This document shows positions 1-49,068 of a stretch of DNA of 49,068 nucleotides, piece by piece. The stretch is from Lewinella cohaerens DSM 23179 (lineage in GTDB: Bacteria > Bacteroidota > Bacteroidia > Chitinophagales > Saprospiraceae). The stretch is from positions 88,488 through 137,555 of the forward strand of contig NZ_KB903531.1 of assembly GCF_000379805.1 (NCBI RefSeq). Reading direction: 5' to 3'. The position numbers and the translations under genes are program-made. Position 1 is the first letter of the stretch; every line of letters starts with the position of its first letter. The notes beneath the pieces are model-generated. The model was not told the origin of the DNA and did not search any database. It saw nothing but the letters and a program-made list of their open reading frames with translations.

Positions 1-1
1 T

Positions 2-202
2 GGTACCAAAGCAGATAACAACGGTAACATTATTTTAGGAGACATAATCATTGCTGTAAACAATGATCCTATTACCACCAATAGTGACCTTTATCTTGCT
101 CTCGAAAAATACCAAGCTGGCGACCAGGTAAACATCCGGGTAAAACGAGATGAGCGTGAAGTAGCAGTTACACTAAAGTTAAAAGCTTCCGCTGAACAAT
201 AG
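2..202 (+). CDS. C-terminal end of an HtrA/DegP-like serine protease (PDZ domain), cut by window edge
   Basis: Sixty-six codons in one frame, open at the left edge and ending in TAG at 200-202. The peptide reads as the second half of a PDZ domain: an ILGDII-AVN stretch followed by a TTNSDLYLALEKYQAGD helix and a final VNIRVKRDEREVAVTLKL strand. In trypsin-like DegP/HtrA proteases this PDZ half sits at the C-terminus, where it binds unfolded periplasmic substrates. The Ser-His-Asp catalytic domain would lie left of the window and cannot be seen, so a PDZ-only protein or another PDZ protease (for example a C-terminal processing protease) is not excluded. The gene converges with the PNPOx-like gene and the two share a hairpin terminator. 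Confidence 0.7.
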   Translation, partial: GTKADNNGNIILGDIIIAVNNDPITTNSDLYLALEKYQAGDQVNIRVKRDEREVAVTLKLKASAEQ

Positions 203-249
203 ATGTAACGTAATTTCGCCATCAATATAACAACATGGCTATTTGTAAC

Positions 250-286
250 AAACCCCATGATTTCTATTAGTGAAATCATGGGGTTT
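250..286. terminator. Hairpin terminator between convergent genes
   Basis: Perfect 15-bp inverted repeat (arms 250-264 and 272-286) with a 7-nt loop, followed on the plus strand by GGTTTTTA. It lies 48 nt after the protease stop and, on the other strand, 79 nt after the PNPOx-like stop, so it may end transcription in both directions. Its inner arm overlaps a dispersed repeat that also occurs near 26.8 kb. Confidence 0.75.
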
Positions 287-342
287 GGTTTTTAGCTCTA
301 AGTTATGCGGTTGATCAACACGGATTTGATGACAATCAAAAT
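264..342 (-). repeat. Dispersed ~80-nt downstream repeat, copy A
   Basis: Read on the minus strand, this stretch aligns almost base for base, with about a dozen differences over some 78 positions, to 26732-26809 on the plus strand. Shared blocks include TTTTGATTGTCATCAAA, TCCGTG-TGA-CAACCGCA and AAACCCC-TGATTTC. Both copies sit just downstream of a stop codon in the same orientation (here the PNPOx-like gene, there the MetA-like barrel). This is direct sequence comparison within the window; mobility or function is not shown. Confidence 0.8.
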
Positions 343-364
343 TCGAGATGAGTCATGTTTGCCC

Positions 365-955
365 CTAAGGAACCAGCCAGTTGCTTTCCCACTGACCATC
401 TGTCCAAACAAATCGGGCTCGTCGATGCCCTTCCCGATGGAGCTGAAGAAATTCAAGTTCTTTAACCTGGTTATCAATTGCCATAAAATTAGCACGGGCA
501 GCATCCGTTTGTATTGAACTCATAGTGAAAAAACCAGCAGGCAAAGCATCCTTAGGTCGAGTAATAATCGTCCCAGGTGGTTTTATGGACGCATAAGTCG
601 AACGAGCATAAACGGGTAACCCTCTCCATATACGATCCGCTTCCTCAACAGACACTACCACTCCTTCAGATTGGATACGTAGTTGAATTTGGCTAACTGT
701 GTTATAAAAAAGCCAAGAAAACCTCAACCTTTCATCTTTTTGACTTATTTTTGCTGACCTAAGGTCTGTATAAAACCTAAGGTGTCGTTCTTTCTGGCTC
801 ACCTTACGCAAAACTACTGTGCGCTGACTTACTTGACTCCCTGTTAAATTCGCGATAACCGGAAGTCGCCATGGATGATTGTTCTCCTGTGAGGCTTCCT
901 CCAATTGCTGCCAGGAATATGTCCAGACCGCAGGTAAGTCATTAAAAATTTCCAT
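365..955 (-). CDS. PNPOx-like FMN-binding protein (pyridoxamine 5'-phosphate oxidase family)
   Basis: 196-residue protein with the split-barrel layout of the pyridoxamine-phosphate-oxidase family: an N-terminal helix (WTYSWQQLEEA), a strand with RTVVLRKV and then LRFYTDLRSAK, the usual FMN-contacting segment, followed by RLRFSWLFYNTVSQIQLRIQSEG. The C-terminus keeps LEFLQLHREGHRRARFVW, which matches the R-x-R-x-x-W style ending of PdxH-like proteins. The sequence is closer in feel to the Alr4036-type FMN-binding group than to true PdxH, so the exact substrate is unknown; a role in B6 salvage or a general flavin oxidoreductase is possible. It is transcribed leftward alone, with a long AT-rich leader upstream. 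Confidence 0.75.
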   Translation of the reverse strand: MEIFNDLPAVWTYSWQQLEEASQENNHPWRLPVIANLTGSQVSQRTVVLRKVSQKERHLRFYTDLRSAKISQKDERLRFSWLFYNTVSQIQLRIQSEGVVVSVEEADRIWRGLPVYARSTYASIKPPGTIITRPKDALPAGFFTMSSIQTDAARANFMAIDNQVKELEFLQLHREGHRRARFVWTDGQWESNWLVP

Positions 956-1243
956 AAAATTTTATTTTTTCTTACCCTTTTGAAAAAAAAGGTAAAATTT
1001 TTCGTCTAACGTGTATAGTGAATTTTTAATAGGTGTTAAACTATTCTACCAAAATAAAAATTCACATATACAAGAAACTGATTAACAGTCCTTTGAGCTA
1101 GATTTGTTAAAAAGTGTTAAAAATAAGTTCTAGGTTAGTCTTTGTTGTGACCTTTTTTACAATCAGCGTCTGAACATCGAACAATACGGAAACAATATCG
1201 TTTCAAAAGCAGCGCTAAAGTGCGCACACTATGCACAATGACT
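956..1243. other. AT-rich intergenic stretch without a recognised gene
   Basis: About 290 nt between the PNPOx-like start and the tandem hairpin repeats. No open frame with protein-like composition was seen on either strand. It should contain the leftward promoter of the PNPOx-like gene, but no good TTTG/TAnnTTTG pair was found. Confidence 0.5.
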
Positions 1244-1489
1244 AGAAGGTTTTCATGATATGAATATGGGTTTTAGGTGTTTTTAAGGAGGAGGTTACCT
1301 CCTCCCTTTTCACCGCCCCCTCATGAACGCTTCAAAGATATTTAAGAATTGAATATGGGTTTTAGGTGTTTTTAGGAGGAGCATTCTTTTGCTCCTCCCT
1401 TTTACCCATCTCACGAGTTAGAAGGTTTTCATGATATGAATATGGGTTTTAGGTGTTTTTAGGAGGAGCTACAACAGCTCCTCTTTTTT
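1244..1489 (+). repeat. Three tandem copies of a linear-motif-plus-hairpin unit (terminator-like or small RNAs)
   Basis: The same core, GAATATGGGTTTTAGGTG followed by TTTTTA(A)GGAGGAG, starts at 1262, 1351 and 1438. Each copy runs into a GC-rich hairpin and a T-run: 1287-1310, 1374-1403 and 1460-1488. The stems share GGAGGAG/CTCCTCC, but tips and loops differ (GGTTACC; GCATTCTTTTGC; GCTACAACAGC) while pairing is kept. Copies 1 and 3 also share the preceding AGAAGGTTTTCATGATAT; copy 2 does not. Each unit ends like an intrinsic terminator on the plus strand. No gene lies directly upstream on that strand, so short transcribed RNAs or a leader for the gene at 1580 are both possible. Confidence 0.75.
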
Positions 1490-1579
1490 GTTATAAAGGC
1501 TGAGGGAATAAATAATATACGCAAAAGACGTAGCAAACTTTTTGCGAACTCCCTTACTTATTACCTTTGGCGAAAAAGA

Positions 1580-1885
1580 ATGTATATATTATTAATCTCA
1601 CTTGTCATAGGACTTTTTGTAGCTATGCTCTTCGTCAACATTTACTTTAGAGTAAAAGTGATGAAATCTTACAGAGTCTTGGTACAAAACCGCGTTGAAT
1701 TTGGAGCTAGCCACGTTTTCAGTAATCAAAAAATGAAAGAAGAGATACTTCCTCAGTATCCCCACCTCACCACCGAGATACAGACTTTTGCTAACCATTT
1801 GCGCTACTCCATCAAGATGGCCACCGTCCTGTTGGTACTGATCACTATGTTTGGTGCCATTCTCATGTATTACGGCCGTGGATAG
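1580..1885 (+). CDS. Small membrane protein, unknown function
   Basis: 101 residues with two hydrophobic segments: residues 2-23 (ILLISLVIGLFVAMLFVNIYF) and about 80-98 (ATVLLVLITMFGAILMYYG), separated by a soluble, mixed-charge loop of about 55 residues. No known family is recognised. TACCTTTG at 1562-1569 resembles a Bacteroidota -7 box but would leave almost no leader, so the start of transcription is uncertain. The next rightward gene starts 170 nt downstream. An in-frame, well-shaped two-helix protein with charged termini makes this likely to be real rather than a shadow frame. Confidence 0.65.
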   Translation: MYILLISLVIGLFVAMLFVNIYFRVKVMKSYRVLVQNRVEFGASHVFSNQKMKEEILPQYPHLTTEIQTFANHLRYSIKMATVLLVLITMFGAILMYYGRG

Positions 1886-2054
1886 CAACTAATTTTCCCT
1901 ACTTTTGCAGCCACTTGTTTTCAGCTCCTTATTTGTCGTACCAAGGATAACTATCGTCTTACACCTTACATTTCTCAACAAACCAAGCAGCTGTCTGTAA
2001 GTATTTACGTTTAACTAAGGAAAGAGCATATCTCTATTACTTCAAGCAGTACTC

Positions 2055-3050
2055 ATGTTGAAAATTGGCGTTTTGGGAACCGGGCACCTGGGAAAGATTC
2101 ATTTGAAATGTATTGGCTTGGCAGCTACTACCTATGAATTGGTTGGCTTTTACGACCCTGACCCTACTGTGGCGAAACAAGTAGCCGAAACTTATCAGAC
2201 CAAAGCTTTCCCGGATGTGGCGGCACTTATTGCTGCCGTAGATGTTGTAGACATCGTCACCCCTACCACTACTCACTACGCGCTGGCGAAACAAGTTATA
2301 GAGGCAGGCAAGCATCTATTTATTGAAAAGCCCATTACCCATAAACTTGACGAAGCCAAAGCTTTGGTCAATTTAGCAAAAGAAAAAGGGGTAAAAATAC
2401 AAGTAGGTCACGTTGAACGTTTCAACCCAGCCTTATTGGCACTCGGAGATACCCCAGTTGCTCCTATGTTTATTGAGGCTCACCGATTGGCAGTTTTCAA
2501 CCCTCGTGGTACCGACGTTTCTGTAGTTCTTGATTTGATGATTCACGATCTAGACATTATCCTCAGTCTTGTAGACAGTGAGGTAGCAGAGGTTCATGCC
2601 AGTGGTGTAGCGGTAGTCAGCGAAACCGTTGATATTGCCAATGCTCGAATTGCTTTTGAGAATGGATGTATTGCCAACCTAACGGCTAGTAGAATCTCCC
2701 TAAAGCAAATGCGTAAAGTCCGTTTTTTCCAAAAAGACGCTTATATCAGTTTAGATTTATTGGAAAAGCAAGCGCAACTGATCCGTCTTTATGATGATCA
2801 GGAAACCGTGCCTGAAAGTGGGCAACAATTTGAATTGCAGACCAATAGCGGGCAGAAAACGATACACATGGATATGCCGGACATCGAGCCCGTCAACTCC
2901 ATTAGATTAGAGCTGGAAACTTTTGCCGAAAGTATACTCAACGATTCACGCCCCAAAGTGAATGGAGAAGATGGCTATCGCGCCTTAGCATTAGCTTATC
3001 AAATTACAGCAGCCATTGAGGAAAGCTTGCAAAACAATGCGCTTAACTAA
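2055..3050 (+). CDS. Gfo/Idh/MocA family NAD(P)-dependent oxidoreductase
   Basis: 331 residues. The N-terminal Rossmann domain has the nucleotide loop GVLGTGHLGKIH (residues 5-16), followed by a FYDPDP strand end at 32-37 and the family hallmark EKP at residues 91-93 (Lys92 is the usual catalytic/cofactor lysine). GHVERFNPA at 118-126 and IHDLDI later belong to the C-terminal alpha/beta substrate domain. Family members oxidise or reduce sugars, inositols or nucleotide sugars, or reduce biliverdin. The substrate cannot be read here, but the downstream sugar transferase suggests nucleotide-sugar or surface-glycan metabolism. The lipoprotein gene begins 9 nt after the stop, suggesting an operon. 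A TACTTTTG box at 1900-1907 could be the -7 element, though its -33 partner is poor. Confidence 0.85.
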   Translation: MLKIGVLGTGHLGKIHLKCIGLAATTYELVGFYDPDPTVAKQVAETYQTKAFPDVAALIAAVDVVDIVTPTTTHYALAKQVIEAGKHLFIEKPITHKLDEAKALVNLAKEKGVKIQVGHVERFNPALLALGDTPVAPMFIEAHRLAVFNPRGTDVSVVLDLMIHDLDIILSLVDSEVAEVHASGVAVVSETVDIANARIAFENGCIANLTASRISLKQMRKVRFFQKDAYISLDLLEKQAQLIRLYDDQETVPESGQQFELQTNSGQKTIHMDMPDIEPVNSIRLELETFAESILNDSRPKVNGEDGYRALALAYQITAAIEESLQNNALN

Positions 3051-3059
3051 TTACTGATT

Positions 3060-3932
3060 ATGAAAAATCTTTGGAAACTACTTGGGCTTCTCTCCCTTGT
3101 TTTTAGTCTTACAACTTGTGACCTGATCAACCCTGAGGAGGAAGTTCCCGCCTATCTTGAAATCAACGATTTCACCCTGACGACCCAACCAGGTACCCAA
3201 GGTTCCGATGATGAATTAATTACCGAGGTTTGGGTTTTTGTGGATGGTACCTTCCTCGGAATGTATGACCTTCCCGCCCTCGTCCCTGTACTCAAGGCAG
3301 GCCCAACCGAAATTCGATTAGAAGCAGGTATCAGAGACAATGGCATTGCTTCTTTTCCTGATATCTATCCCTTTTATGAACCTTACAAGGTAACGCTTGA
3401 CCTCAAAGCCAATGAAACAGCTGTAATCAATCCTTCGACCAGCTACCTCAGCGAGGCCAAATTTGCCTTCATCGAAGATTTTGAAGATAACCGTCCTCGT
3501 ATATTTACAGATCTTATTGCTGGAAATACCGAGTTAGAAAGAACTCAAGACGATGTATTTGAAGGCAATTACTCTGGCCGTTTTGCCCTTTCCCGTGAAT
3601 ATAGTCCGGTAGTCGAAATTGCCACGTCCGGCCTCTTTAGCGGCTTGCAGGAAGGAGGCGTATATGTATACCTGGAAGTTAACTATAAATCCGATGCTCC
3701 AGTAGTTTGGGGTTTTGTTGGTGACCCTGATCCAATTGCCGGCCCACTGCGTTTTTATGACCCTGGTTTTTCGGCAAAAAACGAATGGAACAAGATTTAC
3801 TTCAACCTGAGTCAGCTTTTATTTAACACCGAATTTGACGAATACCAGGTTGGTTTTCAAGCTTTCCTACTGGAGGAAAGTCCAGATTCTTCTACGATTC
3901 TATTAGATAATATTAAACTTGTGCATTTTTAA
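3060..3932 (+). CDS. Exported lipoprotein with a C-terminal beta-sandwich-like region
   Basis: 290 residues. The N-terminus is a lipoprotein signal: charged MKNLWK, a hydrophobic core, then lipobox LTTC with Cys20 as the lipidation site, followed by DLINPEEE. Residues 25-120 are beta-rich (DFTLTTQPGTQGSDDELITEVWVFVDG). The second half starts with FIEDFEDNRP and ends with ILLDNIKLVHF, a pattern common in jelly-roll carbohydrate-binding-like domains of Bacteroidota surface proteins. That fold assignment is inference; no catalytic motif is visible. It lies 9 nt after the Gfo/Idh gene and 46 nt before the sugar transferase, so it is probably cotranscribed and may act in envelope glycan handling. 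Confidence 0.7.
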   Translation: MKNLWKLLGLLSLVFSLTTCDLINPEEEVPAYLEINDFTLTTQPGTQGSDDELITEVWVFVDGTFLGMYDLPALVPVLKAGPTEIRLEAGIRDNGIASFPDIYPFYEPYKVTLDLKANETAVINPSTSYLSEAKFAFIEDFEDNRPRIFTDLIAGNTELERTQDDVFEGNYSGRFALSREYSPVVEIATSGLFSGLQEGGVYVYLEVNYKSDAPVVWGFVGDPDPIAGPLRFYDPGFSAKNEWNKIYFNLSQLLFNTEFDEYQVGFQAFLLEESPDSSTILLDNIKLVHF

Positions 3933-3978
3933 CCCAAGAAGGTGAGTTTGGCTTCGGTCATACCCCGTAGCGTACGAT

Positions 3979-5397
3979 ATGAATAGACAGCGTACAATAG
4001 ACACTTTTATTTACCGCATAGCCGACTACTTAACCGCGTTGCTAGCCTGGGCTTGCTTTTTCTTTTATCGAAAACAGCTAGAAGGTGTTCACTTAGGTTG
4101 GGAAGTTTTGAATGATCAGAATTTCATTCTTGGCTGTCTGCTAATTCCATTAGGTTGGATTTCCTTTTATGCCATTTTTGATCAATACCAGGATGTTTAT
4201 CGCCTTTCCAGATTAGCAACACTAGCCAGAACGCTTTTTCTAAGTTTTTTCGGGGTTCTTTTTCTCTTTTTCACCTTAATCCTGGACGATTTTGTCACTA
4301 ACTATAAAACCTACTATTCCTCTTTCCTGACCTTGTTTTTTCTTCATTTTACTTTTACTGCAGTAGTTCGAATGGTACTACTCACCCGTGCCAGTTGGAA
4401 ATTAAAGGCAGGCAAAGTCAAGTTCAACACACTTATCATAGGCGGCAACCAGAATGCAGTAGAACTCTATCAGGAAATTATCAATCAGGAGAAGAGCCTC
4501 GGATATCATTTTGTTGGCTTCATCGATGCTAACGGAAATAGCACCAACGAACTGGCCGAGAACCTGACTGCACTAGGCAAGATCGAAGATCTAGCTGCGG
4601 TTATCCAGGAATACACCATCGAAGAAGTCATCATCGCCATTGAGACCTCGGAGCACAACCGACTTCGGGAAATGATGAATATCCTCTTTGATCTGGATCG
4701 CAATATCCTGGTAAAGATTATCCCTGACATGTATGACATATTATTGGGTACTGTAAAGATGAATCACGTTTACGGTGCGGTGCTCATTGAGATAAGTAGG
4801 GAACTCATGCCCCGATGGCAACGACTCATCAAACGAGGTATTGACATCTGTGCTTCTGCTGTCATGCTGGTACTTTTAGCACCCGTTTATGCTTATGTAG
4901 CCCTCCGTGTTCGGCTATCTTCAAAAGGCCCTATTATTTATCAACAAGAAAGAATAGGACTCAACAAACAGCCTTTCATGATCTACAAGTTCCGGTCTAT
5001 GCCTACGGATGCGGAGTACCAGGGCCCACAACTGAGTTTTGACGGCGATAATCGCTGTACTCCTTGGGGAGCAGTTATGCGCAAGTGGAGACTAGATGAA
5101 TTACCTCAGTTTTGGAATGTGCTCAAAGGAGATATGTCGCTGGTAGGCCCGAGGCCCGAACGTCAGTATTATATAGACCTCATCGTAGCCAAGGCCCCAC
5201 ATTACAAGCATTTGCTGAAAGTTAGACCAGGAATTACCTCCTGGGGGCAAGTCAAATACGGCTACGCCAGCAATGTGGACCAAATGGTCCAACGACTAAA
5301 ATTTGACATCCTCTATATCGAAAACATGTCGCTGGCGCTCGATTTTAAGATTATGTTTTACACACTTCTTGTGCTCTTACAAGGAAAAGGTAAGTAG
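3979..5397 (+). CDS. Exopolysaccharide polyprenyl-phosphate sugar-1-phosphate transferase (WbaP/WcaJ type)
   Basis: 472 residues, the usual length of the polyisoprenyl-phosphate hexose-1-phosphate transferase family. Several membrane helices occupy the first ~135 residues, followed by a Rossmann-like central domain (FNTLIIGGNQNAVELYQEI, then GYHFVGFIDANG). The catalytic bacterial sugar-transferase domain covers about 285-470: a KRGIDICASAVMLVLLAPVYAYVAL membrane hairpin, then KGPIIYQQERIGLNKQPFMIYKFRSM, WRLDELPQFWNVLKGDMSLVGPRPER and VRPGITSWGQV. These motifs transfer a sugar 1-phosphate to undecaprenyl phosphate at the inner membrane, the first step of capsule, exopolysaccharide or O-unit assembly. 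No polymerase or flippase genes follow, so the rest of the pathway lies elsewhere. The specific sugar is not determinable. Confidence 0.92.
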   Translation: MNRQRTIDTFIYRIADYLTALLAWACFFFYRKQLEGVHLGWEVLNDQNFILGCLLIPLGWISFYAIFDQYQDVYRLSRLATLARTLFLSFFGVLFLFFTLILDDFVTNYKTYYSSFLTLFFLHFTFTAVVRMVLLTRASWKLKAGKVKFNTLIIGGNQNAVELYQEIINQEKSLGYHFVGFIDANGNSTNELAENLTALGKIEDLAAVIQEYTIEEVIIAIETSEHNRLREMMNILFDLDRNILVKIIPDMYDILLGTVKMNHVYGAVLIEISRELMPRWQRLIKRGIDICASAVMLVLLAPVYAYVALRVRLSSKGPIIYQQERIGLNKQPFMIYKFRSMPTDAEYQGPQLSFDGDNRCTPWGAVMRKWRLDELPQFWNVLKGDMSLVGPRPERQYYIDLIVAKAPHYKHLLKVRPGITSWGQVKYGYASNVDQMVQRLKFDILYIENMSLALDFKIMFYTLLVLLQGKGK

Positions 5398-5455
5398 TTT
5401 TCCAAAAAATGCTTTTCTTGGGTGACCTATTGCGTACTAAACAAATTCGCCCTTC

Positions 5456-6889
5456 ATGCTACCTATCCAAAAGCGACTAAGTAATTTTTTCTACGGCATC
5501 CTTAGCCTACCTTCCACTGCACTGGGTTTTGCCCTCTCGGTACAGATATCAGCATTGAGCTGGCTATTGAGCACCAAGTATGAACTGGCTATTGACGAAA
5601 TCGGATTGGTGTGGGCAGCAGGGCCTATTGCCGGTATTTTTGGACAAATTATTTTTGGTGTGCTCAGTGATCGGGTATGGTTTTGGGGTGGTCGGCGACG
5701 GCCATTTATTGTCATTGGTGGAATACTTGCGGCCTTAAGTTTATTGGCGCTTCCCAATCTCGAGATCATTTCCAGTAGCCTTGGTTTAGAAGGTATTCTG
5801 GGGGTAGCTATTGCGGTTGCGCTGGCGTTGGATCTATCCATCAATGTTGGCTTCAACCCGACTCGTTCTATCATTGCCGATGTCACGCCGGAGGGTGCCG
5901 AACGCACCAAAGGGTTTACTTATATGCAAACCATATCGGGCACCTTCGGAATGATGGCATACGTCATTGGTGCTGTTTTAGACAAATACTGGTTGATCTA
6001 TATTGGCGCAGGCCTGGTGTTATTGTTTACCGTAATTCCTCCTTTCTTCATCGAAGAGCCTCGTGATTTTGAGGAAGAAGCCGATGAAGAAAAAGAAAGC
6101 GGTGGCTGGTTGGAAAGCTTGATGGCTATTCGACCGTTGTGGGGCTTCCTTATCTATGCATTGTACCGCATTCCTGTCAGAATTTTTGAGTGGGAAATCA
6201 ATAATTATTACGTAGAATACTTGTGTGTTGGTCTTACCGCTTTTCTGATTATTCAGACCTTGTTGCAAAAAGAGGAAGGCAAGCCATTGGCAGTTGCCAG
6301 CCGGATTGGTTTTCAAAAAGTACTAGCTGCTCATAGCTTTACCTGGATTGGTGTGCAGACCATGTTTATCTATATGTTTGCCTTTTTGCAATACCGCTTA
6401 CCGGATTTAGACAACGACGGTGTTGGGCGAGTAATTGACATCTCTTTTCTGGTACTCAATGGCATCGCAGCACTCCTCCCGGCCTTTCTGCTGGAGCCTT
6501 TGACTCGGAGAATTGGTCGTGTCCGCACTCATTTAATCTGTGTTGGAATCATGACGATTGGCTACCTGGGTTTATGGCTGATAGGCACCAGTGCCAATAT
6601 GATTTACCTCTTGATGGTCGTCATCGGTATTGGTTGGGCGGCGACGATTAGCTTGGTCTTTGCGATCATGTCGCAAAAGGTCGAAGCTAAAAAAATGGGC
6701 CTCTACATGGGGCTATTCAACCTATCGGTGGTCTTGCCACAGTTGGTAGCCAGCCTCGGTATTGGTGAATTCCTCAAAGAAGCTGACGACAAGAGTCTGA
6801 CCTTCCTGATTTGTGCCGTATGCCTTGGCGTGAGTACCCTGGCCTGGAGTTTGGTAAAAGAAAACGAGGAAGAGGTATCTATAAGGTAA
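5456..6889 (+). CDS. MFS transporter, SLC45/GPH-like (sugar:cation symporter type)
   Basis: 477 residues with about twelve hydrophobic segments. Loop 2-3 carries GVLSDRVWFWGGRRRPFIVIGG, the GRRRPFI form typical of the SLC45/sucrose symporter branch. A central acidic loop (EEPRDFEEEADEEKESGG, about residues 202-219) separates the two six-helix halves. Another conserved-looking stretch is NPTRSIIADVTPE after helix 4. The family imports glycosides or other small solutes with protons across the inner membrane; the substrate here is unknown. It begins 58 nt after the sugar transferase stop and may be read through from that operon. The stop is followed immediately by a tandem intergenic repeat. Confidence 0.85.
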   Translation: MLPIQKRLSNFFYGILSLPSTALGFALSVQISALSWLLSTKYELAIDEIGLVWAAGPIAGIFGQIIFGVLSDRVWFWGGRRRPFIVIGGILAALSLLALPNLEIISSSLGLEGILGVAIAVALALDLSINVGFNPTRSIIADVTPEGAERTKGFTYMQTISGTFGMMAYVIGAVLDKYWLIYIGAGLVLLFTVIPPFFIEEPRDFEEEADEEKESGGWLESLMAIRPLWGFLIYALYRIPVRIFEWEINNYYVEYLCVGLTAFLIIQTLLQKEEGKPLAVASRIGFQKVLAAHSFTWIGVQTMFIYMFAFLQYRLPDLDNDGVGRVIDISFLVLNGIAALLPAFLLEPLTRRIGRVRTHLICVGIMTIGYLGLWLIGTSANMIYLLMVVIGIGWAATISLVFAIMSQKVEAKKMGLYMGLFNLSVVLPQLVASLGIGEFLKEADDKSLTFLICAVCLGVSTLAWSLVKENEEEVSIR

Positions 6890-7140
6890 ATTCATTCACC
6901 TTATCACTTGAACCACCAAAGAGCACCAAGATTTTTCAACCATATAAGGGATTATAAGGGCATTTAAGAGGGGCCGGCTAGGGGAAATTCACGAATTTAC
7001 CCGATGAAGGGATATTTGAACCACCAAAGAGCACCAATATTTTTCAACCATATCAGGAAATATAGGGGGTTATAAGGGAAGGGAATTTTGACAAGGTAAG
7101 TTCACAGATTTACCCAACATTGGCGAATTTAAACCACCAA
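6885..7140 (+). repeat. Three ~110-nt tandem intergenic repeat units (palindrome plus ACCACCAAAG motif)
   Basis: Each unit has a small palindromic block related to GGTAAATTCA-GAATTTACC (starting near 6885, 6980 and 7095), followed after about 10-15 nt by TTGAACCACCAAAGAGCACCAA (starting near 6908 and 7015, shortened to TTTAAACCACCAA near 7128) and an A/T tract ATTTTTCAACCATAT. The period is about 107-113 nt. A fourth diverged copy lies at 9049-9152. The array fills the space after the MFS gene. It looks like an intergenic repeat family rather than a gene. Confidence 0.75.
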
Positions 7141-7157
7141 TGGGATTTAAAAAAAAC

Positions 7158-7195
7158 AATGCGCCACTGTATCTCAATAGATACAGTAGCGCATT
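7158..7195 (-). terminator. Intrinsic terminator for the leftward lipoprotein gene
   Basis: Seventeen-base arms, 7158-7174 and 7179-7195, pair with a single mismatch (C7165 with A7188) around a CAAT loop. On the plus strand it is preceded by a run of A residues, so on the minus strand it is followed by a T-run, as expected for a terminator of leftward transcription. It lies about 95 nt after the stop of the lipoprotein at 7291. Confidence 0.85.
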
Positions 7196-7290
7196 ATGAA
7201 CTCCATAGCGAGGCCAAGTCAATAACTATCAGATCTTCTAGGAGTGATTTTGGCTTTCAGGCCTTCCCTATCGGAGAATAGAGAAACTGA

Positions 7291-7821
7291 TTATTTCTCC
7301 AAAGTCATATCCAGCATCAAGTCAATCTCGAAATCGAGACCGAAGACGGGATCAGAACCGGACTCTTTGACATTGGCCACCAAATCGATTTTGGTATCAG
7401 GAGAGTAGCTGGTATCAAACTCGATAGTTTCCACATCGTTTTCATCACCAGCATCAATATCACTCATGGTTAAGCGACCATCTACAACGGTATATGTGCC
7501 GCTGCCAATACCACCGGTGACTTCTTCCGTTTCTGTTTCACCATCTACCGTGGTTGTCAGAGTGTAATCTCCGGTAGAAGTCCAGTTTCCTGTAGCATCA
7601 AAGGTAACGGTGACGGTACTGTTGCTGATTGTCGATACCGACTTAGTTGTTTCAAAAACGCCAGCAAAGCCAATCCCTACATCGGCATCAGCGTCGTAGG
7701 CGGTAAGGTTCCAGGTGCCTACAATTGCCTCATCGTCTAATTTTACTTCCGGGTCGTCCTTATCACAAGAAGAGAAAGAAAAAAGACCGACCATCAAGAG
7801 CGCATAAAATGAAAATTTCAT
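7291..7821 (-). CDS. Lipocalin-like lipoprotein
   Basis: 176 residues. A lipoprotein signal peptide ends in the lipobox FSSC (Cys19), followed by an acidic DKDDPEVKLDDE linker. The mature part begins AIVGTWNLTAYD, the G-x-W opening of lipocalin-like Bacteroidota lipoproteins, and continues as alternating beta strands (STVTVTFDATGNWTSTGDYTLTT; SGTYTVVDGRLTMSD; DTKIDLVANV). The length and strand pattern suggest a single small beta-barrel at the membrane surface. Ligand unknown. It is transcribed alone and leftward, with a strong hairpin terminator downstream. Confidence 0.75.
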   Translation of the reverse strand: MKFSFYALLMVGLFSFSSCDKDDPEVKLDDEAIVGTWNLTAYDADADVGIGFAGVFETTKSVSTISNSTVTVTFDATGNWTSTGDYTLTTTVDGETETEEVTGGIGSGTYTVVDGRLTMSDIDAGDENDVETIEFDTSYSPDTKIDLVANVKESGSDPVFGLDFEIDLMLDMTLEK

Positions 7822-7927
7822 AAAAAAGGATTTTTGTAAAGTGTAAGATTGTTTACCCTTAATTGTGCTTAGTTAAAAAAGGTAATCATCAGAGAGAAAA
7901 TTTTTAAAAAAAATCAATCCTTCTTTT

Positions 7928-9022
7928 CTACAGCTTCTCATAAATAGCCAAAAGCTTCTTTTCTTCCTCTTCCCAAGTCAGGTATTTTGCTGCCTCCAAG
8001 TTATTTTGTTGAAGCTGAGCGTAGCGGTCGGGAGTATCGACGAGCCCCTGGATCGCAGAAGCAATTGTATTGACCTCCAAGTCGGCGAGCAACTCAAAGG
8101 TATCGTACTGATCGTGCAGGGCCCGGTATTCCGGAAAGTCCATGTGCAAAGCTGGTACACCTGACTGGATATAGTCGAAGGTCTTGTTGGCCAGAGAGTA
8201 ATAATAGCTCAAGCCTGTATTTTCGAGTAGATTGAGGCCCAACCAAGCCTTTTCCGTAAGAGCGGGCAATTCTGCAGGAAGCACAAAACCAAGGAAGTGG
8301 ACGCGGTCTTCGAGTTGATGATCAACGACCAACTGGTGAAGTTTTTGCTCCAGATCACCAGAACCAGCGATGTGGAGGACAAGCGTTGGTGGTAGTTGCT
8401 TCATTGCCAAGATGGCCGCTTCGAGGCCACGGCCTTCATTGAGCATTCCCTGGTAGAAGATGATTTTTTTATCAGGAATAATCTGGTTATGTAAGGCCGA
8501 TTGGCGATAGGGCACGTTGCGTACCACCTTAAACGAGGTCCCGTAACGTTCTGTCATTAATTCGGCCAATGCTGGTGCAACGGTATAGGCATGTTGGAGG
8601 GAAGGGATGATCCAATCCGCCAAGGCCGACCAAAGCCGCTGCACCTTGGGGCGGCGAACGACTTCGGGGACTTCCGTAAAATACTCGTGCGCATCATAAA
8701 CACAAACGCCCCTTTGGAGACGGCTGATAAGATAAGAAGGTAACAAGGTGTCGAGGTCGACGGCATTGATGATCTCTGCCCGCTGCTGGTAGAGGTAATA
8801 CAGTAAGCGAAGATTGTACTCGAGGTAAAAGAGTTTGCCCGTATGGAACCAACAACGTAGGCGATGCTGCTGAAAAGGATGATTTACTAATGGGCGGGAA
8901 TGAGGCAAGCGTCGCCCCACCAGTGTGACCCGATGCCCCGCAGCTTGCAGCGTACTGCAAATACGAATCATACGTTGATCCTGGCTGAGGTCATTGGTGA
9001 CGGTACAAATTATACTGGACAT
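7928..9022 (-). CDS. Glycosyltransferase family 4 (GT-B)
   Basis: 364 residues from the ATG at 9022; a longer start at 9037 adds MYLRP, but MSSIICTVTNDLSQDQRM fits the opening strand of the first Rossmann domain better. The N-domain has VYDAHEYFTEVPE (acceptor side), the C-domain has IIFYQGMLNEGRGLEAAI, then LHIAGSGDLEQKL and VHFLGFV. The sugar-nucleotide motif expected as E-x7-E is weakened to LNLLENTGLSYYYSLANKTFDYIQSGVP, but the KTFDYIQSGVP part is the conserved C-terminal donor-binding segment. GT4 enzymes move sugars from nucleotide donors to glycan or lipid acceptors at the cytoplasmic membrane. The acceptor is unknown. The gene stands alone and diverges from the VWA gene. Confidence 0.85.
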   Translation of the reverse strand: MSSIICTVTNDLSQDQRMIRICSTLQAAGHRVTLVGRRLPHSRPLVNHPFQQHRLRCWFHTGKLFYLEYNLRLLYYLYQQRAEIINAVDLDTLLPSYLISRLQRGVCVYDAHEYFTEVPEVVRRPKVQRLWSALADWIIPSLQHAYTVAPALAELMTERYGTSFKVVRNVPYRQSALHNQIIPDKKIIFYQGMLNEGRGLEAAILAMKQLPPTLVLHIAGSGDLEQKLHQLVVDHQLEDRVHFLGFVLPAELPALTEKAWLGLNLLENTGLSYYYSLANKTFDYIQSGVPALHMDFPEYRALHDQYDTFELLADLEVNTIASAIQGLVDTPDRYAQLQQNNLEAAKYLTWEEEEKKLLAIYEKL

Positions 9023-9048
9023 AGGGCGAAGATACATCGGCGGGGATT

Positions 9049-9152
9049 TTGAACCACTAAAGGTGCCAAGGTTTTATTTTTTAGGTAAAGACGTGGATAC
9101 AATCTACGCCGAACGGGAGCCTCTCAGGTAAAGGCAAATTCGTGAATTTACC
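9049..9152 (+). repeat. Fourth copy of the ACCACCAAAG / GGTAAATTC intergenic repeat
   Basis: TTTGAACCACTAAAGGTGCCAAGG at 9049-9072 followed by the palindromic AAATTC-GT-GAATTT block near 9135-9148 and a T6 tract. It matches the three-unit array at 6885-7140. It sits in the divergent space between the GT4 and VWA genes. Confidence 0.65.
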
Positions 9153-9166
9153 TTTTTTACCCGACA

Positions 9167-9340
9167 GGTAGCAACCAAGCGAGGGGTGTTTTTGTTGTAG
9201 TGGTCAGGTGCCATAAAGGGTATGCCCGCGCAAGCTGCCTGGAAGGCCCGCGCGAAGCAAGGGGACCGCAGGACGGAACGCAGTGAACCCTGGAAGGGAG
9301 CGACCCCACAGGGGATGCGCCCATATAAAAATAACCCGCG
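9167..9340. other. GC-rich, repeat-like intergenic patch
   Basis: A locally GC-rich stretch with short self-similar pieces (GCCCGCGC, GGCCCGCGCG, GGAACGCAGTGAACCCTGGAAGGGAGCGACC). Similar patches occur near 34.4 kb, 41.05 kb and 42.05 kb, always between genes. Any coding reading, such as an in-frame GTG at 9283, gives Arg/Gly-rich junk-like peptide, so I treat this as non-coding upstream DNA of the VWA gene. Confidence 0.5.
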
Positions 9341-9354
9341 AAATAACGGTAGTG

Positions 9355-10449
9355 ATGATTGGATGGAGATTTAAGCATTTTGTGCCCGGTGAGGAAGAAG
9401 GGAGCCTTTTTGATCAGTTGCTGAAGCTGTTTCAGGAGTTGATTGTGTATACCTCTGGAGATGTGGCGGAGTCGCTATCGTGGCTGACGCAGCTGGATAA
9501 GGAGCATAATCTCACCAATGAGGACTACGGGATGGCGGACTTTATTCAGGACTTGATAGACAAGGGCTATATTCAGCCCCAGGATTCGCAGAACCCCAAT
9601 TTTGTGCCTTCTGCAAAGTTGGAATTAGAGCTAAGAAAGAAAGCGCTGACTGATATTTTTGGTGATATTAAGAAGACCAAACGCGGTAATCACAATACCC
9701 GCTATGGCGGTGGTGGTGACGAGCCTACCTCGGAGTTGCGGCCCTACGAATTTGGCGATCCGCTGGATCAGATAGCTATTAGTGAAAGCCTGCGCAATGC
9801 ACATATCAACCACGGCATTGATGACTTCAGGCTGACTAACGACGATTTAGAAGTGAGGGAAACCCACTACCAAAGCCAGATGAGTACGGTGCTAATGATT
9901 GATATTTCGCACTCGATGATTCTGTATGGTGAAGATAGGATAACGCCCGCCAAGAAGGTAGCCATGGCGCTGAGTGAATACATTACGACGCGGTTTCCGA
10001 AGGATACGCTGGACATTATCGTGTTTGGTAATGATGCGTGGCCGATTAAGATCAAGGACCTCCCCTATTTGCAGGTAGGGCCTTACCATACCAATACCGT
10101 TGCTGGCCTGGAGCTGGCAATGGACATCCTCCGGCGCAGGCGCAACCCTAACAAGCAGATATTTATGATTACGGACGGGAAACCGACCTGCCTGAAGCGA
10201 GGAAAGAAGTACTACCAAAACAGTTTTGGGCTGGATCGTAAAATTGTAAACCGGACGCTGAACCTGGCTGCACGCTTGCGCAAAGTGAATGTACCTGTGA
10301 CTACCTTTATGATTGCCCGCGACCCCTATCTGGTGGAATTTGTGGAGCAGTTTACGAAAGCCAACAATGGCAAGGCATTCTTTAGTAGCCTGAAAGGTTT
10401 GGGCGAATTTATCTTCCGGGATTACAAGAACAACAAGAAGAAGCGGTAG
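9355..10449 (+). CDS. VWA (von Willebrand factor A) domain protein
   Basis: 364 residues from ATG 9355. An upstream in-frame GTG at 9283 would add 24 residues drawn from a GC-rich intergenic repeat, so it was rejected. The first ~170 residues are helical and charged (FKHFVPGEEEGSLFDQLLKLFQEL...; RPYEFGDPLDQIAISESLRNA). The VWA domain starts near 178 with VLMIDISHSM: D183, S185 and S187 form the D-x-S-x-S metal site (MIDAS). FGNDAWPIKI and MITDGKPTC follow in the expected order. The layout matches the VWA partners of MoxR-type AAA+ ATPases (CoxE/YehP-like). No MoxR gene is nearby, so its partner must be unlinked or absent. Confidence 0.85.
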   Translation: MIGWRFKHFVPGEEEGSLFDQLLKLFQELIVYTSGDVAESLSWLTQLDKEHNLTNEDYGMADFIQDLIDKGYIQPQDSQNPNFVPSAKLELELRKKALTDIFGDIKKTKRGNHNTRYGGGGDEPTSELRPYEFGDPLDQIAISESLRNAHINHGIDDFRLTNDDLEVRETHYQSQMSTVLMIDISHSMILYGEDRITPAKKVAMALSEYITTRFPKDTLDIIVFGNDAWPIKIKDLPYLQVGPYHTNTVAGLELAMDILRRRRNPNKQIFMITDGKPTCLKRGKKYYQNSFGLDRKIVNRTLNLAARLRKVNVPVTTFMIARDPYLVEFVEQFTKANNGKAFFSSLKGLGEFIFRDYKNNKKKR

Positions 10450-10533
10450 CGCGATATTGCAGGCAATCTTTGATCTGTTTTTCCGTTATTGGGAATGGGT
10501 TGCTGAATAACTCGACCGGAAAATCTGTAAGAA

Positions 10534-11460
10534 TTGAAATACGTACTATTTACACTGCTGCTACTCACCCTGGGTAGCTCAACCAATACACTGTGGGGCC
10601 AAAATCGCCTAAACGCTGAGGACACCAAGTATGTAAACGCCGTAGAGGACACCCTGGGCTTGCTGGCTTATGCTTTTGTGAACGATTCACTTGAAGAAAA
10701 TCGTTTTCTAGCCGTCAGAGCTTTCATTCCAACATTGGTAAAGGCGCTTAAAAAGCCGGGGAGCTTCTCCTACCCTTTTGATCAGCTCAACAGTGTGTCT
10801 ATCCAATATCCGGCGGATAGTACTTTCCGGATTTTCACTTGGCAGCTCTATGTTGATAAAGATACTTACCGCTATTTTGGGGCAATACAGATAAACAGTG
10901 ATGAGCTGAAGCTCTTCCCCTTGGTGGATCGCTCCTTTGAGATGGAAGAAGACCTGGATGCTGCGGCCTTGAGTCCAGATCGCTGGTACGGCACCGTTTA
11001 TTACAACCTACATACGGTTGCTTACGGCGACGAAACCTACCATTTACTTTTCGGCTATGATGGCTATGAATTTTTCCGCAAACGAAAAGTTGTGGATGTC
11101 TTGCGTTTTGTGGATGGGAAGCCTGTATTTGGCGCTCCCGTGTTTGTAAAACAAGAAAACGACGGCAGCTTTAGCCAAAAGAACAGGCTGCTACTGGAAT
11201 ATTCTGCTGCCGCCAGTGTACGCTGCAACTATGACCCAGCGTTGGATTTGCTGATGTTTGATCACCTGACTATGATTGGCGGAGAATACGGTGAAGGGCC
11301 GGTACAAATCCCAGACGGCACTTATGAGGCTTATCGCCTAAACAATGGCAAATGGGAATACGTAGAAAAAGTATTTGATCAAATTCTTGATGAAGCTCCC
11401 CGTCCGAGCCCGGTGTTAAATGGCCGAAAAGGGAAGGATTTGATTGGGAATGGGGGGTAG
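10534..11460 (+). CDS. Exported protein of unknown function with a TTG start
   Basis: 308 residues if translation begins at TTG 10534. An in-frame TAA lies at 10528-10530 and the next in-frame ATG comes more than 100 codons later, while the TTG start gives an intact signal peptide (KYVLFTLLLLTLGSSTNTLWGQ), so TTG is the only sensible start. The mature part contains beta-strand-rich segments: SFSYPFDQLNSVSIQYPADSTFRIFTWQLYVDKDTYRYFGAIQI, then YHLLFGYDGYEFFRKRKVVDVLRF. Similar exported proteins are common in Bacteroidota, but I do not recognise a named domain. It may be periplasmic or outer-membrane associated. It follows the VWA gene after 84 nt. Confidence 0.7.
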   Translation: MKYVLFTLLLLTLGSSTNTLWGQNRLNAEDTKYVNAVEDTLGLLAYAFVNDSLEENRFLAVRAFIPTLVKALKKPGSFSYPFDQLNSVSIQYPADSTFRIFTWQLYVDKDTYRYFGAIQINSDELKLFPLVDRSFEMEEDLDAAALSPDRWYGTVYYNLHTVAYGDETYHLLFGYDGYEFFRKRKVVDVLRFVDGKPVFGAPVFVKQENDGSFSQKNRLLLEYSAAASVRCNYDPALDLLMFDHLTMIGGEYGEGPVQIPDGTYEAYRLNNGKWEYVEKVFDQILDEAPRPSPVLNGRKGKDLIGNGG

Positions 11461-11499
11461 TTTGGTGTAAGGGTTTAAAAAGTGTAAGGGTGAAAGAGT

Positions 11500-11554
11500 T
11501 GATGGTTAGTTTGTTAGGTGGTTGATTGTTAGATGGTTGTTGGTTAATGGTGAT
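11500..11554 (+). repeat. GGTTGATGGTTAGATGGTT-type intergenic repeat, copy 1
   Basis: A degenerate tandem of GATGGTTAG, GGTGGTTGATTG, TTAGATGGTTG and TTGGTTAATGG between the convergent stops of the exported protein and the FMN reductase. Related tracts lie at 16265-16340 and 40850-40905. Confidence 0.65.
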
Positions 11555-12124
11555 CTATCCTGCCATATCTGAAGCGCCGACAAATTGGGCGAACTCTTGG
11601 GTGTGCATTTTCATTACAGTCAAGGTATCTTCGTGGGTGACCTCGCCGGCAGGGTTCATCAATTGGGCGATGCTGGAGATCGGGAGTTGGTTGGGCAAAG
11701 TTGTTGCGCCCAAATAATGGAGAACTCCTGCAAGGTGGCTCATACCTCTTAGATTACCTGCACGGCCAGTGGCTACGCCTACCAAGGCCGCTTTTTTACC
11801 TTTGAAATTGCGGGCATAATTCCGAACGGAACAGGCATCAATAAACAGTTTCAATACACCAGGGAAGCTACCATTGTACTCGGGACTGATGAATACAAAG
11901 CCATCCGCGGGTAGGATATATTCGTCTTGAATTTTGGCCAAATCCTGATGTTGCCCTCCTTCTTCGTACATTGCAGAAGACAACCAAGTTTGGGGAATAT
12001 CTTCCAAAGCAAGGAAACGAACTTCTTCTTTCCCTACCAATTCAGATAAAAATTCGTAATATTTATGAGCAAAGGCCCTACACCTGCTACCTTTGCGATT
12101 TGTTCCGGAGATGACCGTAATCAT
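11555..12124 (-). CDS. NAD(P)H-dependent FMN reductase family protein
   Basis: 189 residues with a flavodoxin-like fold. The N-terminal strand and phosphate loop read ITVISGTNRKGSRCRAFA, matching the G-S/T-x-R-x-x-S loop that grips FMN phosphate. The central FVFISPEYNGSFPGVLKLFIDACS (about 77-100) is the family signature S-P-E-Y-N-x-S-x-x-x-x-L-K. KGKKAALVGVATGRAGNLRGMSHLAGVL follows. Members reduce FMN, azo dyes, quinones or chromate with NAD(P)H in the cytoplasm. The physiological substrate is unknown. The gene diverges from the UPF0173 hydrolase with only about 110 nt between the starts. Confidence 0.88.
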   Translation of the reverse strand: MITVISGTNRKGSRCRAFAHKYYEFLSELVGKEEVRFLALEDIPQTWLSSAMYEEGGQHQDLAKIQDEYILPADGFVFISPEYNGSFPGVLKLFIDACSVRNYARNFKGKKAALVGVATGRAGNLRGMSHLAGVLHYLGATTLPNQLPISSIAQLMNPAGEVTHEDTLTVMKMHTQEFAQFVGASDMAG

Positions 12125-12132
12125 TAACTTTG
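12099..12132 (+). promoter_or_regulatory. Candidate Bacteroidota promoter for the UPF0173 gene
   Basis: TTTG at 12099-12102 and TAACTTTG at 12125-12132 match the -33 and -7 boxes used by the Bacteroidota housekeeping sigma factor, but the spacer is 22 nt rather than the usual 19-21. Transcription from here would give a leader of about 95 nt before ATG 12235. The boxes overlap the start of the divergent FMN reductase gene. Confidence 0.4.
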
Positions 12133-12234
12133 CTTAAATTTATTTACAGCTTAACATTGGCTAGACCAAAAGGTTGCACTTTTGGCTTGCAAGTGGCAGC
12201 ACAAGCTCTAAATTTACAAAAACATATTTCATCA

Positions 12235-12915
12235 ATGAAAGTAACCTATTACGGACACGCCTGTGTGGCAGTTGAAACCAAAGGAAAGACTATACTCTTT
12301 GATCCTTTTATTTCTCCCAATGAAAAAGCGTCGCATATAAATGTGGATGATATCCATGCCGACTTCATCCTGTTGACCCACGCGCACATCGACCATGTAG
12401 CTGATACAAGGGCTATTGCTGCTCGCTGTGGCAGTAAGGTGATCAGCAACTATGAAATTACCAATCATTATGGTGCTAAAGGCATTGCTCACCACCCGAT
12501 GAATCATGGTGGCAAAGCCAGCTTTGAGTTTGGCACAGCCAAGTATGTTAATGCGGTGCATACCAGCAGTTTCCAGGATGGTTCTTATGGCGGACAGCCA
12601 GGAGGTTTTGTGGTGTGGAATGAAGAGGGCTGCTTCTACAATGCCGGAGATACTGCGTTGACCATGGATATGAAATTAATTCCGATGACCTGCCCGAAAC
12701 TAGATTTTGCGCTGCTGCCGATTGGCGATAATTTCACCATGGGCTATGAAGATGCTGTGCTTGCAGCCGAGTTTGCGCAGGTCGATAAAGTCATTGGAAT
12801 TCACTATGATACGTTCGGATATATCGAAATCGATACGGTTGCGGCAAAAAAGGCTTTTGCGGATAGCGGAAAAGAGTTAATTTTGCTGTCGATTGGAGAG
12901 AGCATAGAGATATAA
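12235..12915 (+). CDS. Metal-dependent hydrolase of the UPF0173 / UlaG-like metallo-beta-lactamase superfamily
   Basis: 226 residues from ATG 12235, the normal length for UPF0173. An upstream in-frame start at 12130 would add an unrelated 35-residue tail, so it was not chosen. The protein starts MKVTYYGHACVAVETKG and carries the zinc motif THAHIDH (H49, H51, D53, H54), with TLFDPF-type segment ILFDPFI at 20-26, GDTAL near 143 and GIHYDTFG near the C-terminus supplying later ligands. The fold is a two-metal beta-lactamase-like hydrolase. Substrates of this orthologous group are not established. It is followed about 100 nt later by parA. Confidence 0.9.
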   Translation: MKVTYYGHACVAVETKGKTILFDPFISPNEKASHINVDDIHADFILLTHAHIDHVADTRAIAARCGSKVISNYEITNHYGAKGIAHHPMNHGGKASFEFGTAKYVNAVHTSSFQDGSYGGQPGGFVVWNEEGCFYNAGDTALTMDMKLIPMTCPKLDFALLPIGDNFTMGYEDAVLAAEFAQVDKVIGIHYDTFGYIEIDTVAAKKAFADSGKELILLSIGESIEI

Positions 12916-13018
12916 TAGTCTACCTTGACAGACTGTTACCTCGTTCTTTCCGATTTCAAAACAGCTTACAGGATACCTTTTTTAACCATTTACAGTTTTT
13001 TAATCTCCATTTCGCTTT

Positions 13019-13795
13019 ATGGGAAAAGTCATTGCTATTGCCAATCAGAAAGGAGGAGTCGGTAAAACGACTACTGCTATTAACCTTGCTGCCAGTCTGG
13101 CAATTTTGGAAAAGAAGGTACTCCTTATTGATGCGGACCCGCAGGCCAACGCCTCTTCAGGCGTGGGTGCTTTGGAAGAAGATGTAGACACCTCGCTTTA
13201 CGACTGTCTCATCAATAACCTGGAGCCACACGACGCCATTTACGAAACCGATACACCGAATCTACACTTGATGCCATCGCACATCAACTTGGTAGGCGCG
13301 GAGTTGGAATTGGCTGGTTACGAAGACCGTTCTTTTGTCTTGAAAGGTGTTGTAGACAAAGTGAAGGACGATTACGATTACGTATTCATTGATTGCTTGC
13401 CCTCCTTGGGCATCGTTACTATCAATGCGCTTACTGCTGCTGACTCTGTTTTGGTGCCTGTGCAGTGTGAGTTTTTTGCACTGGAAGGGCTTTCAAAGCT
13501 GCAAAACAGTATTAATCTGGTGAAGGAAAACTTCAATCCGGATATACAGCTGGAAGGTATTCTCATGAGTATGTACGACAGCCGCTTGCGGCTGGCTAAC
13601 CTGGTGGTAGATAAGGTAAAAGAGATTTTTGGAGAACAGGTCTATGACACCATCATCCACCGTAATGCCCGTATTGGCGAAGCTCCTAATATGCACATGC
13701 CTATTGTACTCATCAATGCCAGTAGCCGTGGTGCGGTCAACTTTTTGAATTTGGCCCAAGAGTTTTTACGTAAGAATAATGACGTACTCGTGTAA
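13019..13795 (+). CDS. parA: ParA family chromosome-partitioning ATPase (Soj)
   Basis: 258 residues. The deviant Walker A motif KGGVGKTT occupies residues 11-18, with the signature lysine at 11. [15 protein letters not shown] (about 34-48) is the A' motif and [18 protein letters not shown] (about 121-138) is Walker B. The length suits a chromosomal Soj rather than plasmid ParA, which usually has an added N-terminal HTH. It dimerises on nucleoid DNA with ATP and segregates the origin through ParB-parS. parB begins 56 nt downstream. No ParB site resembling TGTTTCACGTGAAACA was found in the window by eye. Confidence 0.96.
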
Positions 13796-13851
13796 GTTCA
13801 CTCTCTCATTGTTCCTTTGATTAACATGAATAAACCGGTAAGCCCTTTAGT

Positions 13852-14805
13852 ATGGCAAAGAAATTAGGATCAAAAGCTTCGAAACAACAATTAGGATCAG
13901 GTATTGACGCACTCTTTGGAGGAGGAGGTACCAGCCGTGCTAAAAAGGCGGAAGTAGATAAGGCTATTGCAGAAAACCCGGCAGAAGTAGTTCGGGAACT
14001 GGCCAAGAAGTTTGCGCTAATTCCCCTCGCTCACATTGAACGAAACCCTGATCAGCCTCGCTACGAGTTTGACGAAGAAGCTCTAAGTGAATTATCTGAT
14101 AGTATAAAAATCCACGGTATCATCCAGCCGCTTACGGTGCGTTACCTGGAACCTAAGCGCTATCAGATCATTTCTGGAGAACGCCGTTGGAGAGCATCGA
14201 AGTTGGCCGGCCTAAAGGAGGTACCTGCCTACATTCGCGTTGCCAATGACCAGACGCTACTGGAGATGGCCATCATCGAAAATATCCAACGGGAAGACCT
14301 TAACCCTTTGGAAATTGCCAACTCTTACAACCGACTAAAGCAGGAATGTGAGCTTACCGACGAGCTCCTTGCCGAACGCGTAGGCAAGAAAAGAACCACC
14401 ATCACCAACTACCTGCGGCTACTCAATTTGCATATTAGCGTACAGGATTCACTCCGCAAGGAACAAGTTTCTATGGGGCATGCAAAAGCAATTGCAGGGT
14501 TAGACATCCTCTTACAAGCGGACTTCCTTAAAGAACTGATCAATAAGAAATGGTCGGTTCGGCAAACAGAAGCACAAGTTAAGGCGTACCAGAAGCCTAA
14601 AAAGGCCGTTAAGAAAACAGAAGTAAAGGTTGCCAATAAGCATCAGGCAGAATACGACAAGATTCTGCAAGACTTCAAAGCCTTTTTTGGCAGTGGTAAA
14701 ATCAAGATTCAACTAGAGGACAAAGAAACCGGCAAAGGACATGTAGTTATCCCTTTTGACGACCACGACCAACTGACGGATTTATTTAAGTGTGTAGAGC
14801 AGTAG
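13852..14805 (+). CDS. parB: ParB/Spo0J chromosome-partitioning protein (CTP-dependent DNA clamp)
   Basis: 317 residues. A basic, Gly-rich N-terminus (residues 1-25) ends in a GIDALFGGGG segment that resembles the ParA-contacting tail. The ParB N-terminal domain begins at IPLAHIERNPDQPR (about 59-72) and includes the CTP-binding GERRWRASK near 118-126 and ENIQREDLNPLE near 143-154. The helix-turn-helix centres on LAERVGKKRTTITNYLRLLNL (about 176-196). A Lys-rich linker leads to a C-terminal dimerisation domain ending KIQLEDKETGKGHVVIPF. It binds parS and slides as a clamp. It is cotranscribed with parA, and the DUF5683 gene follows after 4 nt. Confidence 0.96.
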   Translation: MAKKLGSKASKQQLGSGIDALFGGGGTSRAKKAEVDKAIAENPAEVVRELAKKFALIPLAHIERNPDQPRYEFDEEALSELSDSIKIHGIIQPLTVRYLEPKRYQIISGERRWRASKLAGLKEVPAYIRVANDQTLLEMAIIENIQREDLNPLEIANSYNRLKQECELTDELLAERVGKKRTTITNYLRLLNLHISVQDSLRKEQVSMGHAKAIAGLDILLQADFLKELINKKWSVRQTEAQVKAYQKPKKAVKKTEVKVANKHQAEYDKILQDFKAFFGSGKIKIQLEDKETGKGHVVIPFDDHDQLTDLFKCVEQ

Positions 14806-14809
14806 ACTT

Positions 14810-15406
14810 ATGCCGCATTGGAAAAAATACTGTTGGGTTCTCCTTTGTCTCCTGGGGCAGCAGTTTTCCGGTTTGTCGCAAGAAGTGGACAGTTTACCAA
14901 CTGCTAACCAAAGCCTTGCCAGGGAGGTAGACCTGGCATTAACCATCCAAGAACCAAGAGTCTATGTACCTCGCACTGCACTGATGTGGTCGATAGTACC
15001 TGGCGGTGGGCAAATTTATAACCGCCGTTGGTGGAAGGTGCCACTGGTATTTAGTGCCTTCTCCGGTGTTTTTGCGGTATTGGATTTTAACCAAAGCAAC
15101 TACCAGCGTTTCAGAGATGCCTATCAATTAGAACTCGCAGGCGAGGAACACGAATTCTCTAGCCGAGGTTATGATGCCAGCAGGCTATTGGTATTTAGAG
15201 ATAATTTTAACAAATCCCGGCAGACCAATTATTTTATGCTTTTGGCCGTTTATCTACTTCAGGGAGTAGAAGCATACGTGGATACCCACTTGCGCAATTT
15301 TGATATGGATGAGGATTTGAGCCAATGGCAAGTGATGCCGGTGATCATTCCAGCTGGCGTAGGCCAAAGCCCAAACGTGGTGCTGCAAGTCCAATATTCT
15401 TTCTGA
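14810..15406 (+). CDS. DUF5683 domain membrane protein
   Basis: 198 residues. A signal-like N-terminus (KYCWVLLCLLGQQFSGLSQ) is followed by RTALMWSIVPGGGQIYNRRWWKVPLVFSAFSGVFAVLDFNQSNYQRFRDAY, the defining DUF5683 segment: a Pro-Gly-Gly-Gly-Gln-x-Tyr-Asn turn and then a membrane helix. A second hydrophobic helix, TNYFMLLAVYLLQGVEAYVDTHL, comes near 140-162. In Bacteroidota this family commonly follows parAB, and here it starts 4 nt after parB, so cotranscription is very likely. Function is unknown; the synteny suggests an envelope role coupled to growth or division rather than to DNA partitioning itself. Confidence 0.88.
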   Translation: MPHWKKYCWVLLCLLGQQFSGLSQEVDSLPTANQSLAREVDLALTIQEPRVYVPRTALMWSIVPGGGQIYNRRWWKVPLVFSAFSGVFAVLDFNQSNYQRFRDAYQLELAGEEHEFSSRGYDASRLLVFRDNFNKSRQTNYFMLLAVYLLQGVEAYVDTHLRNFDMDEDLSQWQVMPVIIPAGVGQSPNVVLQVQYSF

Positions 15407-15548
15407 TTATTCGTTTTCTTTCTCGGTTTTGTAACTCCTTAATAATTTCTTCTGTCAATTGGCAGACGCGGAATTCAGGAGGTTCCGTGCAGCAATTTCC
15501 TATATCACCTTGTCTTAGTAGTGCATTGTTAACTTAAACATCCCCAAA

Positions 15549-16265
15549 ATGACGCGCTTACCACTTCTCTTACTGACTTTTTTATTAGGCTTTTCTTCCC
15601 TGTTGGCACAACGCTATTCAGGCATTGGTGTTAATCTTTTTCCTAATTATTCTCATCGCCGGATTGTAAACTTGGACCTCAATATGATAGGTCAGGCTGA
15701 TTCATTGGAAATCAGCGAATTTGCCCGTCCATCCTACGCCGGGGGAATTGTACTGAGTTACAGAGGCAAAAAAGCCGGCGTGCAAGTAGGCTTAAACTAC
15801 AGTCAAACAGGCTACAGAGGTAAACGAACCGCTATAGCGTTCAACGACCCCAATCGAGCCAATTTTGACGATGAACAATACAGCTTCCGCGCTCAAAACA
15901 TTGAGATTCCTTTCTCCGTCCTATTCTATCAAAACCTCTCCGAAAAAGACGACTTCTTCTTTTCATTGGGTAGTGGCCTGAGTTATAACCTCAGCAATCA
16001 GGATATTATCACCCGTTTTAACGGAGAATCCAGCGCAAGAGAAGTCAATACTATTGATAGCGAAGATTTTCGAAAAGTCAACTATTGCTTTCAAACCTCT
16101 ATGGGCTGGGAGCATAAGTTATCCCAAAATATGTTGTTCAGCATTGCCCCTACCTTCCGGCTATGGCTCGCTGGTATCTACCGAGATTCTTTGCTCAACC
16201 GAAACCTCTATCAGTTTGGCCTAAGGGCGACGGTAAGATTTGATCGGGAATTGGAGTTTTTTTGA
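15549..16265 (+). CDS. Outer-membrane beta-barrel protein, PorT-like family
   Basis: 238 residues. Signal peptide MTRLPLLLLTFLLGFSSLLAQ (cleavage after Gln21), then RYSGIGVNLFPNYSHRR and repeated amphipathic strands: AGGIVLSYRGKKAGVQVGLNYSQTGYRGK, FRAQNIEIPFSVLFYQNL, FFFSLGSGLSYNLSNQ, and a final LRATVRFDRELEFF with a terminal aromatic. This is the size and opening motif (YxGIGxN..., GLxYxxxG) of the PorT-like 8-strand barrels of Bacteroidota. Whether it is the T9SS component PorT or one of the many paralogues cannot be told. A 142-nt gap separates it from the DUF5683 gene. Its TGA stop is part of the following GATGGTTGATGG repeat. Confidence 0.75.
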   Translation: MTRLPLLLLTFLLGFSSLLAQRYSGIGVNLFPNYSHRRIVNLDLNMIGQADSLEISEFARPSYAGGIVLSYRGKKAGVQVGLNYSQTGYRGKRTAIAFNDPNRANFDDEQYSFRAQNIEIPFSVLFYQNLSEKDDFFFSLGSGLSYNLSNQDIITRFNGESSAREVNTIDSEDFRKVNYCFQTSMGWEHKLSQNMLFSIAPTFRLWLAGIYRDSLLNRNLYQFGLRATVRFDRELEFF

Positions 16266-16452
16266 TGGTTGATGGTTGAAAATCTGAAATTCTTTAAAGG
16301 GTTTTACTGGTTTGTTTGTTGGATAGTTCGATGGTTAAGCCAAAACGAGCGCGCGCATCCTGCCTTCCCTTACAGAACCTATACCGAAATAAAGTCATTT
16401 TTGACCATGAGAAGCCTGAACCATCAAACCAACAACGATCTAACTATCAACC
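16265..16452. repeat. Inverted pair of GGTTGATGGTT-type repeats, copy 2, between convergent genes
   Basis: The left part (16265-16340) reads GATGGTTGATGGTTGAAAATCTG followed by GTTTGTTTGTTGGATAGTTCGATGG on the plus strand. The right part (16419-16452) is the reverse complement of the same kind of sequence (GGTTGATAGTTAGATCGTTGTTGG). The tracts flank a roughly 80-nt spacer. The left tract supplies the stop codon of the barrel gene and the right one the stop of the leftward helical gene. Confidence 0.7.
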
Positions 16453-17910
16453 TACCCTACTCCGACTTTGCTCCAACTCTTCCAACTTGCGTTCCAACCA
16501 AGCGCGGTTGAAAATGGAATCAGTTTGTTTCATATCCTCTTTAATTTTGGCCAGGCGCTGAACGGCCTGATCAATATCCATATAAGAATACTGTGCGCGT
16601 AACTTAGCCAAGCGGCGGGTGAGTCGAAAAAGATGGTAGTACCCGCTACGCCGAGAGTCGGCCAGCAAGCGATTGCGCTGAAGGTACTGCCGGAAAGATT
16701 CCACCAATGCGTGCAGGGCCTCAAATTCATCCAGCTCGTAATAGGTGCGTAACAACAGGGCCTTAGCACCAAGGTTATATCGCAGATCACTGTATTCAAC
16801 CTGCGTGAGTAACTCCAATACCTTACCGAACTCTCCTACTGCGTGGCAATAGGCGGCTTTATTAAACCGATAGGCGTTTTCCGCCGAGGCAGGAGCCAAA
16901 GCTTCCTTTTGCGTCTCAATAAAATGGTCTACCCATTCCAGTTCGCCTAGTCGAAGGGCAGCGGTGACTATATTCTTGTAATGCCATTCAATTAAGTAAC
17001 CACCTTCGTGGAGAAGCTCTCTTGCCAACTGGGCATTGTACAGGCCGAACAACTCGCGAAGAAAGGGCAGTTCGTTGCGATTAATTCGCGCAATGCAAAA
17101 GTTTTGCAAATAATTATAAATAGCGGTAAGCTCGTGCGTTTGAAACCTACTTTCATTTTGTTGAAAAATCATCAGGGCCGCCTGGTAAGCACTCAAGGAG
17201 GGCTGATCTATCATTTGATACAGTTGATAGTACACTTGTACCGCAGGGGCTTTACTGTATGCTTCGGGATTGAGGCGGAGTTCTTCCAATACCCCTTCCA
17301 AAAGACGGGCCGAATAATCATCTTGCAAAATCTGCCGGCGCATTTGTAACTGTACCGCGTCCCGCAATTTTTCTAAAACATAGTATTGATCTAGCGCATG
17401 CTCTTTCTCTACCAGACTCTGGTCCTGAGCACGCGGCTCCCATACCGTATAAAACTCGTTCGCTTCTTCGGCCAGAGCCATCACCTGACGGTAATAATCG
17501 GTATCTCTATGGCTGGTATTATTCAATGCCTTTTTGCTCTTTTTAAGCTGTCGCTCGTAAATGGCCCACTGCCGGCGTTCGCGCAAAGCGATCAGTAACC
17601 ATTGCTCCCTTTGCTGGTTCTTAGCGAGTTGCTCCTCAATCAAGAAATTTTCACAAAGCCGCCATGCGTATGTAAACAGAAGCGCTACCTTCGATTGATC
17701 GAAATCATCCTTGGGAAAAAGCTTCTTCCAGATCATTTTCCGATCACAAAGACGTTGAGGAAACTCCGGAAAACATTTATCCAAATAGCTCACCAATGCT
17801 TGCGTTGCTTCGTGCTTATGATGGTAAGGAGACAGCGAAAACTCCGTAAAGCGGGTCATCTCTTTACGTGAAAAGGTTTTTAAAACGTTTAGCAAATGAT
17901 GATTGTGCAT
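16447..17910 (-). CDS. Large helical protein, unknown function
   Basis: 487 residues, almost entirely helical, with no signal peptide and no membrane segment. The N-terminus MHNHHLLNVLKTFSRKEMTRFTEFSLSPYHHKHE resembles the opening of a family of Bacteroidota proteins of about 480-520 residues (a leucine-rich helix, then F-x-x-F-x-x-SPY/F-N/H-x-H/N) whose role is not established. The rest is built of charged helix pairs (REQWLLIALRERRQWAIYERQLKKSKKAL; YYELDEFEALHALVESFRQYLQRNRLL), suggesting a TPR-like alpha-solenoid. A protein-interaction role is inference. The stop codon lies inside a repeat, so the natural C-terminus may have been altered. Confidence 0.6.
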   Translation of the reverse strand: MHNHHLLNVLKTFSRKEMTRFTEFSLSPYHHKHEATQALVSYLDKCFPEFPQRLCDRKMIWKKLFPKDDFDQSKVALLFTYAWRLCENFLIEEQLAKNQQREQWLLIALRERRQWAIYERQLKKSKKALNNTSHRDTDYYRQVMALAEEANEFYTVWEPRAQDQSLVEKEHALDQYYVLEKLRDAVQLQMRRQILQDDYSARLLEGVLEELRLNPEAYSKAPAVQVYYQLYQMIDQPSLSAYQAALMIFQQNESRFQTHELTAIYNYLQNFCIARINRNELPFLRELFGLYNAQLARELLHEGGYLIEWHYKNIVTAALRLGELEWVDHFIETQKEALAPASAENAYRFNKAAYCHAVGEFGKVLELLTQVEYSDLRYNLGAKALLLRTYYELDEFEALHALVESFRQYLQRNRLLADSRRSGYYHLFRLTRRLAKLRAQYSYMDIDQAVQRLAKIKEDMKQTDSIFNRAWLERKLEELEQSRSRVG

Positions 17911-18066
17911 ATTTTTCTCAATAAAAAAAGATCATTAACCATTAAAAATCAATAGATTACAATAAATAAATTGACGTTTTTTATCAAAAACAGGAATACA
18001 AAATACTAAAAATTACCTTATACAAACAGCACATTTGTATTGTCACCAGTTTAAAATGATGCCAAC

Positions 18067-21000
18067 ATGAACAATATCCCACGCTACTTCTTCTTATTCT
18101 GCTGTTTGCTGATCACCCTTCAAGTGATTGCACAGCCTACAAATTGCCTGGATTTTACTGAACCAGAAATCGGCACAACCTTCAGTCAGGAGAATGGCAA
18201 CACCCCTGACGAAGTCGTCTATCAATATGATGGTGTGAACCTGAGTATGGGTTTTTTCACGGATCAGAATGGCAATATCAATTTTGATCGAATCGAGGTG
18301 GTTGATCCTTTTATTGAAGACTTCACGGCACCTTCTCTGTATATCAATTATTCCACTGCTACTTTTGAGTATGCCAATTTGGTAAATACCTTATGCTTCA
18401 CGGGTTTCCTTAGCGGCCATGAAATCAATTTTGGCATCAACGGTGAAGTAGGTGTCTTTGAAAGCCTTCTAGATCCTAACATCCAGGAAGAATGGCCTGA
18501 TTATGAGATCATTATCACTTCTTTAGGAAACACTGCAGGAAGTTTAGTATCAGTATGCATTTTTGGCCCAATCGAAACATTCACCATTGGCGGCATTGAG
18601 TTTTTATTGGATGATGTTTGTACCGATGAATTTATCAACTGCGCCTTCAATGAACCCAACTTACAGGCTTTTTGCCAAAACAGTGGGGCTATCGGCCTTA
18701 GTCTGGACTTTGGTGCTATTATAGGTGCCAATGATTTTGTTGACGTCTATATTGAGGATGAGCTCTACGACTTCTACCCTACCGAAGCCTTTCCGCTTGT
18801 GCTGGAAAATGCCATTCCTTCCGGGCAACAAAACACCGTGAATGTTACAGTATGTATAAACGATATCCCTGAATGCTGCTACACCGAGGATATAGCACTC
18901 CCTACGTGTATCGACGAAAGCTGTATCACCTTTTCAGAGATAATACCGGGAACAACCTATGATCCTGACACAGATGTAGAACCTGGTGATGTTATCATGG
19001 AATTTCCTGGTGTAAATGTGAGCATGGGCATCTATAACAACGCAAATGGCGGTAGTGAGTTTGATGAAATTCGAGTTATCGAACCCTGGATTTCCAATCT
19101 TGATGCACCTTCCATGTACATCAACTTTGCCACTGCGACCTTCTCCTACTCCACACCGGTAACCTCTGTATGCTTTAATTCAACCGTAAACAACTTACCT
19201 ATAAATTTTGGGATCAATGGCACCGTTAATGTTTATGACAACTGGTTAAATCCAGATTTACTAACAGCGTTTCCTAACCACGTTATTACTGTTACACCTT
19301 ATGGCCCCAATGCTAATGGGCTGGTGAGTGTGTGTATTTCCGGTATTATTGAAGACTTTACCATCGGTGGAATTGAACTACTGGTGGATGACGTCTGTAG
19401 CTACGACCCTGTCTGTGACATCAGCAACTTACAAGTGCTACAATACAACTGCCAGGAAGATATTCAACCTTACCGTTTTCTCCTTACGTTTGATCACAAC
19501 CGAGCGCCACTAGACTCTTTCAACCTGCGTATTGGTGGCGAATTTTATGGCCGTTATGCTTATGCCGACCTCCCCCTTAGCGAACTAGAAATTGAGGTCG
19601 CTCCAGGCACAGCGCTACAATTCCTAGTCCGTGATGTAAATACAGAAAATTGTGCCGAAGACCTTACCGTCTTAACACAAAGCTGTGAGTCCGTCTGTGA
19701 TAATTTTGCGGCAACGATTCTTGGCATAGAATGTGCTGGCCCAGAGGGTTATCAAATTTCGCTGGTTATCACTAGTCCTATGGTTGGCCAATATGTAACC
19801 ATGGAAGGGCTGAGTAATGGTATCATTTACGGAGGTGCTCAAACACACCCTTCTATGGTACAAATTGACCTCTTCGGAACACCTGACCCTGAAGGTTACA
19901 TCCTCGCAGATAGTCTTAGCGGATGTTCTACCATCATAGGGCCACTGGATTTCAACCCGGAAGACTGCTACCAGTGTGAACTATATGATGTCGTTATTGA
20001 GCCTACAGATTGTAATCCCAACAACGTTTATGGTGTAACCATTGATCTGATGAGCACCAATGATTCTGAGCCTTTACTCATAATTCTAGATGATGATCAA
20101 ACCTTTGGGCCTTTCTTTCCATCAGAGTTCCCAGTGACCGTAGGTACACTAATTGGCAATCCGAATGAGGTTGTTACTGTTGAAATCATCAGCATTAATG
20201 GCCAATGCTCCTACTTTACTGAATTCATCCAAAACTGCCAAGACTGTCAAAACTTCCAGGCAGAGCTCGTCAATATCGAGTGTTTTTCCGATGATTCTTT
20301 ATTAGTACAACTATATGTTTACGGTATAGAAGAAGGTGAGCCTTTAAGGATTACGAGCAGCGCTCATCCTGATTTCGTCTACGAAGGCTTATTCGTATCC
20401 AATCCTATAGCATTGCTTCTGCCACTCGCTAATGTCAATTCTTTCTCCCTTTTTGTGCAAGCACAGGGTATTGATTGTGAGACACAAAGTAATCATCTTG
20501 AAGTACCTGTAGGCTGCGGAGGTCAATGTTCCGACTTTATTGCCGAGCCTCTGGGACTTGACTGTGACCCCAATAACTTCCTTCATGTTTCCTTTGAACT
20601 CTATGGTATTGAACCAGGGGAACCACTACGTATTACAACAGGCCCTCCCTCCAACACCTTCATTACAGAGTTGACATTCTCAGGCAACCCTATTCAGGTT
20701 TCAATACCTCCTATAGTAGGGCAAGATGTGCTCACAATTGTGGTGCAAGCCCAAGGAATTGACTGTGAAACCACCTTGTCCTTTACCATTCCAGAGGATT
20801 GTATGGACGGTTGTAACAATTTCGCAGCTGACATTCAATTTATTGAATGTTACGAAGACCTTCCTTATGCCAGCTTGTCCATTCTATTAACAGGAGTAGA
20901 CGCAAATGGCCAAGAAGTGCTCATACAAAACACGAGTACCGGCACTTTCTACGCTATTCAACTGACGACGAATCCTTTTGTGATCCCTTGGCCAACAGCT

Positions 21001-24000
21001 GATCAAGGAATACTACAGATCACAGAACTTGGTAACGGCTGTAGTACAGAAGTTGCCTTTAATGCACCATCGGATTGTAGTGATAACTGTGACGGGCTGT
21101 TTGAGGTGATTGAGGTATTCTGTACCGAAGGAAACCCTGCGTTTGTTTTCACTGCTCAAGGTCCAACAGGTCTACCCTTCTTTGTACGTGCAGGAGGCCA
21201 AGAATACCCCTTTGTATACGGACAAGACAGCTACGAATTAATCATCGACGGAGATGTTGGTGTATTCAGCTACGAACTCCGCTTCCGCGACCAACAAGCG
21301 GGATGTGTACAAGAAGTATTGGTAGATAATCCTTGCTTCTGCTTTATAGAAATCATCTCTGCTACACCAACAGAGTGTGATGATAATGGGCTATTCTTTA
21401 TCGATCTAGAATTCGAAGCATTAGTGAGTTGGGACAATGGCCTCTTCGTCTTAGAAGCAGGTGGCTATACTCAAACTTTTGAGCAAGGTTTTATAAGCAC
21501 CACCATCGGTCCATTCGAAAGTGGCGTAATTGAAGTTATTCTTACCGAAGTTACAAGTTTAAGTTGCGCTGAGTTTATTGCTGTCGAGCAGTTTTGCGAA
21601 CCAATAGAATGTGAAACCTCTAACCTCGTCATTGAAGGAACCAATTGTAATGCCAACGGCGACTATTTCCTAGACGTTGATTTCGACGCCAATATTGATG
21701 GGCCATTCGTGGTACTTAACGAAGCTACCGGAGAAAGCCAGACCGTTACATTGGATCAACTTCCCGTGCAGTTTGGACCATACAATATCAATGAAATTCA
21801 AACGTCGCTGATTATTGTTTACTACGAAGCTACGAATAGCTGTACCATTGAAGAACTCTACGTTCACGAATGTGAATTCGAATGTCCGCTACAAGAGATC
21901 ATTGTTACAACCACAGACTGTGACCCTAATGGCCTTTATCAGGTTATCGTAGGTCTTGAAGCATCCGATAACGGACCATTTACCGTAATCAATACGGAAA
22001 CAGGAGATTCATTTACCGATGTTTCCATCAATGATTTCCCGCTAACATTTGGGCCTTACAGTGCCGATGAGTACCCTGCCTCCTTAATCCAGGTTATTTA
22101 TTCGAATGCTCCTTTTCCATGTATTCTTGGAGCGGATTACGCCATTGATTGTGGCACCGGCGGCGAATGTGACTTCAACGATGTCTTCGCAGAAGCTTAC
22201 GACTGTGACGGCGACCAATTCATGGTAGACGTGGCCTTTAACAACCCCAACGGTGGGCCATTAGGCTTCTACATCTTTGGTGACGGGATGATCTTTGGTC
22301 CATTTGCTTATGGCGAACCGTTCTATACTTTCGGCCCTCTTGATGGCAGTGAAGAAGAACATGACATACTTCTTCTTGACATTGCCAGTCCTGCTTGTTT
22401 TGGCAACTACAACCTCAACTACAGCTGTAGCGACGATTGCAACATTCAGCAGGTAATTGCGACGCCTACTGAGTGTGACGGAGAACTATTCAACGTTGAA
22501 TTAAATGTAATTGGCAACAACTTGGGAGAAACCTTTGCAGTAGTCGGAAACGGCAATAACTACGGGGTCTTCAATTATGCTGACTTACCTATTCTGCTCG
22601 GTCCTTTTGAAGGAGATGCAACGACCAGCTACGAATTTGGTGTGATCGATTTACAAAACCCTGGTTGCACCAATTTCACAGAAATTGAACCTATTAACTG
22701 TCTTCCTTGTGATATCCGTGATTTAGTTTACGAAGTTGACTGTGGTAATGACACTTACTCATTGACGCTTAACTTCATCTACGAGAATCCGGAAAGTGAT
22801 GGCTTCCGACTACAGATAGGTGGCGAAACTGTTGAATCTTTCGCTTACGCTGAATTACCCATCACGATCACTCTCCCCTACGCTATTAATGGAGAAATCA
22901 TTCGGGTAGAAGATTTCACAAATGAACTTTGTGGAGAAACCATCGACTTCGAGGTACCTTGTTGTTCATTGGGCAACATCATCAACGAACTTGAAGTAGC
23001 TGACTGCCAGGATAATGGTGAATACTATTTCACGGTAGGCAACTTCAACGGTGGCAACCTTAGTGATTCACTCGTGATCAATTATGCACCAGCAGGTAGC
23101 AGTATTATTGCTACAGAAGTTGTTGCATACAGTAGCCTTCCTGTTTCGATTGGGCCTTTAGCCGGCGACGGTGCAACCTCTTATATCGTGGTGCTCAATG
23201 ACCAGGAAAATGAGTGTGCAGCGACAACGACCATTGAACCTGTCTTCTGTGATAACGATGCCTGTGTAGAGTTTGAAGGAGTAGAGGGTGTCTTTGCCCC
23301 TGCCTTTGGCTACGACTCCGGTGACGTAATTACGGTAGAAAACGATGTAATTCTGACCTACGAACGCAACCCGAGTACCAACTGTGCCTGTAACCTGTTT
23401 GTAACAGACGGTATTCCTGGAATTAGCTTTGGGAATGGCCATATCGTAGCTACTCAGAATTCTGGCTTCGGGCTCAATTTTAGCCAAGTGAATACCACTT
23501 TCAATACTGTAAACATCGACTACTATTATAATGGTGGTGAGTTTGGTATCAGCGTGAATGGGCAAACAGCTGCTATTGTAGGCAACATCAACGATATTCC
23601 TTTGAATATTGCCCCTGGTGTGGAATTACAAGTAACTCCTGACGCTAACAACCCTGGAACAGGTATGTTGACCTTCAGTGGAGACAACATTGAGACGATC
23701 CTGCTCTTTACGGATGACAGTGCAGGATTCGACAATGTTTGTATGAGCCTTGATGACAACGTGTGGCCAGGTGATACCAATTCCGACAACATCGCCTCAC
23801 ATGTGGACTTGTTGAGTATTGGTCTGACCTTTGGAAATACCGGACCTTCACGTAACGCTATGACCAGCGAATGGGCGGGACTGATCAGTCAGAACTGGGG
23901 TGAAAACTTCGCTGACGGAACCAACCACAAGCATGCTGATGCAAATGGTGACGGTGTCGTAGACATGGATGACATTGAAGTATTGGAGCAGAATTACGGT

Positions 24001-24759
24001 TTAGAACATGGCCCGACGACTATCTTCGAGCCACTCCCCTACACCGATCTTGATCCTCCGATTTTTGCAGACCTTAGTGAGAATGATCAACTTCCAGCTA
24101 ACACTGTAGTAGAAATACCTGTAGTAGCAGGAAGCCCTGATCAAGATATCCAAAATATCTACGGACTAGCGTTCACCTTGGAGCTTGACCCCGAAATTTT
24201 CAGCATGGGCACCTTGGAGGTTATTTACCCAACCTCTTGGTTTGGAGAACCAGGCATCAATACAGCGACTATTCATCAGGTTTACCCTGATGGCCGTGTC
24301 GAAGTAGCGATCAGCCGCACCGACCATAACAATGTCTCAGGTTTCGGCCCGATCATGTACCTACGAATTATCATTGATGATATTGCTGGTGTAGAAGTCC
24401 CTACGGAAGTAGTAGTGAAAAACCTACGGGGTCTCAATCACGAGGAAGAGCCCCTGGTATTGCGCCCTGGCACCAGCACTGCTATAGTAACAAAAACCGA
24501 CGATGGTTTTGATCGAAATGCACTGATTGACTCATTTGGCATCTTCCCGAATCCAGCAACAGATTGGGTGCACTTCCAAAACCAGTACCACATGGCTCCT
24601 AACAGAATTGACATTTTCAATGCTGCGGGTCAGCACATACAAAGTCTGAAAGAGCCAGGTATGCACTTAGATGTAAGCCTCCTGCCAGCAGGCGTGTATA
24701 TGCTTCAGGTACACCTGGAAGGCCATATTTTCACGGAAAAACTGGTAAAACTTGATTAA
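18067..24759 (+). CDS. Giant secreted Cys-rich repeat protein with dockerin-like module and T9SS sorting domain
   Basis: 2230 residues. A signal peptide (to about residue 22) is followed by two copies of a ~190-residue beta domain (about 27-230 and 262-445), both with SMG-F/IY, APS-YINxxTATF, INFGINGxVxV and a closing TIGGIE-LxxDDVC. Then come about fourteen Cys-bounded units of ~91 residues starting at C450, 544, 637, 727, 821, 916, 1008, 1092, 1182, 1273, 1368, 1458, 1548 and 1633; each opens C-(x)n-E/D-C-D/N-x-N/D-G and ends with a Cys near the next unit. A related beta domain starts at C1733. A dockerin-like pair of calcium loops follows (GDTNSDN from 1902; ADANGDGVVDMDD from 1957), then a cohesin-like or Ig-like stretch, and the T9SS type A sorting domain from about 2157 (FGIFPNPATDW). 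It is probably exported through T9SS to the cell surface; function unknown. Confidence 0.9.
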   Translation: MNNIPRYFFLFCCLLITLQVIAQPTNCLDFTEPEIGTTFSQENGNTPDEVVYQYDGVNLSMGFFTDQNGNINFDRIEVVDPFIEDFTAPSLYINYSTATFEYANLVNTLCFTGFLSGHEINFGINGEVGVFESLLDPNIQEEWPDYEIIITSLGNTAGSLVSVCIFGPIETFTIGGIEFLLDDVCTDEFINCAFNEPNLQAFCQNSGAIGLSLDFGAIIGANDFVDVYIEDELYDFYPTEAFPLVLENAIPSGQQNTVNVTVCINDIPECCYTEDIALPTCIDESCITFSEIIPGTTYDPDTDVEPGDVIMEFPGVNVSMGIYNNANGGSEFDEIRVIEPWISNLDAPSMYINFATATFSYSTPVTSVCFNSTVNNLPINFGINGTVNVYDNWLNPDLLTAFPNHVITVTPYGPNANGLVSVCISGIIEDFTIGGIELLVDDVCSYDPVCDISNLQVLQYNCQEDIQPYRFLLTFDHNRAPLDSFNLRIGGEFYGRYAYADLPLSELEIEVAPGTALQFLVRDVNTENCAEDLTVLTQSCESVCDNFAATILGIECAGPEGYQISLVITSPMVGQYVTMEGLSNGIIYGGAQTHPSMVQIDLFGTPDPEGYILADSLSGCSTIIGPLDFNPEDCYQCELYDVVIEPTDCNPNNVYGVTIDLMSTNDSEPLLIILDDDQTFGPFFPSEFPVTVGTLIGNPNEVVTVEIISINGQCSYFTEFIQNCQDCQNFQAELVNIECFSDDSLLVQLYVYGIEEGEPLRITSSAHPDFVYEGLFVSNPIALLLPLANVNSFSLFVQAQGIDCETQSNHLEVPVGCGGQCSDFIAEPLGLDCDPNNFLHVSFELYGIEPGEPLRITTGPPSNTFITELTFSGNPIQVSIPPIVGQDVLTIVVQAQGIDCETTLSFTIPEDCMDGCNNFAADIQFIECYEDLPYASLSILLTGVDANGQEVLIQNTSTGTFYAIQLTTNPFVIPWPTADQGILQITELGNGCSTEVAFNAPSDCSDNCDGLFEVIEVFCTEGNPAFVFTAQGPTGLPFFVRAGGQEYPFVYGQDSYELIIDGDVGVFSYELRFRDQQAGCVQEVLVDNPCFCFIEIISATPTECDDNGLFFIDLEFEALVSWDNGLFVLEAGGYTQTFEQGFISTTIGPFESGVIEVILTEVTSLSCAEFIAVEQFCEPIECETSNLVIEGTNCNANGDYFLDVDFDANIDGPFVVLNEATGESQTVTLDQLPVQFGPYNINEIQTSLIIVYYEATNSCTIEELYVHECEFECPLQEIIVTTTDCDPNGLYQVIVGLEASDNGPFTVINTETGDSFTDVSINDFPLTFGPYSADEYPASLIQVIYSNAPFPCILGADYAIDCGTGGECDFNDVFAEAYDCDGDQFMVDVAFNNPNGGPLGFYIFGDGMIFGPFAYGEPFYTFGPLDGSEEEHDILLLDIASPACFGNYNLNYSCSDDCNIQQVIATPTECDGELFNVELNVIGNNLGETFAVVGNGNNYGVFNYADLPILLGPFEGDATTSYEFGVIDLQNPGCTNFTEIEPINCLPCDIRDLVYEVDCGNDTYSLTLNFIYENPESDGFRLQIGGETVESFAYAELPITITLPYAINGEIIRVEDFTNELCGETIDFEVPCCSLGNIINELEVADCQDNGEYYFTVGNFNGGNLSDSLVINYAPAGSSIIATEVVAYSSLPVSIGPLAGDGATSYIVVLNDQENECAATTTIEPVFCDNDACVEFEGVEGVFAPAFGYDSGDVITVENDVILTYERNPSTNCACNLFVTDGIPGISFGNGHIVATQNSGFGLNFSQVNTTFNTVNIDYYYNGGEFGISVNGQTAAIVGNINDIPLNIAPGVELQVTPDANNPGTGMLTFSGDNIETILLFTDDSAGFDNVCMSLDDNVWPGDTNSDNIASHVDLLSIGLTFGNTGPSRNAMTSEWAGLISQNWGENFADGTNHKHADANGDGVVDMDDIEVLEQNYGLEHGPTTIFEPLPYTDLDPPIFADLSENDQLPANTVVEIPVVAGSPDQDIQNIYGLAFTLELDPEIFSMGTLEVIYPTSWFGEPGINTATIHQVYPDGRVEVAISRTDHNNVSGFGPIMYLRIIIDDIAGVEVPTEVVVKNLRGLNHEEEPLVLRPGTSTAIVTKTDDGFDRNALIDSFGIFPNPATDWVHFQNQYHMAPNRIDIFNAAGQHIQSLKEPGMHLDVSLLPAGVYMLQVHLEGHIFTEKLVKLD

Positions 24760-24806
24760 TTCGATGCGAATGCATCGTTGAAGAATATTCCAAAACGTAG
24801 ATTTAC

Positions 24807-24840
24807 GAGGCAGTCCTATCTGAAAGGGCTGCCTCTTTTT
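24807..24840 (+). terminator. Intrinsic terminator after the giant repeat protein
   Basis: GAGGCAGTCC and GGGCTGCCTC pair around a TATCTGAAA loop (one G-T wobble), followed directly by T5. It lies 48 nt after the stop codon. Confidence 0.88.
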
Positions 24841-24851
24841 CATTTAAACAC

Positions 24852-24859
24852 TATCTTTG
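24852..24859 (+). promoter_or_regulatory. Candidate -7 box for the coiled-coil gene
   Basis: TATCTTTG matches the Bacteroidota TAnnTTTG element and sits 26 nt before ATG 24885, a suitable distance. The -33 position has only a T-rich tract from the preceding terminator, not a clean TTTG. Confidence 0.4.
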
Positions 24860-24884
24860 CCACACAAACCAAAATCCCTTAAAA

Positions 24885-25337
24885 ATGATAAAGAGTCTTT
24901 TAAAACTCGGCCTCCTGCTATTAGTTTGTGTACTCGGATACAATTACTTCTTTGGTACAGAAGCAGAAAAAGAACAGTCGGAAAGGATATTCGGTAAAGT
25001 AAAGGACGTAGGCAAAGACGCCTGGGCACTGCTAAAAACTGAAAAGGAAAAATACCAAGAGGGCAAATACGATGGTGCCGTTGATAAAGTTGGCAATACC
25101 GTAGAAAGCCTGGGGGATTTATTAGGAAGCCTTAGCCGCACAGCTAAAGACCTCAACGATTCTGGTGCCCTTGATCGACTCGGAGAGCTACAAGCCAAAC
25201 AAAAAGAGTTGGAAAATCAACTGGCTGGAGAAACGCCCGAAAGCTATGATGCCCAGGAGCAAGAAAGGGTAAGCGGAGAAGTACAGGATTTGCTTCGACA
25301 AACAGAAGAGTTGATGAAGGATATGGAGAAGGAGTAG
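24885..25337 (+). CDS. Small membrane-anchored coiled-coil protein
   Basis: 150 residues. An N-terminal hydrophobic segment (LLKLGLLLLVCVLGYNYFF, about 4-22) is followed by a highly charged helical region: EKEQSERIFGKVKDVGKDAWALLKTEKEKYQEG, VDKVGNTVESLGDLLGSL and a Glu/Lys/Gln-rich C-terminus. The absence of aromatic core residues suggests an extended coiled coil anchored in the inner membrane, or less likely a lipoprotein (Cys15 lies inside the hydrophobic stretch without a good lipobox). No family recognised. It has its own candidate -7 box after a terminator, so it is probably a single-gene unit. Confidence 0.7.
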   Translation: MIKSLLKLGLLLLVCVLGYNYFFGTEAEKEQSERIFGKVKDVGKDAWALLKTEKEKYQEGKYDGAVDKVGNTVESLGDLLGSLSRTAKDLNDSGALDRLGELQAKQKELENQLAGETPESYDAQEQERVSGEVQDLLRQTEELMKDMEKE

Positions 25338-25569
25338 CGGATAGCTGTTTTCGGAATTTCACTATGTGACCACACGGGCTTGCTTTTCAAAACAACAAGT
25401 AGTAGTTTGATTTATAACGCATTACAAAAAAATGCGTCACCAAGTAATTTTTTATCTTCGCAAGGGCTTTGCCTTATGATACTGTGCGATGAGTATTGTT
25501 TTGACCGGTACTATTGTTAGTGAATCATTTGGTTTAGCTAACTAACAAACCTATCAAAATTTTGAAAAA
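25338..25569. other. Intergenic region upstream of the MetA-like barrel
   Basis: 232 nt, AT-rich, with no credible open frame. TATCTTCG near 25452 is a one-mismatch match to the -7 consensus, but no -33 partner is seen. A GTTTAGCTAACTAACAAAC stretch just before the start is a possible imperfect operator; nothing stronger. Confidence 0.35.
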
Positions 25570-26706
25570 ATGAAAAAAAGTCTACTACTAGCAATAGTAA
25601 GTTTTACCCTTGCTTATTGTACTACCGTTTATAGCCAAGGCTGTGTGGCGATAAGAGGAAATTCTTCCTGCGGAAGCAGTCTTGGAAGTACCTTAAACCT
25701 CAGCAAAGGTGAATTTAATGTACTTTCTGGATTTAGGTACTTTAAATCGTTTCGCCACTTTAGAGGAGATGTTCAAGAAGCAGACAGACTAGAGCACCAC
25801 ACGGAAGTGATCAATAAATCTACTTTCTTAGATTTCTCGCTGAACTATGGGATTTCAAATAGGCTTTACGCCAATATTATTTTGCCTTTTGCCTTTCATA
25901 ACCGTTCTTCAATGTATGAACATGGAGGCAACCCGCCGAATGGTTTAGGTGAGCGAAATGAAACCTCCTCACAAGGGCTTTCCGACATCAGACTGGGGAT
26001 TGGATATTGGTTGTTCGACCCCAACACGCATGATTTCAATTACTCCATTGGTATTGGCGTAAAGTTGCCCACAGGAAAATATGATTATACAGATACCTTT
26101 TACAACCAGGGGGAGAATAAAGATGAAGACTTGGAGAAAGTGGTTGATCAATCTATCCAGCCTGGCGACGGCGGATTAGGATTAGCCTTAGACGTTCAAG
26201 GATACCATCCAATATCCAGTCATTTCGGGATAGGCACCAACCTGTATTACTTGTTCAATTTCCAGGAAACCAACGGCGTACTTACCAGAAACGGGAACAG
26301 TGAATTTTCATGTCCCGACCAGTTTGCCTTACGTATCGGAGCCTTTTACAATTCCCTGAAAAATGTGAATTTCTATTTAGGAGGAAGAGTAGAAGGCGTA
26401 CCTGCAACCGATATTTTTGGAGGCAGCGCTGGGTATCGTAGACCAGGTTATGCCGTTTCTGTAGAACCAGGCATCGGATACAATAAAAACAACTATTCTA
26501 TTTTTGCAAGCGTTCCCCTTGCCCTCTACCGGAACAGAATCCAAAGTTTTGAGGACAAAGAACGAACCCAACAAACGGGCGTATACCGCCACGGAGACGC
26601 CGCATTCGCTGATTACTTAATCAACGTTGGCTTTTCTTACCGATTTGGAGGCCATGGCCACATGGACATGGATATTCCAAAATTTGAAGATGTAAAGACC
26701 AGATAG
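25570..26706 (+). CDS. Outer-membrane beta-barrel, MetA-pathway / transporter-like family
   Basis: 378 residues. A signal peptide (MKKSLLLAIVSFTLAYCTTVYSQ) precedes the mature GCVAIRGNSSCGSS. The body has paired amphipathic strands typical of the family annotated as 'MetA-pathway of phenol degradation' outer-membrane proteins: FNVLSGFRYFKSFRHFRG, SNRLYANIILPFAFHNR, LSDIRLGIGYWLFDPNTHDFNYSIGIGVKLPTGKYDY, and NKNNYSIFASVPLALYRNR near the end. The C-terminus, HGHMDMDIPKFEDVKTR, is His/Asp rich and could bind metal ions, which is speculation. These barrels are thought to be small-molecule channels; substrate unknown. A strong inverted repeat follows the gene. Confidence 0.7.
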   Translation: MKKSLLLAIVSFTLAYCTTVYSQGCVAIRGNSSCGSSLGSTLNLSKGEFNVLSGFRYFKSFRHFRGDVQEADRLEHHTEVINKSTFLDFSLNYGISNRLYANIILPFAFHNRSSMYEHGGNPPNGLGERNETSSQGLSDIRLGIGYWLFDPNTHDFNYSIGIGVKLPTGKYDYTDTFYNQGENKDEDLEKVVDQSIQPGDGGLGLALDVQGYHPISSHFGIGTNLYYLFNFQETNGVLTRNGNSEFSCPDQFALRIGAFYNSLKNVNFYLGGRVEGVPATDIFGGSAGYRRPGYAVSVEPGIGYNKNNYSIFASVPLALYRNRIQSFEDKERTQQTGVYRHGDAAFADYLINVGFSYRFGGHGHMDMDIPKFEDVKTR

Positions 26707-26721
26707 AATACAAAAACATAA

Positions 26722-26761
26722 GTCAGCACGGGTTTTGATTGTCATCAAAATCCGTGCTGAC
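26722..26761 (+). terminator. Long hairpin after the MetA-like barrel gene
   Basis: GTCAGCACGGGTTTTGAT pairs with ATCAAAATCCGTGCTGAC around TGTC: 18 bp with one G-T wobble. No T-run follows (CCAACCGC), so if it terminates transcription it may need help. It is the first part of the dispersed repeat copy B. Confidence 0.6.
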
Positions 26762-26809
26762 CAACCGCAAAACTTATCGTTAAAAACGAAACCCCGTGAT
26801 TTCTATTAG
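26732..26809 (+). repeat. Dispersed ~80-nt downstream repeat, copy B
   Basis: Aligns with the reverse complement of 264-342. It ends in ACCCCGTGATTTCTATTAG, three nucleotides before ATG 26813. In copy A the equivalent GATTTC is followed by the second arm of a terminator hairpin; here that arm is missing and a gene starts instead. Confidence 0.8.
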
Positions 26810-26812
26810 CAA

Positions 26813-27781
26813 ATGGATAGTTTAACGCAAGCTGCCCTGGGAGCAGCCATTGGTGAAGCTATTTTAGGTAAAAAGCTCGGAAATAAAGGTGCCGCTATTG
26901 GAGCTGTAGTCGCGACGGTTCCAGACCTTGATGTTGCCTTGTATTTGTTTTATGATAAATTTGAAATGCTCAGTATTCACCGAGGGTACAGTCATTCTAT
27001 TTTATTCAGTATTGTCGGAGCATTTTTAATCGCTTACCTGTTACAACGTATCAAATGGACTAAACAAGTGAGCTATCGAAGGCTTTGGGTATTTAGCTGG
27101 CTGGCATTATTTACCCATATGCTGCTGGATACTTTTACGGCTTATGGCACACAATTGTATTTGCCCTTTTCCAATGAAAGGCTTGGCTTTGACAGTATCA
27201 ACATCGTCGATCCGGTTTATACGGTGCCTTTAATCCTTGGCTTGCTCGGTAGTTTAATGTTCTTTAAAAACAAGCCTTCAAGAGCTTTCTTCAACTACGC
27301 CGGGATTGCCATTAGTACCCTCTATCTGATAAGCACTTTGGGTATTAAAACGCATGTCAACAACCACTTCAGGGAAGAATTAGCGGAGCAGAACATTGCT
27401 TATGACTCCCTACTCACGATGCCAGTAGGAATAGCCAGCATTTCCTGGTACGGCGTAATAAAAGCAGACAATGGTCTGTATATGAGTAAATATTCAATGC
27501 GGAGTGATAATGACAGTAAACCTGTTTTTGAATATTTCCCGATAAATGAACACCTCTTGGATAAAATACCCTCAAGCGCAGCTGAAACAATGCGTTGGTT
27601 TGCCAAAGGCTATTACACCGTCACCGCCAATCAGGATAAAATAAGAATTTACAATCTACAGGTTGACATGAGAGGTATTGTCAGAGAAGGGGACACAAAA
27701 GCACCAACAGCGGGGTACTTTGAAATAACGCCTCAAGGCGATGGTGGTTTTGTTTTTTCATCAGGAGCGCATCAGCAATAG
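26813..27781 (+). CDS. YdjM-like inner-membrane metal-dependent hydrolase family (PF04307-type)
   Basis: 322 residues. The first ~110 residues carry the YdjM hallmarks: MDSLTQAALGAAIGEAILG, PDLDVAL (about 37-43), HRGYSHS (H56 and H61) and THMLLDTFTAYGTQ (H102, D106), whose His and Asp residues are the presumed metal ligands. Four or more hydrophobic segments follow up to about residue 180. The C-terminal ~140 residues are a soluble domain (VGIASISWYGVIKADNGLYMSKYS...), a common extension in this family. Members are induced by DNA damage in enterobacteria, but here no LexA-type site was seen. Substrate unknown. The promoter must lie in or before the repeat unit. Confidence 0.85.
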   Translation: MDSLTQAALGAAIGEAILGKKLGNKGAAIGAVVATVPDLDVALYLFYDKFEMLSIHRGYSHSILFSIVGAFLIAYLLQRIKWTKQVSYRRLWVFSWLALFTHMLLDTFTAYGTQLYLPFSNERLGFDSINIVDPVYTVPLILGLLGSLMFFKNKPSRAFFNYAGIAISTLYLISTLGIKTHVNNHFREELAEQNIAYDSLLTMPVGIASISWYGVIKADNGLYMSKYSMRSDNDSKPVFEYFPINEHLLDKIPSSAAETMRWFAKGYYTVTANQDKIRIYNLQVDMRGIVREGDTKAPTAGYFEITPQGDGGFVFSSGAHQQ

Positions 27782-27825
27782 TGTGAGGTAGCGAGAGATT
27801 TAATCTGTGGTCTGTGATATTCCAT

Positions 27826-28527
27826 TCAATTCCCCGCACGCACCAACTCCTCCTCGACATGCTCCTTCAGGCTGTTTACTTTCTTTGCCGTTTCGGCATA
27901 GAAATACATGATAAAACGGCGGTTGACCTGAATTTTCCACAGATAGGATAGTACTATTTTTTGCTCGCTGTCGGATAGGTCAAACGGGGTACGCATTCCA
28001 ATGATATTCCCCTTTTCATCGAAGGTGAAATTGGGAGCCAGGATGTTGTTGATCGCCATGAAGTAGTTGTCCTGGAATTGCATTTCCTGGTATTCTTCTT
28101 CGAATTTCTTCAAGGTCTGATAATCATATTCGTACAAGGAAATGACTTCAAAGCGCAAAGCATCGTTCTTCAACAACTCTAGGCCTTTAGATTTTAAAGC
28201 CTCGTAACCCGATACGTTTTGGATGGAGATAAAATCGCGGGTCAGGCCCAGATAATGGATCATCACCGAGTCGGTATTCACCTCCTGGCCCGTAATGACT
28301 TGCCGCCAATATTTACAAGCTTCGATGCCATCTTCGTGGCCTTTTACGTTGACGTTTATATCCTCAATATCCTTTTCCAGGCCATTGGCTATTTCCACTA
28401 AAATTTTATTCTCAATGGTCGCATTGCGCTGGTTGTCGTTCCAGTTGTTCAACGCAAAGGCCGCTATGACGGCAATAAAGATGGATAAAAACTCAAAGCC
28501 GTATTTTCTCCAGTTGACTTGCTTCAT
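27826..28527 (-). CDS. DUF6090-family membrane-anchored protein
   Basis: 233 residues. The N-terminus KQVNWRKYGFEFLSIFIAVIAAFALNNWNDNQRN is the characteristic DUF6090 anchor: one membrane helix (about 10-28) ending in ALNNW. The remainder is a long helical periplasmic region (ILVEIANGLEKDIEDINVNVKGHEDGIEACKYWRQVI; YQTLKKFEEEYQEMQFQDNYFMAINNIL). The family is widespread in Bacteroidota and its role is unknown. The stop lies 42 nt from the convergent YdjM-like stop, without an obvious terminator between them. Confidence 0.85.
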   Translation of the reverse strand: MKQVNWRKYGFEFLSIFIAVIAAFALNNWNDNQRNATIENKILVEIANGLEKDIEDINVNVKGHEDGIEACKYWRQVITGQEVNTDSVMIHYLGLTRDFISIQNVSGYEALKSKGLELLKNDALRFEVISLYEYDYQTLKKFEEEYQEMQFQDNYFMAINNILAPNFTFDEKGNIIGMRTPFDLSDSEQKIVLSYLWKIQVNRRFIMYFYAETAKKVNSLKEHVEEELVRAGN

Positions 28528-28590
28528 GGTGGGTGGGTTGTGGTGGTGTGATTAGTTTCCAAAGTTATAGCTGTTGACGCTCCAAAAGCG

Positions 28591-29023
28591 CTACCCATTC
28601 ACCGCCTTCAACCTCGTCTTGAACTGCCTATAATGCCTTTCAACCCTCGCTAAATATTCTTTATCAGCAAACACCAATTTCTTGAACATTAAGAAAACGT
28701 AATCAGCAATATCGGACTGGTACTGAAACACCTCCAAATTAGGTCCTTTTAAATCTTTAATACTTTTCTCATCACCCCCCCCTAAATGTTCTTTTATAGT
28801 AAGAAAGTTTTCCCCATCCATAAACAATGTTGGCAACTTCTTTTTGATCCAATAAAACTTTCAAAAACACCCTGCGGCAATCGCATTCATCGCAAAAAAG
28901 TTCAATAAACGCATATTCCCCTACAGGAAGAGAAAAGTCATTGTCACGATCCAGTATTGTAATCACCCTCGTTTCTTCGATGGCGGTTTCAGGGCAAAGA
29001 TTATAAAATGGCAAATAGGGCAT
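28591..29023 (-). pseudogene. Uncharacterised cytosolic protein gene broken at a C8/G8 homopolymer
   Basis: Two overlapping leftward frames make one protein. The first (from ATG 29023) reads MPYLPFYNLCPETAIEETRVITILD... GEYAFIELFCDECDCRRVFLKVLL...YGWGKLSYYKRTFRGG and stops at 28772. The second continues DEKSIKDLKGPNLEVFQYQSDIADYVFLMFKKLVFADKEYLARVERHYRQFK. Removing one base from the run of eight C (28775-28782, G8 on the coding strand) joins them into about 143 residues. The two halves resemble, in order, a known family of ~150-190-residue bacterial proteins with a CDExxCDCRR motif and an ERxYxxFK ending. It could be a true frameshift, slippage-controlled switching or a sequencing error. Confidence 0.75.
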
Positions 29024-29073
29024 ACTTTTTTCTTCGCTAATTAAAGAATTATTTTTTTTCAACACTCAAAAAC

Positions 29074-29110
29074 AAAAAAAGCCCACTTCCAATTGGAAGC
29101 GAGCTTTTTT
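29074..29110 (-). terminator. Terminator of the tRNA-Glu cluster
   Basis: AAAAAAGC-CCA-CTTCC-AATT-GGAAG-CGA-GCTTTTTT: a symmetric hairpin that extends into the A and T tracts. It sits 3 nt beyond the third tRNA gene on the minus strand and between it and the broken gene. Confidence 0.85.
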
Positions 29111-29113
29111 AAG

Positions 29114-29185
29114 TGACCCGTACGGGATTTGAACCCGTGTTACAAGGATGAAAACCTTGCGTCCTAACCCCTAGACGAACGGGCC
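29114..29185 (-). tRNA. tRNA-Glu(UUC), gene 3 of the cluster in transcription order
   Basis: 72 nt without CCA. Acceptor GGCCCGT pairs with ACGGGTC (one G-T wobble). D arm GTCTAGGGGTTAGGAC, anticodon arm CAAGG-TTTTCAT-CCTTG with anticodon TTC, T arm ACGGG-TTCAAAT-CCCGT, discriminator A. No CCA is encoded, which is usual in many Bacteroidota. Confidence 0.95.
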
Positions 29186-29249
29186 TCGACGTTATTCTAA
29201 CTAAATAGAAAATTGTCAATTTCTTTTGCGCATTTAACCTTACGCTTGG

Positions 29250-29321
29250 TAGTCCGTACGGGAATCGAACCCGTGTTACCAGGATGAAAACCTGGCGTCC
29301 TAACCCCTAGACGAACGGACC
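29250..29321 (-). tRNA. tRNA-Glu(UUC), gene 2 of the cluster
   Basis: 72 nt without CCA. Acceptor GGTCCGT pairs with ACGGACT (terminal G-T wobble). Anticodon arm CCAGG-TTTTCAT-CCTGG, anticodon TTC; T arm ACGGG-TTCGATT-CCCGT; discriminator A. It is nearly identical to its neighbours except in the acceptor and anticodon stems. Confidence 0.95.
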
Positions 29322-29450
29322 TCATTTGATCCTGGCTGCAATGATACTACAATATTTTGATTCTCCTATATTTTTTATCTCCAAAGTCTATCGAAAACAA
29401 AAAAATACTCGAAAAAAGATGTTGCATCTACAACCAAAACAGAAAACCAG

Positions 29451-29522
29451 CAGCCCGTACGGGACTCGAACCCATGTTTCAGGAATGAAATTCCTGCGTC
29501 CTTACCGCTAGACGAACGGGCT
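29451..29522 (-). tRNA. tRNA-Glu(UUC), gene 1 of the cluster
   Basis: 72 nt without CCA. Acceptor AGCCCGT pairs with ACGGGCT, so the first pair is A-T rather than G-C. Anticodon arm CAGGA-ATTTCAT-TCCTG, anticodon TTC; T arm ATGGG-TTCGAGT-CCCGT. The discriminator is G instead of A. It is the most divergent copy and the first transcribed. Confidence 0.92.
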
Positions 29523-29585
29523 GATCTCGACGGTAATTTAAGGCGCTTTCGCCTTAGCACGTGGCTGCTTTTTTCTAAAGCGATG

Positions 29586-29617
29586 CAAATATAAACCGTT
29601 TTATCATTTCCACCAAA
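29586..29617 (-). promoter_or_regulatory. Promoter of the tRNA-Glu cluster
   Basis: On the minus strand, TTTG (29617-29614), a 20-nt spacer and TATATTTG (29593-29586): an exact match to the Bacteroidota TTTG-N19-21-TAnnTTTG promoter. The start of transcription should fall near 29579, about 57 nt before the first tRNA. A small hairpin AAGGCG-CTTT-CGCCTT (29541-29556) lies in the leader. Confidence 0.85.
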
Positions 29618-29816
29618 GCTTATTATTGTTTTTTATTCAACAAATCCACAAGTCTCCTGATAACCAACTGAATAGGTTTAATAATCAAAATACGAGGATT
29701 ACCACCAGCAATGGCAGTAATCCCCGCTAAAATACTCAGCAATTAGCAAACAACGAACGGCTCACCAACATAAGCAACTGACTATCAACAACAAGCACTT
29801 CATTCGTCACTCTAGG

Positions 29817-32800
29817 CTATTGTTTTATCAATTGCTGAATCAACAACTCGTTCTCCTTGCTGATTGCTCGAAGGACATAGACCCCGTTTGGTAAATCCGA
29901 AATATCTAACTGAAACGACTGCACTGCTCCTTCCATCCGAATTTGTTGTACCATCCGCCCTTGGAGGTCAAATACTTCTACGGCTTCAAAATCAGTATTG
30001 GTTTCCAACCAGACCGTAACCTGACCACTAGTGGGCGTCGGATACACTTCTGCATTCAGTTTTACAAGATCATCCGCGGCGACCATACAGGTACCACATT
30101 GGAGCAGGTTATAGCTATCCGTTTGCACACACGTCGTCACACCGTCAGTACAAGTCACTTCAAAGGTAAAGGGGCCGCTCCAGGTAGGATCTACGGTTAG
30201 CGCTAACCCTGTTTCTCCTGGCAGTAAAACACCATTGTCGTACCACTGGTAAGTACAGTTAAAACCAGCTATCGGATACAAGACAATACCTTGTAGCGTA
30301 ATCGTATCACAATTGCATCGGAAACAAGGCCCTACTGCATAAACTTCCATCGGCGGAGCCAAAGTCACCACGGGGCTCTTTACACGTTGCGGACAACAGC
30401 TGCTTTCTATAATGCAATAGTAATTTCCACCCAAGCTACCTCCTGCCGGCGGCGTATAGGTGTATGTCGCGGTCGTCGTCGTATGCACTGAGGTGTGGAT
30501 CAAACTCCCTCCCTGGTACCAAAACACGGTGTAAGTACACCCTACCGGAGCCGGCGATGGCGCAAAATCAACTTCCAAATCCACCGAAGTCGGCGCGCAT
30601 ATCGGACTATAATCTGCAGTAAAATTATTGACAACCAATGGATCTATAATATCCAGGAGCAACTCTATTTCGTCAGCAGGGCATACGCCATTGGTCTTCT
30701 CTACTTTCACCCAGGTATCTTGGTACAGGCGATTGGTAAAGTACAAGGGGTTGCGGTCACCATTCGTAGGTAAGGCGGTGTAGCTGCTATTCGAGATTGG
30801 ACGAATAAACCAATCCCAGCGCGCTGGCTGTCCGGCACATTCAGGCATATACTCTAGCACCGCATCTTCGCCATAACACAGCGGATTAGTATCGGGTGGC
30901 AACAATGTCAGCGTACCTACCGGAGCAGCTTCATTATCCAGGCGGATCGTAGCCGAACAGCTTTGATCACCGCAGGCTGGCGAGCTTACTATAACCGTAT
31001 ACACATAACTCTGAGAGCAATCCGTCGCCGAACCGGTAAAGCTCAGCGGTCCTGGCTGATAAGTAGGATTGGTCGCTCCTGGGATAGCGTTCCCATTAGG
31101 ATCGTACCACTGGAGGGTATACGTACAGTTCGGCGTAGTCGGGTTCAAGGTCACCACCAAAGGTGCGGGCGTAATCGGGCTACCGGTATAGCAATAGGCT
31201 TGGTCTGCCACACTACAACTTACCGGTTCGCACAAGGTAATCGTCACGATATTAGAAACCAGCATCGTACAAGGTCCAGCTCCAGCGCCCATCACTACTT
31301 CGGCGTAAACACATACGTCACCACTGTGGTACTGAGGAGACAGCGTCAACGGCGAACAACCATTAGTTACCTGAAACGGCAAGCCCCAACTTGTAGGCGG
31401 ACAAGGCGCATCAGCCACGTACCAGCGAACTTGTTGGACATCATAAAGCGTATTGCACCCCAACAGCGGAATTTGTACCGTTCCATCCGTTTTACATACT
31501 TCCTGTGGGGCCACCCTAATCTCTTTACAACACGGGGTCGCAAAAACAATAGGAAAGGAGCAACTGTGAGTACTCCCATCAGGACAAATACAGTTGACCG
31601 TTACCGTAATCGCAATACTATTCGGCATTGGCGGCGCTGCCACATCTATCAATCCGGTCACCGTATAGCCAGGGCCAGTACCACTTACGGCCACGTTGCT
31701 AATCGTAACACCAGCTTGGCTAGTACTTACACTTACCGTACAGCCTCCCGCGCCTGCGCCCGTAAGGTCAATCACATCTACAGAAAAGGCAAACTGATCA
31801 TCCACAGCAGTACATTCAATAGACTCGTTACCAACCTCCGCACATTCGCAATCTACGGTAATGGGAAAAACGCAAGTGGTCTGGTTCCCTGCCATATCTG
31901 TAGCCGTGCAGGTCACCATAGTGGTTCCACATGGGAAGAAATCGCCGCTATTGTGGCTACAAATGTAAGTCACCATTGGGCAATTATCCGTCACCATCGG
32001 CGGGTTAAAGTTGACAATACTCCCCCCTGCGCAAGCCGGTACCGTCACGTTGATCGAGTCCGAGCAAGTAATCATTGGCGGCTCCATATCTTCTACCGTA
32101 ATGGTATAGCTACAGGTCGCCATCTGTCCTTTGCTGTCCTCGGTTACGCAGGTGATCGTAGTGATACCTTTATTCAGTACCACCGGCGAAATGGCTGGAC
32201 CACTGGTAGCACCAGACATCGTACAACTGTAAATAAACATCGTGGTACAATCGTCTGTAGCCATAGGGTCTGTCAATGCATAGGTAGCGGTACACAAGTC
32301 CGGATCAGTAGGAATGGTCACACTCTGTGGACAATTCAGCACCGGAGGGTTATCCGTCACAGTTACCGTCTGCTGACTAGTTGCCGCACAGCCGGTAGCA
32401 TCCGTTATAGTGAGACAAACCTGATAAGTACCTGTGCCCGGTAAAGTAGCCGTCACGTTTTGCCCCGTAAAATCGGGCGGACTGCCGGGTAGGTTATCAC
32501 AATTGATGTCCCACTCGTAGGTAAACGGCCCTGTTCCCGTAGCAATTCCCGTCAATTGTACTTCACAACAATCGGCTGTCCATGTAAAGTCAGCCGTACA
32601 GGCCACCATCTCACAGAAGTCATTACATCCATAACCAGGGTCGTATACAGCATACTGAAAAAACGAAGGTGGCTCCGGCAGCAGCGTATTACTCACCATA
32701 AACGGCAGCTGATTGATGGAATAGGCTTGCTCTACCTGCACAAAATCCTCTGCACAAGCATTCGTCATATTCAAATCAAAACTACCGATCAACATATCGT

Positions 32801-34355
32801 AATTCCCAAAACCTGAAGGGTTGTTCTGGCGGGCATCAGCATAAAAGATAGCATCATGATTAGCCTTTACCGAAAGGTGGGGTTCATCAAAAGCCGTTTC
32901 GTTATCATACAGGTATTTGTAAAAAACATCATTGAGCACAAAACCACCAATACCATTGATATACGACAGGCTATGCACCACATGGTAGTTCGGGTCTGCC
33001 CCTTTTTTCCGGCCTACCGTATACAGGTTACCCTGCAATCCATCACGGCCAATCTCTCTAAAGACACTCACACCAGGGAAACGGAAGCCCGTGATAACAT
33101 TGTAGTTGGAGCGGTCAATGATGTATACCAAAGCCTCGTCTGTACCAAAGTCAGTACCCGCCAGCGCTACCTCACCGTTCTGCACGTCTACCCCATCGTA
33201 CAAATCTATCACGCCTGGGTAGTAGGCCCTACCCTGCCAGGCGCCCGTCAGTCCGTTTATATCAATCAAAATTCCTTCGTTGCTACTGCTCCCAAAACTG
33301 GAACCATTGCCCACCAAAAACAGCGAGCCATCATTGATCGGCACCAGTCCCCGGTAAGCTTCGATCTCCACACCAGCTTGGTACTCTTGCGCCCAGTTAA
33401 AGGTCAAATCTGCGGCAAAGTTATAGACCACAGGCACATCAATTCCCGATGGTGTCGGTGATGGATTTTTCCGTCCCAGCACATAGTACGGAAAAGCCGG
33501 ATTCGCAGGATTGGGATGTCGCACTATGCGCGTAAAACCTTCCCGGCCATTCTGGTCATAAACCTTACGCAAACCAGGGTTCCCAAAATCATCCATCTTC
33601 AATATAAAGGAGCGGTCACTGGCATTTTGGCCCGGGCCGGTACTCACCCCTCCGACTACGCCCACCAAAATCAGCTCATCGTTCGGCGCATCGTATTCCA
33701 AGTCCGTGATCCTGCCGGGAAACTCTAGCAATCGTTGCCAAACCAAAGCACCACTCGTCACCGAAAACTTGCTCATCGTAGGATACACCACACCCGACAT
33801 ATCCACCTGATATCCAGCAACATAAACACCATCAGTAAAAGCTTTAATTCGGGCAGGGCGATTATCCAACGTATCACCATACAGCTTCGCCCAAGGGGCT
33901 GCATTTGGGCAATTAAGCGGCGTTTCCGTAAAACCACCACACTGCTCGCCGCTCGGGTTACTCACCGTCACTTGGGAAGTAACCACCCCTGCAGACAGGT
34001 CTTCAAAACAAACAACGCCCAGTGTAATCACCGTCCCAGGGGCCGTCAATCCTACCAGATTGCCACTATAACTTATCGTCGCAATACCCGTAATCGGGTC
34101 AATAGTAGTCGAAAAGCCCGGCAAGTTAATCGTTACACTTTCTACCTTTCCCGAAAACGCGGGAAGCACCGTTGGGTCAATCACCAATTGGTCATACAAC
34201 GAAGTCGATGGATCACAATTAGGACCAAAAAACAACTCCAAGTCGCCACAACAATCACTCGTAGGCACTATCTGGGCATCACAGCTACATTGAGCATAAA
34301 GTGCACTCCCTGCCCACCACAACAGTAGGCCCAGCATATATTTTATCGTTCGCAT
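29817..34355 (-). CDS. Large secreted protein with PKD-like, HYR and Ig-like domains and T9SS sorting domain
   Basis: 1512 residues. Signal peptide [22 protein letters not shown], then [14 protein letters not shown]. Residues ~140-580 form a beta-propeller-like stretch of repeated short strands ([39 protein letters not shown]). A PKD-like domain follows at ~585-668 ([24 protein letters not shown]), then two HYR domains at ~670-755 and ~755-837 ([31 protein letters not shown]), and several Cys-rich Ig-like domains. The C-terminal ~80 residues (from [13 protein letters not shown]) are a T9SS type A sorting domain that ends with [23 protein letters not shown]. It is probably surface-exposed or released, in adhesion or substrate binding. 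It sits directly downstream of the LamG protein gene, in the same direction. Confidence 0.88.
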
Positions 34356-34515
34356 TTTTTATTTTTTATTTGGGCGTGCCCCTATCGGGTCGCTATGCTT
34401 CGGGGTTCGGCCCAGGGCCTCAGCTTCGCCCACCTCATCGGCGGGCTCGTCCTCCCTTCGGTCGCCCCTGCGCAGCGCTCACGCGTTCATCAACAATTAT
34501 TTACCAAGTCCCTCT
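34356..34515. other. GC-rich intergenic patch between the two large extracellular genes
   Basis: A run of GC-rich short complementary pieces (CTTCGGGGTTCGGCCC, CGGCGGGCTCGTCC, CTTCGGTCGCCCC, GCGCAGCGCTCACGCG), similar in style to those near 9.2, 41.05 and 42.05 kb. No clean terminator with T-run was seen, so the two large genes may be cotranscribed. Confidence 0.5.
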
Positions 34516-36858
34516 TTAAGGGTTCTTATCACAAGGCACCACTGTCCGTTCGGCTTCTCCCACACAGCCGGTCAGCGTATCGGTCACGATCACCTTGTAG
34601 GTCGTTCCGGTAATGGCAGGAGTATCGGTCAGGGTACATACCGCAGACGCAGGCCCTTGGGAAACATTATCTATAAACCATTCGTAGCTCAGCGGACCAG
34701 TGCTACTACATATCGTATAAGAATCACAAGCAGACAGCGTGATCGGGTCACCTAGGCTGGCACACTCGTTGGGCGTGATTGGGCAACTTAGTACCGCCAC
34801 CGTTTCACACACTTCCAGGCAAAACTGCGGGCCTTCTACTGTTTGACACCCATTACTGGCCTCCAACCAATAGCAGCCACCAGCAGTGGCCGAAATACTC
34901 GTTCCCGTCCCAATCGGCAAGCCATCTAAATACCACTGATAGTTGACCCCAGCTTGAGGGCTATTCACCATCAAGGTTTCTGGCAAATCTTCCAGGCACA
35001 CTTGGTTAATACCACTAATCGTTGGCACAAGTGGTGCCGAAATGAGGCGTATTTCCAACCAATCGCTATAGCAAGGATCACAAGCAGATGGGCTCGACAA
35101 AGGGTTACATTGTATCCGGTAATAGATGCTCGTAGCCGCAGGCGGCCAGAGGTAACTGGGCAGAATATTGGTATTCTGCAAACTGTTGGATAGCCCCATA
35201 TCTGTCCAAACAGGTGTGCCTGTACCAGGATTCGTAAAGGTGTACTGCCACTGCGGGATACAATACTGGAAAGGTGTAGCAATAGTCAACTGTGCATCAT
35301 TGCCTGGGCATATTTCGTAGACCAGCGGCGTAGCACTCACCAGGTTCAAGTTGGTAGGCGATCCCAATGGTGCTCCATCAATGGTGCCACAAACAGGCTG
35401 AGGGTCTACCATCACACACTGCGAGAACACCGCCAGTTTCCCCTGACAGTTGCGTACTTCTGCTTCAAAACAGTAGCTCCCCGGTACACCACCCGGAGGA
35501 AAAGGAGCCGTCCAGTTGTTGTAGGTCAAGCTCGTTTGGTTAAACGCTGAAGGAATCGGAATTCTACCCGTAGCAGGATCGTTAAAAAACCAGTCGATGG
35601 TCACATTGGGTCCGGGTGTACTTACAAAGGGATCGCTTGCATTTAGGGTCACCTGAAAATTTACCAACTCGCCTTCACAGAAAGGTCCCGACGGCACGAT
35701 GCTAATGGTTGCTGGCCCAATGGGGCAACAGATTTGCAAGTCGTATTCGTCACTTACATAGGTACACTGCAGCGCTCCCGGGCCACTCACTGTGCTTACA
35801 GCACGGTATTTCCGATCAACAAACCCTTGGCTACCAGCACTGGTACAATCTGTCGTGAGTATCCCTGGCAAAATCGGAAAACAAAAACCCGTAAAAGGTG
35901 GGCTCACTAAATTGCTCCATAGCGTTCCACCGTTATCAGAATACTGCCATTGTACATTTACATTGCCAAAAGGGCCAGGCGTTTGGCCATTGTCATACAA
36001 ACAAAAGTGGGCTGGATCGCCATCACAAATGCCGGTAAGCAAATTGTTTCGGTAAGGGTAGTCTCTAATCTCCAGACTTAGGTTGTGCAATGCCGGATAG
36101 ACCAATGGCCCAGGTAAGGCCACAAAATTGCTCGTTGATCCTGTGAGACCAAAGTTGATGATGTTGCCATTGTTTCCGTTTCCAGAAAAGTCCATGACCT
36201 GCGTCAAAGAAGTATTGACTCCTCCGGGTACAATCGTTGTTTCATCAAAAGTCCAATAGGCAAACAAATTGCTTTCGTTGCCGGCTAATGGGCAATTCAA
36301 GCGGCCGCAAATCTCTGCCGGGATAAGTGCAGTATCCCAAATACGCAATTCATCTACCAGCCCCTGCCAATCAGCGGCAGCGGCAGCTCCACCTGGCCAG
36401 CGTCCCAGTCGGAAGTTGGTAATATTAAAAGTGTAAGCGGCCAAAGAAGGCGTACTTCCTACCAACACACAGTCTAGATAGAAATCTATCTGGGCGCCAT
36501 TTTTCACCAATGCCAAGTGCTGCCAAACATTGACGCCAATAGGCGTAATGTTATTGACTCCCGTGTTATTGAAAACACCTCCCTGGATAAAATAGACGAG
36601 CTGGCCGCCCAATTGCCCCACTTCTATCCGGGTATTGGTGCCACCAAAACTAAACAGTCGGCGAAACTCAGTAAGGTTGGTATTTTGGGGATTAAACCAG
36701 CATTCTACCGTATAACTGGCAGGATTTCCCGCAAGAGAAGTAGCAACAAGCGGCAATTGAATAAAATCGTCTGCATTGCGTTCAAAGTGAAGCGCATTCT
36801 GGCCAGCTACTACTTGCCAGCTACAGCACAGTAGCAATAAAAATTTTAGGGTTTTCAT
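34516..36858 (-). CDS. Secreted LamG/Ig-like protein without a visible sorting domain
   Basis: 780 residues. Signal peptide MKTLKFLLLLCCSWQVVAGQ is followed by a LamG/concanavalin-A-like domain at ~20-215 (ALHFERNADDFIQLPLVATSL, YTVECWFNPQN, WQHLALVKNGAQIDFYLDCVLVG, VDELRIWDTAL), a common sugar- or protein-binding jelly-roll. Beta-rich Ig-like modules with paired cysteines then follow to the end. The protein stops at LTGCVGEAERTVVPCDKNP without the Por-type sorting domain found in the next gene, which is odd for a protein of this type. It may be a lost C-terminus, a non-T9SS exported protein, or a partner of the downstream protein. The upstream 330 nt hold its own promoter region. Confidence 0.82.
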   Translation of the reverse strand: MKTLKFLLLLCCSWQVVAGQNALHFERNADDFIQLPLVATSLAGNPASYTVECWFNPQNTNLTEFRRLFSFGGTNTRIEVGQLGGQLVYFIQGGVFNNTGVNNITPIGVNVWQHLALVKNGAQIDFYLDCVLVGSTPSLAAYTFNITNFRLGRWPGGAAAAADWQGLVDELRIWDTALIPAEICGRLNCPLAGNESNLFAYWTFDETTIVPGGVNTSLTQVMDFSGNGNNGNIINFGLTGSTSNFVALPGPLVYPALHNLSLEIRDYPYRNNLLTGICDGDPAHFCLYDNGQTPGPFGNVNVQWQYSDNGGTLWSNLVSPPFTGFCFPILPGILTTDCTSAGSQGFVDRKYRAVSTVSGPGALQCTYVSDEYDLQICCPIGPATISIVPSGPFCEGELVNFQVTLNASDPFVSTPGPNVTIDWFFNDPATGRIPIPSAFNQTSLTYNNWTAPFPPGGVPGSYCFEAEVRNCQGKLAVFSQCVMVDPQPVCGTIDGAPLGSPTNLNLVSATPLVYEICPGNDAQLTIATPFQYCIPQWQYTFTNPGTGTPVWTDMGLSNSLQNTNILPSYLWPPAATSIYYRIQCNPLSSPSACDPCYSDWLEIRLISAPLVPTISGINQVCLEDLPETLMVNSPQAGVNYQWYLDGLPIGTGTSISATAGGCYWLEASNGCQTVEGPQFCLEVCETVAVLSCPITPNECASLGDPITLSACDSYTICSSTGPLSYEWFIDNVSQGPASAVCTLTDTPAITGTTYKVIVTDTLTGCVGEAERTVVPCDKNP

Positions 36859-37193
36859 AGATAAGGTTTAGTTGTAAATAGCACCTGATGTTATAGCAGG
36901 TGTACTACCCTACAATTGCCGCTACCTTAAAAACCTTACCCCTAAATGCTATTTATTTGTAAACAAATGCTTGTGCCTACCCACTCTCTACCCTTAGAAA
37001 GGCCCATAAACTCCTGCTTACCAACTCGAAAACCATGCATGGTGACAAATATTATTGTATATTTTACACTAAGTCATTTGATTATTGATCTTTAAGGTGC
37101 TATTTTTGTTCCTCTTTTAGAGAGATCAGTAGATGGAACTATTCATTAGCTGATCAACACCTTTAAATTTTATCCATCAAACTCCGCACAAAC
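36859..37193. other. Divergent intergenic region between the LamG protein and gap
   Basis: About 335 nt. On the right it carries the gap promoter. On the left a small inverted repeat (CACCTG-ATGTTATAG-CAGGTG, 36882-36902) lies in the leader of the LamG gene and could be an operator or RNA hairpin. No leftward TTTG/TAnnTTTG pair was found. No coding frame. Confidence 0.45.
37077..37108 (+). promoter_or_regulatory. Promoter of gap
   Basis: TTTG at 37077-37080, a 20-nt spacer and TATTTTTG at 37101-37108, an exact match to the Bacteroidota promoter consensus. Transcription would start near 37115, leaving about 80 nt of leader before ATG 37194. Confidence 0.85.
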
Positions 37194-38213
37194 ATGAAAT
37201 CTCGCGCAAATACGCCAAAGAGAATTGCTATCAACGGTTTCGGACGCATCGGTCGCCTGACCTTCCGCAACCTCCTCAAAAAAGACGGCCTTGAAGTTGT
37301 TGCTATCAACGACCTGACTGATAACGCTACACTCGCTCATCTTTTGAAGTACGATTCTGCACAAGGCCCATTCGAGGGTACCGTAGAAGCTACCGATGAT
37401 GCCTTAATCGTAAATGGTAAAAAGATCGTTTGCCTTTCCGAGCGTGATCCTTCTGCACTTCCTTGGGCAGAACATAACATTGATTTGGTACTAGAATGTA
37501 CCGGACGTTTTGTTACTAAAGAAAATGCTAGCATGCACCTGAAGGCAGGTGCTAAAGATGTTTTACTTTCTGCTCCTGGCAAAGGTGAAGGCATCCAAAC
37601 CATTGTACTTGGTGTAAACCACGAAGACCTGGATCGTCGTGCTAATATATTCTCGAACGCTTCTTGTACCACCAACTGTTTGGCACCGGTCGTAAAGATC
37701 GTCAATGACAACTATGGTATCCAGCTTGGTTCGATGACCACTACCCACGCTTATACTGCTGACCAGCGCATTCAGGATGCTCCTCACAAGGACCTTCGTC
37801 GCGCACGTGCAGCTGCTTACAACATCGTTCCTACCAGCACTGGTGCTGCAGCGGCGGTGAAGTTAGTATACCCTGCTATTGGTAGCAAACTATCGGCTAT
37901 TGCCGTACGTGTACCTGTTGTTACCGGTTCTATGATCGAACTGAACGTAGTACTGGACAAAACACCTGGTAGTGTTGCTGAGGTAAACGCTAAGTTTAAG
38001 GAAGCTGCTGAAGGCCCAATGAAAGGTTACCTACAGTACACCGAAGATCCTATCGTTTCTAGCGATATCGTTCGTAATCCTCACTCTTCTATTTTCGATT
38101 CCCTGATGACCAACATCAACGGAAACATGCTGAAAGTAGTAAGCTGGTACGACAACGAGGCGGGTTATTCAGCTCGTTTGGCTGATTTCGCTCACTTGAT
38201 CTGTACTAAGTAA
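37194..38213 (+). CDS. gap: Glyceraldehyde-3-phosphate dehydrogenase, type I
   Basis: 339 residues, the normal length. The NAD-binding domain starts KRIAINGFGRIGRLTFRN (residues 9-26), with AIND (Asp40) ending strand 2 as in NAD-preferring enzymes. The active site SNASCTTNCLAP places the catalytic Cys at 158 and the general-base His at 185 (TTTHAYT). The substrate loop PTSTGAAAAV and C-terminal WYDNEAGYSARLADF are intact. The enzyme oxidises glyceraldehyde 3-phosphate to 1,3-bisphosphoglycerate in the cytoplasm, and the next gene, pgk, uses that product. The two genes are adjacent but separated by a 264-nt repeat-rich gap, so cotranscription is uncertain. Confidence 0.97.
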   Translation: MKSRANTPKRIAINGFGRIGRLTFRNLLKKDGLEVVAINDLTDNATLAHLLKYDSAQGPFEGTVEATDDALIVNGKKIVCLSERDPSALPWAEHNIDLVLECTGRFVTKENASMHLKAGAKDVLLSAPGKGEGIQTIVLGVNHEDLDRRANIFSNASCTTNCLAPVVKIVNDNYGIQLGSMTTTHAYTADQRIQDAPHKDLRRARAAAYNIVPTSTGAAAAVKLVYPAIGSKLSAIAVRVPVVTGSMIELNVVLDKTPGSVAEVNAKFKEAAEGPMKGYLQYTEDPIVSSDIVRNPHSSIFDSLMTNINGNMLKVVSWYDNEAGYSARLADFAHLICTK

Positions 38214-38218
38214 TTTAG

Positions 38219-38459
38219 TACTAGGTACTTAGTAAAAGGTATAGGGTATAGGGATTTACCTATGGTAATGATTACCCCTTCAGTCCTCAGTGTTGTCTAA
38301 GACGCTTACCAAGTACTATTTGCCTTTTCACTTAAATGCTCACTTTAACCATTCTCAGCCCAAGTCCTGACAACGACATTACAACGGCTACGTTTTGGTT
38401 AAAGTGAGCCATTCTGTTTTTCCTTCTACCTAGTACTTAGTACCCTGTACAAAGTACCC
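38219..38459. repeat. gap-pgk intergenic region: GTACTTAGTA-type repeats and a 14-bp inverted repeat
   Basis: Copies of a TACTAGGTACTTAGTA-like, near-palindromic motif lie at 38219-38233 and, in the other orientation, at 38426-38456 (CCTAGTACTTAGTACCCTGTAC). Between them, GCTCACTTTAACCA (38338-38351) and its perfect complement TGGTTAAAGTGAGC (38396-38409) enclose a 44-nt GC-containing spacer. This could be a folded leader or mRNA-processing element for pgk. No T-run follows, so it is not a plain terminator. Confidence 0.65.
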
Positions 38460-38477
38460 CTTTAAAATCCCCACTCC

Positions 38478-39677
38478 ATGCTGAATGCTGCAGGTAAAAA
38501 AGCGCTTATCCGCGTTGATTTTAATGTTCCTCTTGATAGTGAATTCCAAATTACGGACGACACGCGTATCCAGGCTGCCGTTCCTACCATTAAAAAGGTC
38601 CTGGCCGATGGAGGTGCAGCGATTCTAATGTCACACCTTGGGCGTCCACAGAAAAAGAAACTGGAAGACGGCAGCATTGATGTGCAGAAGTTCACCCTGC
38701 GCCACATCGTTGCTCACCTTTCGCAGGTACTCGGTGTTGATGTTCGTTTTTGTCCGGAGACCGTTGGCCCTAAAGCCCGTGCCTTGGCAGAAAGCTTGCA
38801 GCCAGGCCAGGTGATCCTTTTGGAAAATACCCGCTTTGCAGCCGGAGAGGAGAAAGGCGATGAAACTTTTGCTAAGCAATTGGCAGAACTCGGTGATGTA
38901 TACATCAACGATGCTTTTGGTACTGCCCACCGAGCTCATGCTTCTACAGCGGTAATGGCCCAATACTTCAAGGCCGATGAAAAGTCATTTGGCTTTTTGA
39001 TGGACAAAGAAGTGGTGAGTGCTAATAAAGTACTCCACAACCCGGAACATCCGCTCACCGCTATCGTTGGTGGTGCTAAGGTATCTGACAAAATTCTGCT
39101 GCTCGATCGCCTACTCGACAGTGTTGACAATCTCATCATTGGCGGTGGTATGGCTTATACTTTCGCCAAAGCGCAAGGAGGAAGCATTGGCAACTCTATC
39201 TGCGAAGAGGATAAAACAGACTTGGCGCTTCAGTTGCTCCAAAAAGGTCATGACAAAGGCGTAAACATCTACCTGCCTACCGACAACAAGATCGCGGATG
39301 GTTTCTCGAATGATGCAGCAAGCCAGTTTGCAGCCACAGGTTCCATTCCTGACGGTTGGGAAGGCCTGGACATTGGCCCAGACAGTATCAAAACGTTTGG
39401 CAAAGTGGTATTGGCATCCAAAACAATTCTTTGGAATGGCCCTATGGGCGTTTTCGAATTTGAGAACTTTGCTCACGGCACCAAAGCCATGGCCGAATAC
39501 GTTGCTCAAGCTACCAAAGCTGGCGCTTATTCATTGATTGGTGGTGGTGACTCTGTAGCTGCTGTCAACCAAATGGGGCTAGCGGATGACGTTAGCCATG
39601 CCTCTACAGGTGGTGGTGCTATGCTCGAATACCTGGAAGGTAAAACCTTACCTGGTATCGCTGCTATCGAGTCCTAA
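38478..39677 (+). CDS. pgk: Phosphoglycerate kinase
   Basis: 399 residues. N-terminal substrate-side motifs are present: [14 protein letters not shown] (about 7-20), [13 protein letters not shown] (about 28-40) and SHLGRPQ (about 52-58). The hinge and nucleotide side follow with [10 protein letters not shown], the NGPMGVFE segment of the ATP-binding half and the C-terminal [24 protein letters not shown]. It transfers the acyl phosphate of 1,3-bisphosphoglycerate to ADP, next in glycolysis after Gap. Start MLNAAGKK is slightly short at the N-terminus compared with many homologues but keeps every motif. A hairpin with arms AGGCCCGGGTACT / AGTATCCGGGCCT follows. Confidence 0.97.
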
Positions 39678-39741
39678 GGAACAGCACGAAAATAAAGTGT
39701 TTTCTGCGCAATGCTAGCTGTAGGATATTCCTAAAAAATAA

Positions 39742-39775
39742 AGGCCCGGGTACTTTTTATTTAGTATCCGGGCCT
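39742..39775 (+). terminator. Hairpin terminator after pgk
   Basis: Thirteen paired bases (39742-39754 with 39763-39775, one G-T wobble) around a TTTTATTT loop, 64 nt after the stop. The T-rich tail is poor (CTGTATTCC), so efficiency is uncertain. Confidence 0.65.
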
Positions 39776-39911
39776 CTGTATTCCTGTAATATCATACTTT
39801 CGTTGGCAGAAAACGGCATTTCGTCGAATTCTACCCTTTAATCGAACATAAAAGGGCCTGCATTGTGTTACTTTTAGGGCCAACACAAGGTCACAAGGCT
39901 AAACTTATTCT

Positions 39912-40853
39912 ATGCTGCTCTGGAGCATCTTTATCGTATTTATACTTTTTTTATTAGGATTAGATCTCGGCGTCTTCAACCGGGACAACCATGTTCCGAG
40001 TACGCGTGAAGCGCTACGATGGACGAGCCTTTGGGCTGTTGTAGGGCTAAGTTTTTCTTTAGTAGTCTACTATCTTTACGATCACCATTGGGGTACCCGA
40101 GATTTAGCGGGTGGTGATGCCGTTTTAAAATACCTGAGCGGTTATTTGGTCGAACTTTCGCTGAGCATGGACAATGTGTTCGTCATGGCCCTGATTTTCA
40201 AGTATTTCAAAATCCCTCAACAATTTCAACACCGGGTTCTATTCTGGGGCATTTTAGGGGCATTGGTATTTAGAGGTATCATGATTGGAGCTGGTGTTTG
40301 GTTATTAGAGCAGTTTCAATGGATGATGTACCTTTTTGGAATCATCCTGATCTATAGCGCTTACAAGATGCTCACCAGCGAGGAAGAGGTTGATCCCAAT
40401 CGGAATCCAATCATCAAATACGCTAAGAAGATATTCCCTGTCAGTAAGCAAATCGAAGACGAATCGTTCTTTGTACGCCGCAAACATATTTTGGCAGCCA
40501 CTCCCCTATTCATTGCTTTACTGATGATAGAAACTACCGATGTGCTTTTTGCTTTCGACTCTATCCCTGCTATTCTGGCGATTACCACCGATCCATTTTT
40601 GGTCTTCTCCTCTAATGTATTTGCCATCCTGGGGCTACGTTCCCTTTATTTTGTATTGGCCTCTATGATGGATCGATTTGAGTACATGAAATACAGCTTG
40701 GCAATCATCCTGTTTTTCGTTGCCGCCAAAATGATGCTCCACCAATACTGGCATCCCGCCGAATGGCTGAGCCTGGTCGTGATCTTTATATTGTTAGCCG
40801 GTGGGGTTTTCGTATCGCTCTACCAAACGAGAAAGGAGGAGAAAGCTGGTTAG
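39912..40853 (+). CDS. TerC/Alx family inner-membrane protein (probable metal-ion exporter)
   Basis: 313 residues with eight or nine hydrophobic segments. Family signatures are DLGVFNRD in the first helix, KYLSGYLVELSLSMDNVFVMALIFKYFKIP with the conserved acidic residues in the second helix pair, and the DVLFAFDSIPAILAITTDPFLVFSSNVFAILGLRSLYF run near 190-230. TerC/Alx proteins export manganese or calcium, or load metals into exported enzymes. In some bacteria they follow a manganese riboswitch, but the 130-nt leader here shows no recognisable yybP-ykoY core. The stop codon overlaps the start of the next GGTTGATGG repeat. Confidence 0.92.
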   Translation: MLLWSIFIVFILFLLGLDLGVFNRDNHVPSTREALRWTSLWAVVGLSFSLVVYYLYDHHWGTRDLAGGDAVLKYLSGYLVELSLSMDNVFVMALIFKYFKIPQQFQHRVLFWGILGALVFRGIMIGAGVWLLEQFQWMMYLFGIILIYSAYKMLTSEEEVDPNRNPIIKYAKKIFPVSKQIEDESFFVRRKHILAATPLFIALLMIETTDVLFAFDSIPAILAITTDPFLVFSSNVFAILGLRSLYFVLASMMDRFEYMKYSLAIILFFVAAKMMLHQYWHPAEWLSLVVIFILLAGGVFVSLYQTRKEEKAG

Positions 40854-41434
40854 GTGGTTTGGTTGTTAGATGGTTGATGGTTGATGGTTAGATGGAAAAT
40901 CTGGAATAGCTAGATGGCTACCCAAAACAACTTCGCGCAACACACATCCCTTTTCCTGTAAAACACATCCCGGAACGAAGCCATTTTCAACAATGGGAAG
41001 AGATGGAGCTTTTGGGCGCTCCCCTTCGGGTCGGGTCATTCGCCACGCGCTATCGCTTGGCCCTACGGGCGCCCCGGTGCCCGGTGCTGGCTACTACCCC
41101 TAGCGCGAGGTAGCCAAAGACGCAGACCGTACAAGAATGGCATGACTTTGCTTGATAGACAAGTCCCCACATACCTGAAGTGGGACGTCAGAAGTCAGAA
41201 GTGGGAAGTATTTTGCGCACCGAAGCCGCACACTGCACCAAAAGGTGTAAAGGTTGGGTAAGTGTAAGTGTGTAAAGTTTAGGTCAACTACCTCGCATTC
41301 CGCACCAAAAACGCACTCTGCAGCTGAAGTGGGAAGTATTTCCCGCACCTAGCACTCCGCACCCAAAGCCGCACACCGCACTAAAATTCGGGAGAATTTT
41401 CCGCACCAAAAACGCACCCCGATTGCAAGTACAA
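40854..41434. repeat. Long repeat-rich intergenic region (three repeat types)
   Basis: From left to right: a GGTTGATGGTTAGATGG tract with GATGGTTGATGGTTGATGG (copy 3 of that family, 40853-40905); a GC-rich hairpin patch near 41008-41110 (CTCCCCTTCGGGTCGGG, GCGCCCCGGTGCCCGG); and two imperfect direct repeats beginning GAAGTGGGAAGTATTT (41202 and 41325) followed by CGCAC-and-GCCGCACAC-type pieces. Neither strand shows a convincing gene. Confidence 0.65.
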
Positions 41435-41962
41435 TCACGTCACCCAGAAGAAGATCGCTACAGCAATGGCTATCACCAGTAGTTCCAACAAGTTCCCGTT
41501 GTTTTCTCCTTCTACCCTTAGGTGGATCATAGAAATCGAAGAGGCTACCAAGCCACCCGCCGCATAAAACCCTATAATATTGTAACCAGGGAGGGTGGCG
41601 CCATGATGCCCCAACTCATTCCACACACGCAATGCCAACAAAAAGAGCAGAATACCGATAGCGGCACTGGCGACTCCAATGATAAGATGCCAGAAAAAAG
41701 CGACCCCTTCGCGGACTTTATCAAAGGTTCGGATCGTAGAGGTAATCACCAGCCAAAAGGCCAACAAGCTCACCCCTGTACGGGTAGCATTGAGCCAATT
41801 AGCATTATTGGGAAATAACTTGCCTATAAGAATATAAATCACCGTCAGTATTACACCCAGTACAATACTTGAGACCATAACCGTGCGCCAGAGTGCTCTC
41901 TTGTCTTCGTGATCAAGGCCCACTTCCATGGAGCGCTCAGGGTTTTTCTTACGTTTTGCCAT
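41435..41962 (-). CDS. Small four-helix membrane protein, unknown function
   Basis: 175 residues. A charged N-terminus (MAKRKKNPERSMEVGLDHEDKR) precedes four hydrophobic segments at about 27-50 (VMVSSIVLGVILTVIYILIGKLF), 66-82, 88-112 (FFWHLIIGVASAAIGILLFLLAL) and 125-172 (two close helices, the last LLELLVIAIAVAIFFWVT). No motif identifies a substrate and I do not recognise the family. The positive-inside rule favours a cytoplasmic N-terminus. It sits between intergenic repeats and does not share an obvious operon with gmhA, which is 173 nt downstream on the same strand. Confidence 0.65.
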   Translation of the reverse strand: MAKRKKNPERSMEVGLDHEDKRALWRTVMVSSIVLGVILTVIYILIGKLFPNNANWLNATRTGVSLLAFWLVITSTIRTFDKVREGVAFFWHLIIGVASAAIGILLFLLALRVWNELGHHGATLPGYNIIGFYAAGGLVASSISMIHLRVEGENNGNLLELLVIAIAVAIFFWVT

Positions 41963-42008
41963 TATTGTTTGTTTTTATGACTAGCTGCCTAGCATCTTTA
42001 TTTTTTTG

Positions 42009-42135
42009 ACTTGCCTCGCGCGTAGCGCATTACCGCCGACACCGTCGGCACTACCACAACCCCGGCTTTCCGGGGGAGTACCACCGCGAACGCAGTGAGC
42101 ACCTTCGTGAACGTAAGTGAACACCTACGCGAGCA
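42009..42135. other. Cluster of small GC-rich hairpins separated by ACC/CACC spacers
   Basis: Units of about 20 nt: GCCGACACCGTCGGC, CCCCGGCTTTCCGGGG, GCGAACGCAGTGAGC, TTCGTGAACGTAAGTGAAC, TACGCGAGCACTACC. Several are self-complementary, and most are followed by ACC. The patch lies between the membrane protein and gmhA stop, downstream of gmhA in transcription direction. Confidence 0.6.
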
Positions 42136-42714
42136 CTACCCAAACATCCCCTCCTCCACCAATTCACAAATAAGATGCCCCACCAGCATGTGGCACTCTT
42201 GAATGCGTGGTGTATCCTTAGAGGGAACAGCCAAGAGATAATCACAATGTTCTGCCAGTTTACCACCGGTTTGGCCCGTAAAGCCGACAATGGTCATTCC
42301 TTGTTCCTTCGCAGCCGCTACCGCTCTTAAAATATTAGGGGAATTCCCTGAAGTTGACATCGCAAAAAGAACATCGCCCTTGCGTCCCATAGCCTTTACC
42401 ATACGAGCGTAGCTTTCTTCGTAGCCATAATCATTGCCTACTGCCGTCAGGTAACTCGTATTAACGTGCAATGCTTCGGCATAAAGCGGCGGACGATCAA
42501 AGTAAAAGCGCCCAGAAAACTCTGCAGCCAAATGCTGTGCATCGGCCGCACTGCCTCCGTTGCCACAAAAAAGAAGTTTACCATCGCGACCAAAACAGTC
42601 GATACACAAATCTACGAGCTGCTCTGTAAGCGTAATCATCTCGGTATCTGACACCAATAGCTGTTTGAGGTCAATACTGTCCTGGATACCTTGTTTTATT
42701 CGTTCCTGTATCAT
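42136..42714 (-). CDS. gmhA: Sedoheptulose-7-phosphate isomerase (phosphoheptose isomerase), SIS domain
   Basis: 192 residues, the usual size. FCGNGGSAADAQHLAAEF (49-66) carries the substrate/zinc residues His61 and Glu65. MSTSGNSPNI (119-128) is the phosphate-binding SIS loop. DTPRIQECHMLVGHLICE (167-184) supplies the later metal ligands Gln172 and His180. These match GmhA rather than other SIS proteins such as DiaA. The enzyme converts sedoheptulose 7-phosphate to D-glycero-D-manno-heptose 7-phosphate, the first step to ADP-heptose for envelope glycans. The other heptose genes are not in the window. A GT4 gene lies 24 nt upstream in the same direction and probably belongs to the same operon. 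Confidence 0.92.
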   Translation of the reverse strand: MIQERIKQGIQDSIDLKQLLVSDTEMITLTEQLVDLCIDCFGRDGKLLFCGNGGSAADAQHLAAEFSGRFYFDRPPLYAEALHVNTSYLTAVGNDYGYEESYARMVKAMGRKGDVLFAMSTSGNSPNILRAVAAAKEQGMTIVGFTGQTGGKLAEHCDYLLAVPSKDTPRIQECHMLVGHLICELVEEGMFG

Positions 42715-42738
42715 ACTGTTTCCTTAATTGATCGCAAG

Positions 42739-43869
42739 TTAGAACAACTGCTCCAGTGTTTCCACAAAAGTGGACCAGGAAAACCGCTGCTTTTCTTTTC
42801 GCACGCCTTTTCCAAGTGATTCTGTCCTTTCGTTTTGATAAAAATCAAGTACCGAAACGGCTAATTCTTCGGCATCCTGTTCAATGACATAGCCTGCCTC
42901 TCCGTGGGGAACAATTTCTGGCAGCCCCCCTACCCTGGTCACAACCATCGGTTTTTCGAAATGGTAAGCCAGTTGGGATATTCCACTCTGTGTAGCCGTT
43001 TTATAAGGTTGCACGACTAAATCAGCTGCGCCAAAATAATACCGCACCTCATCATTGGCAATAAAGGAGGTATGGGCAATCACCAGGTCTGTTATCCCCA
43101 ATGTCTCCATCAAGGTTTCATATTTTTCCTGATTGCCATAGTATTCTCCTGCGAGAATCAATTTTACTCCAGATTTCCGAATCATCGGATTCGCCATGGC
43201 TTCCAGCAACAACTCCAGTCCTTTGTATTCGCGAATGTATCCAAAAAACAAAAGGTATCTCCCATCGGCATCCAAGCCTAGATGCTGGCGTGCGACAGTA
43301 GGGTTTACCCGCGCTCCGTAAGAATCATAAATGGGATGTGGAGAGGTGCGAACAGGTGCCGCAGAAAAATCCGCTAGTTCTTCTTTGACCGAAGTAGAAA
43401 GCGTCATAAAGCCATCAGAAGCCGCCGTAAAATAACGAGACAACAACTGGTCTCCTGGTCGGCGTTCGTGCGGGATGATGTTATGTACTAAACCTATTCG
43501 TTGGGTATGCCTATCATCCAGTTGCCGGAGAATTGTCCCCAAGCACGGCGCCATAAAGGGCATCCAGTAAGCCGCAATGACGACATCCGGGCGGCGTTTG
43601 CGCAGTTCCCGGCCTACTCTCCACCAATTGAATGGATTGACCGCATTTATTTTACGCTCAATGGCCAGGCCTTCCGGCGCTGCATCTTCAGAATATTGGG
43701 TTTTTCCTGGAAACAGGAAGTCCGGATATTGCAAGGTAAAGGTGATCAATGTTACCTGATGGCCTGCATCTTGTAGGGCGTAAGCGAGCCGCTCATTGAA
43801 AGCCGCCAGCCCACCACGATATGGATAAGCTGGCCCCAAGAGGAGAATGTGCTTAGAAGGACTACTCAT
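42739..43869 (-). CDS. Glycosyltransferase family 4 (GT-B)
   Basis: 376 residues from ATG 43869; a longer start at 43935 would run deep into the upstream gene and add an unrelated tail. The first Rossmann strand is SKHILLLGPAYPYRGGLAAFNERLAYAL. The donor domain has YLLFFGYIREYKGLELLLEAMAN, LILAGEYYGNQEKYE, and the EX7E-like site QPYKTATQSGISQLAYHFEKPMVVTRVGGLPEIV, which binds the sugar nucleotide diphosphate. The gene overlaps the GT2 stop by 8 nt (ATGAGTAG) and is followed by gmhA, so heptose or another sugar on an envelope glycan is a reasonable target, though only by context. Confidence 0.88.
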   Translation of the reverse strand: MSSPSKHILLLGPAYPYRGGLAAFNERLAYALQDAGHQVTLITFTLQYPDFLFPGKTQYSEDAAPEGLAIERKINAVNPFNWWRVGRELRKRRPDVVIAAYWMPFMAPCLGTILRQLDDRHTQRIGLVHNIIPHERRPGDQLLSRYFTAASDGFMTLSTSVKEELADFSAAPVRTSPHPIYDSYGARVNPTVARQHLGLDADGRYLLFFGYIREYKGLELLLEAMANPMIRKSGVKLILAGEYYGNQEKYETLMETLGITDLVIAHTSFIANDEVRYYFGAADLVVQPYKTATQSGISQLAYHFEKPMVVTRVGGLPEIVPHGEAGYVIEQDAEELAVSVLDFYQNERTESLGKGVRKEKQRFSWSTFVETLEQLF

Positions 43870-44818
43870 TGACTGCTGCTTGGCCAATTTTCTGCTCGAC
43901 AAGGTAGTGGTTGCGATCTGTGGCCGAGCGTACAATCAGTTCCGCCAAGAAGCCTGTGAGAAACAGCTGACTACCAATGATGGCACAAATCAGTCCCAGG
44001 TAAAACAAAGGACGATCCGTAATGCCGTAATTGAGATAAACCAACTTTGAAATGCTGAGGTAGGCCAAAATCACAAAACCCAGAAGAAAAACTACCGCGC
44101 CGAGCATCCCGAAAAAGTGCATCGGGCGTTTGCGGAAACGCGATATAAAGATGACCGACAGTAGATCCAAAGGCCCTCGGATGAATCGTTCTATACCAAA
44201 CTTCGTCACGCCATATTTGCGTTCCTGATGTTGAACGACCTTCTCTGTGATCTTTTTGAAGCCCGCCCATTTTGCCAATACAGGGATGTAGCGGTGCATT
44301 TCACCGTAAACTTCAATGCTCTTGATGACTGCTTTGCGGTAAGCTTTTAGCCCGCAGTTGAAATCATGGAGTTGAATGCCTGTCATTCGCCGAACCGTCC
44401 AGTTGTAAAGCTTACTCGGCAGGTTTTTGGTAAGCACTGGATCGTAGCGCTTTTTCTTCCAACCAGATACCAGGTCGTAGCCTTCATCACGAATCATTGC
44501 TACCAGCTCCGGAATCTCGTCAGGGCTATCTTGCAAATCAGCATCCATCGTTATAACGACATCACCGACGGCTGCGTCAAAACCTACAAAAAGGCCGGCA
44601 GACTTACCATAATTACGCTGAAATTTGATGCCTCGTATTTCCGGCATTTCTGCCGAGAGTTTTTCAATCACTTCCCAGGATCTATCTGTACTACCGTCGT
44701 CTACCATGATGATTTCATAACGATAAGCCTCCCGATCAGCCACACGCTTGATCCAGGCAGCCAGTTCAGGCAATGACTCTTCTTCGTTGAAAAGGGGGAT
44801 AACGACGGATAAATCCAT
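43862..44818 (-). CDS. Glycosyltransferase family 2, polyprenyl-phosphate sugar synthase type (DPM1/GtrB-like)
   Basis: 318 residues. The N-terminal GT-A domain has the classical IIMVDDGSTDRSWEV (about 38-52), KFQRNYGKSAGLFVGFDAAVGDVVITMDADLQDSPDE (DAD metal site at ~94-96) and LHDFNCGLKAYRKAV. The C-terminus has two membrane helices (HFFGMLGAVVFLLGFVILAYLSISKLV; YLGLICAIIGSQLFLTGFLAELIV), the architecture of dolichol/undecaprenyl-phosphate sugar synthases such as GtrB and ArnC. It probably makes a lipid-linked sugar for export across the membrane. It overlaps the downstream GT4 gene by 8 nt; the DUF4199 gene is 80 nt upstream. Confidence 0.92.
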   Translation of the reverse strand: MDLSVVIPLFNEEESLPELAAWIKRVADREAYRYEIIMVDDGSTDRSWEVIEKLSAEMPEIRGIKFQRNYGKSAGLFVGFDAAVGDVVITMDADLQDSPDEIPELVAMIRDEGYDLVSGWKKKRYDPVLTKNLPSKLYNWTVRRMTGIQLHDFNCGLKAYRKAVIKSIEVYGEMHRYIPVLAKWAGFKKITEKVVQHQERKYGVTKFGIERFIRGPLDLLSVIFISRFRKRPMHFFGMLGAVVFLLGFVILAYLSISKLVYLNYGITDRPLFYLGLICAIIGSQLFLTGFLAELIVRSATDRNHYLVEQKIGQAAVNE

Positions 44819-44898
44819 TAGCTAATGTGGGTTAGAATTTAAGCAAAGCGACAATATACGGACTTTCCCGACGGAAGAAGTCGCAATAAAATAGACTT

Positions 44899-45363
44899 CT
44901 ACCTTCTCCGAGAGAGGATAAAACCTATAGCTGTCGCCAATAAAAAACCGGGAATTAAACTTTGCGCGTAAGCGAAAAACGAGCTTCCTGCTGTAGGCAT
45001 CACTGCGTCTTTGGGGTCATAGCCCTGAGCAGCCATCAACTCTCCCTGAAGTTTGACCAATTCTGGATCAAACACCGCGAAAAGCAGGTGATAGTAAAAA
45101 TAAAACAAGGCATTAGCTACCACAAAAACCATAAAACCTGGCTGAATATATGACTTGAGTTCTTCACCCTCTACTTTACTTTGCGACTTCCACATCGCAA
45201 AAATGAAAACAACATAAGTACTCAACCAAAGACCACGGCTAAGCACCAATTCTCTTTGAAAAAAATAGACCGAAGCAAACAGCACTACGACTATCCCTCC
45301 GGCTATAATACCCCAGCGAATACCATCTTGCCGCCACTGTTCTTCCTGCTGTTCGTTTGTCAT
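44899..45363 (-). CDS. DUF4199 domain membrane protein
   Basis: 154 residues with four hydrophobic segments: GIIAGGIVVVLFASVYFF, LWLSTYVVFIFAMWK, YIQPGFMVFVVANALFYFYYHLLFAVF and FFAYAQSLIPGFLLATAIGFILSRR. The I-R-W-G-I-I-x-G-x opening and the DP-E-L/V-x-x-x-x-x segment match the Bacteroidota DUF4199 family. Function unknown. It starts 6 nt after the dihydroorotase-like stop, and a GT2 gene follows. The same three-gene neighbourhood is frequent in Bacteroidota, which suggests a shared role in envelope assembly, but the mechanism is unproven. Confidence 0.88.
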   Translation of the reverse strand: MTNEQQEEQWRQDGIRWGIIAGGIVVVLFASVYFFQRELVLSRGLWLSTYVVFIFAMWKSQSKVEGEELKSYIQPGFMVFVVANALFYFYYHLLFAVFDPELVKLQGELMAAQGYDPKDAVMPTAGSSFFAYAQSLIPGFLLATAIGFILSRRR

Positions 45364-45369
45364 AAGTAG

Positions 45370-46638
45370 TTATTTAGAGGTAACAAATTGATCGCCATTC
45401 AAAATACCCAGAGGGCAACCACTAAGTTCAGTGCCGATCAATGGTGAGTTTTTTGACCTTGAGTGTATATCTTGCAGTGCAACACTCCAATTCTTATCAT
45501 ACTGATAGAAAGTAAGTTGTGCATACTCACCCACAGCAATGCTTGATGACTCAAGTTGAAAAATATCCCGTGGTCCGCTCGTAAACTTAGCAATCAACTC
45601 CTCTTCCGTAAGGAAATCACCTACGCCCTTGCGAGCAGTTGCAAAAGCAGTAGAAATCGTTGCTGCACCAAAATCTGCGTAAGCAAATTCAAGGTGTTTC
45701 GTTTCTAACTCCAGGGGTGTATGATTAGAGGAAATACAATCAATCGTGCCATCCTTCAAGCCTTCTAGCAGGGCTTGTCGGTCACTCTCTTCCCGCAAAG
45801 GAGGAAGCACTTTGCAATGGCTATCGAAACTCTCTACATCCTTGACGGTTAGTAAAAGGTTGAGCGCCGCCACTGAAGCCGTCACCCGTAAACCCTGGGC
45901 TTTAGCTTCGCGAATTTTCTCAACACCGTTAGCAGTAGAAACATGGCTAAGATGAAGCCGAGAGTCGGTATATTCTAACAAGCGGAGGTCGCGTTCGATC
46001 ATCAACTCTTCAGCCAGGGAAGGAATACCGCGCATACCCAGCATGGTGCTTACAATCCCTTCATGGAGTTGCCCCTTACCAGCAATGGTTGCCTCTTGGG
46101 GTTGATTCATAATCAGGCCATCAAAAGTCTTTGCGTAGAGTAAGGCGCGCAACAATAGGCCAGCGTGCTGGATGCTGTGGCTACCATCTGAAAAAGCGAC
46201 GGCTCCAGCAGCACGCATATCCAGCATTTCTGTAATTTCTGCACCAGCAAGGTTCTTGCTTACAGCACCAATGGGCAGCAGGTCTACTGGCGCAAAGCGA
46301 GATTGCTGCAACAGATAACTTACCCCTGACTTATCGTGAATAACGGGTTGCGTTTCCGGGCGAAGGCCTACTTTCGTAAAACCACCTGCTGCTGCTGCCT
46401 TTGTAAGAGAGGCAATATCTTCTCGGTGTTCAAACCCGGGGTCGCCGCCTGTGGCCTCAAGGTCTATCCAGCCTGTAGAAACACTTGCTTTGGGTAAGTG
46501 TATTTCTTCCGCACCATCAAGGGATAAGCCTGATCCAATCTCAGCCAATATGCCGTCGGTGACTCGAATATCTACCGTTTGCCCGTGCCATTCGCTGCCG
46601 GGATTCATGATTTTTACTGCTCGAAAAAGCCTCTGCAT
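45370..46638 (-). CDS. Dihydroorotase-like amidohydrolase lacking its metal ligands
   Basis: 422 residues, dihydroorotase size. The fold markers are intact: FRAVKIMNPGSEWHGQTVDIRVTDGIL, GWIDLEATGGDPGFEHREDIASLTKAAAAGGFTKVGLRPETQPVIH, LHLSHVSTANGVEKI and SGPRDIFQLESSSIAVGEYAQLTFYQ. But the zinc motif D-x-H-x-H at the end of strand 1 reads D59-L-E-A-T, so both histidines are gone, and the final D-H of the catalytic aspartate segment (normally TDHAPH) reads SNHTPL, with Asn replacing Asp. It resembles the non-catalytic PyrC-like paralogues known in other bacteria. A structural or regulatory role with aspartate transcarbamoylase, or another deaminase-like chemistry, is possible. It heads a run with DUF4199. 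Confidence 0.85.
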   Translation of the reverse strand: MQRLFRAVKIMNPGSEWHGQTVDIRVTDGILAEIGSGLSLDGAEEIHLPKASVSTGWIDLEATGGDPGFEHREDIASLTKAAAAGGFTKVGLRPETQPVIHDKSGVSYLLQQSRFAPVDLLPIGAVSKNLAGAEITEMLDMRAAGAVAFSDGSHSIQHAGLLLRALLYAKTFDGLIMNQPQEATIAGKGQLHEGIVSTMLGMRGIPSLAEELMIERDLRLLEYTDSRLHLSHVSTANGVEKIREAKAQGLRVTASVAALNLLLTVKDVESFDSHCKVLPPLREESDRQALLEGLKDGTIDCISSNHTPLELETKHLEFAYADFGAATISTAFATARKGVGDFLTEEELIAKFTSGPRDIFQLESSSIAVGEYAQLTFYQYDKNWSVALQDIHSRSKNSPLIGTELSGCPLGILNGDQFVTSK

Positions 46639-46728
46639 AGAAGTGTCCTCATTTGAAAGCCAAATTTAGGAATTTTGAAGGAGATAGAAGTAGCTTCTTG
46701 TCGATTCCTCCGAAATGTTGCTGTGATC

Positions 46729-47092
46729 CTCACCAGTGAGCAAGAGACTAAGGTGGCGATGCTGGTCGGGGGACCAGCGGGATACAACAGCTTAGTCTGG
46801 GGACTAAGCTGAGCGAGGAGTCGGGGACAAACCCGTTTGTAAACCTCGGAGAAGTCAAAGTTTGGTAGCTATTACACCAACAAACGGGTAGTCAGCAGCA
46901 AGCAGTATTGGTCCCTTTGACGCTAACAACCTGAGGTTTCTTCTTTAACCGAAGTCGGAACCGAACAGGTGGAGACCGGGCGTTCCGATCTTCCATCGGA
47001 AACCAAGGACAATGGGATGGTAACGTTAGTGGACAGCCCGGTGCCGATCCCGTCCCGACTTTTCTAGTCGGGACGGGAGATGGCATGGCACC
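46729..47092. other. Structured non-coding region with at least five strong hairpins
   Basis: Between the dihydroorotase-like start and the lipase stop. Hairpins: CTCACCAGTGAG (46729-46740); GCTGGTC-GGGG-GACCAGC (46761-46778); AGCTTAGTC-TGGG-GACTAAGCT (46789-46810); ACCCGTTTGT (46831-46840) with ACAAACGGGT (46880-46889); TTCCGAT-CTTCC-ATCGGAA (46983-47001); and CCCGTCCCGACT-TTTCT-AGTCGGGACGGG (47049-47077), itself enclosed by GGTGCC/GGCACC (47040-47045, 47087-47092). No coding frame is convincing. No known RNA class or intron domain was recognised, and no terminal repeats of a mobile element were seen. Confidence 0.7.
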
Positions 47093-47115
47093 AAAACAAC
47101 CCCAAAAGAACTAGC

Positions 47116-49068
47116 CTATTCCTGCTTAAAAAGCGTGACGGATTTCCGCTGCTGATCCTTTTCCAGGCTCAAATGGTACCAACCTACGGGGAGATGTGCG
47201 GTGGGCAAAGTAAGCACCTGATTGCCAGAAGTAACCGACACGATACCTTGATCTACCGCCTGGCCGAGGGCGTTGACAAAAGCCCAGTACACCTCCCCTT
47301 CTTGCGGGAAGGTTACAGGTAGGAAGACCTCGTCTCGAACAGGATTGGGGTAAACATCTCCTACCGTCATCTCCAAGGATTGCCGCTGCAAGCTGCGAAT
47401 GACCGAATAAGAGGTACTTTCATCAAACTCTTTGACTCGGATGCGGTAGTACATCACTGGTTGATCTGCTTCATGATCCAGGTAGTGATAAGTCGCTGCG
47501 GCTTGGTTTTTGGCAGGAATAACATCAAGCGGCAGAAAGGTTTTTCCGTCCTCCGACTTTTGTACTTCGTAGTAGTCCAGTTGTTCTTCGAAAGCCGTGG
47601 ACCATGTAAGCGCTGCGGTGCTTTCATCTATTGATTTCACGGTAAAGCTCAACCAATCCAATGGCAATACTGCCACGGCAGTGAGCGTAACATCTGCCGG
47701 GTTTTTCCAGTCTAAATAATTAACGCTGGTGTGCAAAATTCGCAAATAATTTAGTCCGTCTTTCTGCAAGGCAGCATTGGGAATAAGCAGGCGCTGCTCT
47801 GAATTGGTGCCTAACGGGTATGCCGCAGAATAGGCTCCAGATTGGTTCATTTCGGTGTAATCGCCAACACTGCTGCCGAAGAAATCTACCTGGGTAGCAA
47901 CACCGCTAGCGGGGTTTATGTCAATGGCCAAATCATCAGCAAAGCCAGAGGGGACCGAAAAAGCAAACCAATCAGGATCAGCGGTGGTGCTACCGTGAGG
48001 CGTATTGCGCGCACGGAAGGTGGGGATTACGGTATAGGGGTTCTCAAAATCAAGCGTCCAGGCAAAATAAGGGTAATCTCCCTCGTCCATGCCCCGAATC
48101 AACTTATTCATATCGTCATTGGCACCAAGGTGAGTGGCATTATTGAGTAATGTGTCTGTCAGTCGGCCACTGATACCATCTGAGGGGTAAGGGACATTAC
48201 CATTGAAGAGCCATTGCCGCTCCCAGGCCACTACCCCATCACCGGAAAAGCCCGTGATATCACTGGTCATCCAAGTATAGTGAATATTGGTTGGCAAAGG
48301 CATATTGGGGTTATCGTAGGTTCCATGCCAGGCATCACCCGTACCTTGGTCTTCGCCGCTGATATTGATACCTTCAATATTATCGGACTCATCACCATCG
48401 CAATTTACATCTTCGTTCCACCAACCCCAACCAGCATCTTCGTCACCACCGAATAAGTAAGCACCTGAACAATCACTTAAGCCCAAAAAACCACAGGACC
48501 AGGAATAACGTAAATCCCGTACCGCTTCAGAGGACAAATCCGGCAGGCCATCCCGCTGTGGTGGATTATCATCGTCGCGAACACCTGTGATATTCCCCAG
48601 CGTGTTGCTCCCCCGGTGTGGTGTGACGGTGGTAAGAACGCTCGCGACCTTGTGCCCCGAACCAGAGCCCGGCGTGACCCACCAAGGGTGACCGCCGCTC
48701 CCTGTGCGTTGGAGGTACTCGCGGATCGCCAAGCCGCCCATCGAGTGCCCGGCCAGTATGACTTTACTTTTATCAGGATTGGCCGCTAGTACTTTCTCTA
48801 TCATTACCCCTAAAGCGTAGCCCTGCTTGAAGATGGCAGATTCGTTACTGTCGGATTCTGTAAATGAAATAGCGGAACCATCGTTACGATTAATGATGGG
48901 GTTGTTTACATCTTCGTTCCAGGAGTTATCAAAATTGATGGCGTAGACACAGCCGGGAGCAAGCTCATTATTTTCGTTGTTGAAGGTGACGAGTACATCG
49001 TCGTCATTGGTGCCTTTGGTGCCGTCATTTCCCCAAATATGGGTGTTGGTCTGCGCGTTGAGCATGGC
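47116..49068 (-). CDS. Secreted lipase-like alpha/beta hydrolase with T9SS sorting domain, 5' end outside window
   Basis: At least 650 residues; the frame is open to the window edge, and the ATG at 49065 is probably internal, because the true signal peptide is not seen. VILAGHSMGGLAIREYL gives the nucleophile elbow G-H-S-M-G of a lipase/PGAP1-like hydrolase, followed by VASVLTTVTPHRGSNTLG. Aspartate and histidine partners cannot be fixed by eye. The middle region (about 360-480) is beta-rich, then a fibronectin type III-like domain (LPLDWLSFTVKSIDESTAALTWSTAFEEQLDYYEVQKSEDG) and a T9SS type A sorting domain at the C-terminus (VGDVYPNPVRDEVFLPV...LPVGWYHLSLEKDQQRKSVTLFKQE). It is exported through T9SS; substrate unknown. 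Confidence 0.85.
   Translation of the reverse strand, partial: AMLNAQTNTHIWGNDGTKGTNDDDVLVTFNNENNELAPGCVYAINFDNSWNEDVNNPIINRNDGSAISFTESDSNESAIFKQGYALGVMIEKVLAANPDKSKVILAGHSMGGLAIREYLQRTGSGGHPWWVTPGSGSGHKVASVLTTVTPHRGSNTLGNITGVRDDDNPPQRDGLPDLSSEAVRDLRYSWSCGFLGLSDCSGAYLFGGDEDAGWGWWNEDVNCDGDESDNIEGINISGEDQGTGDAWHGTYDNPNMPLPTNIHYTWMTSDITGFSGDGVVAWERQWLFNGNVPYPSDGISGRLTDTLLNNATHLGANDDMNKLIRGMDEGDYPYFAWTLDFENPYTVIPTFRARNTPHGSTTADPDWFAFSVPSGFADDLAIDINPASGVATQVDFFGSSVGDYTEMNQSGAYSAAYPLGTNSEQRLLIPNAALQKDGLNYLRILHTSVNYLDWKNPADVTLTAVAVLPLDWLSFTVKSIDESTAALTWSTAFEEQLDYYEVQKSEDGKTFLPLDVIPAKNQAAATYHYLDHEADQPVMYYRIRVKEFDESTSYSVIRSLQRQSLEMTVGDVYPNPVRDEVFLPVTFPQEGEVYWAFVNALGQAVDQGIVSVTSGNQVLTLPTAHLPVGWYHLSLEKDQQRKSVTLFKQE

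Follow-up and report, generated by a model that had tools for sequence, protein, structure and literature searches.

A T9SS-exported repeat protein with a dockerin and a cohesin in one chain, from an apparent family of surface stalk proteins

The window, which is the whole stretch of 49,068 nucleotides analysed here, contains an open reading frame at 18067-24759 that encodes a signal peptide, 15 repeat units, three related domains of ~160 residues, two calcium loops, a cohesin and a T9SS sorting domain. The protein looks like a member of an unnamed family of surface stalk proteins, and is organised as follows.

18067..24759, + strand: whole gene (open reading frame), T9SS stalk protein of 2,230 aa
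18067..18132, + strand: signal peptide, residues 1-22, judged by eye from the sequence
18145..18621, + strand: N1, Cys-bounded beta domain of ~159 residues, residues 27-185
18640..18909, + strand: unit 1, a six-Cys variant, residues 192-281
18922..19398, + strand: N2, second copy of the ~159-residue domain, residues 286-444
19414..23250, + strand: 14 four-Cys FN3-like units in tandem, residues 450-1728 (units 14 and 15 modelled)
23263..23742, + strand: C1, third member of the N1/N2 domain family, residues 1733-1892
23755..24015, + strand: extended dockerin-like module, residues 1897-1983
23773..23808, + strand: calcium loop 1, residues 1903-1914 (D11 and D22 invariant in a 34-sequence alignment)
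23938..23973, + strand: calcium loop 2, residues 1958-1969 (D66, G69 and D77 invariant in the same alignment)
24058..24492, + strand: cohesin domain, residues ~1998-2142
24541..24756, + strand: T9SS type A sorting domain, residues 2159-2230

The sorting domain exceeds the cut-offs of both profiles, PF18962 (E 3e-9, 37.4 bits, cut-off 27) and TIGR04183 (E 5e-11, 42.5 bits, cut-off 23), and the genome encodes the T9SS protein SprA (SprA_N, E 5e-137, 458 bits, cut-off 27), in agreement with the export route proposed by the initial annotation. The latter also described ~14 Cys-bounded units of ~91 residues that open with C-x(5-9)-x-C-D/N. The regular repeat and its cysteine framework stand, but there are 15 units of 83-96 residues, one between N1 and N2 and 14 in tandem, each with four cysteines and not just a bounding pair, and they open with C-x(10-13)-C. 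A pattern picked after inspection of the protein, C-x(9-13)-C-x(55-72)-C-x(5-13)-C-x(0-6)-C, occurs 15 times, against a mean of 0.03 and a maximum of 1 in 1,000 shuffles of residues 186-1732. An independent tiling also returned 15 units (mean of 2.0 and maximum of 4 in 50 shuffles). All four cysteines are kept in 482 of 491 complete distinct units (601 distinct units minus 110 lacking a letter at one of the four Cys places); C2 alone is lost in nine, and C1, C3 and C4 in none. Joint losses give no disulphide pairing, because C2 is the sole cysteine ever lost. By reasoning from the FN3-like strand order, C1-C3 and C2-C4 would be the only short-range pairing.

Two consecutive units were modelled with an FN3-like fold (best Foldseek E 9.6e-5), and superimpose on two tenascin FN3 domains with a TM-score by target of 0.57 and an rmsd of 5.3. 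The unit model also matches further Ig-like arrays, SiiE among them. The units thus resemble a known Ig-like or FN3 family in modelled fold, but not in sequence, with no fn3 match at E<=0.1 in any of 57 units scanned with Pfam. The same scan bears out the view that the unit is not a named domain: nothing scored better than E 0.009, by TcaA_3rd_4th in two of the 57 units. The best match to a known PDB sequence was at E 0.34.

As for the domains at the two ends of the repeat array, two N-terminal copies had been recognised, but they span ~159 residues instead of ~190, and are separated by the unit at 192-281. The related domain that had been placed ahead of the calcium loops is C1, and profile searches assign it to the same family: profiles seeded from the N-terminal pair and from C1 gave 114 and 113 matches, respectively, which adjoin each other in nearly all listed architectures. 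Domains of this type had no NCBIfam match at E<=0.01, and their best Pfam match was at E 0.017, in one of 30. A PDB match to the fucoidan lyase FdlA (E 3e-4) was discarded because its alignment begins in an apparent cloning tag and its score as a domain is only 0.0014.

We found ten orthologues at the same locus, with 9-23 units each by tiling, which suggests a stalk of varying length; these tilings leave some gaps of 82-98 residues, possibly missed units, and for the two longest orthologues shuffled sequences yield up to 8 units. The same 487-aa gene diverges from the orthologue in all ten other chosen genomes, although in one of them (L110) the match covers only 38 residues at the edge. There is no evident operon partner: the upstream gene is divergent, and the downstream one, of 150 aa and without Pfam match, adjoins the stalk gene in just three of the ten other genomes.

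The base of the protein starts with the module that had been described as a double calcium loop of dockerin type, and this description holds. The first and last ligands of both loops (D11, D22, D66 and D77) are invariant in 34 sequences, and AF2 models the loops as two loop-helix units with pLDDT of 97-98 (the calcium ion is absent from the model). The loop starts are 55 residues apart, ~20 more than in a second dockerin type. PF00404 (Dockerin_1, cut-off 22.9) gives 17.3 bits in the protein scan and 23.6 in the six-frame scan, and at E<=0.1 it finds 53 of the 77 aligned tails; six-frame scans of 14 control genomes show matches in nine as well, and in two of them over the cut-off.

The modelled stretch that leads from the calcium loops to the sorting domain adopts a cohesin fold (Foldseek E 2.3e-11 to the cohesin-FN3 double module 2w1n; TM-scores by target of 0.77-0.83 to 6kgd, 6kgf and 2vo8). 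The base thus combines a dockerin and a cohesin in a single chain, the latter 14 residues past the former. This cohesin is absent from the initial annotation. PF00963 has no match at E<=1 in the target itself; at E<=0.1 it finds 39 of the 77 aligned tails, with a best E of 1.6e-6. The domain aligns by hhalign with cohesins of its own genome at 90%, over 40 columns; control pairs gave 0.2-2.9%, except 13.5% for units against end domains. For this comparison, 15 of the 17 post-dockerin stretches were placed in two profiles (nine, with L225 added, and six; L245 and L246 were left out).

A cohesin trails the dockerin by 8-21 residues in 111 of 112 distinct dockerins, a linkage that is favoured because the loci were found using the whole tail. 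When cut copies are included, the count is 130 of 131, the single miss being at a contig end (segments with X and short tails were left out, and cut copies of one protein were counted apart). Searches with the dockerin only found a cohesin behind nine of ten in this genome, the tenth being a 20-bit match in a different kind of protein, and behind five of five in the other genomes drawn from the same family (the fifth via L284). Over all 39 dockerins examined, 20 lacked a recognisable cohesin, including the weak own-genome match; outside the family most lack one.

Covariation also links the two halves of the pair. The top 200 pairs by corrected mutual information include 35 dockerin-cohesin, 6 dockerin-CTD and 5 cohesin-CTD pairs (out of 12,040, 6,192 and 10,080 possible), and re-pairing of the dockerin rows lowers the first number to a mean of 0.2 (maximum of 1 in 30 runs). 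This analysis used 206 sequences, few for the purpose; they are what was left of 284 tail rows once 78 that had gaps in dockerin or cohesin, or were identical to others, had been removed. The contrast is weaker by mean-field DCA (41, 12 and 23 pairs in the top 200), half samples reproduce only three or four dockerin-cohesin pairs, and the top-ranking one (16-209) partly marks a subfamily. Within the cohesin, strands 3-8, 3-6 and 2-7 covary, in agreement with the strand order of cohesins. Among same-genome paralogues, dockerins were matched to the right cohesin in 55-57 of 97 cases against 26 by chance; controls gave 24-42 of 97 for dockerin-CTD and 39-47 of 97 for cohesin-CTD.

These results lead us to favour, with modest confidence, a cell-surface, adhesin-like stalk with a calcium-dependent base, in which the dockerin and the cohesin pair either inside one chain or across like chains. 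The T9SS of this Saprospiraceae-like bacterium would export the protein to the surface, where it would be attached. Its C-terminal end would stay at the cell, while a stiff, oxidised stalk would keep its N-terminal domains well away from it, and the protein might thus act as an adhesin or a spacer. The dockerin would bind calcium and pack on a cohesin, either in its own chain or in an identical one, making the base rigid. Against this reading, a mere stalk base does not explain the existence of near-minimal dockerin-cohesin-CTD proteins, and neither a ligand nor a fold family emerged for the N-terminal domains.

The initial annotation had suggested docking onto another surface protein. It is possible, though less probable, that the dockerin plugs into foreign surface cohesins, or the cohesin takes foreign dockerins, the stalk being one strut of a cellulosome-like network or coat of T9SS proteins. 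The near-minimal proteins fit this view, and the search of the genome for cohesin-like partners gave 27 matches to PF00963 at E<=1, of which 18 exceed the cut-off, along with 32 to PF00404 (16 individually over the cut-off). Among the loci fetched, dockerins of the second type have an in-frame cohesin behind them in 12 of 17 cases (one of the 12 weak, at 12 bits). Several proteins carry multiple cohesins (four in L062 and L189, five in L195, four and a weak one in L188), and L062, which has a target-type tail, adjoins two small overlapping dockerin frames without cohesin. Yet the covariation within chains and the paralogue matching favour the own cohesin, from which the dockerin is separated by a short and ordered linker (pLDDT of 96-98 at residues 81-110, in an AF2 model of the three-domain base with pLDDT 94 and pTM 0.81). 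Since the cohesin sits directly behind the dockerin in the same chain, pairing in cis or like-with-like is no less probable than docking onto a different surface protein.

We consider it unlikely that the base is a fused structural spacer of an ordinary T9SS adhesin, with binding wholly lost and no docking role: the wider loop spacing and the low Dockerin_1 score in the protein scan, though not in the six-frame one, would fit, but the calcium ligands are kept and the dockerin-cohesin pair is conserved across genera. It is very improbable that the protein is gliding or predation gear, an adhesin driven by the T9SS motor in the manner of SprB or of the hooks that have been reported in Saprospiraceae, since, even if giant T9SS repeat proteins are typical of such gear and the genome is rich in SprB repeats (at least 150 matches), the unit is not one of them (hhalign 3.6%, no Pfam SprB match) and Pfam finds no gliding family in the ten neighbouring frames scanned.

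If the favoured pair works within one chain, one of the strongest protein plugs known would be put to an unusual use, and one that becomes testable. If it works between chains, it would be part of a surface assembly system, of which we found none described for these bacteria among the matches listed from the open-licence literature. More doubtfully, Saprospiraceae might have a calcium-dependent surface network distinct from cellulosomes, in which T9SS proteins with either of two dockerin types have a dockerin-then-cohesin base in common, daisy-chain with one another and with multi-cohesin scaffolds, and so join stalks, adhesins and near-minimal dockerin-cohesin proteins into a coat. In either case, a class of this genome's surface proteins ends in a dockerin and a cohesin. 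One paper states that cohesins and dockerins were not found, as in other Bacteroidetes genomes (PMC5831590), and another that, in the species under its study, neither dockerin nor scaffoldin belongs to the cellulolytic machineries (PMC6247017). Here, the Pfam cut-offs are exceeded by 18 cohesin and 16 dockerin matches.

Several known systems resemble parts of this protein. Its units share the seven-stranded fold and head-to-tail array of FN3 tandem arrays (tenascin 1qr4, fibronectin 6xay), but have four conserved cysteines each and no match to the sequence family. They are, like SprB repeats of T9SS gliding adhesins, T9SS surface-protein repeats of similar length, but show no profile similarity to them. 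The target does not look like a cellulosome component, as Pfam finds no enzyme or carbohydrate-binding module in it; of scaffoldin traits it has a single cohesin and no CBM at E<=1. The scaffoldin-like protein of the Cloacimonadota 'Ca. Stygibacter' has cohesins and a conserved C-terminal domain from which its authors inferred surface attachment (PMC8542988); it shares the cohesin and the C-terminal attachment domain with the target, but has tandem cohesins and separate dockerin enzymes where the target has a stalk, one dockerin and one cohesin. Finally, the cellulosomal pairs of C. thermocellum CipA/OlpC and their kin show the same cohesin fold, dockerin-type loop-helix pairs and strand pairing. 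In contrast to them, the target has the dockerin and then the cohesin on a single chain, with 14 residues between them, loop starts 55 residues apart, no Pfam enzyme domain, and a T9SS sorting domain at its end.

Our analysis indicates that the gene at 18067-24759 (+) encodes a 2,230-residue member of an unnamed family of T9SS stalk proteins, whose role is most likely that of adhesins. T9SS export and the following architecture are well supported, and the stalk role is proposed because of this anatomy.

N-terminus, before residue 27: signal peptide
Residues 27-185: Cys-bounded end domain, first copy
Residues 192-281: single repeat unit (unit 1), between the first two end domains
Residues 286-444: Cys-bounded end domain, second copy
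Residues 450-1728: fourteen tandem units
Residues 1733-1892: Cys-bounded end domain, third copy
Residues 1903-1914 and 1958-1969: two calcium loops
Between calcium loops and sorting domain: further beta domain (cohesin by predicted fold)
Residues 2159-2230: T9SS sorting domain

Pfam matched the sorting domain and, weakly, Dockerin_1. The upstream neighbour is divergently oriented, and none of the ten neighbouring frames scanned was named by Pfam as an export partner. Calcium binding, disulphides and ligand binding are presumed properties of the protein. Elsewhere in the window, 29817-36858 (minus strand) holds two more large surface-type proteins: one (1,512 aa) combines HYR and PKD with a T9SS sorting domain, and the other (780 aa) pairs a LamG-type domain with an Ig_7 domain; three consecutive tRNA-Glu (ttc) genes lie at 29113-29522.

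All units except unit 1 follow the four-cysteine pattern C-x(10-13)-C-x(59-69)-C-x(9-13)-C, and the protein has 15 units against 0.03 in shuffled sequence. Across relatives, all four cysteines are present in 482 of 491 complete distinct units, the remaining nine lacking only the second. Unit 1 is a six-cysteine form with an extra pair, one cysteine lying before the third and one directly after it. Across the relatives, 154 units have the complete pair, 334 have neither of its cysteines and 3 have one of the two (correlation 0.99), joint behaviour that makes a third, optional disulphide very probable as a prediction from sequence. The AlphaFold2 model of units 14-15 and the domain that follows them has a pLDDT of 91 and a pTM of 0.56, so that inter-domain angles are not fixed; Foldseek matched this model mostly to fibronectin-III arrays (best E 1e-4). 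The units had no match in Pfam or among PDB sequences, and the idea that they are SprB repeats was dropped for want of a profile match. SprB repeats themselves have at least 150 matches in this genome (150 of 451 candidates scored), spread over many giant proteins. Of 296 genomes sampled across the phylum, 5 contain the units; four of these, including this one, belong to the same family, so the units are rare outside it.

The divergent upstream gene adjoins the orthologue in all ten other genomes chosen for comparison, the match in one locus (L110) being a 38-residue edge only. By tiling, the target has 15 units, three same-genus genomes have 13, 10 and 23, and seven others have 9-17 (means of 1.2-3.5 in shuffled controls); the stalk thus differs in length between genomes that share the locus. 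A profile scan of loci, which undercounts units (11 for the target), recognised 2-26 units per protein and found units with the target-type base in 58 distinct proteins (71 frames before merging cut copies). Relatives that carry a name are labelled Lewinella, Phaeodactylibacter or Saprospiraceae, many being metagenome bins, and this genome is placed by reference to these relatives. Where the start is visible (n=36), the first domain is an end domain in 21 and a unit in 15; an end domain directly precedes the base in 29 of the 58.

The region after the calcium loops is, by its modelled fold, a cohesin. The base model found cohesins at E down to 2e-11 (Foldseek), and covariation joins strands 3-8, 3-6 and 2-7, matching the strand pairs of known cohesins. 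Among 77 aligned tails, 39 matched Pfam Cohesin at E<=0.1, the best at 1.6e-6; the target itself had no match. The dockerin-like module before it (dock) is extended, its loop starts lying 55 residues apart versus about 35 in the genome's other type, and it occurs at E<=1e-4 in 34 of 296 genomes of the phylum. Searching this genome by dockerin alone gave 10 matches, of which nine have the cohesin; the remaining one scores 20 bits and lies in a protein of a different kind. A recognised cohesin follows 19 of 39 docks examined; of the other 20, one is the 20-bit match, two adjoin the sorting domain directly and 17 precede a stretch that was not recognised. As a profile, nine of these 17 stretches plus a weakly recognised one resemble both cohesin kinds (81 and 82%), and six further stretches score 69% to the target's kind and 9% to the other.

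The base probably pairs with itself. AlphaFold2 gave it a pTM of 0.81 over 338 residues with an ordered linker, which suggests domains in a set arrangement. In an alignment of 206 sequences (effective 198), 35 of the top 200 pairs by corrected mutual information link the dock to the cohesin, against 6 that link the dock to the sorting domain and 5 that link the cohesin to the sorting domain, and random re-pairing of dock rows left a mean of 0.2 dock-cohesin pairs among the strongest 200. Mean-field DCA gave a weaker contrast (41, 12 and 23, respectively). The ten best dock-cohesin pairs outscored both controls in six of six half-sample runs. Among paralogues within a genome the right cohesin was assigned to 55-57 of 97 docks, with 26 expected; under all three settings this matching did better than the two controls, which were themselves above chance in five of six cases. 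Covariation and paralogue matching thus make the pairing look chain-specific at the sequence level, which would hold alike within a chain (cis) or between like chains.

Cohesins and dockerins abound in this genome, with 27 and 32 matches at E<=1, of which 18 and 16 are individually over cut-off. Of 14 control genomes, two have matches to the cohesin model, which exceed the cut-off in one, and nine have matches to the dockerin model, which exceed it in two. In the loci examined, which cover part of the genome's dockerin matches, 12 of 17 second-type dockerins are followed 78-87 residues on by a same-frame cohesin (one weak), which makes a dockerin followed by a cohesin a common order in this genome. 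Three proteins in these loci bear 4, 4 and 5 cohesins. Four of the genome's nine target-type tails belong to near-minimal dock-cohesin-sorting domain proteins (frames of 379-430 aa), and the matches listed include at least 23 such proteins in frames of 360-423 aa; those at the own-genome loci L064, L065, L206 and L207 and among the matches listed (~360-430 aa) have hardly anything besides an N-terminus, a dock, a cohesin and a sorting domain. Larger proteins also occur. The 1,326-aa protein of locus L062 (contig C24:291000-297500) carries four cohesins and two SprB repeats together with a target-type tail; beside it lie two small overlapping frames that bear a second-type dockerin but lack a cohesin. 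L188 (C1:142251-149723), about 4.7 kb past the window end, has a frame of 2,491 aa that combines a second-type dockerin with four cohesins and a weakly matching fifth. In the 3,432-aa frame of L067 (C4), a dock-cohesin lies some 30 residues after the start and is followed by Kazal-type domains and SprB repeats. At L199 (C36:13023-13169) an in-frame stop interrupts the dockerin and the cohesin lies in the next frame, reflecting either an assembly error or a decayed gene.

PMC5831590 reports finding neither cohesins nor dockerins, in line with other Bacteroidetes genomes, and PMC6247017 describes dockerin and scaffoldin proteins as absent from the machineries treated there. The former statement does not hold for this lineage. 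PMC8542988 proposes, for Cloacimonadota, a scaffold of cohesins whose C-terminal domain would attach it to the surface, and by that proposal the link between a cohesin and such a domain is not new in itself.
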